From positions 1 to 33,232 of the IMG/VR virus record IMGVR_UViG_3300037245_000320: 33,232 bases of DNA. One strand, 5' to 3'. The translations under genes were made by a program, and so were the position numbers. The notes under the pieces were generated by a model that saw only the letters and a list, made by a program, of their open reading frames with translations, was not told where the DNA came from and ran no database searches. The stretch comes from a virus. This document shows positions 1 to 33,232 of this stretch, piece after piece (the stretch's first letter is position 1; each line of letters starts with the position of its first letter).

Positions 1-127
1 TTTACTGTTGAAGTATCAGAATAAAATACTATTGAATAGCTGTTAGGCTTTCCGAGTTTCCACGTTACATTCATCACCTCGACAGCTCCAACAATCTCAA
101 TGATCCCATCAATATCCAGCCTTGCAG
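1..127. repeat. Left copy of the 127-bp end overlap (circular contig)
   Basis: These 127 bases are identical to 33106-33232. Joining the two copies restores one uninterrupted 669-codon reading frame, so the window is a closed circle of 33,105 bp. The copy sits inside coding sequence and its length equals a common assembler k-mer, so it is most simply an assembly overlap and not a biological terminal repeat. Confidence 0.95.
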
Positions 128-362
128 TAATAGCATTGTTAGGATTTATCATTGCTAAATTAGACCTCATCTCAAAATGTCTTAATAGCTTATTGTTTCT
201 ATCAGAAGCGGGGATGGTGAAGTCTTTAGTAAATGAGAAGTTAGTACTCTCAAGGATAGATTCTTCAACAACCATTCTATTAAATACAATAGTTTCATCA
301 GGAAACAAATCTACCTGTTCCAACCCTGATGCGCTATGAGACATAAATAATTTAAGTGCCAT
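1..362 (-). CDS. Putative tail protein, 5' part of a gene that crosses the contig ends
   Basis: This is the first 362 nt of a 668-aa protein whose remainder lies at 31461-33105. The start ATG at 362 overlaps the stop of the upstream gene as TAATG, the coupling used throughout this operon. The N-terminus begins MALKLFMSHSASGLEQVDLF and contains a segment reading NFSFTKDFTIPASDRNN, which describes a beta-rich structural domain rather than an enzyme. The gene sits just before the tail assembly chaperone and tape measure, so a distal tail or baseplate role is likely by position. The exact role is not recognised. Confidence 0.85.
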   Translation of the reverse strand, partial: MALKLFMSHSASGLEQVDLFPDETIVFNRMVVEESILESTNFSFTKDFTIPASDRNNKLLRHFEMRSNLAMINPNNAITARLDIDGIIEIVGAVEVMNVTWKLGKPNSYSIVFYSDTSTV

Positions 363-1603
363 TAAAATACTGTATTAGTTGCTGTGTTTCCTTGTTTTAA
401 TATTATAGTATAATCTGAAAGTCCATTGTTTAATGCTGTCTTAAATATTAGCTCAGTAGTTTCTAATGTATAAGGTTGTAATGTGTCAACATCATACAAA
501 GAAGATGTAAGCATTAACTGTCTTATCAATTCATTCCACTCCTGGGATATCCATCCTGTGCTTATGGTTAAGTTCTCACGCCCATTAATAGACTTCATCC
601 TAAATTGTCCTTGCTGCTCAGTAAAAAAGATGTCTGTTGTTGAATCACTGGTTAATGATGAATTTAGAATTTCCGTTCTATCTACATTAATACTCTCAAT
701 TCTGGTTCCATAGAATAATATGTTATCCCATACTCCAAAGCGATTAAGAAACTGTAAGTTTTTGAATCCATATCTGCAAGGCTCTTCAACTGTAAAGGAG
801 TAAACACTTGACAGAACCTCCCCTCCAGCCTCGGCCCATATCTGATAATCTGTTACAACAGTAGGAGAGAATAAAGCACTCACCTCAGTAGTTCCTGAGC
901 CTATCCTAAAGACTTTAGCAGTAAAAGAATCTAAGTTTATATATTTTGTTGAGGCTCCTGAGTTAATAGAAATAGCTACTCTTGTAGCTGCTCCATCTTT
1001 GCCTATAAACATACCCATAGAAGTGTCTGAAGGAATCGTTGTTTCTAGTGGTCTATCTGTAAAAAAAGAAACTGATCTTGAATCATAAGCTAAAGGAATA
1101 CAACTCAAGGATTCAGAGAATCCAGAATCATCAAATCTCCTATCGTCAAAATCTGTTACAATAGAGTTCCAGAAATTCTCAGATGTTAGTGTTTCCGATA
1201 ACTCACTATAAAAGGTGTACCCATTTAGAGCAGTCACAGCATCTAGGTGGTGTTCTCCTGTTATACTTCCTGAGCCTATATTATGCCCTAGAATAACCTT
1301 GACCCATACTGTTAGCTCTGTTGTGTCTCCTGCATTGTCAAATGTATATTGAGGACTAACAAAGAAATCTCTAAGCAATGAGCTTATATCAAATATTGCT
1401 ACATTGTTAGTATCAGGAGTTTTTGATAAATCATATTGAATAGTAGCAGGCTCATCTACTAATTCACCTTGCCATATTCTTACTAGAATCCTATAATTAA
1501 AATTTGCAGCAGCAAATCCTGTATCGAATAAGGAATATATCAAAGGACTTTGAGCATAGAAATAATGTCCTTTTGGAGAATTGTATGTCATTGAATTTGC
1601 CAT
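362..1603 (-). CDS. Putative tail/baseplate structural protein (413 aa)
   Basis: A 413-aa beta-rich protein. The segment around residues 38-80 (YRILVRIWQGEL, then AIFDISSLLRDFF) has the look of Bacteroidota-phage structural proteins found near the tape measure. I see no enzymatic motif, signal peptide or membrane segment. It starts 3 nt after the gp10-like gene's stop and ends in a TAATG overlap with the 668-aa tail protein, so the two are translationally coupled and probably work in the same tail substructure. The structural assignment is inferred from context and composition. The precise role (baseplate hub, tail tip or tail-associated sheet) is unknown. Confidence 0.7.
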   Translation of the reverse strand: MANSMTYNSPKGHYFYAQSPLIYSLFDTGFAAANFNYRILVRIWQGELVDEPATIQYDLSKTPDTNNVAIFDISSLLRDFFVSPQYTFDNAGDTTELTVWVKVILGHNIGSGSITGEHHLDAVTALNGYTFYSELSETLTSENFWNSIVTDFDDRRFDDSGFSESLSCIPLAYDSRSVSFFTDRPLETTIPSDTSMGMFIGKDGAATRVAISINSGASTKYINLDSFTAKVFRIGSGTTEVSALFSPTVVTDYQIWAEAGGEVLSSVYSFTVEEPCRYGFKNLQFLNRFGVWDNILFYGTRIESINVDRTEILNSSLTSDSTTDIFFTEQQGQFRMKSINGRENLTISTGWISQEWNELIRQLMLTSSLYDVDTLQPYTLETTELIFKTALNNGLSDYTIILKQGNTATNTVF

Positions 1604-1606
1604 CGC

Positions 1607-2116
1607 TTATCTGTTAAAAAATATATCAATATCTTGAATTAGTGTATCAGGAATCTTTCGCTCTAGCTTGTCAAGTTCGGACTCAAAAGGCTTGCTGAAA
1701 AATCCTGTTGGCTCAATGCCATTCTTAAAGATTGCCCTGTTTAACATAAACGAAAGAGACTTCATTGATTTATCTGTTACCCTTAAAAACTTACCTTGTG
1801 GATCTCTCGGTCTTATTCCTTTAGTTCTCACCCATTCCATTATCTTATTTACAGGTGCATATCTTCCTGCCTTCCTTCCTTCATCTACATTCAATCCGTA
1901 ATCATTCATCTCAAAACTTAGTCCTTTAGAATCAGTGCTAAACTTTATAGAATTAGAAAGCGAGCTAGTGTTGTTTATCTTTGAAAAATGAGTTCTACCT
2001 GATGAAGTTTTCACCCGTCTTTTGGTGTCTAGGTTCTTTCGAGATAATCTCACCACATTCTTACCCATCTGATTGATGGCAATAAATGTCTTTGCTAGTT
2101 TTGTGCGATCTAACAT
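1607..2116 (-). CDS. HK97 gp10-like tail completion/neck protein
   Basis: A 169-aa basic protein. The central segment NVDEGRKAGRYAPVNKIMEW, followed by a proline/arginine-rich turn and a C-terminal GIEPTGFFSKPFE, matches the layout of HK97-gp10-like and other minor tail completion proteins, which join the tail terminator to the head or neck. The first 7 bases overlap the stop of the preceding gene (ATGTTAG). The pairing with the next-upstream tail-terminator candidate is the usual arrangement for head-tail joining proteins. The family call rests on motif and context and no alignment was made. Confidence 0.7.
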   Translation of the reverse strand: MLDRTKLAKTFIAINQMGKNVVRLSRKNLDTKRRVKTSSGRTHFSKINNTSSLSNSIKFSTDSKGLSFEMNDYGLNVDEGRKAGRYAPVNKIMEWVRTKGIRPRDPQGKFLRVTDKSMKSLSFMLNRAIFKNGIEPTGFFSKPFESELDKLERKIPDTLIQDIDIFFNR

Positions 2117-2592
2117 ATCGAGGCTCCTGTTGGTACTGTTAAACTAATTGATAGCTGCCATCCTGTGAGGACGTTCTCAAATCTCTCAATTAAGGGCTCA
2201 AAGAGTTTATCATCATCAACAGAACTGACTATGTGTAAGTCAAACTCAGCACCTCTCTCATACTGCTCAATGATTGCATCTAATCGGTTGTGAATGTCGT
2301 TTAGAACATCCTGCATATTATCAGTGGTGAAGAAATTGTCTAGCTGATCTCTGAGGTTGTCTTTATTGAAGTCTACTAAGTCAAGGCAGAATATCTCAAA
2401 ATCGTATGTTGTTGTGTTTCCTGATTTAGTGGATGAACCAGGGACTATGTGAGCATAGGGAAATATCGTTTGCTTTGCGATGTCTAGCTTATAGTTGTCT
2501 CCTAAAGTGATTACTCTGAATCCTTTTGCTGTGAATACTTTGTGAAGGCTTTGCGTTGTTAGATAAAATCCATTCATGTTAATATAACCCAT
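2110..2592 (-). CDS. Putative tail terminator/completion protein
   Basis: A 160-aa protein. It has an N-terminal helix, an FPYAHIVPGSS strand, a segment YDFEIFCLDLVD, then a helix with NMQDVLNDIHNRLDAIIEQ. That order (short alpha/beta fold, proline strand, 'LDLV' strand, long helix) is typical of the gp11/tail-terminator type proteins common in Bacteroidota phages, which cap the tail tube before head attachment. Met1 at 2592 and Met6 at 2577 are both possible starts. The gene follows the inserted radical-SAM gene after about 45 nt of non-coding DNA. Assignment is by pattern and by neighbouring gp10-like protein. Confidence 0.62.
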   Translation of the reverse strand: MGYINMNGFYLTTQSLHKVFTAKGFRVITLGDNYKLDIAKQTIFPYAHIVPGSSTKSGNTTTYDFEIFCLDLVDFNKDNLRDQLDNFFTTDNMQDVLNDIHNRLDAIIEQYERGAEFDLHIVSSVDDDKLFEPLIERFENVLTGWQLSISLTVPTGASIC

Positions 2593-2637
2593 GAACGGTG
2601 GTTTTGTATTAGTAACAAAAAAGACGGTTAAGATTAA

Positions 2638-3291
2638 TTATTTTAAAAGTCTTTTTAAATTATTCTTTTTATCAATAACAGTAAACTTCTTTAACCCATC
2701 AATTAATGCTAATAGTTTTTCTTTACTTGGTTCTGGTAAATTATTATTACCACTATCAGCACCTATGTTTACTTGCTTTGGATTACATATTTTAATTAAT
2801 GTAAGCATATCGTTTAAATCAAAATCCATTATAGGCTCAATAGTTACATAGTTATTCTCTGGCATATAGAACGCCCTGCTTTGTGTCTTTTCACAGTTAT
2901 TCATTATATCTTTATACCATCTATTTGTTTCAATAGTAGTACAAAATACGCTATCTTTTGGAAAGAATAATCCGTTGTTTTTTTGAAGCCTAAATGTTTG
3001 CTTAGATTGAAATAAGTATTTATTATCGAATTTAGAACAATGATTTAATACCTCTTGAATCCACTCCATAGAAATATCATTTGCAAACATATCACAGCTA
3101 GAGCCTACAAAGATAAAGTTACCACTCCCTAAATCAGTTTTAAGTTCCTTTTGGTCAAATCTAACAGGGTTTAATTTTCCCCATCGCTTCATATAACAAT
3201 AACTACAATCGTGATAACAAGCACCCTTTATTACATTCCAAGTGTGGGTAACGAACTCATACATATTTCCTTTTGATTCATTTAATGGCAT
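2638..3291 (-). CDS. Phage Gp37/Gp68-type radical SAM protein (DUF5131-like)
   Basis: A 217-aa protein with a radical-SAM CxxxCxxC cluster-binding motif at Cys25, Cys29 and Cys32 (GACYHDCSYCYMKRWG). It is followed by FIFVGSSCDMFAND near residues 58-71 and a Lys-rich YLFQSKQ strand, the layout of the Gp37/Gp68 (DUF5131) family. The substrate of that family is not established to my knowledge. Unlike its neighbours the gene is flanked by about 40 bp of non-coding DNA on each side and is AT-richer: I counted 16/60 and 18/60 G+C in two lines of it, against 24/60 in lines on either side. It therefore looks like a moron inserted in the structural operon. A structural role is unlikely. Confidence 0.8.
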   Translation of the reverse strand: MPLNESKGNMYEFVTHTWNVIKGACYHDCSYCYMKRWGKLNPVRFDQKELKTDLGSGNFIFVGSSCDMFANDISMEWIQEVLNHCSKFDNKYLFQSKQTFRLQKNNGLFFPKDSVFCTTIETNRWYKDIMNNCEKTQSRAFYMPENNYVTIEPIMDFDLNDMLTLIKICNPKQVNIGADSGNNNLPEPSKEKLLALIDGLKKFTVIDKKNNLKRLLK

Positions 3292-3330
3292 AACTATTGG
3301 GTTTTTTGGTTACTACAATATACAACATTT

Positions 3331-4644
3331 TTATTGAACAGCATAATTCCCTGAATAAATCTCAAAGTACATTCGCATAATAAAACAGTCCAGCCAATCA
3401 GGAGAACGCCCTATATAATCCTTGATCTTTTCTTTAGGCAGGATTCTCAGCTTCCCATCCTTGTCAGCATCATAAGTCTTTAACATCCCCAGCTCTTGGT
3501 TAATAGCTTCAATCTCTGAATCCGATAGCTCACATTGAATCCAAATCTCTTTTGCCATTTCAGCAAGCTTATAACCGCACTCAGTTTTAAGATTATAGTA
3601 TGCCTTATCACGGGGTCTTGAATTGTTTACAAATCCTTTGCAATGTAGGTTATCAGTAATGCCTCCTCCTACTCCATCATCATCAATTAAGATGTGAGAT
3701 TGCTGGACTTTGTATTTTACTGCCAGAGCGTTCACAGCGTTTTGAATGTCTGTTGTGGCACTTGTAGCGAATACAACTCTATCTATTAATCTGAGCCCAT
3801 CCCATACAGTGATGATAGCCTTATCTGATCCGAACCTAGCAGCATCAACAATAATGTATTTAGTACCTGCAGGAACGTAGGAATTGGAGTACATATTATC
3901 TATGGTCTCAAAGTCTATCAGGGTAGCAGGGTCGCTGTCATATTCCCAATTTCCATATCTTAGTCTTTGCTTTTCATTTTCTGGTAGTCTGTCAAGTGCT
4001 GCGATATAATCTTTCGATAGATATTTGTTGTCAGTAGGTAGAGCTTGGACGAACTTTTTAAGGATATCTAATTCACCTTTCTTTTTAGGTAGGTAGAAAT
4101 TATTGAAAGCATATCCTTTATTCGGGTTGCAAGTATAAAGGACTTTTCTTTTGAGGTTATAATCTTCATTCATCCATCTTCCTACTGTGATAGATAGATT
4201 AATTATTGCCATTGAAGGCATCTGCCCGATCTCCTCCATCCATCCCCTTGTGAACTGCAGCGAACCGAATCTGTGATATTCTGGATCTGAAGGCATCCAC
4301 TTGCAATCAATATAATGAACTGTTGATCCATTGTTGAGAATAAAGCAATTCTTTTGCCCGTCATACTTCATGTAATCTTGAGGGAGAATATTCCAATGTT
4401 TAAAGACCTCGTAAATTGATGGGGTGGTATAAGCGATCAAATCTTTAAGTGATCCTCTGGCTATGAAATATCTTGTTCCTGGATAGGTGAGAGCATCCCC
4501 AAAGATAAGGGAGCAGCCTAAGTATGATTTAGCTCCTCCCTTTGCACCTCCAAATAATACCTCCTCTGTTTCTTTGTCTAGCCAATACTCAGCAGCTTCT
4601 ATCTGTTTAGGTTGTAACTTGCTATCTAGTTCAATTATCATCAA
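3331..4644 (-). CDS. terL: Terminase large subunit
   Basis: A 437-aa packaging motor protein that cuts and pumps DNA into the prohead. The ATPase domain shows a Walker A motif GGAKGGAKS (about residues 32-40), a Walker B/catalytic acidic segment GWMEEIG (134-140) and a coupling motif YTCNPNKG (170-177). The nuclease domain shows acidic clusters at YIIVDAARFG (Asp267), ILIDDDG (Asp321-323) and SPDWLDC (Asp416, Asp419), as in RNase-H-fold terminases. Two adjacent ATGs (4644, 4641) are possible starts. The 5' end overlaps the small subunit gene by 14 nt. All motifs expected of a working TerL are present. Confidence 0.96.
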   Translation of the reverse strand: MMIIELDSKLQPKQIEAAEYWLDKETEEVLFGGAKGGAKSYLGCSLIFGDALTYPGTRYFIARGSLKDLIAYTTPSIYEVFKHWNILPQDYMKYDGQKNCFILNNGSTVHYIDCKWMPSDPEYHRFGSLQFTRGWMEEIGQMPSMAIINLSITVGRWMNEDYNLKRKVLYTCNPNKGYAFNNFYLPKKKGELDILKKFVQALPTDNKYLSKDYIAALDRLPENEKQRLRYGNWEYDSDPATLIDFETIDNMYSNSYVPAGTKYIIVDAARFGSDKAIITVWDGLRLIDRVVFATSATTDIQNAVNALAVKYKVQQSHILIDDDGVGGGITDNLHCKGFVNNSRPRDKAYYNLKTECGYKLAEMAKEIWIQCELSDSEIEAINQELGMLKTYDADKDGKLRILPKEKIKDYIGRSPDWLDCFIMRMYFEIYSGNYAVQ

Positions 4645-4918
4645 TGATTCTTACTCCTATAATTGCTGGGATGTTTATATTACCATCGACACCAATCTCA
4701 GCACTTTGCATCTTAGGCTTAAAGTAGTTTAAAAGTCTTTCATACTTAGCAAAGAATTCTTCATCATCTTCTATATCGTCAAGATAAGCCATAACTCTTT
4801 TAGCTCCCTTTTCAGTGATGTATTCTCCTAGCTGTTCCCACTCAACAGTCTTTCTATGTTTGCCTTTTGTTGCTCCTGCTTTTGCTGCTTCTTCCTTTGT
4901 GAATCTATGCTGCCCCAT
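4631..4918 (-). CDS. terS: Terminase small subunit
   Basis: A 95-aa basic protein directly upstream of and overlapping the large terminase. The N-terminus has a short HTH-like region (HRFTKEEAAKAGATKGKHRK), then an amphipathic helix with EYITEKGAKRVMAYLDDIED, and near the C-terminus YFKPKMQSAEIGVDG. The last feature, 'KPK.QSAEI.VDG', is characteristic of Bacteroidota phage small terminases that recognise the packaging site. The length is at the short end for the family. The call combines motif pattern with the diagnostic position before terL. Confidence 0.85.
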   Translation of the reverse strand: MGQHRFTKEEAAKAGATKGKHRKTVEWEQLGEYITEKGAKRVMAYLDDIEDDEEFFAKYERLLNYFKPKMQSAEIGVDGNINIPAIIGVRIIDDN

Positions 4919-4966
4919 GTTATAAGTTTTTATGAGTATAAAACTAATGTGTTAAACGCTCCCAAA

Positions 4967-5209
4967 TTATTCGTATTTTGATTTTAAGTACATATTATCT
5001 TCAGGACAATTCCCAATAACTTTTAGTCTGATACCTCTATAATATTTAGCACCCTTCTTAAACTTTGCATCCTTGATAAGTGCCTTATAATTTATAGCAA
5101 GTTGCTTATAAACTTTAGGGCTTATCACAAGAACTAAATCTTCTTTTGGCATAGCCCACGCATCTATTATGTCATCCAAGGATTCATAAACACGAAAATC
5201 TGCTTTCAT
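4967..5209 (-). CDS. Hypothetical protein (80 aa), late-operon leader gene
   Basis: The most credible start is the ATG at 5209, which overlaps the upstream stop as ATGA. A longer frame would need a TTG at 5230. The 80-aa product has strands DLVLVISPKVYKQL and YYRGIRLKVIGNCPEDNMYL, a small alpha/beta pattern with no catalytic motif I recognise. It lies immediately before the small terminase, separated by about 48 nt. A loosely similar layout (hydrophobic strand, helix, then 'P I/L V xx') occurs in the 84-aa protein at 12676-12930, but I cannot claim homology. Confidence 0.7.
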   Translation of the reverse strand: MKADFRVYESLDDIIDAWAMPKEDLVLVISPKVYKQLAINYKALIKDAKFKKGAKYYRGIRLKVIGNCPEDNMYLKSKYE

Positions 5210-5298
5210 ATCTTGTATTTTTTCATCCAAATTTTAAGACGTTTCTTATACTGTTTGCCCGTTTCATTTGGCATTGGTTGTGGTAATGTTAATCCCAT
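5206..5298 (-). CDS. Very small basic protein (30 aa)
   Basis: ATG at 5298 overlaps the upstream stop as TAATG, and the TGA at 5208-5206 overlaps the next start as ATGA. The 30-aa product contains LPQPMPNETGKQYKKRLKIW and is strongly basic. Being coupled on both sides is good evidence that it is translated. No function is recognised. Confidence 0.55.
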   Translation of the reverse strand: MGLTLPQPMPNETGKQYKKRLKIWMKKYKI

Positions 5299-5441
5299 TA
5301 AAACGCTCTCTTTCTTATTTCTTCAATCTTCTTCAGATGTTGTTCTTTCTTCCATTGTCTAAATGACATTATGAAAGCTGCTAAAATAAAAGCCATAAAA
5401 TATAACCCAAAAAATAAACCTACCCAATCTTTAGTTTCCAT
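5298..5441 (-). CDS. Small single-span membrane protein (47 aa)
   Basis: The ATG at 5441 is preceded by an unusually good Shine-Dalgarno-like AAAGGAGGGAGTT, rare in this genome. The product has one hydrophobic segment (about residues 6-26, VGLFFGLYFMAFILAAFIMSF) followed by a short charged cytoplasmic-type tail ending KKIEEIRKRAF. Its stop overlaps the next start as TAATG. It is a candidate small inner-membrane effector or regulator in the late-operon leader. The function is unknown. Confidence 0.65.
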   Translation of the reverse strand: METKDWVGLFFGLYFMAFILAAFIMSFRQWKKEQHLKKIEEIRKRAF

Positions 5442-5475
5442 AACTCCCTCCTTTGTTTGGTTCTTGGTCTTTCAT
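5431..5475 (-). CDS. Possible 14-codon leader peptide
   Basis: ATG at 5475 overlaps the stop of the zinc-ribbon gene as ATGA, encodes MKDQEPNKGGSYGN and stops at 5433-5431, 9 nt past the ATG of the 47-aa membrane protein. The same bases carry the Shine-Dalgarno-like sequence of that gene, so translation of this peptide could hand ribosomes to it. It may equally be a chance frame. Confidence 0.3.
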   Translation of the reverse strand: MKDQEPNKGGSYGN

Positions 5476-5711
5476 CCTAATTCAGTCTTTATCTTATAAG
5501 TTATCTCCCATTTTTGATTGCAGGGGCAAATACTTGTATAAGGACTTAGACCGCATCCACAGATAGGACAAGTCCATCCATGATTATAAGGTTTATTCTC
5601 TGTAATGCAATCGCAAAGTTCTGGTGTAACCGATGTTGTTTTGCTATTCCACCAAAACTGCTTACCACATTTACTGCAAATATTCCAATTATCAACTGCT
5701 GTTTCTTTCAT
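5472..5711 (-). CDS. Zinc-ribbon protein (79 aa)
   Basis: A 79-aa cysteine-rich protein with an N-terminal CSKCGKQFW, a central CDC, a second pair CPICGCG and a CPC near the C-terminus. This arrangement is expected of two small zinc-binding ribbons, likely for nucleic-acid or protein contacts. ATG at 5711 overlaps the upstream stop (ATGA) and the TGA at 5472 overlaps the next possible start. The partner and role are unknown. It is one of several small Cys-pair proteins in this genome. Confidence 0.75.
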   Translation of the reverse strand: MKETAVDNWNICSKCGKQFWWNSKTTSVTPELCDCITENKPYNHGWTCPICGCGLSPYTSICPCNQKWEITYKIKTELG

Positions 5712-5836
5712 GGCCTCGAACTTATGATGAATAAATAAAAGCTCTTGAATTGGGAGTTTAGCTTTCTCACTCCTGTAACAAAGACTCCTTTTATCTTGAG
5801 TCCTTCACTGTCTATGTAAAGTTTTGATAGTTCCAT
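5708..5836 (-). CDS. Small hypothetical protein (42 aa)
   Basis: ATG at 5836 is fused to the upstream stop as TAATG and its TGA overlaps the zinc-ribbon start as ATGA. It encodes MELSKLYIDSEGLKIKGVFV followed by a basic/hydrophobic tail ending FIISSRP. The alternating hydrophobic residues suggest a small beta-hairpin. Coupling at both ends argues it is a real gene. No family is recognised. Confidence 0.6.
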   Translation of the reverse strand: MELSKLYIDSEGLKIKGVFVTGVRKLNSQFKSFYLFIISSRP

Positions 5837-6096
5837 TACTTTTTCTTTTTAGTTGGTTTTGGTCTTTCTCCACCCTCTTTAAATACTCTATCTTTTGGAG
5901 GGATAGGCTTTAAAGTCTCTTCCTTATCAAAGGAATATATTTTACTCTTTTTATCTTTTGGTTTTTTCAACAGCTTCTCATAGAAGTCTGCAATATCAGT
6001 GATTAATTTAATGTCTGCTAATACATTTAAAGGACGTCCTGGAGTTTGCTCCGCATGACCTTTTTTTACTAATAAACTCTCTAGTGCTTTTCTCAT
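5836..6096 (-). CDS. Hypothetical basic protein (86 aa)
   Basis: An 86-aa protein with an N-terminal helix (MRKALESLLVKKG), a conserved-looking GRPLNVLADIKLITDIADFY segment, and a Lys/Pro-rich C-terminal third ending PKPTKKKK. Such a tail suggests nucleic-acid or surface binding, but no domain is recognised. It ends in a TAATG overlap with the 42-aa gene and lies 12 nt after the lipoprotein gene, so it is part of the same chain of small late-operon genes. Confidence 0.65.
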   Translation of the reverse strand: MRKALESLLVKKGHAEQTPGRPLNVLADIKLITDIADFYEKLLKKPKDKKSKIYSFDKEETLKPIPPKDRVFKEGGERPKPTKKKK

Positions 6097-6108
6097 TGTT
6101 GTTTGTTT

Positions 6109-6390
6109 TTAATTGTTTTGATAACATTGTATTTTACGTTTAGGTGTATTTATTTCAATCAATCTTATTTCATCTGCTGTCTTATCACAATAATCAGTTA
6201 TTCTAATTATTTCCCATACCCAGATTACAGACTCTACTCCATTTATTTCAATGATTTGAAGCCACTCCATCTCTTCTATGCAAGTATAGCAAGGCGTTTC
6301 TATTGGCTCATCTTTAGAGCAAGAGAGTATTAAGGATAATATAAAAACGAATATTACCGCTCTTAATGTTGCTTTGTTATCTTCGCTCAT
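6109..6390 (-). CDS. Putative surface-exposed lipoprotein (93 aa)
   Basis: The N-terminus has a hydrophobic signal segment (about residues 10-23) ending in a lipobox LILSC, so Cys24 would be lipidated by the host pathway. The residues right after it are SKDEP, close to the K/D/E-rich lipoprotein export signals described in Bacteroidota that send lipoproteins to the outer face of the outer membrane. The mature part has a CYTC pair and a later Cys and Trp-rich region. The start overlaps the preceding stop as ATGA. By analogy with other phage lipoproteins it could block superinfection, or act as an outer-membrane spanin. Neither role is shown by sequence. Confidence 0.7.
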   Translation of the reverse strand: MSEDNKATLRAVIFVFILSLILSCSKDEPIETPCYTCIEEMEWLQIIEINGVESVIWVWEIIRITDYCDKTADEIRLIEINTPKRKIQCYQNN

Positions 6391-6812
6391 TGTTTAATTA
6401 TTAACTCTTCGCCTGTTAAAGCAAAGTATAGGTTTTGCCATTGATGGACGTATTTGAGTTCTGTATGATAATGACAATCAAGACAATATTGTCCTGCATA
6501 ATTTTCGCTTATCCAAATCTCATCATTTTTTTTATAAATTGCACTGGTTTCATTATTATAAGTGTATGTGCTTTTTTCAAACCCAAACTTAACCAACCAT
6601 TCTTTAGTTAATGTAATTTCCGACATATCGTTAAAGATATATTCGTTTGGCTGTGCAATACAACATATGTTCTCATCTGGTTTACACGCTATTACTTTAT
6701 CAAATAATCCAAAGTATGCAATTTTATGAGGCGTTTCGATAGGTAGGTGTATTTCTCCACCTCTATTTATTGGGTAAAAATAATTACCAATTCTTAATTC
6801 ATTTGCTTTCAT
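6387..6812 (-). CDS. Conserved Bacteroidota-phage hypothetical protein (141 aa)
   Basis: The best start is ATG 6812 (MKANELRIGNYF), one base after the upstream stop (TAAGATG). A GTG at 6836 would add eight residues. The product has the pattern of a protein family I associate with Bacteroidota phages and prophages: 'ANELRIGNYF' at the start, LTKEWLVKFGFE in the middle, and a C-terminal KYVHQWQNLYFALTGEEL. The family function is not known to me. Three cysteines lie in the central region. The gene ends in ATGA with the lipoprotein gene. Confidence 0.8.
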   Translation of the reverse strand: MKANELRIGNYFYPINRGGEIHLPIETPHKIAYFGLFDKVIACKPDENICCIAQPNEYIFNDMSEITLTKEWLVKFGFEKSTYTYNNETSAIYKKNDEIWISENYAGQYCLDCHYHTELKYVHQWQNLYFALTGEELIIKQ

Positions 6813-6813
6813 C

Positions 6814-7059
6814 TTAATTCTTTTGGGTGAATACACTGTTTAATTTTGTTGCCATTGATTCCCATGCCATAACATCTATGCAGCAGTTTATGGTAGGCTT
6901 ATGTTTAGGAAGACCAAAGATTTCTCTGTGGGTTTTCCAGACAAAAGTCAGGTTTCTTTTAAGCAAGCCGCTTTTCTCTTTCAGGGCTTTCTTGAATGGA
7001 GTACGTATTTTGCTCCACTCCGTTTTCTCTCTTGGTGTCATTTTTCGGCTCTGTTCCAT
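6814..7059 (-). CDS. Hypothetical basic protein (81 aa) overlapping the sigma gene
   Basis: Starts at ATG 7059 inside the 3' end of the sigma-like gene and shares about 100 nt with it in another frame. The product is very basic at the N-terminus (MEQSRKMTPREKTEWSKIR) and ends with a CCIDVMAWESMATKLNSVF helix-like segment. Its stop is one base from the ATG of the 141-aa gene, which supports real translation. The overlap begins about where the sigma4-like domain ends. The function is unknown. Confidence 0.6.
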   Translation of the reverse strand: MEQSRKMTPREKTEWSKIRTPFKKALKEKSGLLKRNLTFVWKTHREIFGLPKHKPTINCCIDVMAWESMATKLNSVFTQKN

Positions 7060-7546
7060 AACAAATGGGTTTTAATATTTCTCTTATATGTTTTACTCCG
7101 TAGAATATTGTAGTCAGTGAGATTGTTGTTGCCTCTGCCAGTCCTCTCATTGATATGTCATTCTTTATATAGGCATCATAAAGCTTGTGATAATAAGGAC
7201 CCATCTTTAAAAGTATGTTATCAACATCGCTCTCCAGTAGTGTATCATCTGGACTGACAATCTTATTACGTTTATATTCCAAATATGTTTCATCATCTAT
7301 TGCAACTGTTTTTTTCTTATCTCGTAGGTGGTTAAAGGTTCTGTTTCTTATAGCGTTAAAAAGATAAACCATATTAACCTTTCCTTTGTAGAAGATTCTG
7401 TCGATGTTTCCTTCCTTAGCTTGAATCCTTAAAAGCCTCTCGTATAGATCCTGAACGATGTCCTGAGAATCATCTTTAGAAGCCCCATGATACATGGCTA
7501 TTTTAATCAAATCATTGTAAACATGGAGTATGTTATCGACTTTCAT
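6959..7546 (-). CDS. Phage sigma-70-like (ECF-type) RNA polymerase sigma factor
   Basis: A 195-aa protein with two sigma domains. Residues about 1-80 look like sigma region 2 (DDSQDIVQDLYERLLRI, then YLFNAIRNRTFNHLRDKKK). Residues about 97-162 look like region 4 with an HTH (SMRGLAEATTISLTTIFYGVKHIREIL). It would redirect host RNA polymerase or act as a late activator, as RinA/ArpU-type proteins do at the head of packaging operons in other phages. It is the first gene of the 24-kb leftward unit. A TATCTTTG element ends only 5 nt before its ATG, so its mRNA may be leaderless. The last 35 or so residues lie outside sigma homology and overlap the next gene. Confidence 0.85.
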   Translation of the reverse strand: MKVDNILHVYNDLIKIAMYHGASKDDSQDIVQDLYERLLRIQAKEGNIDRIFYKGKVNMVYLFNAIRNRTFNHLRDKKKTVAIDDETYLEYKRNKIVSPDDTLLESDVDNILLKMGPYYHKLYDAYIKNDISMRGLAEATTISLTTIFYGVKHIREILKPICYGTEPKNDTKRENGVEQNTYSIQESPEREKRLA

Positions 7547-7551
7547 TAATC

Positions 7552-7580
7552 CAAAGATAGTAATAAATGATAGATAAAAC
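7552..7580 (-). promoter_or_regulatory. Leftward (late) promoter
   Basis: On the minus strand, TATCTTTG (7559-7552) matches the Bacteroidota -7 consensus TAnnTTTG exactly. A weaker GTTTT lies upstream (7580-7576) at about the right distance for the -33 TTTG. Only GATTA separates the -7 box from the sigma-gene ATG at 7546, so the transcript would start at or beside the A of the ATG. Confidence 0.6.
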
Positions 7581-7609
7581 TATTTTAATTAATCTTTTTT
7601 ATTAATAAA

Positions 7610-7641
7610 TTTGCATAGATAGATTATATTGTCTATATTTG
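7610..7641 (+). promoter_or_regulatory. Rightward (early) promoter
   Basis: TTTG at 7610-7613 and TATATTTG at 7634-7641 are exact matches to the -33 and -7 boxes of the primary Bacteroidota sigma factor, with 20 nt between them. The predicted start lies about 20-25 nt before the first rightward ATG at 7669. An imperfect inverted pair, ATAGA/TCTAT, lies between and over the boxes and could be an operator. Confidence 0.75.
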
Positions 7642-7668
7642 CGTTATAATTAAACTAAAAACAATATT

Positions 7669-7836
7669 ATGAAACACGAAAGACTAGCTATTATTAAACA
7701 GGCTAAATTAAGTTATAAGAAAGCACAGAAGAATAAGGTTAGATTCTTAGATGCTAGAAACGAGCTAGTAATGCAAATGCTAAACTCTCGGGTTCCAATT
7801 TGGGGATCTTTTAAATTAAACATTATAAAATACTAA
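7669..7836 (+). CDS. First early-gene product, small basic protein (55 aa)
   Basis: Begins 28 nt after the consensus rightward promoter with ATG preceded by A-rich DNA (AAAACAATATT). It encodes a Lys/Arg-rich, largely helical protein (KQAKLSYKKAQKNKVRFLDA, and near the C-terminus SRVPIWGSFKL). The next gene begins 2 nt after its stop. As the promoter-proximal early gene it may be a host-takeover or regulatory peptide. No family is recognised. Confidence 0.65.
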   Translation: MKHERLAIIKQAKLSYKKAQKNKVRFLDARNELVMQMLNSRVPIWGSFKLNIIKY

Positions 7837-7838
7837 TT

Positions 7839-8072
7839 ATGAAAAGAAAAGAATTTAATCCAGTGAGTTATTTTATAAATACTCTAAAGCTGAAAGTTGA
7901 TAAGGACTTATTCAAAAGCCTTATCTGTAAGAAATTTAACATTGTACCTCGAACATTTAATCAATGGGTTTATTTAGGACGTGCTCCTAATTATTCTCTT
8001 GTAGTTATTGAGGAGATTGCAAACGATGTTAAGAATGATTTACCAGACCCAACACCTAAAGATTATAAATAA
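7839..8072 (+). CDS. HTH-like DNA-binding protein (77 aa)
   Basis: A 77-aa protein with a helix-turn-helix-like pattern at about residues 24-58: LFKSLICKKFNI, VPRTFNQWVYLGRAP, then a helix SLVVIEEIANDV. It is a reasonable candidate for a Cro-like regulator of the divergent promoter region about 200-300 bp upstream. The stop overlaps the next ATG (TAATG). I would not exclude a non-regulatory small helical protein. Confidence 0.6.
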   Translation: MKRKEFNPVSYFINTLKLKVDKDLFKSLICKKFNIVPRTFNQWVYLGRAPNYSLVVIEEIANDVKNDLPDPTPKDYK

Positions 8073-8242
8073 TGGAAAACCTAACCGCAAAAGAAGAAAT
8101 GATATTAATGGAATCATTAAGATATTATTTCGATCTTCCTTCGACAGATGAAAAAGGATGTCAAGTTATTATCTCAATAGCACAGAAAAACAGACTACCT
8201 ATCTTCTTTATTAACCAATTAAAAAACGATTTAGAATGCTAG
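8072..8242 (+). CDS. Small hypothetical protein (56 aa)
   Basis: ATG at 8072 overlaps the preceding stop as TAATG, and the end overlaps the next start by 7 nt (ATGCTAG). The product is acidic at the N-terminus (MENLTAKEEMILMESLRYYF) with a C-terminal hydrophobic helix (LPIFFINQLKNDLEC). Coupling at both ends supports expression. No function is recognised. Confidence 0.6.
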   Translation: MENLTAKEEMILMESLRYYFDLPSTDEKGCQVIISIAQKNRLPIFFINQLKNDLEC

Positions 8243-8475
8243 ATCGAGGACACGTAAATGCGGATTCATCTCCAGGTAGTCCATACTTTGAAGGTGAAGA
8301 CTGCTCAGAATGTGAAGGCACAGGAGAATGTAACTTTACTTGCTGTGGTGACGATGTAAACGACATAGGGATATGCCCTAGCTGTGGTGAACATTCAGAA
8401 GCTACTGAGTGTGAAGAATGCGAAGGATCAGGAACAGTATTTAAAACCCAAACCCATGGAAAGTATAATCAATAA
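8236..8475 (+). CDS. DnaJ-type zinc-finger protein (79 aa)
   Basis: A 79-aa protein with CSECEGTGEC, FTCCG, CPSCGEH and CEECEGSG. These are CxxCxGxG repeats as in the DnaJ cysteine-rich domain, enough to bind two zinc ions. No J domain is present. The 3' end overlaps the Rad52-like gene by 20 nt. It may bind nucleic acid or act as a small redox or chaperone-like factor. The role is unknown. Confidence 0.7.
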   Translation: MLDRGHVNADSSPGSPYFEGEDCSECEGTGECNFTCCGDDVNDIGICPSCGEHSEATECEECEGSGTVFKTQTHGKYNQ

Positions 8476-8926
8476 GCCTATTTTACCAGACGAGATTGAA
8501 TGGAAGATTCAGTCATATACCAAAGGTGAAAACAAGAAAACAATCATAGTGCCTTATATTACTTCACGCTGTGTAATGGAGAGATTCGATGCAGCTTATG
8601 GTGTGATGGGATGGCAAACAGAATTCAAAGAAATCAAGGATGGTTTTATTTGTAATCTATCAGTATGTGATAATACTGAAGGTCTTTGGATTTCTAAAGA
8701 AGACGGTGCAAGTAGAACATCTATCGAACCTGTAAAGGGTGGTATCTCTGACTCACTAAAAAGGGCTGCACATCAATATGGATTAGGTCGCTGTCTATAT
8801 TCTTACCCTAGAATTATGCTTAAGGGAGAGCATAAGTTTATTCCTGATGAAACTATGCAGAGACTCGAGAAGATGGTTATCCAAATCAACAGCGGAGAAT
8901 TCAAAAGTAAAGTAGTAGTATTATAA
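8456..8926 (+). CDS. Rad52/22-type single-strand annealing protein
   Basis: The most likely start is ATG 8456 (156 aa). An in-frame GTG at 8384 lies deep in the zinc-finger gene. The core has the Rad52/Rad22-family layout: an N-terminal IEWKIQSYT, then MERFDAAYGVMGWQTEFKEI, a strand pair, and the diagnostic GGISDSLKRAAHQYGLGRCL helix. These proteins anneal complementary single strands during phage recombination and replication. It sits upstream of Gp157-like and ssb genes, the usual recombination cluster. An adjacent exonuclease gene is not seen. Confidence 0.85.
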   Translation: MESIINKPILPDEIEWKIQSYTKGENKKTIIVPYITSRCVMERFDAAYGVMGWQTEFKEIKDGFICNLSVCDNTEGLWISKEDGASRTSIEPVKGGISDSLKRAAHQYGLGRCLYSYPRIMLKGEHKFIPDETMQRLEKMVIQINSGEFKSKVVVL

Positions 8927-8945
8927 ATAAATTTAAACCTATAAC

Positions 8946-9443
8946 ATGGAAAAGAAATCTTTATATGGAATACAAAGCGAGTACATGGAGTTAATAAATG
9001 ACATCATGGAAGCTGAAGGAGAAATTACTCCAGAACAATCACAATTATTAGTAATCAATAAAACAGAGCTAACTATCAAAGCTTCGGGTTATATTGCTGT
9101 AATCAATAAACTAAAGGCTGAATGTAATTATATTGATGCTGAGGTAAAGAGGTTGGGAGCATTGAAAAAGGCTCGTAAGAACGCTGAGGATCGCTTAAAA
9201 GTATCAATTAGTGATGCTATGCACTTGTACGACATCCAGGAAATCAAAACTGAGCTTAATAAAATCAATTTCCGAAAGTCTGAAAGTGTTGTTATCGAAT
9301 GTGATGTTAATGATCTGCCAGACGGAATGAAAGTTTATAGTGCTGCTCCAATTTCAAAGACCGAGATTAAAAAGATGTTAAAAGCAGGTATTGAAGTTGA
9401 TGGAGTATATTTAAAAGAAAATAAAAACCTACAAATTAAATAA
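8946..9443 (+). CDS. Siphovirus Gp157-like protein
   Basis: A 165-aa protein with an N-terminal acidic helical half (LINDIMEAEGEITPEQSQLL), a long coiled-coil-like helix around residues 50-90 (with KARKNAEDRLKVSI), and a C-terminal portion with SKTEIKKMLKAGIEVDGVYL. This matches the sk1 Gp157 family commonly found next to recombination and SSB genes in phages, whose biochemical role is unclear. It lies between the Rad52-like gene and ssb, 2 nt before ssb. Confidence 0.8.
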   Translation: MEKKSLYGIQSEYMELINDIMEAEGEITPEQSQLLVINKTELTIKASGYIAVINKLKAECNYIDAEVKRLGALKKARKNAEDRLKVSISDAMHLYDIQEIKTELNKINFRKSESVVIECDVNDLPDGMKVYSAAPISKTEIKKMLKAGIEVDGVYLKENKNLQIK

Positions 9444-9445
9444 TT

Positions 9446-9832
9446 ATGGCTGGAGTAAACAAAGTAATTTTGATAGGACATCTTGGGAAAGATCCTGAGT
9501 CCTTCACTTTCGACAACGGAGTGAAAAAAGTATCATTCTCAATGGCAACAACTGAGAGCTATAAAAACAAACAAGGTGAACGCATCGATAATGTCGAATG
9601 GTTCAATATTGTCCTATGGCGAGGCTTAGCAGACGTTGCTGAGAAGTATTTAACTAAAGGTCAGCAAATCTATCTAGAGGGTAAAATCAAAACTAGGATG
9701 TACGAAAAGGATGGTAAGAAGAATTATGTCACTGAGATTTATGCAGATAATATGGTGATGTTATCCAAGAAAGGTGCAGTTACAGAATCAACTACTGAGC
9801 CGATTCAAGAAGAAGATGATCTTCCATTTTAA
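9446..9832 (+). CDS. ssb: Single-stranded DNA-binding protein
   Basis: A 128-aa SSB. The N-terminal OB fold begins with NKVILIGHLGKDPE, continues with VEWFNIVLWRGLADVAEKYL and ends with a strand carrying YEKDGKKNYVTEIYADNMVM. A short linker leads to the acidic tip EEDDLPF, which in bacterial SSBs docks partner proteins. The protein coats single strands for replication and works with the adjacent annealing protein. The length is normal for a phage SSB with a short linker. Confidence 0.95.
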   Translation: MAGVNKVILIGHLGKDPESFTFDNGVKKVSFSMATTESYKNKQGERIDNVEWFNIVLWRGLADVAEKYLTKGQQIYLEGKIKTRMYEKDGKKNYVTEIYADNMVMLSKKGAVTESTTEPIQEEDDLPF

Positions 9833-9856
9833 ATTATAAACCTAAATGACAAAATA

Positions 9857-10060
9857 ATGAGCGAATCAAAAACAACATCAAAAGGAATAAGCACCTTCAG
9901 TTTATTAGGAGTTGTATTTATCGTATTAAAATTAACAGACGTTATTGATTGGAATTGGTGGTGGGTACTAGCTCCATTTTGGGGTGGTCTAGGTATTGGA
10001 TTGGCAATCTTTACATTAATACTTTTATTTGCTTTAATAGCTAAACTATTTGGTAGATGA
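9857..10060 (+). CDS. Small membrane protein (67 aa, 'Fragile-X-F'-like)
   Basis: Two hydrophobic segments are visible: residues about 14-33 (SLLGVVFIVLKLTDVI) and 38-64 (WVLAPFWGGLGIGLAIFTLI), separated by the motif DWNWWWVLAPFW. That tryptophan motif is shared by short membrane proteins in Bacteroidota and phages annotated as transmembrane Fragile-X-F family. The role is unknown. The last four bases overlap the next ATG (ATGA). Confidence 0.7.
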   Translation: MSESKTTSKGISTFSLLGVVFIVLKLTDVIDWNWWWVLAPFWGGLGIGLAIFTLILLFALIAKLFGR

Positions 10061-10461
10061 AGTACGATTTTGAAAAGTCATACGATTGCCAGAAGGCAAA
10101 AGAGTATCTTAACAAGCTCATAAAGGATAAATCTATTGCAGAGCTAAAGAAGATCAATCCAAAGAGAACCATCCCTCAGAACTCTTATCTACACGTTCTA
10201 ATTAGCTTGTGGGGAATACATCACGGATACTTATTAGAGGAGGCAAAGCAAGTAATCAAAGAACAGTTAGGATATACCTATGAAAAGAAAGGTCGTATTT
10301 TCTATATGCCTACTTCTAAAATGAAAACAGGAGAATTGACTATCTTTATTGACAAGTTCCGGGATTGGTCGAACATCACTTGTGAGTTCTACCTCCCTAC
10401 TTCTACTGAGCATAAAATAGACTACGTAAGAATATCAAATGAAATTAAAGACTATTACTAA
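10057..10461 (+). CDS. NinB-like recombination/replication protein (134 aa)
   Basis: The segment KRTIPQNSYLHVLISLWGI (about residues 36-54) resembles the 'R..xQN..yH' signature of NinB-type and related Bacteroidota-phage proteins. It is followed by EEAKQVIKEQLGY and a C-terminal TGELTIFIDKFRDWS. NinB-type proteins bind single-stranded DNA and help RecA- or annealing-dependent recombination. Neighbours (Rad52-like, ssb, resolvase-like) agree with that job. The family link is by pattern only, so moderate confidence. Confidence 0.55.
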   Translation: MKYDFEKSYDCQKAKEYLNKLIKDKSIAELKKINPKRTIPQNSYLHVLISLWGIHHGYLLEEAKQVIKEQLGYTYEKKGRIFYMPTSKMKTGELTIFIDKFRDWSNITCEFYLPTSTEHKIDYVRISNEIKDYY

Positions 10462-10472
10462 AATCTTAAATC

Positions 10473-10700
10473 ATGACAGTAAAAAACGCAGTGGCCCAAG
10501 CCTATCAAAATCTAAGCGATAGAATTTCTATCCTAGATTTAATCAGAGACACCAGGAACATCTATGGCCGTCAAACCCTAACAGATGGAACTATCACCCG
10601 AAAGTTAAGAGAGCTTCGATCTGACAAAGTTTTAAACTATAAGATTGAGGAGCAAATGTATGTGAAGATATTTAAAGAAATTCAAACTATAATGTTTTAA
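10473..10700 (+). CDS. Winged-helix-like small protein (75 aa)
   Basis: A 75-aa protein with predicted helices SILDLIRDTRNIYG and DGTITRKLRELRSDKVL, then a strand pair NYKIEEQMYVKIF. That order (helix, recognition-like helix, wing) suggests a small winged-helix DNA-binding fold. The next gene, the methyltransferase, starts 1 nt after the stop. No family is recognised. Confidence 0.6.
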   Translation: MTVKNAVAQAYQNLSDRISILDLIRDTRNIYGRQTLTDGTITRKLRELRSDKVLNYKIEEQMYVKIFKEIQTIMF

Positions 10701-10701
10701 A

Positions 10702-11688
10702 ATGGAAGTAAATAAAATTCATAAAGGATTAGCATTAGATGTTATTAAGACATTCCCGGGTAAATCTATTAATTCAGTAATAACCTCACCTCCTTACTGG
10801 CAGCTCCGAGATTATGGATTCTCTGAACAGTGGGGATTAGAGCCTACTTTTGAAGAATATTTAGAACATCTTTGGTCTTTAATGGATGAAATTTGGAGAG
10901 TACTGAAAGATGATGGTACTGTTTGGATTAATTTAGGTGATACGTATGGTACTGTAAGCGGTGGCTTGGCGGGTAAAAGTACTTTTGATCCTAAGAATCC
11001 AGAAGCAACAAAAAACGTAATACAACAACCAAAAACACTTCATAAATGTCTTTTACTTATACCTCACCGCTTCGCAATAGGATGTATTGAGAGAGGTTGG
11101 GTAATGCGTAATGACATTGTGTGGGCGAAACGTAATGGGATGCCAGAAAGCGTTACAGATCGTTTCTCAAAGAAGCATGAGTATTTTTTCTTTATGACTA
11201 AATCTACTAAGTATTATTTTGATTTAGATTCTATAAGAGATAAGGTTAATATCGAAAGTGTAAAGAGGTCTCTAAGAGGTAATTCAGAAACTCATAAATA
11301 TGCTAATCCAGATATATTACCTAAAGGACAACACTGTCCTACTATGAAACTACCTAGAAAATTCAAAGGGTATAATAATCTTCAAGAAGAGATAGATAAC
11401 GCTATAGGTAAGAATCCTGGCAGCGTTTCAGATTTCTGGGATATTCCGACAAAACCAAGTTCAAAAAATCATTACGCTGCTTTTAATGAGAAGTTAATCG
11501 AAAAGCCAATTATGGCAGGATGCCCTAAAGATGGAATAATATTAGATCCTTTTTGTGGCACAGCTACAACCTTACTGAGAGCTTACGAATTAGATCGAAA
11601 AGTAATTGGAGTTGAAGGAAGTGAAGGACATTTTAAGGATGCTGATAGAGAATTAAGAAATAAATTAGCACAAACTAAACTATTCTAA
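10702..11688 (+). CDS. DNA methyltransferase, beta-class (N4-C or N6-A), orphan
   Basis: A 328-aa methyltransferase. The catalytic motif IV SPPY is at residues 29-32 (ITSPPYWQLRDYG) and the SAM-binding motif I DPFCGTATT lies near the C-terminus (from residue 282). That IV-to-I order defines the beta class of amino-methyltransferases, which methylate the exocyclic amine of cytosine or adenine. No restriction endonuclease is adjacent, so it is probably an orphan protecting phage DNA or marking it for regulation. The next gene, a resolvase-like nuclease, overlaps the stop as TAATG. Target sequence cannot be read from the protein. Confidence 0.93.
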   Translation: MEVNKIHKGLALDVIKTFPGKSINSVITSPPYWQLRDYGFSEQWGLEPTFEEYLEHLWSLMDEIWRVLKDDGTVWINLGDTYGTVSGGLAGKSTFDPKNPEATKNVIQQPKTLHKCLLLIPHRFAIGCIERGWVMRNDIVWAKRNGMPESVTDRFSKKHEYFFFMTKSTKYYFDLDSIRDKVNIESVKRSLRGNSETHKYANPDILPKGQHCPTMKLPRKFKGYNNLQEEIDNAIGKNPGSVSDFWDIPTKPSSKNHYAAFNEKLIEKPIMAGCPKDGIILDPFCGTATTLLRAYELDRKVIGVEGSEGHFKDADRELRNKLAQTKLF

Positions 11689-11960
11689 TGTACCATTCAA
11701 AAGTAGATGCAAACCAACCAGAAATCTTAAGATGCCTCCGTAAAGCAGGAATCTCTTATAAGCCTGTACATCAGATCAAAGGATTCTGCGACATAGTAGT
11801 GGGATTTAAAGGAGTTAATTATCTATTTGAGATCAAAGTAGATCATAAAAAGAAGCTGAGTAAAGCAGAGCAAGAATTTAGTGATGGTTGGAAAGGACAA
11901 TATCACATAGTAACATCATTTAATGAAATCTTAAATATAATCAATGGAACGACAATTTAA
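11688..11960 (+). CDS. PD-(D/E)XK (VRR-NUC/resolvase-like) nuclease
   Basis: A 90-aa minimal nuclease core: an N-terminal helix with Glu12 and RCLRKAGI, then GFCDIVVGFKGVNYLFEIK carrying Asp35, Glu48 and Lys50 (the D-x(n)-ExK signature), then a lysine-rich helix and a strand GQYHIV. This matches small VRR-NUC or Holliday-junction-resolvase-like phage proteins that process branched DNA before packaging. It overlaps the methyltransferase stop (TAATG) and the next start by 17 nt. Confidence 0.75.
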   Translation: MYHSKVDANQPEILRCLRKAGISYKPVHQIKGFCDIVVGFKGVNYLFEIKVDHKKKLSKAEQEFSDGWKGQYHIVTSFNEILNIINGTTI

Positions 11961-12246
11961 AAATCAATCAGAACTATTCAATTGGATTTGGGAAAACAGA
12001 GATCATATCTCAGAGATAACTGCAGATCTATTACCTTATCAAAAAGGGCACGATCATTGGCACTTTCAATTCCTTCACGTGCTACCTAAAGGCAGCTATC
12101 CGAGTGAGAAACTTAATCCTGATAATGTTATCTTAGGCACACCCTATGAACATACAAATCAAGAGACTTATGCGGTGTTTAATATCCTTCGACAAAGAAG
12201 GACTAGGGAGTACCACGATAAAAATAGAATTAGGAAAATAGTATAA
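11944..12246 (+). CDS. HNH/NinG-like protein (100 aa)
   Basis: A 100-aa protein whose centre reads HWHFQFLHVLPKGSYPSEKL followed by NPDNVILGTPYEHTNQE. The spacing of the paired His residues, the LPKG turn, and the late Asn/His (NPDN..., EHTNQE) is like the HNH fold in NinG-type recombination proteins. The flanking zinc cysteines seen in many members are absent. It overlaps the resolvase-like gene by 17 nt, fitting a recombination/processing group. Confidence 0.6.
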   Translation: MERQFKNQSELFNWIWENRDHISEITADLLPYQKGHDHWHFQFLHVLPKGSYPSEKLNPDNVILGTPYEHTNQETYAVFNILRQRRTREYHDKNRIRKIV

Positions 12247-12306
12247 AGTTGTTTACCTTAGCTGTACCAAATTAAATCAGATGAAAAATATTGCCTTACA
12301 TAAATT

Positions 12307-12348
12307 AGATCGGCTGGAGTTTCTGACTCCTAGGGGCTGGTCTTTTTT
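12307..12348 (+). terminator. Candidate intrinsic terminator in the early unit
   Basis: In the 131-nt gap after the HNH-like gene, AGATC and GGTCT form an outer stem around an inner hairpin GGAGT-TTCTG-ACTCC, followed by a run of six T. The internal loops make it imperfect. If active it would separate the recombination genes from the small-gene cassette and initiator. A 24-codon frame (12281-12355) also runs through it. Confidence 0.5.
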
Positions 12349-12377
12349 ATTGTAGGGCTTTTTAATTTATAGACATT

Positions 12378-12671
12378 ATGGCACGATATTATTTTTATAC
12401 AAAAGATTCAGAACAATGCTTTGATTTAGATACAATTAAAGACATGATGAGATCAGACGGACTTATGGAAGAAACTGTATTTGAAGCAGATATTGAATAT
12501 GGTCAAAGCTTTTTTTATTGTACTCATTTTGGGTTTGCTGGTGACACTGGCGAGGGTTGTGGATTAGATTGCGACCAATACAGACCTAGAAACGGTAAAA
12601 GTGGAAGGTGTAAAGATCATAAAAATTGTTATTCTCATGGAAAACCTAAAATAATAAAACTTAATTTATAG
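12378..12671 (+). CDS. Cysteine-rich hypothetical protein (97 aa)
   Basis: A 97-aa protein with an N-terminal MARYYFYTKD, an aromatic YGQSFFYCTHFGFAGDTG segment, and a Cys cluster CGLDCDQYRPRNG followed by CKDHKNC. The Cys/His spacing in the second half suggests metal binding. It follows the candidate terminator and may therefore have its own promoter, though I see no clear consensus box. No family is recognised. Confidence 0.65.
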   Translation: MARYYFYTKDSEQCFDLDTIKDMMRSDGLMEETVFEADIEYGQSFFYCTHFGFAGDTGEGCGLDCDQYRPRNGKSGRCKDHKNCYSHGKPKIIKLNL

Positions 12672-12675
12672 TATT

Positions 12676-12930
12676 ATGGGATTAACAATAGATGAACAAA
12701 TCAGAAGGAAATTACAGATAGAAAAAATAAGGAAGTTTAAAAACCCAGCAATTCTTATAAATACTGACGACTTTAATTTTTTCAAATCAGAATTAGAAAA
12801 AGACATAGTTAATTACAAAGTAGGCAAAACTCCTAAATATATGGATATTCCGATTATAGTAAAAGATCATATACAAAGGGGAAGTGTGATTATATATGAC
12901 AAACCAATTGATATTAACACCTTAAAGTAA
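12676..12930 (+). CDS. Hypothetical protein (84 aa)
   Basis: An 84-aa protein with a basic N-terminal helix (DEQIRRKLQIEKIRKFKNP), a strand AILINTDDFNFF, and a C-terminal YMDIPIIVKDHIQRGSVIIY. Its last codons and the following junction (INTLK, then TAA) are repeated at the end of the next gene, which is unusual. The function is not recognised. Confidence 0.65.
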   Translation: MGLTIDEQIRRKLQIEKIRKFKNPAILINTDDFNFFKSELEKDIVNYKVGKTPKYMDIPIIVKDHIQRGSVIIYDKPIDINTLK

Positions 12931-12937
12931 TAGTACT

Positions 12938-13246
12938 ATGAAAACACTACATTTAAATTTAAAAAAGAAATGGTTTGATATGATCGCTTCGGGTGAAAAG
13001 AAAGAGGAATACAGAGAGATTAAACCTTATTGGGATAAAAGATTAGTTATTGAAAATTTCAATGGAGATAAATTTAAGCACTTCGATGTTGTTGTTTTTA
13101 AAAATGGGTACTCCAAAGATGCGCCAACTATTACTGTACGAATAAAGCACATAGGATTATCACAAGGAAAAAAAGAATGGGGTGCGGGTGATGGTAAATT
13201 ATATTATTGCATATCGCTTGGTAAAATAATTAACACTTTAAAGTAA
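12938..13246 (+). CDS. ASCH-domain protein
   Basis: A 102-aa protein with the PUA-like ASCH pattern: LHLNLKKKWFDMIASGEKKE (about residues 4-23), a YREIKPYWDKRL stretch, FDVVVFKNGYSKDAP, and a C-terminal WGAGDGKLYYCISLG. ASCH domains bind RNA or modified nucleosides, and small phage members are common. The substrate is not known. The C-terminal codons INTLK plus stop match those of the preceding gene at DNA level. Confidence 0.8.
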   Translation: MKTLHLNLKKKWFDMIASGEKKEEYREIKPYWDKRLVIENFNGDKFKHFDVVVFKNGYSKDAPTITVRIKHIGLSQGKKEWGAGDGKLYYCISLGKIINTLK

Positions 13247-13250
13247 TACT

Positions 13251-13427
13251 ATGAAAACTTGTAAAAGATGCGGAAAAGAAGATGAAATACCCTCTGATAT
13301 TTGTATTGAATGTACAAATGAACAAAATCAAGCAGACTTTGAATATGAATTAAGATGGCACGAAAATATGAATAGTTTATATGACTATGGCGAAGATGGA
13401 TTTTGTGATGGATTTACTAATTATTAA
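13251..13427 (+). CDS. Small zinc-ribbon protein (58 aa)
   Basis: ATG at 13251 follows a junction sequence (ACTTTAAAGTAATACT) shared with neighbouring genes. The protein begins MKTCKRCGKED and has a second pair CIECTN, together a four-Cys zinc ribbon, then an acidic tail with DYGEDGFCDG. The stop is at 13425-13427. It is probably a small nucleic-acid or protein adaptor. The function is unknown. Confidence 0.65.
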   Translation: MKTCKRCGKEDEIPSDICIECTNEQNQADFEYELRWHENMNSLYDYGEDGFCDGFTNY

Positions 13428-13439
13428 TACTTTAAAGCA

Positions 13440-14180
13440 ATGGCTAAACGATTCACCGATACAAATAAGTATAAGAAGCCTTTTATAAGGGGCTTACAAG
13501 GGGCTTATAAACTCCTTTGGGATTATCTTTATCATGACTGCGATCATGCTGGAATTTGGATTGTAGATTTTGATATTGCTCAAATTTATATAGGTGTTGA
13601 TATGCCAGTCAATAAAGAAGATGCTTTGAAATTTTTTAATGAAACCGAAATTAGAATTGTCGAAATTAATTCTGGCTCAAAATGGTTTATTCCTTCTTTT
13701 ATTGATTTTCAATATGGAGTCTTAAATGAACAAAATAGAGCTCATAATTCTGTTATTAAAATTTTAACTAAATATAAACTTTATAAAAATAAGACCCTTA
13801 CAAGCCCCTTACAAGGAGCTAAGGATAAAGAGAAGGTTAAAGATAAAGTTAAGGACAAAGAAAAAGAAATTGTTTATCCTTTCGATTCAAAAGAATTTTT
13901 AGATGCTTGGAATTTATGGAAGGAATATAAGAAAGAGCAATTTAAATTTACTTATAAACCAATAGGTGAGCAATCAGCTTTAATAGATTTAAGTAAAATA
14001 TCTAACTTAGATGAAAATATTGCAATTAAGATTATTAAGAATGCTATTGCAAAAGGATGGAAAGGTTTATACGAAATAAAAGATAATAACAATGGGGAAT
14101 CAATTACAGAAAACGCAGTCAGGGAAATTGCAGCAGACCTCGCAAGAGAAATCCTTGATAGCGATCAGCAGCCAAAGTAA
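13440..14180 (+). CDS. Replication initiator / DnaD-like replisome organiser
   Basis: A 246-aa protein. The N-terminal half (MAKRFTDTNKYKKPFIRGL, then YKLLWDYLYHDCDHAGIWIV) is the winged-helix layout of phage replication initiators. A highly charged linker (KDKEKVKDKVKDKEKE, about residues 129-144) leads to a C-terminal helical domain (EFLDAWNLWKEYKKEQFKFT and KAIAK..GWKGLY-like) as in DnaD/replisome-organiser proteins. It would bind the origin and recruit the helicase machinery. Two sets of 11-bp direct repeats lie within its own gene, like the lambda O/ori arrangement. The following gene starts at or just before its stop. Confidence 0.75.
   Translation: MAKRFTDTNKYKKPFIRGLQGAYKLLWDYLYHDCDHAGIWIVDFDIAQIYIGVDMPVNKEDALKFFNETEIRIVEINSGSKWFIPSFIDFQYGVLNEQNRAHNSVIKILTKYKLYKNKTLTSPLQGAKDKEKVKDKVKDKEKEIVYPFDSKEFLDAWNLWKEYKKEQFKFTYKPIGEQSALIDLSKISNLDENIAIKIIKNAIAKGWKGLYEIKDNNNGESITENAVREIAADLAREILDSDQQPK
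13483..13515 (+). repeat. 11-bp iterons, set 1 (candidate replication origin)
   Basis: Three head-to-tail 11-mers lie in the 5' part of the initiator gene: TTATAAGGGGC (13483-13493), TTACAAGGGGC (13494-13504) and TTATAAACTCC (13505-13515). The third is less conserved. An 11-bp period does not match the codon period, so the repetition is not a by-product of repeated amino acids. Binding by the protein encoded here is inferred from lambda O. Confidence 0.55.
13798..13819 (+). repeat. 11-bp iterons, set 2 (candidate replication origin)
   Basis: Two further head-to-tail 11-mers, TTACAAGCCCC (13798-13808) and TTACAAGGAGC (13809-13819), share the TTAYAAG core with set 1 and lie about 283 bp downstream in the same gene, at the start of its charged linker. 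The DNA between and just upstream is AT-rich, as in an origin unwinding region. Confidence 0.5.
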
Positions 14181-14193
14181 CAGATGTACTTCT

Positions 14194-14718
14194 ATGGCCA
14201 AGTTGTGGCAATCAGAGGAGCAGTCTTTCTCTGTGATGAAGCGTGAATATGGTGAGCCAATTTTAATGGTTGCATTATTAAAGGAGCTTTCAGATATGGC
14301 AGCTATGGTAGGTGCTGAATTAAATAAGGTACAATTCAATTTTATTATAAATGAGATCACTACAAAATATCACTACTTTACTATTTCTGATTTAACGATT
14401 ATAGGAAATAGAATAGCATACGAAAAGGTATATCACAAACCTTCGATACAAACCTTTCTAGTGGCGCTTAAGGAGTACGATCTAGAACGTGACGAATACG
14501 CTGCATTGAATCAAAAGAAGCAGCAGAGCGAAGCTGAAGAAGAAACCAAGGAAGATATTGAAAGGTTCCAGGAGAATTATAAAAAGATGTACAGGAATGC
14601 TAATAAACCTCGAAGATCAAACGCTGAGATCCAGAAGTCAAAGGATAAGCAACTTCAGAGAAAACGAGATAAATTTATTAAAAAACTTAGAGAACAATAT
14701 CCAGATGAGAGCAAGTAA
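14194..14718 (+). CDS. Putative replication accessory protein (DUF6633-like)
   Basis: I prefer ATG 14194 (174 aa), 14 nt after the initiator's stop. An ATG at 14092 would add 34 Gln/Ser-rich residues that overlap the initiator gene by 89 nt. The body has VMKREYGEPILMVALLKELS, then NFIINEITTKYHYFTISDLT and a helix ending ALKEYDLERDEY. This pattern is one I associate with DUF6633-like proteins next to phage initiators. The C-terminal 60 residues are a charged coiled coil. A helicase-loader role is plausible by position but unproven. No Walker motif is present. Confidence 0.6.
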   Translation: MAKLWQSEEQSFSVMKREYGEPILMVALLKELSDMAAMVGAELNKVQFNFIINEITTKYHYFTISDLTIIGNRIAYEKVYHKPSIQTFLVALKEYDLERDEYAALNQKKQQSEAEEETKEDIERFQENYKKMYRNANKPRRSNAEIQKSKDKQLQRKRDKFIKKLREQYPDESK

Positions 14719-14794
14719 AAACGCATGGATAACTTTAATAGTAGTTCCTTTGATTGCAGTAGGAATAATTGCATTAGTATTAATTTTAATTTAA
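14705..14794 (+). CDS. Very small membrane protein (29 aa)
   Basis: ATG 14705 lies in the last codons of the preceding gene and gives MRASKNAWITLIVVPLIAVG plus a further hydrophobic run ending LVLILI. This is a single transmembrane helix with a short basic N-terminus, which predicts N-in orientation. The overlapping start suggests translational coupling. The function is unknown. Confidence 0.55.
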   Translation: MRASKNAWITLIVVPLIAVGIIALVLILI

Positions 14795-14804
14795 ACCAAT
14801 AGAT

Positions 14805-15254
14805 ATGAAAACACCAATAGAGTTTTTACAAGAAATCCAAGCATGGCTATGTTTTAATAATAGTCCATCAAAAGAGCAAATAGGACAGCTTAAATCTGAC
14901 TTAGATAAACAATTAAAAGAATACTCCCAATTACAGACAAAGGATAAAAATAAGGGATTTGACATAGATGGGTTGAGAAAGCATCTTGAAAATACCCCAA
15001 TAGAAGTATTGCAAAAAGAATGGGCTGATGTAGCAAAGGAATTTCCATCCCCTACTTTACCCACTACCCAAGTATCTGAACTTATTGAGAAGTATGAAAG
15101 TAAAGATGTAATAGCCTTTGGAAACTTTGTTCGAGATAACTATCACGGGATAGGAACTCCTAAGATGATTAGTTATGATCAGACTAAATATCCACACGGA
15201 ACTATTGAAGATATATTTAAAATTTGGAAAAATTTAAAAACTCTTAACAAATGA
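14805..15254 (+). CDS. Hypothetical protein (149 aa)
   Basis: A 149-aa soluble protein, charged and helical at the N-terminus (SKEQIGQLKSDLDKQLKEYS). It has a central DIDGLRKHLENTPIEVLQKEW and a C-terminal region with AFGNFVRDNYHGIGTPKMIS and a Trp-ending helix. The last four bases overlap the next ATG (ATGA). No domain is recognised. It could be a small phage accessory protein expressed with replication genes. Confidence 0.65.
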   Translation: MKTPIEFLQEIQAWLCFNNSPSKEQIGQLKSDLDKQLKEYSQLQTKDKNKGFDIDGLRKHLENTPIEVLQKEWADVAKEFPSPTLPTTQVSELIEKYESKDVIAFGNFVRDNYHGIGTPKMISYDQTKYPHGTIEDIFKIWKNLKTLNK

Positions 15255-15760
15255 AAGACATTAATTTAAAACTAATCCAATTTAATAACGACCTTAGTCA
15301 ATACCAAAACGGATTAGGTCGTGAATTAATTATTAAGTGGAATGATTTATTTAAACAACTACTTTCTTCCAACCAAAGCGATGTAAGCGATGAGTTACTA
15401 AAAAAGGCTTACACAGCAGGTAACAGCAACGCTAAAATGCCAGAAGATTGTTGGGAAACACTTGATGAAGAATTTGTTGAATTTCTGCGAGATACACCTA
15501 CACCTAAGAAAGAGGAAAGGAATAACAGATGTTCATACGATGTAGTTACTTGTAAATATCGTGGAGAAAATCAAAATTGTTCTAATCAAGGATTTTGTAT
15601 AGGTATGCTAAGTTTATTTGCCCCGCCGATTAAAGACAAGAAAGAAAAAGTAATTGGTACGATAACTCTTGGTCAGACAAGACGAAATTTTTGTGATAAG
15701 TGTGGTGCTAAATGGGATTATATGTCAGAATATTGCCCTAAATGTAAAAAACAATTTTAA
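15251..15760 (+). CDS. Zinc-ribbon-tailed hypothetical protein (169 aa)
   Basis: A 169-aa protein with a helical N-terminal half (FNNDLSQYQNGLGRELIIKW), a Cys-containing middle (CSYDVVTCKYRGENQNCSN, then FCIGM), and a C-terminal zinc ribbon FCDKCGAKWDYMSEYCPKCK. The ribbon is a four-Cys unit typical of nucleic-acid-binding tails. Its ATG overlaps the previous stop. The function is unknown. Confidence 0.7.
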   Translation: MKDINLKLIQFNNDLSQYQNGLGRELIIKWNDLFKQLLSSNQSDVSDELLKKAYTAGNSNAKMPEDCWETLDEEFVEFLRDTPTPKKEERNNRCSYDVVTCKYRGENQNCSNQGFCIGMLSLFAPPIKDKKEKVIGTITLGQTRRNFCDKCGAKWDYMSEYCPKCKKQF

Positions 15761-15776
15761 TTAAAGGAGAAACAAA

Positions 15777-16190
15777 ATGAAATCAATTAGTACAAAAGAG
15801 TTTGCGGAATTAATAGTTGAGTTAATACAAGAAGAACCATATTTTACAAAGGAGGTCTTAGTCCCTAAGATAAAAACATTAGCAACCGCTTTTAGACTAA
15901 GACTGTCAACAACTAACTATAATGCAATTAGATCACCCTCTCAAGTAGCTAAATTAATCAGAGGACACGAAGTAATGGATAGTGAAAATAGTTATTGGAA
16001 AGAGCAGTTATGTAATATTGTTGGAAAGGAAAAGATGGAACACTATTATGAAAAACTCAATGAAAAGCGTGGTGTAATTAAAAAAGAGCTTAAAGATAAG
16101 GAAGAAACAAGATGTTATAATTGTCAAGAGCTATTAACAAAAGATGGATTAATAAACGAGCTTTGTACAAATTGTGGAGAACATCAATAA
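15777..16190 (+). CDS. Zinc-ribbon-tailed hypothetical protein (137 aa)
   Basis: A 137-aa protein with a helical N-terminus (TKEFAELIVELIQEEPYFTK), a basic middle containing SPSQVAKLIRGHE, and a C-terminal zinc ribbon: CYNC followed after 16 residues by CTNCGEHQ. The ribbon resembles that of the preceding protein in position, so the two may be related or cooperate. An RBS-like AAAGGAG lies just upstream (AAAGGAGAAACAAA). The function is unknown. Confidence 0.68.
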   Translation: MKSISTKEFAELIVELIQEEPYFTKEVLVPKIKTLATAFRLRLSTTNYNAIRSPSQVAKLIRGHEVMDSENSYWKEQLCNIVGKEKMEHYYEKLNEKRGVIKKELKDKEETRCYNCQELLTKDGLINELCTNCGEHQ

Positions 16191-16214
16191 TTTTAACTAA
16201 ACTAATTAAAGAAG

Positions 16215-16604
16215 ATGAATCCCGAAACCATACTAAAAATATTATGGGAGTTAAAGACTGAAGATAAGTTCTACTTTATCAAGTATGGAACTGCATTACT
16301 CAGTCCTAATGGGATTGATATTAAGATAGATCATGTAGAGAGAACCATCTTAAAAGGTACACTTATCACACATAAACAGTTAAAGTCCAAAAGTCAAGAG
16401 CCTAGGTTTACAAGACCAAGATTTCTAATCTGGTATTTAATGAGGAAAATTTATAAAACTACCTATGCTGATTTAGGCACGTATTATAATAGGGATAAAT
16501 TAACAGCGAGGTATGGATTTGAGACAGTAAAAGACTTAATCCAAGTCGATAAAAAATTAGCTAAAAAGGTTGAAAATTTAGAGTTACTAATCAAAGAGAG
16601 TTAA
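16215..16604 (+). CDS. DnaA domain-IV-like DNA-binding protein (129 aa)
   Basis: A 129-aa protein. From about residue 68, RPRFLIWYLMRKIYKTTYAD, then LGTYYNRDKLTARYGFETVK, follows the DnaA C-terminal (domain IV) layout: a basic helix, 'adLG..y.Rdk.T...G' turn, then a last helix. DnaA itself recognises DnaA boxes with this domain, but no AAA+ core is present here. It is the last gene of the rightward unit and could be a late-acting replication or regulatory protein. The family link is by motif only. Confidence 0.6.
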   Translation: MNPETILKILWELKTEDKFYFIKYGTALLSPNGIDIKIDHVERTILKGTLITHKQLKSKSQEPRFTRPRFLIWYLMRKIYKTTYADLGTYYNRDKLTARYGFETVKDLIQVDKKLAKKVENLELLIKES

Positions 16605-16607
16605 AGA

Positions 16608-17027
16608 TTATTTAGAATTTCCCTTTAACTTCTCATAGGTTCGCATTCCACCGAGTCCAAGCATACCTAACAATACAGTCATAAGATGTTCCATAGCTAA
16701 CTCTGGAGGAGCTTCAACAGTTGATTCGAATATTTGCATACCCCAAGCGATAAGATCCCTTAGAATGAAGTTATACGCTAAAGCAAATCCACATACCCAA
16801 CCGATGAAAGGTCGCCACCCTGCAACAAATTTAGAACGATGCTGAGCCTCTAATTTATTAATCTCAACTTGTGCAACATCTGGCTGCATCATTAATCTCA
16901 TTCTCACTTCTTCGTGAGTTAATTTCTCATCCTTAGAAGTAAATAGTTTGTCTAATACATTTCCGATTGCTGTAACAGGAGCTGCAATTGTTTTACCTCC
17001 TGCGAATAGTCCACTTAAAAATCCCAT
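16608..17027 (-). CDS. Holin (3TM GTA-type holin-like)
   Basis: A 139-aa protein with an N-terminal glycine-rich segment, an amphipathic central helix (KLTHEEVRMRLMM, then QVEINKLEAQHRSKF), a hydrophobic segment RPFIGWVCGFALAYNFI and a second one LMTVLLGMLGLGGMRT. This is the layout of holin-like proteins of the 3TM/GTA holin group, which permeabilise the inner membrane. It is the last gene of the leftward operon, 5 nt after the endolysin. Its stop lies 3 nt from the convergent stop at 16604. Confidence 0.8.
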   Translation of the reverse strand: MGFLSGLFAGGKTIAAPVTAIGNVLDKLFTSKDEKLTHEEVRMRLMMQPDVAQVEINKLEAQHRSKFVAGWRPFIGWVCGFALAYNFILRDLIAWGMQIFESTVEAPPELAMEHLMTVLLGMLGLGGMRTYEKLKGNSK

Positions 17028-17031
17028 AATT

Positions 17032-17382
17032 TTAGTATAACCAGATAGAAGAAACTTTGTCTGAATCTGTATCCGCGTGAATAAATGTTTTTGCTATTCC
17101 TATTCTTTTAAAGCCTGCATGAACCAGACCGTTGATAATCTTTTCTCTATTTGAACCTGAAGTGCAATGAATGTCAACAGCAACGCCTTTTAAATGTGAG
17201 CTATTTTCAGAGCCTCTAACGGCTTTATTGTGTTGGATGGTTCGATAGCCCGAATTGATCTTAAAAGGAACACCTGCTATCTCCCTTGCCTTCTCAAGCC
17301 TAAATAATAGGTCAGAGAGCATAAGCGTTCCACTTCCAGGGTAATCTGGTGAATCAAATTCGCTATGTTTAAAGTAAATCAT
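17032..17382 (-). CDS. Peptidase M15-family endolysin (116 aa)
   Basis: The preferred start is ATG 17382 (ATGA overlap with the gene before it). A longer frame from 17427 is less likely. The catalytic region has HLKGVAVDIHC (zinc ligands His63 and Asp70) and the third ligand at IHAD (His102), preceded by SGYRTIQHNKAVRG. This is the M15_3 (D-Ala-D-Ala carboxypeptidase-like) pattern that cleaves peptidoglycan cross-links or stem peptides. No signal peptide or SAR domain is visible, so the holin must let it reach the wall. The protein is short but all ligands are present. Confidence 0.9.
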   Translation of the reverse strand: MIYFKHSEFDSPDYPGSGTLMLSDLLFRLEKAREIAGVPFKINSGYRTIQHNKAVRGSENSSHLKGVAVDIHCTSGSNREKIINGLVHAGFKRIGIAKTFIHADTDSDKVSSIWLY

Positions 17383-17756
17383 AATAAAATAATGTTTGCA
17401 ATAATCAACAATAGACCAATCCCCCAAATAACTTGTACAGGCATAATAGATTTAAGCCACCCATCAAAGCCTCCGTTCCCAATATGGAAAATAGGAATGC
17501 CAGCTCCAAAATATCTGCGAACTAAATTAATAGTGAGATTGTAAACAGTCCAAGAAAGATTAAAAACACAGAATAAGAAAACCCATCCAAGACCGAAATA
17601 AACATCTTTAAGGTATATATCTAGAAATAGAAAAAGAATGATCACACGCCCTAATAAGTGCCACAGCTTAGATATCTTCAGCTCTAGTGATCCGCTGTTT
17701 TGTTTCCATGCAATAAAAAGACCATTATAAATTCCGAGTAAAAATATAGTTATCAT
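17379..17756 (-). CDS. Integral membrane protein (125 aa), lysis region
   Basis: A 125-aa protein with several hydrophobic segments: MITIFLLGIYNGLFIAW at the N-terminus, LLGRVIILFLFLDIYL, WVFLFCVFNLSWTVYNL, and VIWGIGLLLIIANIILL at the C-terminus. Four transmembrane helices are predicted. The start overlaps the spanin-like gene and the stop overlaps the endolysin ATG (ATGA), so it is probably a second holin/antiholin or membrane lysis factor. A holin role is inference. Confidence 0.6.
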   Translation of the reverse strand: MITIFLLGIYNGLFIAWKQNSGSLELKISKLWHLLGRVIILFLFLDIYLKDVYFGLGWVFLFCVFNLSWTVYNLTINLVRRYFGAGIPIFHIGNGGFDGWLKSIMPVQVIWGIGLLLIIANIILL

Positions 17757-18058
17757 TTAATCCTCCCGTTTAATTCATAAACCATATCATAAATCTTTTG
17801 AGTCTGTTGATAAATTAGATCCACCTTTTCCTGACTCGCTTTATCTTTTAACATTTCACGAATTGCAAAGTCCTCAGCATTAGAGTGAGTCAATACTTTT
17901 TTAACCTCAGCATCTACATAGGTTTTAGGGGCTGAACTTTCGATCTTAATATCCTTTGCAGTCTTTTTAGATATGTATTGAGCTGAAGCACCACTAAGGG
18001 CAACAGTAACAACACCACCTAATATAATAAACCAAAACTTTTGCCATAATGTTTTCAT
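17753..18058 (-). CDS. Spanin-like / Rz-like inner-membrane protein (101 aa)
   Basis: The N-terminus is a single hydrophobic anchor (residues about 7-27, KFWFIILGGVVTVALSGA) with one basic residue before it. The remainder is an alpha-helical, charged periplasmic-type domain with heptad-like spacing (AEVKKVLTHSNAEDFAIREM). This fits an inner-membrane spanin or Rz-like protein that helps disrupt the envelope after the endolysin acts. A lipoprotein partner is not adjacent. The only obvious lipoprotein lies far upstream at 6109-6390. Confidence 0.55.
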   Translation of the reverse strand: MKTLWQKFWFIILGGVVTVALSGASAQYISKKTAKDIKIESSAPKTYVDAEVKKVLTHSNAEDFAIREMLKDKASQEKVDLIYQQTQKIYDMVYELNGRIK

Positions 18059-18074
18059 TTGTAATCGTATTAAA

Positions 18075-18473
18075 TTAATTCCATCTACCCCACAAAATCT
18101 TTTTCTTTAGTTTTTTAAAATATTTTCTTTTAAATACAGTCATATTCAAGATAATTAACACAACAGTAACAATAGCAAATTCGTAGGTCAATGTATCTTC
18201 AATCAGTTTTTGATATTCTGAATAAGGTTTATTAATCAAGGTCAAAGAATAGATACAATCATAAAGAAAGTAAGCCCCTATCCCGAAATAAAATAAAACC
18301 ATATTACTATCTTTTCTCCTTAGCATTTGATCGAATACCATTAAAGCTAAAGGGAAGTAAATTCCACAATAGAAATAAATAGATTCATTAGTATCTGAGA
18401 CTATCTCAAATTGATTATAAAATAACTGCATCAAGATAAGAACCATTAACCCTATGAAGAATAGATTTTTCAC
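18075..18473 (-). CDS. Multi-pass membrane protein (132 aa)
   Basis: Starts with GTG 18473 overlapping the previous stop as GTGA. Four hydrophobic segments are visible: FFIGLMVLILMQLFY, FYCGIYFPLALMVFDQML, MVLFYFGIGAYFLYDCIYSL and FAIVTVVLIILNMTVF. The C-terminal end is strongly basic (KKLKKKILWGRW). The place in the lysis cassette suggests a membrane factor such as an antiholin or superinfection-immunity protein. The function is unknown. Confidence 0.6.
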   Translation of the reverse strand: MKNLFFIGLMVLILMQLFYNQFEIVSDTNESIYFYCGIYFPLALMVFDQMLRRKDSNMVLFYFGIGAYFLYDCIYSLTLINKPYSEYQKLIEDTLTYEFAIVTVVLIILNMTVFKRKYFKKLKKKILWGRWN

Positions 18474-18535
18474 TTCTTAACTATTTTTACTTTTGTTCCT
18501 GAGCTTGTTCTAACAGGTGGTTTTCTAATTCCCAT
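18470..18535 (-). CDS. Possible very small basic protein (21 aa)
   Basis: ATG 18535 encodes MGIRKPPVRTSSGTKVKIVK plus one Lys, then TGA overlapping the GTG start of the membrane protein. It begins 3 nt after the stop of the gene before it. The tight fit on both sides suggests translation, but at 21 codons chance cannot be excluded. Confidence 0.4.
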   Translation of the reverse strand: MGIRKPPVRTSSGTKVKIVKK

Positions 18536-18538
18536 AAT

Positions 18539-18856
18539 TTAAGTTATTGATGTAACCCACTCAACATTTGGGTCTTTCCCAAAAGCGAAAGTGTGATAAT
18601 AATTTTCTTTTGCAGGGATAAGGTATTTATCCAATTTAGAGATCTTAACACTCGTTAAAATATCTACTGCATAATTAGAGTGTAATCCTGACTCAGTAAG
18701 TTCTTTTCCCTCCTCGTCAAAAGTTGCAGGGATTGGAACTTTGCCAACCTCAACAACCGAGATAAATTCTTTAGGTAGATTGTTTTCTATCTTACAGTTA
18801 TTAATAAAAGTAGTGAAGGTCTTTTTGCTTGTGAAACTTAATTTATATAAATACAT
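18539..18856 (-). CDS. Hypothetical small protein downstream of the fibre (105 aa)
   Basis: A 105-aa protein starting MYLYKLSFTSKKTFTTFINN, two nt after the fibre gene's stop. The C-terminal half carries VDILTSVKISKLDKYLIP and ends with NVEWVTSIT. A small alpha/beta fold is likely. The position right after the fibre suggests a fibre chaperone or fibre-associated protein, but no family is recognised. Confidence 0.6.
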   Translation of the reverse strand: MYLYKLSFTSKKTFTTFINNCKIENNLPKEFISVVEVGKVPIPATFDEEGKELTESGLHSNYAVDILTSVKISKLDKYLIPAKENYYHTFAFGKDPNVEWVTSIT

Positions 18857-18858
18857 AT

Positions 18859-20079
18859 CTATGTTGTTAATGAAGTTAATTGAGCATCTGTTAAAGCCTC
18901 GTTATAGACTTGAACTCCTTTTACTTTTCCCTCGAAATGTTGACTAGATGCATCCTCTTTGCTTAAATTTACTCTATCCATACCAGACGGAGTTACAGTA
19001 TAGCTACCCGTTCCCCTAGATATTCCATCAATAAATAATTCAGACACATTAGAACCCCATCTTAATGCAATCTTGCTTAATACTGTTAAATCATAATTAT
19101 AAGCTATGGCAGAACCATCAGTAATAAAAACATATAATACACCATCACTGTCAAATTGTAACTTTACTTTATTAGTAGTTGTCCCATCTGATAAAGTTAT
19201 CAATCTTCTCTCGCCTAAATCTACAAATGTAGAAACTTCAACATATAACACACCTTCAGGAGAATTAAATAAAGCGGCGTTTCCTGCTCCTGTCATAGCA
19301 TCTGCTGTTCTAGTTACTGTTGAGCCTTCTGTTCCTGCGTATGTTAAAGATGTAGGATATGAGCCTTCTTCTAATTGAGCACCATAAATGTAAATACCTG
19401 AAGCACTGTCGCCTTGATAAGATTTATTTATTCCATCATCAGATATGATAAAACCTAATGACTTTGATCCTCCTATTGTCAGAGTTACAGTACATAAATA
19501 CCAATCATTAGCAAGAGCAGTTATAGAAGATGCGTCTAAAGCAACATCTGTAGATACTATAACACCTGTGTCAAGATTAAAGAAAGCATAATCCTCATCA
19601 CTGCCATTTCCAAGAGCTATATAATCTCTTTCACCTTTTTTTGCAAACATACTTATTGAATGCGTACCTATTGGGATAAACCCTGCTGTTTTAAATATTC
19701 CATGAGTTGCATTACTTCCATCCTCAACCAACTTAAAAGCATCCGTTGAATAGTCCACGCTTGGAGAATCTTGCCCACTTACAACACTTGAACCCGATTT
19801 AGTCCAATAAACATCATCAAACGAGATAGGAAAAAGAACAATATTAGTTCTTTGAGGTTCTAATAACCAATGAGGACAACTTGTACCAGAAGTATAATTT
19901 AATCTCGGCACATTGGCTGCCATTTCTTCCAACTGAAGATTAGAATTTACACGAGCTGCAACCGAAGCTCTCGCCACTGTGAAATCTCCAACACCTGTTG
20001 TTGGTTTTATAGAATAGGCTTTTGCTGCCTTATATGCTGATGGTATATTTACCAACGAAGCTGTGTCAAATAAACTCAT
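18859..20079 (-). CDS. Tail fibre / receptor-binding protein with LamG-like domain
   Basis: A 406-aa protein with a conserved-type N-terminus (residues about 1-60, with DFTVARASVAARVNSNLQL, a pattern typical of phage structural and fibre proteins). It has a central domain around residues 80-250 and a C-terminal region (about 270-406) with SPEGVLYVEVSTFVDLGERR and DGVLYVFITDG strands as in LamG/concanavalin-like domains. It ends with the recurring YNEALTDAQLTSL. Such LamG-type proteins bind surface glycans and act as fibres. The host range determinant is inferred, not shown. Confidence 0.75.
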   Translation of the reverse strand: MSLFDTASLVNIPSAYKAAKAYSIKPTTGVGDFTVARASVAARVNSNLQLEEMAANVPRLNYTSGTSCPHWLLEPQRTNIVLFPISFDDVYWTKSGSSVVSGQDSPSVDYSTDAFKLVEDGSNATHGIFKTAGFIPIGTHSISMFAKKGERDYIALGNGSDEDYAFFNLDTGVIVSTDVALDASSITALANDWYLCTVTLTIGGSKSLGFIISDDGINKSYQGDSASGIYIYGAQLEEGSYPTSLTYAGTEGSTVTRTADAMTGAGNAALFNSPEGVLYVEVSTFVDLGERRLITLSDGTTTNKVKLQFDSDGVLYVFITDGSAIAYNYDLTVLSKIALRWGSNVSELFIDGISRGTGSYTVTPSGMDRVNLSKEDASSQHFEGKVKGVQVYNEALTDAQLTSLTT

Positions 20080-20089
20080 AGCTATATTT

Positions 20090-20758
20090 TTATAGTATTG
20101 ATTGAAGTCTTATGACCTCAATATTTAAACATTGTTTTCCTTGTGGCTCAACTATTCCACTATCATTGTAAACCCGAACAATAAAGTCAGAGGTTTCTTC
20201 CAAATCCGAACCCTTAATAATAAGTGGAGGATTCGTTAAATTCTCAAATGGATAAGAAGGATTAAAAGTATTAGATCCATCAATTATAAAGTTAGCAGGG
20301 GTTTTCTCTTGCCCTTTTATTTCCATTCTGTAACCTTGGAAATCTCCAAGCGTTTGCCCTGTTTCCATCAGTCCAGATTCAGCACTCGCTAATCTATTCA
20401 TCCCGACAAAAAGAGTCTTCCGATTATTGGTAAAAATAATAACTCCGAATCTTCCTGCAGCCATTATATCAATTTGCTCTCGCATATTTTCACTAATATA
20501 TTTAATGACAAGGTTAAGCTGCTGAGTCCAAAACTTAGATCCCGTAGTTTCTAAGGAAGAGACTGTTTCTTGATAAGTAGATGTCTCACTTGAGGAGTAT
20601 TTAAACATCCTCACAGCAAGTCCATCAGAAGTTATATTTGTAACAATATTGTTTACTTCTGTAACCACAAAAGGAGTATTGATAAAGTAGGCAGCAGCAA
20701 TGCCACCCACTTTATTTTTACATCCATCATCAGAACCCTTATCAAAAATACAAGTCAT
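20090..20758 (-). CDS. Paralogue of the tail-tube candidate with extra C-terminal domain
   Basis: A 222-aa protein that begins MTCIFDKGSDDGCKNKVGGI and contains FWTQQLNLVIKYISE, then GQTLGDFQGYRMEIKGQEKT and PANFI. These match the 186-aa protein at 24059-24619 (MTCLLGKG..., FWEQVLSLTIKKQD, AMGDLSGYTMVLTGREPKPANFL), so the two are paralogues. The C-terminal 40 residues (DFIVRVYNDSGIVEPQGKQC, then LNIE) instead resemble the 151-aa protein at 23504-23959. It is a virion component, perhaps a second tail tube or ring, or a tail decoration. The role is uncertain. Confidence 0.65.
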   Translation of the reverse strand: MTCIFDKGSDDGCKNKVGGIAAAYFINTPFVVTEVNNIVTNITSDGLAVRMFKYSSSETSTYQETVSSLETTGSKFWTQQLNLVIKYISENMREQIDIMAAGRFGVIIFTNNRKTLFVGMNRLASAESGLMETGQTLGDFQGYRMEIKGQEKTPANFIIDGSNTFNPSYPFENLTNPPLIIKGSDLEETSDFIVRVYNDSGIVEPQGKQCLNIEVIRLQSIL

Positions 20759-20759
20759 T

Positions 20760-21182
20760 TTATGCTCCTGTGAAAGTTAATCCTCCTGCTGCAAAAGCCA
20801 TTCCATCGACATACCAAAAAGTACCATCGCATACGAAGTTTGCATAATCTCCAATAGTTTCTGAATCGTGAACAAGAGAAACAGTAGTTTCTAATGAACC
20901 CGAAATCGCAACGCTATTAACATTTGCTATTCCATAAAGCACCTTTGCTGCATCAGCAGTTACAATAGTCCACGAAGTTGTGGCTATTAATCCTGTTACA
21001 ATAAATTTAAAATTCAATCCTGCTGCTAAGGCTGGAAGCGTAATTGCTGCTCCTGCTGTTGCTGCTGGAAGTACATAAGTTGTGCCACTTGTGGCAGCTG
21101 TTAAAGTTGTAGCTTCAGTAATTATACCGATAACTACTTTTTCTCTTGTTACGTCATTTGAGACGTGTACATCTGTTCCCAT
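20760..21182 (-). CDS. Putative decoration/structural protein (140 aa)
   Basis: A 140-aa protein rich in Ala, Thr, Gly and Val with predicted beta strands and no charged clusters beyond the N-terminus (EKVVIGIITEATTLTAATSG, later AAITLPALAAGLNFKFIVTG). Such beta-rich, low-charge proteins are typical of capsid decoration or fibre proteins. It sits in the connector/fibre part of the structural block, one nt before the next gene. The family is not recognised. Confidence 0.6.
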   Translation of the reverse strand: MGTDVHVSNDVTREKVVIGIITEATTLTAATSGTTYVLPAATAGAAITLPALAAGLNFKFIVTGLIATTSWTIVTADAAKVLYGIANVNSVAISGSLETTVSLVHDSETIGDYANFVCDGTFWYVDGMAFAAGGLTFTGA

Positions 21183-21190
21183 AATAATTA

Positions 21191-21277
21191 TTATTTACTC
21201 GTTTGTTTGTTGAGTTTCCTCAAATAGATGTCAAGCTTTTTGACATTTTCTTTTTTAGGCTTATATTTCTTTTTCAT
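21191..21277 (-). CDS. Very small basic protein (28 aa)
   Basis: ATG 21277 overlaps the connector gene's stop as ATGA. The 28-aa product is highly basic (MKKKYKPKKENVKKLDIYLR and a short tail ending NKQTSK). Coupling to the connector gene makes translation likely. The role is unknown. Confidence 0.5.
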   Translation of the reverse strand: MKKKYKPKKENVKKLDIYLRKLNKQTSK

Positions 21278-21792
21278 AGATTCCAATTAGTTAGGCTTTG
21301 TTGTGGCCCTGAATTAAATTCCCCTCCATCAATAGACTCTGTTAATTCAGGATATAAGCTAGTGTTATCACACAAATAAGAGCTTAATTTGTCACCATAA
21401 AACTCTGCCTTATTCTTAAATCTAGCTGTTAGCGTTCCCACATTTGCATCAGTAGGAGTTGCTGAATTAACAGACTGATGTTGATACACTCCTCCGTTTG
21501 CAATCGAATACTGAATAAAAGGCATAGCATCCCACATTGTTAAGAAAACTAAGTAAGGAGTTATATAAATATTCACCAATGTAGCATAAACCTCATTTCC
21601 TGCATCGTTTAAAGTTCCAGCCTCTATCAAGGATTTACACTTATCTAATAACTTAGTGCCAACTACTGGCTGAAGATGTATCTCCTGCGCTGTATTAACG
21701 TGAGGGAGTATTTTATCCTCATCTATGTTTCCGTTCAATGGCGTTAAAGCCATGATGTCATCTCGATTTATAAGAAGTGTTTGAGTACTCAT
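21274..21792 (-). CDS. Head-tail connector (gp6-like adaptor, DUF6712-like)
   Basis: A 172-aa protein with an N-terminal LLINRDDIMALTPLNGNIDE, then LPHVNTAQEIHLQPVVGTKL and an alpha-helical body (YATLVNIYITPYLVFLTMWD). This matches the Bacteroidota-phage head-tail adaptor group (gp6-like/DUF6712): an N-terminal strand, a helix entering 'DKI..hV..Aq...i.p.lG..ll', then paired helices. Such proteins sit under the portal. The ATG overlaps the portal stop (ATGA), the usual portal-adaptor coupling. Confidence 0.75.
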   Translation of the reverse strand: MSTQTLLINRDDIMALTPLNGNIDEDKILPHVNTAQEIHLQPVVGTKLLDKCKSLIEAGTLNDAGNEVYATLVNIYITPYLVFLTMWDAMPFIQYSIANGGVYQHQSVNSATPTDANVGTLTARFKNKAEFYGDKLSSYLCDNTSLYPELTESIDGGEFNSGPQQSLTNWNL

Positions 21793-23507
21793 AGTCCAAA
21801 ATATTTACTTAAAAATCCCTGCTTAGGCTGGTCAATAGGAGCTGTCGCAACCTGCTTAGGATTACGAACTCTATAACCTGCTTTTTCTGCTTTGTTAGTT
21901 GATACCTTCGGAGCTAATGGATTGCCAGGAGAAATATTCCCACCTGTTCGCATAAAGGTTTTTCTCACCCACTTATGATAACAATTTCCACCTCCTTTAT
22001 ATAACCATATAGAATAAGTGTTTGCTCCTTTAGGCCCCCATCCTGGATTAACAGGCTGACTCCCCATCTGTATAATATCTTCTTTACGATAAAGCTTCCC
22101 TGCTGAAATCATCTTCTGACAAAATTCCCTTTCAGGAGAGGGGCTTCCACTATACTCATATCTTACTTTGAAAACAGTTTCATCTATCTTTGCATCTTGT
22201 GAGCTTTTGGCGTTAGGTCGGGCAGTTCCTGTTGATACTAGCTCTAGTTTTTCCTCAAGCTCATAATCAACATCTCCTTCATCAATTAGTTCCCACTCTT
22301 TAGGATCTAAGTACTCGCCTTTACCAATTAGCAAGTCAATACCATGCTTTGAGAGAGTTTCTTCTACCTCCTCTTTGTCTGTAAATTCAATAGGTGTTAA
22401 GCTTACAAAATCAACAGGAATATTAACTCCTAAATATCCTAAAACTCTTTCTATGTTGTCTAACATGACAACTCTAAAGCTTCTTAAAACTGATCGCTCA
22501 TAAAGTAACCAAGCGTTTTTTAATTCATCAGCATTAGAGCCAAGTCCTGAGCTGTCACGAATCCCGAAAAATAGAGGAGAAGTAACCCTGTGGCCTACCA
22601 TGATTTTACCTGTGGCTTCTTCACTTAGGAATTTGAATTGCTTATCTAAATCGCTAACCGTAATACCCTCGATTGTTGTCGCACTATCCTTGTCTTTGTT
22701 AAACGAAAGAACAAATTTACCCGCATTTGTTGAGCCTGTGAATTTCTTTGTGATCTTAGCCTCAATCTGATTTCTTATGATCTCTCCGGGATCTCCATCA
22801 TTGAAGTTGATTACTTGTCCTGGAACAAACCCATTCATAATATTATTTAGATGGAAGTTTGCAATTTCTTCTTCTATATTTGCATATTGTAAAGCCCCTT
22901 GATAGTCAACTGAAGGATAATAAAAAGAGCCTGAACGATAAGGTTTAACTACTATTACGCTAGTTTCTTGAATGTTCTTAGGATTGAAAACAGGGAATGG
23001 CTTAGGTCTAAATTGTGGTTTAGTAATTTGTGACCAATCATCAGAGAACCACCACTCATTTATATTTCCTTCGCTATCAGCTTTTCCTGATCTCCAATTC
23101 TGAACAGGAGTATAATCTAGCTCAAAACCGTCTCTTTTTTCTGGCTGTTCACCATCTTTTGGTTCTGTAATCGCATTTCCAACCGCTATCTCAATATAAA
23201 ATCCGTAAGTTTTTAAATCAAAAGCCCACTTTCGAAGATTGTCATTAGGGAATAGTTTTTTAACAGCTAGTAAAGCCTCTGAATCTTCAACTGAACCAAC
23301 AGGAGCTAATCCCATCCCTACAATCGCATCAGATATTCCGTTTATAATAGCGTGATTCGTAGGTGAGCCTCTATAACGATCAAGTAAATAACCAAAATAA
23401 TTATTGTCCTCACCATACTTTACCCAATTTCTACCAGGAATCTCTGCAATAACAGGAGTCACATAGTTGGCTAGCTCTATGAATATAGGTTGGTTATTTT
23501 CGCTCAT
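21789..23507 (-). CDS. Portal protein with C-terminal extra domain
   Basis: A 572-aa protein whose first 400 or so residues look like a phage portal: PGRNWVKYGEDNNYFGYLLD near the start, VDYQGALQYANIEEEIANFH in the clip/stem region, and RVTSPLFFGIRDSSGLGSNA plus a long helical crown region. The C-terminal 120 residues form a separate domain (FKVRYEYSGSPSPEREFCQK, later WGPKGANTYSIWLYKGGGNC and a following YHKW) of the type often seen attached to XkdF-like proteins. The portal forms the dodecameric DNA gate. It overlaps both neighbours by 4 nt. Confidence 0.85.
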   Translation of the reverse strand: MSENNQPIFIELANYVTPVIAEIPGRNWVKYGEDNNYFGYLLDRYRGSPTNHAIINGISDAIVGMGLAPVGSVEDSEALLAVKKLFPNDNLRKWAFDLKTYGFYIEIAVGNAITEPKDGEQPEKRDGFELDYTPVQNWRSGKADSEGNINEWWFSDDWSQITKPQFRPKPFPVFNPKNIQETSVIVVKPYRSGSFYYPSVDYQGALQYANIEEEIANFHLNNIMNGFVPGQVINFNDGDPGEIIRNQIEAKITKKFTGSTNAGKFVLSFNKDKDSATTIEGITVSDLDKQFKFLSEEATGKIMVGHRVTSPLFFGIRDSSGLGSNADELKNAWLLYERSVLRSFRVVMLDNIERVLGYLGVNIPVDFVSLTPIEFTDKEEVEETLSKHGIDLLIGKGEYLDPKEWELIDEGDVDYELEEKLELVSTGTARPNAKSSQDAKIDETVFKVRYEYSGSPSPEREFCQKMISAGKLYRKEDIIQMGSQPVNPGWGPKGANTYSIWLYKGGGNCYHKWVRKTFMRTGGNISPGNPLAPKVSTNKAEKAGYRVRNPKQVATAPIDQPKQGFLSKYFGL

Positions 23508-23959
23508 GGTTTAACAGTATAAATAAGTTTATCTTTTGTTGGTTGGGTATAATATCCCTGCATTACGCTAAAATTCTCAAAGTCTGTTTGTGATGTGATG
23601 TATATCTTCTGGAAAGTGATTAAGCTTTCAGCAGCGAAAGCCATTAATTCGGCAATCTCAAAGTTTAAGCATCCTTTAGCCTCAACTATTCCACCATCAA
23701 TAATTACTCTATCAATAAAATCCTGATATTCTGTACCACCTAACAAAGAAAATATTTGTAATATATAAAACCTCTTATCGGTAAAGTCCACAGTGACGTT
23801 TATAGTCAACTGCCCATCATCTAAAGAGCCTTCAGTAATTGTATCGGTTGAGAGATTTGTTGATTCATCTGTCACCCTAACAAGATACTGAATTCCGAAA
23901 TGTTCACGGACAGATACTATGACCTCTTGTGCTGTTGATATTGGTAATAATATTATCAT
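23504..23959 (-). CDS. Structural protein of unknown role (151 aa)
   Basis: A 151-aa beta-rich protein with two strands-rich halves. The central stretch DFIDRVIIDGGIVEAKGCLN, followed by FEIAELMAF, resembles the C-terminal 40 residues of the 222-aa protein at 20090-20758. It follows a terminator and precedes the portal (ATGA overlap at 23507). A virion role is likely by position. The function is not recognised. Confidence 0.6.
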   Translation of the reverse strand: MIILLPISTAQEVIVSVREHFGIQYLVRVTDESTNLSTDTITEGSLDDGQLTINVTVDFTDKRFYILQIFSLLGGTEYQDFIDRVIIDGGIVEAKGCLNFEIAELMAFAAESLITFQKIYITSQTDFENFSVMQGYYTQPTKDKLIYTVKP

Positions 23960-24003
23960 CTATATAATATAACCCACAAAGTCTAAATTTGTTTTTAATT
24001 CAA

Positions 24004-24037
24004 TAAAAAAAGCCTCCCCATTACAGAAAGGCTTTTC
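24004..24037 (-). terminator. Intrinsic terminator between the tube candidate and the portal group
   Basis: On the minus strand an 8-bp stem AAAAGCCT/AGGCTTTT encloses a 13-nt loop and is followed by a 7-T run. It is 22 nt past the stop of the 186-aa gene. The stem would also make a weaker hairpin in the other direction, but there is no T run on that side. Downstream transcription of the portal group then needs read-through or its own promoter. Confidence 0.8.
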
Positions 24038-24058
24038 TTGATATATATAAAGCTCCTA

Positions 24059-24619
24059 TTATGCAGGAGGGTCAGCACCTTTAGTTACAGTCACCGCCGA
24101 AGTCATCCCATCAAAAGGATAATCAGCAGCAGCAGTGCTTACTCCAGGAGTTAAGAAATTAGCTGGCTTTGGTTCTCTTCCTGTCAATACCATAGTATAT
24201 CCAGAGAGATCACCCATTGCTGTACCTGTTACAATAGTGCCACCTGTCGCATCAACGCCGAACAGACGCCCGACCATAAACAGATTGCTATTGTTATCTA
24301 ATACAAAAACAAAGGGATTTCCATAAGCCATTATTTTCAGCTCTTTATTTGTAATAGCATCTTGCTTCTTAATAGTCAAGCTTAACACTTGCTCCCAAAA
24401 AGTTGTGCCATTTTCTCGGCTAGAATTTACATTCTGAACCAAGTTAGATACGTCTTTTGTAACGTATTCGTAAACTGTTACCACCCCTAAATCGGTGATA
24501 ATATCAGCAGCACTTTCAACGATTACTTCAGATCCAGGGTTTAAAAAGAATACCTTTTGAATCCCCCCGATTGAATCTTTGCAAAGTTCGAGTCTGCCTT
24601 TACCTAGTAAACAAGTCAT
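24059..24619 (-). CDS. Putative major tail tube-like structural protein
   Basis: A 186-aa protein beginning MTCLLGKGRLELCKDSIGGI, with FWEQVLSLTIKKQD, KELKIMAYGNPFVFVLDNNS and AMGDLSGYTMVLTGREPKPA downstream. The pattern (Cys-containing N-terminus, 'QxLxxxLKKQD', then 'GDLSGYT...PANF') is that of an abundant Bacteroidota-phage structural protein I associate with the tail tube. It lies just after the capsid gene and just before a strong terminator, consistent with very high expression. The tube role is inferred from abundance cues and position. The paralogue at 20090-20758 is its relative. Confidence 0.6.
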   Translation of the reverse strand: MTCLLGKGRLELCKDSIGGIQKVFFLNPGSEVIVESAADIITDLGVVTVYEYVTKDVSNLVQNVNSSRENGTTFWEQVLSLTIKKQDAITNKELKIMAYGNPFVFVLDNNSNLFMVGRLFGVDATGGTIVTGTAMGDLSGYTMVLTGREPKPANFLTPGVSTAAADYPFDGMTSAVTVTKGADPPA

Positions 24620-24643
24620 AATTTTAAGATTTAAAGGTTAATA

Positions 24644-26113
24644 CTAAGCTGGAGTATAAAGAACAATCTCTGAACTTATACCATACTGAACAGCAGCAGT
24701 AAATCTCAAACCGAATCTTACGTTTTGTGATAAGTCATGCTCTGCCATATCTAAAATACTCACGCTGTTTGCATCATCTAGTAATCCTGTTCCGTACCAT
24801 AAGTTACTTCTTTGAGCAGCTACCATGAATGAAGTATTTAAACCAGGAACTATAACCATTTGAATACCGTTGAATGATAAGCCTTGTCCTCTAGTATGCC
24901 ATTGCGTACCTTGAGCGTTTGTTCCACTACCACCAACACCTGCAGCAATAAATCCACCTAAAGCAGTGATATAAGAATTACCCACTAAGTTAGAAACGTA
25001 AAGAGTCATATCTGGCTCGTTAATTACGTTATTAGGAATCTTATTTACAACAGTAGTAAGCTCTGCAATTACGTTTGAAGCAGTTACAGTAGTACCAGCC
25101 TCGTCAATTACATCACCATCAGCAGTCATCAATGGAACGAATCCACCAAACGAGCCTGAAGTAGCTTCAACACCATGCCAGATTGCACTCTCAATTGAAC
25201 CGTTTACTTGGTTCGCTATCTCCTGAGCGAAAAACGCTTGGAAGGTAGGAGGTAAAATATCATTAGCAGAGAATCCCATAGAGATTGCATCCCAATCTGA
25301 TCTAAAGTCAGTCTTACAAACTTCTAAATTAACCTGTAAAGATTTAGGAGTTAAAATTCTTGATGTGATTGTGACTGTTCCTGTTGGATCAAAGTCACAA
25401 GTTGCATCAGCAAGTAATCCGGTAGTAACAACTTTCTTAACTACTTCTTTAAGCTTGATATTAGGCTTAATAGTAATAAGATTTCCACCTAAAGTTGCAC
25501 CCTGTAAAGTAGCAGCAGCAATATACATTCCTGCACTCTCACCTGCATAGGTCGAAGTGATTGAAGTAGTTGTTGATAAAGCTAATTTGCTATTATAAAA
25601 TGGAGTCAGTTGCATTGCAGCATCTATCCTTTGAGGAGTAGACATTGAAGCTCTTGGAATAACTTGCATATTTAAAGCAGGAGATTTTCCTTCTGGAGAA
25701 GTATTTACTCCACCCTTACCTCTTTTTGCAAGGTCGGTCTTTAAGATTGCATTTTCCTTTTTCATCGCCTTCAATTCGTCTTTGTTTGCTTTTGCCTTAT
25801 CGACAATTTTCTGAGCATCTTCATCGCTTAATTCTTCTTCTTTTTTCTCAGCAGCAACAGCAGCTTTGATTTCTCCGATGATACCTTCGGCTTCTACAAC
25901 CAAAACACGACCATCACTAAGTTCATAGCTTCCAATAGGAAGTGGAGTTCTTTCTTCGCCTTCCTGAAGGAATACACTTTCTCCAGCTTCAAAAGATTCA
26001 GCCCATAAGACTTCACCGCCTTTGAGTTCTACTTGTTCGAGTTTGATTTCGCCCTCTTCAAGAAATACCTTTTTTAGTTTATTGTAAAGGTTTTCATTTG
26101 TTTTTTTCTTCAT
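24644..26113 (-). CDS. Major capsid protein with N-terminal scaffold-like region
   Basis: A 489-aa protein from ATG 26113 (a GTG 33 nt upstream is less likely). Residues about 1-145 are highly charged and coiled-coil-like (EEELSDEDAQKIVDKAKANK, DELKAMKKENAILKTDL), typical of an HK97-type delta/scaffold region that the protease removes. The remaining 340 residues are a low-charge alpha/beta shell domain (SARASM-like junction near MQVIPRASMSTPQRIDAAMQ, then FYNSKLALSTTTSITSTYAG, and a C-terminal RFGLRFTAAVQYGISSEIVL). The HK97-fold call is by domain pattern and neighbours. It is preceded by its own terminator, so it may have a separate transcript. Confidence 0.85.
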   Translation of the reverse strand: MKKKTNENLYNKLKKVFLEEGEIKLEQVELKGGEVLWAESFEAGESVFLQEGEERTPLPIGSYELSDGRVLVVEAEGIIGEIKAAVAAEKKEEELSDEDAQKIVDKAKANKDELKAMKKENAILKTDLAKRGKGGVNTSPEGKSPALNMQVIPRASMSTPQRIDAAMQLTPFYNSKLALSTTTSITSTYAGESAGMYIAAATLQGATLGGNLITIKPNIKLKEVVKKVVTTGLLADATCDFDPTGTVTITSRILTPKSLQVNLEVCKTDFRSDWDAISMGFSANDILPPTFQAFFAQEIANQVNGSIESAIWHGVEATSGSFGGFVPLMTADGDVIDEAGTTVTASNVIAELTTVVNKIPNNVINEPDMTLYVSNLVGNSYITALGGFIAAGVGGSGTNAQGTQWHTRGQGLSFNGIQMVIVPGLNTSFMVAAQRSNLWYGTGLLDDANSVSILDMAEHDLSQNVRFGLRFTAAVQYGISSEIVLYTPA

Positions 26114-26167
26114 AATTTCTAATATTAGATAAATTAATTTATACACATAAAACCCTCGAAATGGGGA

Positions 26168-26188
26168 TTTGTCTTAAATTGAGACAAA
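26168..26188. repeat. Inverted repeat TTTGTCT / AGACAAA near the terminator
   Basis: TTTGTCT (26168-26174) and AGACAAA (26182-26188) form a 7-bp perfect inverted repeat that can extend inwards through T.G and A-T pairs, leaving a very small loop. It adjoins the terminator's T run on the capsid side. It may be an operator, an mRNA stabiliser at the 5' end of the capsid message, or part of the terminator. Confidence 0.45.
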
Positions 26189-26221
26189 AAAAAGAGGATG
26201 CCCACCCAATGAGACACCCTC
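26186..26221 (-). terminator. Intrinsic terminator upstream of the capsid gene
   Basis: On the minus strand GAGGGTG pairs with CATCCTC (one G.U), and inner T.G/C-G pairs may extend the stem to about 10 bp before the loop. Eight T follow immediately. It stands between the 268-aa gene and the capsid gene, with 72 nt left before the capsid ATG. Confidence 0.8.
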
Positions 26222-26245
26222 CTTAACCCTAACCAAAAAAGTATT

Positions 26246-27052
26246 TTATTCTCCTACTGTATATTGACCCATTATACTAACCCTGACTCTATCTAATGTT
26301 TGTAAAGCATCCCTTACAGTTCCTTTAAATATTTCAGGTATTGCAGGGTCTATTCTCAAAACAACCCCATATGTCTTTTTAACATCAAATATTACATCTA
26401 CACCAAAATTACCTCCCCCACCAGAACGTGGATTATATTCAACAACTGCACCAAATTCTCTAAAATCAGAGTTAGTTCTATATGTACCAAGTCCTTGGTC
26501 TATTGCATTTTCTTTAACGAATCTAATACCATTTGTTAATGCAGTTAAATCTCCAAATTTACCATCGTCTCCTGCTGCTGCTGCATTCCATATACTAACA
26601 ACAACTGCTTGGATATCTATTGGAGTAACCCCTTGCCTCATATTAAATATAAAATCAACAGGTGTGCTACTACCATCTACATCCATTTCTATTACTCCCC
26701 TTATAACAGTAGCACCAGTAGTAAAATCATTACCCACTTCATTCTGAATAGTAATATCATTTGTGGAAACACTCATTACTTTAGTTTGAAGATATAAATC
26801 ATTCTCCATTATTACCATATATTCACCTCCTGCAGTAAATCCATGTCCTACACTTACAGCAATAACAGTATCACCTTTAGTAACAGCACTAGTAAGAGTT
26901 ATGTCTGTCTTATCTTCTCTCATTAAAAAATATTGAAAAGGGGGTGATGTTGTGTCTTGAAGGCTTACATCCAAAGCGTTGCTAGTGGTGCTTAAGGGCA
27001 TTCCTTTACCCTCTTTATCTGATATTTGTATTAGTTGTCCTTGACTTCCCAT
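26246..27052 (-). CDS. MGSQG-family structural protein 2 (268 aa)
   Basis: A 268-aa protein that begins MGSQGQLIQISDKEGKGMPL, the same N-terminal signature as the protein encoded just upstream (MGSQGSLVQLSDENGNGIPL). The rest is unrelated in detail: strands with DITLTSAVTKGDTVIAVSVG and AGGEYMVIMENDLYLQTKVM suggest a beta-sandwich, and the C-terminal half has GIRFVKENAIDQGLGTYRTN. The shared N-terminus probably docks both proteins to the same virion site, with the rest exposed. It lies before the capsid terminator. A head decoration or fibre role is inferred. Confidence 0.6.
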   Translation of the reverse strand: MGSQGQLIQISDKEGKGMPLSTTSNALDVSLQDTTSPPFQYFLMREDKTDITLTSAVTKGDTVIAVSVGHGFTAGGEYMVIMENDLYLQTKVMSVSTNDITIQNEVGNDFTTGATVIRGVIEMDVDGSSTPVDFIFNMRQGVTPIDIQAVVVSIWNAAAAGDDGKFGDLTALTNGIRFVKENAIDQGLGTYRTNSDFREFGAVVEYNPRSGGGGNFGVDVIFDVKKTYGVVLRIDPAIPEIFKGTVRDALQTLDRVRVSIMGQYTVGE

Positions 27053-27058
27053 AATATA

Positions 27059-28222
27059 TTATTCTAACCAACCCTCAAAAGTATATGAAATCCCTGCTCC
27101 TCCTGCAACTCCGATAGCTCGACAATCAACATCGGTCATCTCTGCCAATATTAAAGGAAATTCAAACGTATGCTCGAAAGCAGTGGAAAATAAGAATGTA
27201 GTATTTTTTATCTGAAACAACTCTCCTGGAGGTCTGAAATACATATTCACCGTATTACCCTTATTGGAGTTTGTGGATGCTGAAAATGAAGTCATAAAGA
27301 AAGTCTTTCCCATTGGGATAGTCCAGATAGCCATTAGACTTTGATTCGCCCCTATTGGAGCTAGTGCCCAAACGACAGCAGGCTTTCCTGTTGTTACCGT
27401 TCCAGTTCCTACATATATAATTCCAACATTTGCTGTTGCTCCTGATGCTTCAGTACAAATTATCCTAAATACCCTAGAGTATTCCAAAGTAGATAACACT
27501 TCATCCTGACCAAAGATAGTTACTATCTCATTTTGTTCTAATCCTGTTGTAGAATTTAATCCGAATATTTGAACATCAGTTACTCCTGCTGAAGCTACTC
27601 CTGCTGTTGTATCTCCTGAAGCTCCAAATGTCACACCTGTTGAGTCTGTATCTGCAAACCCGAAAGCCATAGTTGCATCATTTGCCAATGGTAAAAGAGA
27701 TGTTAATATTGCTGAATCTGTTGCTCCACTAACTGTAAAGAATGAAGCCACATCTACGTCTAAAGCTAAGGCTGTTCTTAGTGCTAAACCTACATCATTA
27801 ACTCCGTCACTAAGTTCAACCGCAACAACAACTGCTTTTGGAGAGTTTGACATCCCTGCTGCTGTAATTGTCATAGTTATATTTCCTGCTCCTGTGCTTT
27901 CTCCTGCTGTACATTGGATGGTTTCAACTTGTAAAGTACCTCCATCATCAACATCTGAGCTTGATATTTTTACCACTCCTGGAGCTGCATCTACACCCGC
28001 CCAATTATAAAGACCATCCTCACTCCAAACTGATTCTTCACCTGTTCCAACAGCAGGATTAGACCCAAATTTATATTCAAAACTATGACCTGTAACATTA
28101 CCCTCAGCAATATCATAGGTATAAGGCATTGATGATACTCGTATTTTATTATCAGCTAATTTTAGAGGTATCCCATTACCATTCTCATCTGATAATTGTA
28201 CTAAACTTCCTTGTGATCCCAT
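27059..28222 (-). CDS. MGSQG-family structural protein 1 (387 aa)
   Basis: A 387-aa protein starting MGSQGSLVQLSDENGNGIPL. The middle (about residues 95-210) is an Ala/Thr/Gly-rich domain with TITAAGMSNSPKAVVVAVEL and FFTVSGATDSAILTSLLPLA, a pattern found in marine phage fibre and decoration proteins. The C-terminal 130 residues form a strand-rich domain with TIPMGKTFFMTSFSASTNS and FEHTFEFPLILAEMTD. It starts 1 nt after the protease stop and the related protein follows 6 nt later. It is a virion surface protein by inference. Confidence 0.6.
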   Translation of the reverse strand: MGSQGSLVQLSDENGNGIPLKLADNKIRVSSMPYTYDIAEGNVTGHSFEYKFGSNPAVGTGEESVWSEDGLYNWAGVDAAPGVVKISSSDVDDGGTLQVETIQCTAGESTGAGNITMTITAAGMSNSPKAVVVAVELSDGVNDVGLALRTALALDVDVASFFTVSGATDSAILTSLLPLANDATMAFGFADTDSTGVTFGASGDTTAGVASAGVTDVQIFGLNSTTGLEQNEIVTIFGQDEVLSTLEYSRVFRIICTEASGATANVGIIYVGTGTVTTGKPAVVWALAPIGANQSLMAIWTIPMGKTFFMTSFSASTNSNKGNTVNMYFRPPGELFQIKNTTFLFSTAFEHTFEFPLILAEMTDVDCRAIGVAGGAGISYTFEGWLE

Positions 28223-28223
28223 G

Positions 28224-28826
28224 TTATATAAGTTTTAAAATTTTCTTAACTTCATTTATTTTTGAATCGTACTCATTGATCTCTACCTTACTCAACTTCT
28301 CCCTCAACTCTGGAACGAAATATCCTTCAATGGAGAATCCTTTTACCTCCTCAGTTTTGATAAGCTGATTCCAGATCTTATCATCCTCAACTTTTAGAGT
28401 AACCATCCATGTACCCACAGGAACGCTTAAACCTAAGTGTTTGGATTTATCCATTTCCACATTCTCAACAATCCAACTCTCGACAGTAGTTAATCCTGTG
28501 AGTTTATTTTCATGTTCTAAGGTAGTGTTGTTCTGGTTGTTTCGCATAAAATAAAGCTCTGAAGCTCTGCGAATAGTGTCCTTTGAAAAGATAATGTAAA
28601 ATTCTTCTTCACCCACCTTTCGATAGATAGGCTTATTAGGAATTAAAGCAGCACCAACCAATATTTGCCGATCTCCTTCAATCGCCTTGAGTTGTATTTC
28701 TCCTTTTTCTTCCTTGCTCAATGCGATAAAGTTTGAATCTATGGCAGGAGAACTAACAAGAGAGATAGCATTTATTCCGCCATCTAAATTGTCTTCGTCT
28801 AAAATTACTTCATATACTTTTATCAT
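28224..28826 (-). CDS. Prohead protease, XkdF-type
   Basis: A 200-aa serine-protease-like protein. It has the XkdF layout: GGINAISLVSSPAIDSNFIAL at the start (INAISLVSSPAIDSNFIAL), ILVGAALIPNKPIYRK, a central FYIIFSKDTIRRASELYF, a candidate catalytic His in TLEHE (His105) and a candidate catalytic Ser in VKGFSIEGYF (Ser165). Such proteases cut the capsid scaffold during maturation. The capsid gene with its N-terminal scaffold-like region is nearby. It sits between the tape measure and the MGSQG genes, not beside the portal as usual. Confidence 0.8.
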   Translation of the reverse strand: MIKVYEVILDEDNLDGGINAISLVSSPAIDSNFIALSKEEKGEIQLKAIEGDRQILVGAALIPNKPIYRKVGEEEFYIIFSKDTIRRASELYFMRNNQNNTTLEHENKLTGLTTVESWIVENVEMDKSKHLGLSVPVGTWMVTLKVEDDKIWNQLIKTEEVKGFSIEGYFVPELREKLSKVEINEYDSKINEVKKILKLI

Positions 28827-28871
28827 AATTTTGGTTTATAATATAACACCTTATTTGATTATTTGTTTTAT

Positions 28872-30611
28872 TTAACCTCCTGCCTGTTCTGCTATTCTCC
28901 TATCTAGTGCCTGTTGAGTAGACATCTCAGCAGAAACTACAAACGCCTTAGCCGAGCCTGTATTTATATTCTGCCCTATGTCGGCTGGACTAGCTGGTGA
29001 TATCCCTGCAAGTGATGGAGTTGAGATTAGAGGTGCTGATATTGAAGCAGACCCTCCAATACCTCCTGCTCCTCCTGCAAATTTCTGTGATACACTTTTA
29101 GAAGAGCTCACTGCTGATGATACACTAGCAATTATTCCTGCTGCTGTCGCTGCATAAGCTATCAGTAAAGGAATAGCAATAGGGAATCCTGCCTTCGCTG
29201 TTGCTGCTGTTCCTGCTGCTATATCTGCCACTGCATTTACTCCTGTTAAGTTTGCCTCCACAATATTTTTAATGGCCTTACTTTTTATTATACCTAAATC
29301 AATAAGGAGTTCTTTAGTAGCTAAGAATTGCTTAAATAAAAGAGCTGCTCTTCCTATCTTACTTTCTTCTCCTGCTAATCGTGCCAAAGTATCTGCTGCA
29401 GTTAGCTTAGATTGTAATAGCTGTGCATTTAGAGCAAGCTCCCCTTCTACTAGCTTGGTCTTTTCTTCTGCCCTCTCCTTTTCTAATTTAAGAGCTTCAT
29501 CATCCTGTGATTTTTTAAGGTCTATTGCTGCCTTTACTTCTGCATCATCTTCAGCTTTCAGCTCTCTCTTTAAAGTTCTGGCTTCAGTAGCTATTCGCTT
29601 TTCTTGGTTTGCTGCCTCCTTCTTTAATAAGATAAGAGCTGCCTCTAGCTGTGCCTCTTCCTCGAAATCTTCCTTAGTAGTACCAGACAACTTATTACGT
29701 TCTCTGATTTGCTCTAATCGTAATTCTCCTAGTCTAGTTTCTTCATCAAACAGCTCTTTTATTTTTGCCTGTGCATCATCTAAAGCCTGTAATCTTTCTG
29801 CTGTCGAGAAGTTCTCTTCATCAATAGCCTTTAGTCTTAGGTCGGCAATCTCACCCTCTAGCCTTGCCCTATTTACTAATTGAGCTCTAGTGTCTTTGTC
29901 TATCTGAGCCTGAACATCTGAGAGCCTATTAGAAACAGCAATCTCACGTTCTTGCTCTGCTATAAATCCTGTTACTGCATTAGTAGCTTTATCAACTGAA
30001 TCCTTTACTCCTGTGAATACATCTACAAAAGTTTTCCCTGCCTGTGCTGCTGCTGCTCCTGCTTCCTTGAATTGACCCTTAAATACTAATCCAATAGTTT
30101 TGCCAAGCAGCCCAAAAGTTTTAATTAATGCCTGTATTCTGTTAGTGATATTCTGCCTAATGGCTTTAGCAAAATTATTAATAGCCTCTCTTGGATTCTC
30201 GAATGCTGAGATAACCATATTACCAAAGTCAGCAAGTATGTCAATAAGGTTGCCGGTAATAACACCGATAGCATTCATTATCTTAGCAAACTTATTCTGT
30301 CCTTCTTCAGTAGATGAGAAAGCTGCCTTGATTGAGCCTATAAGAATAAGCAAAAGCCCTAGTCCTGTTGCAGCAATAGCAACCTTCATAACACCCAAAG
30401 ATTTTACTGAGGACATTATGCCATTCTTGAATCCTTGTAGTTTACCAACAGCACCACCTAGAGCCGCATCAGCTGCTCCACCCATCTCAGAAAAACCCTC
30501 ACTGACCTCTTCAGTTTCTTCCTGAGTAGTTTCTAAGCTCTCATTAAGCTCATCAACTTGCTCCTGCCCTTTTACGACTGCATCAATTTGTATCTTAAAC
30601 TTTTTTGCCAT
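28872..30611 (-). CDS. Tape measure protein
   Basis: A 579-aa protein from ATG 30611 (a GTG at 30614 adds one codon). The N-terminal helical region (AKKFKIQIDAVVKGQEQVDE) leads to a hydrophobic segment (about residues 75-100, with AATGLGLLLILIGSI). A long coiled coil (about 220-430, Glu/Lys/Arg/Gln-rich) follows, then a second hydrophobic stretch (AIPLLIAYAATAAGIIASV) and a Gly/Ser/Ala-rich C-terminus. Tape measures span the tail tube. 579 residues would correspond to a tail of roughly 85-90 nm by the usual 0.15 nm per residue rule. Overlaps the preceding 54-aa gene. Confidence 0.92.
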   Translation of the reverse strand: MAKKFKIQIDAVVKGQEQVDELNESLETTQEETEEVSEGFSEMGGAADAALGGAVGKLQGFKNGIMSSVKSLGVMKVAIAATGLGLLLILIGSIKAAFSSTEEGQNKFAKIMNAIGVITGNLIDILADFGNMVISAFENPREAINNFAKAIRQNITNRIQALIKTFGLLGKTIGLVFKGQFKEAGAAAAQAGKTFVDVFTGVKDSVDKATNAVTGFIAEQEREIAVSNRLSDVQAQIDKDTRAQLVNRARLEGEIADLRLKAIDEENFSTAERLQALDDAQAKIKELFDEETRLGELRLEQIRERNKLSGTTKEDFEEEAQLEAALILLKKEAANQEKRIATEARTLKRELKAEDDAEVKAAIDLKKSQDDEALKLEKERAEEKTKLVEGELALNAQLLQSKLTAADTLARLAGEESKIGRAALLFKQFLATKELLIDLGIIKSKAIKNIVEANLTGVNAVADIAAGTAATAKAGFPIAIPLLIAYAATAAGIIASVSSAVSSSKSVSQKFAGGAGGIGGSASISAPLISTPSLAGISPASPADIGQNINTGSAKAFVVSAEMSTQQALDRRIAEQAGG

Positions 30612-30759
30612 CACTTATATATTTAAACATTCTCACTATCTGAGCCCTACACTTGGCCCATGTATCAACATACTGATATCTGCCTTTTGCTATTTCCACC
30701 TGCTGGGATACATTGTAGAACTTATCCTTTTGTAGTAACCTTATTATATCTGCGATCAT
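30595..30759 (-). CDS. Small basic protein preceding the tape measure (54 aa)
   Basis: ATG 30759 overlaps the stop of the chaperone extension frame as ATGA. The product MIADIIRLLQKDKFYNVSQQ and a Tyr/Lys-rich remainder (VDTWAKCRAQIVRMFKYISD) is mostly helical and basic. Its last codons overlap the tape measure start. The tight fit on both sides supports translation. A role in tail assembly is inferred from position only. Confidence 0.65.
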   Translation of the reverse strand: MIADIIRLLQKDKFYNVSQQVEIAKGRYQYVDTWAKCRAQIVRMFKYISDGKKV

Positions 30760-30992
30760 TTCTTTGCCTGTTGTACTCTTACAAGATCAGCTTTAAATGC
30801 CAGCCATGTTAAGACTTTGTTCATACTTAGTTCAGTGACTTCATCAATCATAGTTATATTCCCATCTGTAAGAGAATAGATCGAACTGAACCATCCCCAC
30901 TTTTTAGCGTGTCCCACTTCCATGCCTGTGGAACTCCCTCCTCCTTCAAAGAGCTCAGGATAGCGTTTGTTAATTGCTGCCCTAAAGTCAAA
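30756..30992 (-). CDS. -1 frame extension of the tail assembly chaperone
   Basis: This frame is open from the T9 run at 30998-30990 to a TGA at 30758-30756, in the -1 frame relative to the chaperone. It reads FDFRAAINKRYPELFEGGGS and then KKWGWFSSIYSLTDGNITMI, followed by an acidic/helical tail MIDEVTELSMNKVLTWLAFK. The W-G-W/F..IY.L pattern looks like a real folded domain. A -1 shift at T TTT TTT would fuse it to residue 160 to give a 238-aa product, as in phage G/GT tail chaperones. Alternatively the last 31 codons from ATG 30851 are a separate gene. Confidence 0.6.
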   Translation of the reverse strand, partial: FDFRAAINKRYPELFEGGGSSTGMEVGHAKKWGWFSSIYSLTDGNITMIDEVTELSMNKVLTWLAFKADLVRVQQAKK

Positions 30993-31471
30993 AAAAAACT
31001 GACTGCTCCTAGAGCAATCCCCAGGGGCATTCCCGATAGATCCCCCACATCTTTATATTTCTCAATCTTATATCTGCCTCCTGTTTGAATTTGAGTAATA
31101 GGTCTGTAAAGAATACTCATCAGCTTATGATAGTTTTTAATATCAGTAAACTCATCCAAATCTATAAGCTCTCCAAATGAAATATCGTCAAGGTTGGGGA
31201 TGAACCCATATTTAACATCATCTAAAACGAACTCACGTTGAAGCTGGAATTTCTTATCTTCAATGTCTTTCTCAGAAGGTACTACTTTCTTTATCGCATC
31301 TATCAGATAATCAATATCTATATTTTTAATATCTTTAATGCTTTTTAGTCCGTAGGTAATATCTAATAACTCTTTAGTCTTTATAGATCCTCCAGCCTCG
31401 GCAATACGCTGCCATTGACCTAGAGTCATCTCATTTATATTCTCAGGAATCGTTACTATTTTATTGGTCAT
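30854..31471 (-). CDS. Tail assembly chaperone, short (zero-frame) form
   Basis: A 205-aa protein in the position and with the pattern of Bacteroidota-phage tail assembly chaperones. It starts TIPENINEMTLGQWQRIAEA, has REFVLDDVKYGFIPNLDDIS and FGELIDLDEF in the middle, then a YHKLMSILYRPI segment and MPLGIALGAVSFF. At codons 158-161 (AGT TTT TTT TTG) lies a 9-T run that fits the slippery heptamer T TTT TTT in frame. The zero-frame product carries 45 further residues after the run and ends SILLQMGI. Chaperones of this kind bind the tape measure. The 5' end overlaps the tail protein by 11 nt. Confidence 0.75.
   Translation of the reverse strand: MTNKIVTIPENINEMTLGQWQRIAEAGGSIKTKELLDITYGLKSIKDIKNIDIDYLIDAIKKVVPSEKDIEDKKFQLQREFVLDDVKYGFIPNLDDISFGELIDLDEFTDIKNYHKLMSILYRPITQIQTGGRYKIEKYKDVGDLSGMPLGIALGAVSFFLTLGQQLTNAILSSLKEEGVPQAWKWDTLKSGDGSVRSILLQMGI
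30989..31000 (-). promoter_or_regulatory. Candidate -1 ribosomal frameshift site (T9 run)
   Basis: The minus strand reads AGTTTTTTTTTG in zero frame AGT TTT TTT TTG, so the slippery heptamer T TTT TTT lies at codons 158-160. Slippage by -1 reads TTT GAC next and enters the open extension frame. A stimulator is not obvious. An AAGGAGGAGGG stretch lies about 50 nt downstream of the run. Confidence 0.55.
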
Positions 31472-33232
31472 ATCTCATTAAGTTAAGGGTTATGTTTTTT
31501 CTGTTAGTATCGTATTTGTAATCTAGTATACGGTGATAGAATCCATTGAAAAATATAATAGGGATAAATTGTATAGTTTTAAACACCCCTAAATTAACAG
31601 GGAACTTAATCTCTATCGTATATGCTGTAACCTTATATGTCTCGTCAAACCAATCTTTATAGAAGAATTTATAAATAGAGTTCTCTGCTACTGCTCCAAT
31701 AAAAGGGGCTTCATCATTAAAGGCAAAAGTGTTGGATGTTGTCAATGAAGTAAAGTCCTGGATTTGAGAATAAGCTCCCATAGTTGATTGAGAGGTAAAT
31801 GTAGGATCACCAGAACCATCAACGCCTGTTTGTAAGTACCAATCAAAGGAGGTAGGCTCTGAGCCATTACGATACATAATCATAAACTTTGCTAGGGTGG
31901 GCTTAGGCTCTGCCTCATTAGATAATTGATATTGATGTCTTAAATCTGTTAATCCATTCTCCACATCTGAGCCGTCATAAGTCTTTAGGTATTCAGGAGG
32001 GAAAACAGTAAATATACTTTTAATGGTTTTCGGATTACCAGCAAAATCAACGCTTGGCCTTTCAATATACCATCCATATTCTGAGCCTGTGTTATCATCA
32101 AAGATAGTATTCCCTGCATCCTTGAAATTATCGTGCTGAAAGTTTATAGCCTTATTCAAAAATATCTTCCTATATGTCAATGATGAATTATCAACATAGG
32201 GATTTAGGTCTAATATTTGAGCTGCTGAATAGAATGTCTTAACAGACTTAATACTATAAATGTTATCTGATGTCTTAACAAGAATTAGCTTATAGGTGCT
32301 TAGAAAATTATTTAAGAAGTCAAAAGCCTTTATCTCTGGAATCTGCAATGATGAGTCAAAATCATTACCTATCAGATCAGCAGGAATCTGAGTTGTTACC
32401 ATCCTAATAGAACAATCATCAGAAGCACTAGTTCCTATTATCTCAAAATGATAGGTGTCTGCTGTGCTTAATGTACCCTCTAAAAAGAATGTTGATGAAT
32501 CTCCTAGTCTAGTTTGAAAATCTACATCCACAGCTCCTGCATCTTTAACTAAATAAACAGTCCTAGATTCTGCTGTCTGTCCTGCTGATATAACAGTAAC
32601 CTCAAATTTATAAGTACCATTAAATTCAGGAGTATATGTTGGAGAAGTCCAGCGACCTCTAGGGTCTGAATTTTCCGTTGTCATTGTTATTGTCTGCCTT
32701 GAAGAAGTTACTCCAAATGCTCCTGTTGTTTCTACATCAGTCTTAAATTCTGACAGAGAAGAAGCACTTGCCACCTTAGAGGGTATAATAAAAGCCTCAT
32801 CAAAATAAGTAACAAGCTCTGAAGAGAAGTTAAATGTCAATCCAAAGTGAGTGCCTATTGCTTCTATAAAGTCTACAAAGTTAAATCCTACCCTCAGCTC
32901 ATTCAGTAGAACGCCTGTTGCTGATACTGCAATATCATCAGCGTGTCCTGTCGGTGAAGCATACCAGCGATAAAACCTCTCCCACGAAATAACAGGAATA
33001 AAAGTAGTACCACCAGCCCACGAATTAACAACAGAATCATCTGCCCAAGTAAAGTCAAACTCTGTAAAGTCTACATCCTCCAACAGAGTTTCTCCCATCG
33101 TTGTTTTTACTGTTGAAGTATCAGAATAAAATACTATTGAATAGCTGTTAGGCTTTCCGAGTTTCCACGTTACATTCATCACCTCGACAGCTCCAACAAT
33201 CTCAATGATCCCATCAATATCCAGCCTTGCAG
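31461..33232 (-). CDS. Putative tail protein, 3' part of the gene that crosses the contig ends
   Basis: Main part of a 668-aa protein whose start is ATG 362 at the other end. The 127 bases at 33106-33232 duplicate 1-127, so the true segment here is 31461-33105. The frame is open to the window end and gives a beta-rich protein with no membrane or catalytic motifs: a segment NVTWKLGKPNSYSIVFYSD near the repeat, then FYRWYASPTGHADDI, and a C-terminal domain with RILDYKYDTNRKNITLNLMR. Its stop overlaps the chaperone start. A distal tail or baseplate role is inferred. If the circle is not joined, this gene will be misread as 573 aa. Confidence 0.85.
   Translation of the reverse strand, partial: ARLDIDGIIEIVGAVEVMNVTWKLGKPNSYSIVFYSDTSTVKTTMGETLLEDVDFTEFDFTWADDSVVNSWAGGTTFIPVISWERFYRWYASPTGHADDIAVSATGVLLNELRVGFNFVDFIEAIGTHFGLTFNFSSELVTYFDEAFIIPSKVASASSLSEFKTDVETTGAFGVTSSRQTITMTTENSDPRGRWTSPTYTPEFNGTYKFEVTVISAGQTAESRTVYLVKDAGAVDVDFQTRLGDSSTFFLEGTLSTADTYHFEIIGTSASDDCSIRMVTTQIPADLIGNDFDSSLQIPEIKAFDFLNNFLSTYKLILVKTSDNIYSIKSVKTFYSAAQILDLNPYVDNSSLTYRKIFLNKAINFQHDNFKDAGNTIFDDNTGSEYGWYIERPSVDFAGNPKTIKSIFTVFPPEYLKTYDGSDVENGLTDLRHQYQLSNEAEPKPTLAKFMIMYRNGSEPTSFDWYLQTGVDGSGDPTFTSQSTMGAYSQIQDFTSLTTSNTFAFNDEAPFIGAVAENSIYKFFYKDWFDETYKVTAYTIEIKFPVNLGVFKTIQFIPIIFFNGFYHRILDYKYDTNRKNITLNLMRYDQ
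33106..33232. repeat. Right copy of the 127-bp end overlap
   Basis: Exact duplicate of bases 1-127. It lies inside the tail protein gene that crosses the contig ends. It should be counted once when genome length or gene content is reported. Confidence 0.95.

Follow-up and report, generated by a model that had tools for sequence, protein, structure and literature searches.

Recoded tail assembly chaperones, such as those of phages lambda (G/GT) and P2 (E/E'), are regarded as a paradigm of ribosomal frameshifting. P2 itself has a T6G slippery site in its tail chaperone gene, the P2-like phages have T7G or T7C, and the overlap between E and E' measures only 37 nt (PMC3931495). Phage tail chaperones are normally recoded by ribosomal frameshifting (PMC5009743), for which a level of 6-7% was measured in one TAC cluster (PMC3711429). 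Transcriptional slippage occurs on Tn runs with n>8 (PMC3711429); the insertions, mostly of a single nucleotide, climb exponentially with run length (PMC5574713), and the RNA-DNA hybrid spans 9-10 bp (PMC5009743). A/T runs of nine are avoided in many bacterial genomes; slippage seems to be suppressed in some AT-rich bacteria (PMC1088944), a point against its action here. The literature searched, with most subscription papers outside its reach, contained neither a tail chaperone made by transcriptional slippage nor a recoded tail chaperone from Bacteroidota phages.

The locus described here probably encodes a G/GT-type chaperone with both alternative C-termini, whose fused form, judging from sequence comparisons, would arise mainly via RNA polymerase slippage on a run of nine or more T's.

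The window locus and its putative chaperone

The window, i.e., the whole stretch of DNA analysed, is an IMG/VR virus record of 33,232 bases, and the locus is read on its minus strand. Its features are as follows:

31461..33182, minus strand: upstream gene, which probably encodes a protein of the tail or baseplate with 573 aa (phrog_38559, 0.0014 only)
30854..31471, minus strand: 0-frame coding sequence of 205 aa, tail assembly chaperone-like (N domain and 0-frame C-terminal tail), with ATG at 31471 and stop at 30856-30854
30990..30998, minus strand: T9 run (U9 in the mRNA) with in-frame T_TTT_TTT, the recoding site, conserved in homologous junctions
30756..30998, minus strand: -1 frame extension, a Trp-rich domain predicted to be helical, 80 codons from the run, with TGA at 30758-30756
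30854..30989, minus strand: dual-coding overlap in which both frames are read, as judged by third-position rates and a synonymous recoding test
30921..30923, minus strand: -1 frame ATG behind AAGGAGGAGGGAG, a possible internal start, not conserved
30595..30759, minus strand: next gene, 54 aa, between chaperone and tape measure (weak phrog_32183 match)
28872..30614, minus strand: tape measure-like protein of 580 aa (phrog_32985 at 1.4e-37, and weak matches to tape measure families)

Codons 158-161 of the 205-codon ORF read AGT TTT TTT TTG. The run is exactly nine T's long (A9 on the plus strand) and exceeds every other A/T homopolymer of the 33 kb window in length. The coordinates assigned to it in the preliminary description, with T_TTT_TTT in frame, hold, as does the claim that the -1 frame is open to 30756 and ends in an ATGA overlap, the ATG of the 54-aa gene (30759-30757) overlapping the -1 frame TGA (30758-30756). 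From the run onward the -1 frame has no stop before this one, which gives a fusion of 160 + 78 = 238 aa. Past the slip the 0 frame is open for another 45 codons (about 135 nt), and the two predicted products, of 205 and 238 aa, are those that had been proposed.

The order of the structural genes is unusual: between 33182 and 21789 (minus strand), the chaperone and tape measure precede an XkdF-type protease, a capsid candidate and the portal. Two phrog_19091 paralogues (24059-24619 and 20090-20758, minus strand) flank the portal region and may represent a duplicated tail or decoration protein. The terminase (4644-3331) is found towards the opposite end of the record, as might be expected if the genome were circularly permuted.

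The window protein matches phrog_32199 (E 4e-9), a family without assigned function, which was also found in the N domain of 55 of 55 relatives. Pfam PF10109 (Phage_TAC_7, which includes P2 gpE and Mu gp41) matches nine of the 55 weakly (best E 1e-3), phrog_166 (tail protein) matches six and phrog_3140 (tail assembly chaperone) one. The window protein itself has no match in Pfam, nor in the PDB by sequence. The 0-frame protein and the extension were modelled separately. The AlphaFold2 model of the 205-aa protein (pLDDT 86.5) has no PDB match by fold; in this model a helix of residues 150-177 spans the run, so the 0-frame tail is predicted to complete the C-terminal helix. The extension is predicted to be helical, with lower confidence than the 0-frame model, and its fold matches to SOX30 and HRSV M2-1 (Z about 3) were rejected as common helical arrangements. 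BFVD contains matches of 226-260 aa to both models, which may be single-frame fusions.

In the window and in a second locus, L045, the chaperone lies just upstream of the tape measure gene with one small gene between them, and the next long gene belongs to tape measure families (phrog_20660 at 1.1e-7 in L045). In the marine clade, the gene has the large terminase on one side and tail-completion-like genes on the other and is not before the tape measure, so position alone is no proof of function there. In this clade and in phage P12024L (loci L118, 2022-4750, and L043), the chaperone directly follows the large terminase, an arrangement that the window clade does not share; the gene has changed its place in the structural module. 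Tape measure position and the weak matches to TAC families together make a chaperone function very likely. If the system works as lambda gpG/gpGT does, the tape measure protein would be coated by the short form, the more abundant of the two, and the long form, made in smaller amounts, would bring in tail tube subunits via its helical, Trp-rich domain (the WGW domain).

Homologous junctions and the two overlapping frames

Using the -1 extension as the query, we recovered 251 loci, followed by 64 more distinct marine loci and five Bacteroidota bins; the latter came from a second profile scan of genome contigs, the first having found none. The loci include the isolated phage P12024L, whose host, Nonlabens (Persicivirga) sp. 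IMCC12024, is a marine flavobacterium, and its sister phage P12024S also matches. The pooled tally comprises 226 distinct junctions from IMG/VR, the isolated phage and the Bacteroidota bins.

The preliminary description had turned to homologues on two points: whether the run is retained and whether the WGW domain is a separate gene. In all 226 junctions the T run reaches nine or more and the -1 relation is the same, and in none are the two domains fused in one frame. The 0-frame domain is open up to the run in every junction (shorter where the contig ends); past the run the 0-frame tail continues for 27-75 codons, the -1 extension is mostly 80-94 codons long, and in the sets for which the +1 frame is listed it runs into a stop after no more than 13 codons. 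The layout is thus, by sequence, a widespread, unannotated family in phages with Bacteroidota as known hosts, and is not peculiar to the window phage. The group is large and mostly uncultured, and its identified hosts are Bacteroidota.

As for a separate gene, the WGW domain could be translated from its own ATG (30923), the 0-frame tail then being the chaperone's sole C-terminus. Such an arrangement would agree with the ATG behind AAGGAGGAGGGAG in the window and with the annotation of P12024L/S, in each of which the locus is entered as two CDS. Among the 68 diverse members, however, only four contain any ATG up to codon 40 of the -1 frame, and no conserved start for the extension was found; the ATG at 30923 was accordingly rejected as an internal start. 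Moreover, the -1 frame is conserved from the run onward (FF..F....YPELF...KKWGW), with LSFRER invariant in 20 members. Comparison of these sequences has largely refuted the arrangement as two genes, which we consider very improbable. The purine-rich AAGGAGGAGGGAG (30930-30950, minus strand) encodes a conserved F-E-G-G-G motif and is probably not a ribosome binding site.

Whether the 0-frame tail is itself a coding sequence was assessed from substitutions and by recoding. In 48 independent homologue pairs, the -1 frame third-position substitution rate is 0.124 in the overlap versus 0.273 after the 0-frame stop (Wilcoxon P 1.3e-7 for the paired difference); the 0-frame third-position rate upstream is 0.25. 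The rise occurs at about 120-150 nt in loci with tails of 47-54 codons and at about 180 nt in those with at least 63 codons, in each group at its own 0-frame stop. Two changes creating a 0-frame stop were observed versus 19.4 expected. When the -1 frame was randomly recoded with synonymous codons in 163 loci, the 0-frame tail stayed open for a mean of 11 codons versus 53 observed; for the window alone the values were 18 versus 45 codons (P 0.03).

The tail might instead be a mere by-product of the -1 code, without function. Part of the conserved 0-frame motif is indeed a shadow of YPELFEGG, and in a marine subgroup with a 41-codon tail third-position change is not suppressed at codons 28-40. 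Nevertheless, a by-product would account neither for rates that go up at the 0-frame stop wherever a given group has it, nor for the scarcity of stop-creating changes, nor for 53 open codons where 11 are expected, and we consider it improbable. In that marine subgroup third-position rates are also low further downstream (0.13), so they vary for other reasons as well; in this very conserved subgroup (L255-L334) change remains low (about 0.13) at extension codons 43-79, even past the 0-frame stop. On the sequence evidence the 0-frame tail is truly dual-coding and under selection, and most groups show the increase in rates at the 0-frame stop. The earlier proposal of a chaperone-like gene upstream of a tape measure gene, recoded by -1 at the T run and with two functional C-termini, is supported.

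These data also bear on the quality of the sequence. Homopolymers are error-prone, and were the true run T10 the gene would be read in one frame. An error of this kind is extremely improbable: the -1 relation recurs in 226 distinct junctions from many assemblies and in an isolated phage genome, and a one-frame gene would not maintain an open second frame over 27-75 codons with third-position change reduced by half. Recoding at the T run is, in our judgement, nearly certain.

The T run and the route of recoding

The run is nine T's long in 197 of the 226 junctions, ten in 23, eleven in five and twelve in one. Each of the three codon phases is represented, the tree of 163 fused proteins shows no fewer than 11 changes of phase, and the length of the run is conserved whatever the phase. 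Counted before and after the first in-frame T_TTT_TTT, the additional T's are distributed as (1,1) in 115 junctions, (2,0) in 66, (1,2) in 21, (0,2) in 16, (2,2) in five, (2,1) in two and (1,4) in one; they always add up to two or more. At other places in these loci, an in-frame T_TTT_TTT is a T7 in 10 of 12 cases. From base frequencies, we estimated the chance of two extra T's at about 0.16 per independent draw; by our own arithmetic, with lineages treated as independent, the probability that all of the approximately 12 phase states would comply by chance is near 1e-9. TTC never interrupts the run, though about 28% of the Phe codons in these genes are TTC.

RNA structure was sought in 68 members, in the 45 nt upstream and in the region 6-105 nt downstream of the run, and no excess folding relative to shuffled sequences was found (mean z -0.1 to 0.2). 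Accordingly, neither a pseudoknot nor a hairpin or terminator-like stem is proposed near the run.

The run comprises at least nine T's in every phase, seven suffice for the heptamer, and nine is the published threshold for slippage; RNA polymerase slippage is therefore favoured and is probably the leading mechanism. The preliminary description had read the run as a slippery site: its -1 recoding stands, but the ribosomal shift that it assumed would not call for the extra T's that transcriptional slippage requires. Ribosomal slippage is possible at every site because any T9 holds an in-frame T_TTT_TTT. Ordinary programmed -1 frameshifting on this heptamer, as in lambda G/GT and P2 E/E' and without a contribution from RNA polymerase, would accord with the presence of the heptamer in every homologue and with the standard route in phage tail chaperones (PMC5009743, PMC3711429), the extra T's being incidental or aiding tRNA re-pairing. 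Since seven T's would be enough, however, the two extra ones should vary, yet all 226 runs reach nine. The extra T's stand now before, now after the heptamer, which makes chance compliance very unlikely, the run is never cut by TTC, and no stimulatory structure was found near the run in the 68 members compared with shuffles. We regard an exclusively ribosomal route as the chief rival, possible but less likely.

The sequence data thus tilt towards transcriptional slippage as the main route. On this model, RNA polymerase would slip on the T9, which fills the 9-10 bp RNA-DNA hybrid, and a minority of transcripts would gain one U. Ordinary translation of these +U transcripts would yield the 238-aa fusion, with a possible contribution from -1 slippage of ribosomes at this run. 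Extended to a large clade of Bacteroidota phages, the proposition is that slippage of RNA polymerase on T9, and not ribosomal frameshifting, sets the ratio of the two chaperones, and that a single dual-coding stretch of about 27-75 codons specifies both C-termini; for this wider statement we consider the chances even.

If the RNA polymerase route is true, the two-protein output of tail chaperones would be reachable without a ribosomal frameshift. The conserved element across this widespread group is the length of the T run and not just the in-frame heptamer. The locus also represents a long stretch of phage DNA selected in two frames, and current annotation splits or truncates such genes. It would further offer a simple signature by which to find tail chaperones in uncultured Bacteroidota phages.

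Comparison with known systems

Among known systems, the Nonlabens phages P12024L and P12024S have homologous proteins, gp40-gp41 and gp38-gp39; the T9 junction and -1 extension were confirmed in P12024L. They differ in their short 0-frame tail of 27 codons and in the position of the gene after the large terminase. In each phage the gene is annotated as two hypothetical proteins, and the recoding was missed.

Like the bacterial genes recoded by transcriptional slippage on 9A or 9T (Thermus dnaX, Shigella mxiE and spa13, and IS elements), the present family has an uninterrupted A/T run of at least nine and a new-frame extension that is conserved among homologues. Unlike these genes, it appears to encode a phage tail chaperone, of which no example of this kind was found in the literature searched.

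The system of P2 (E/E+E', Phage_TAC_7) and P2-like phages shares the T-rich slippery site and the tail chaperone, and nine of 55 relatives resemble the Phage_TAC_7 profile weakly. What sets the present family apart is a T run that never falls below nine, whatever the codon phase, and a long overlap under selection in both frames.

As in lambda gpG/gpGT, the window locus presents overlapping ORFs before the tape measure gene, with a -1 extension that lacks its own start and is joined at a slippery site. The lambda site is a ribosomal heptamer, as opposed to the run of at least nine T's found here, and the window protein has no detected sequence similarity to any solved or Pfam chaperone. In addition, 27-75 codons are here coded in both frames, with both C-termini constrained.
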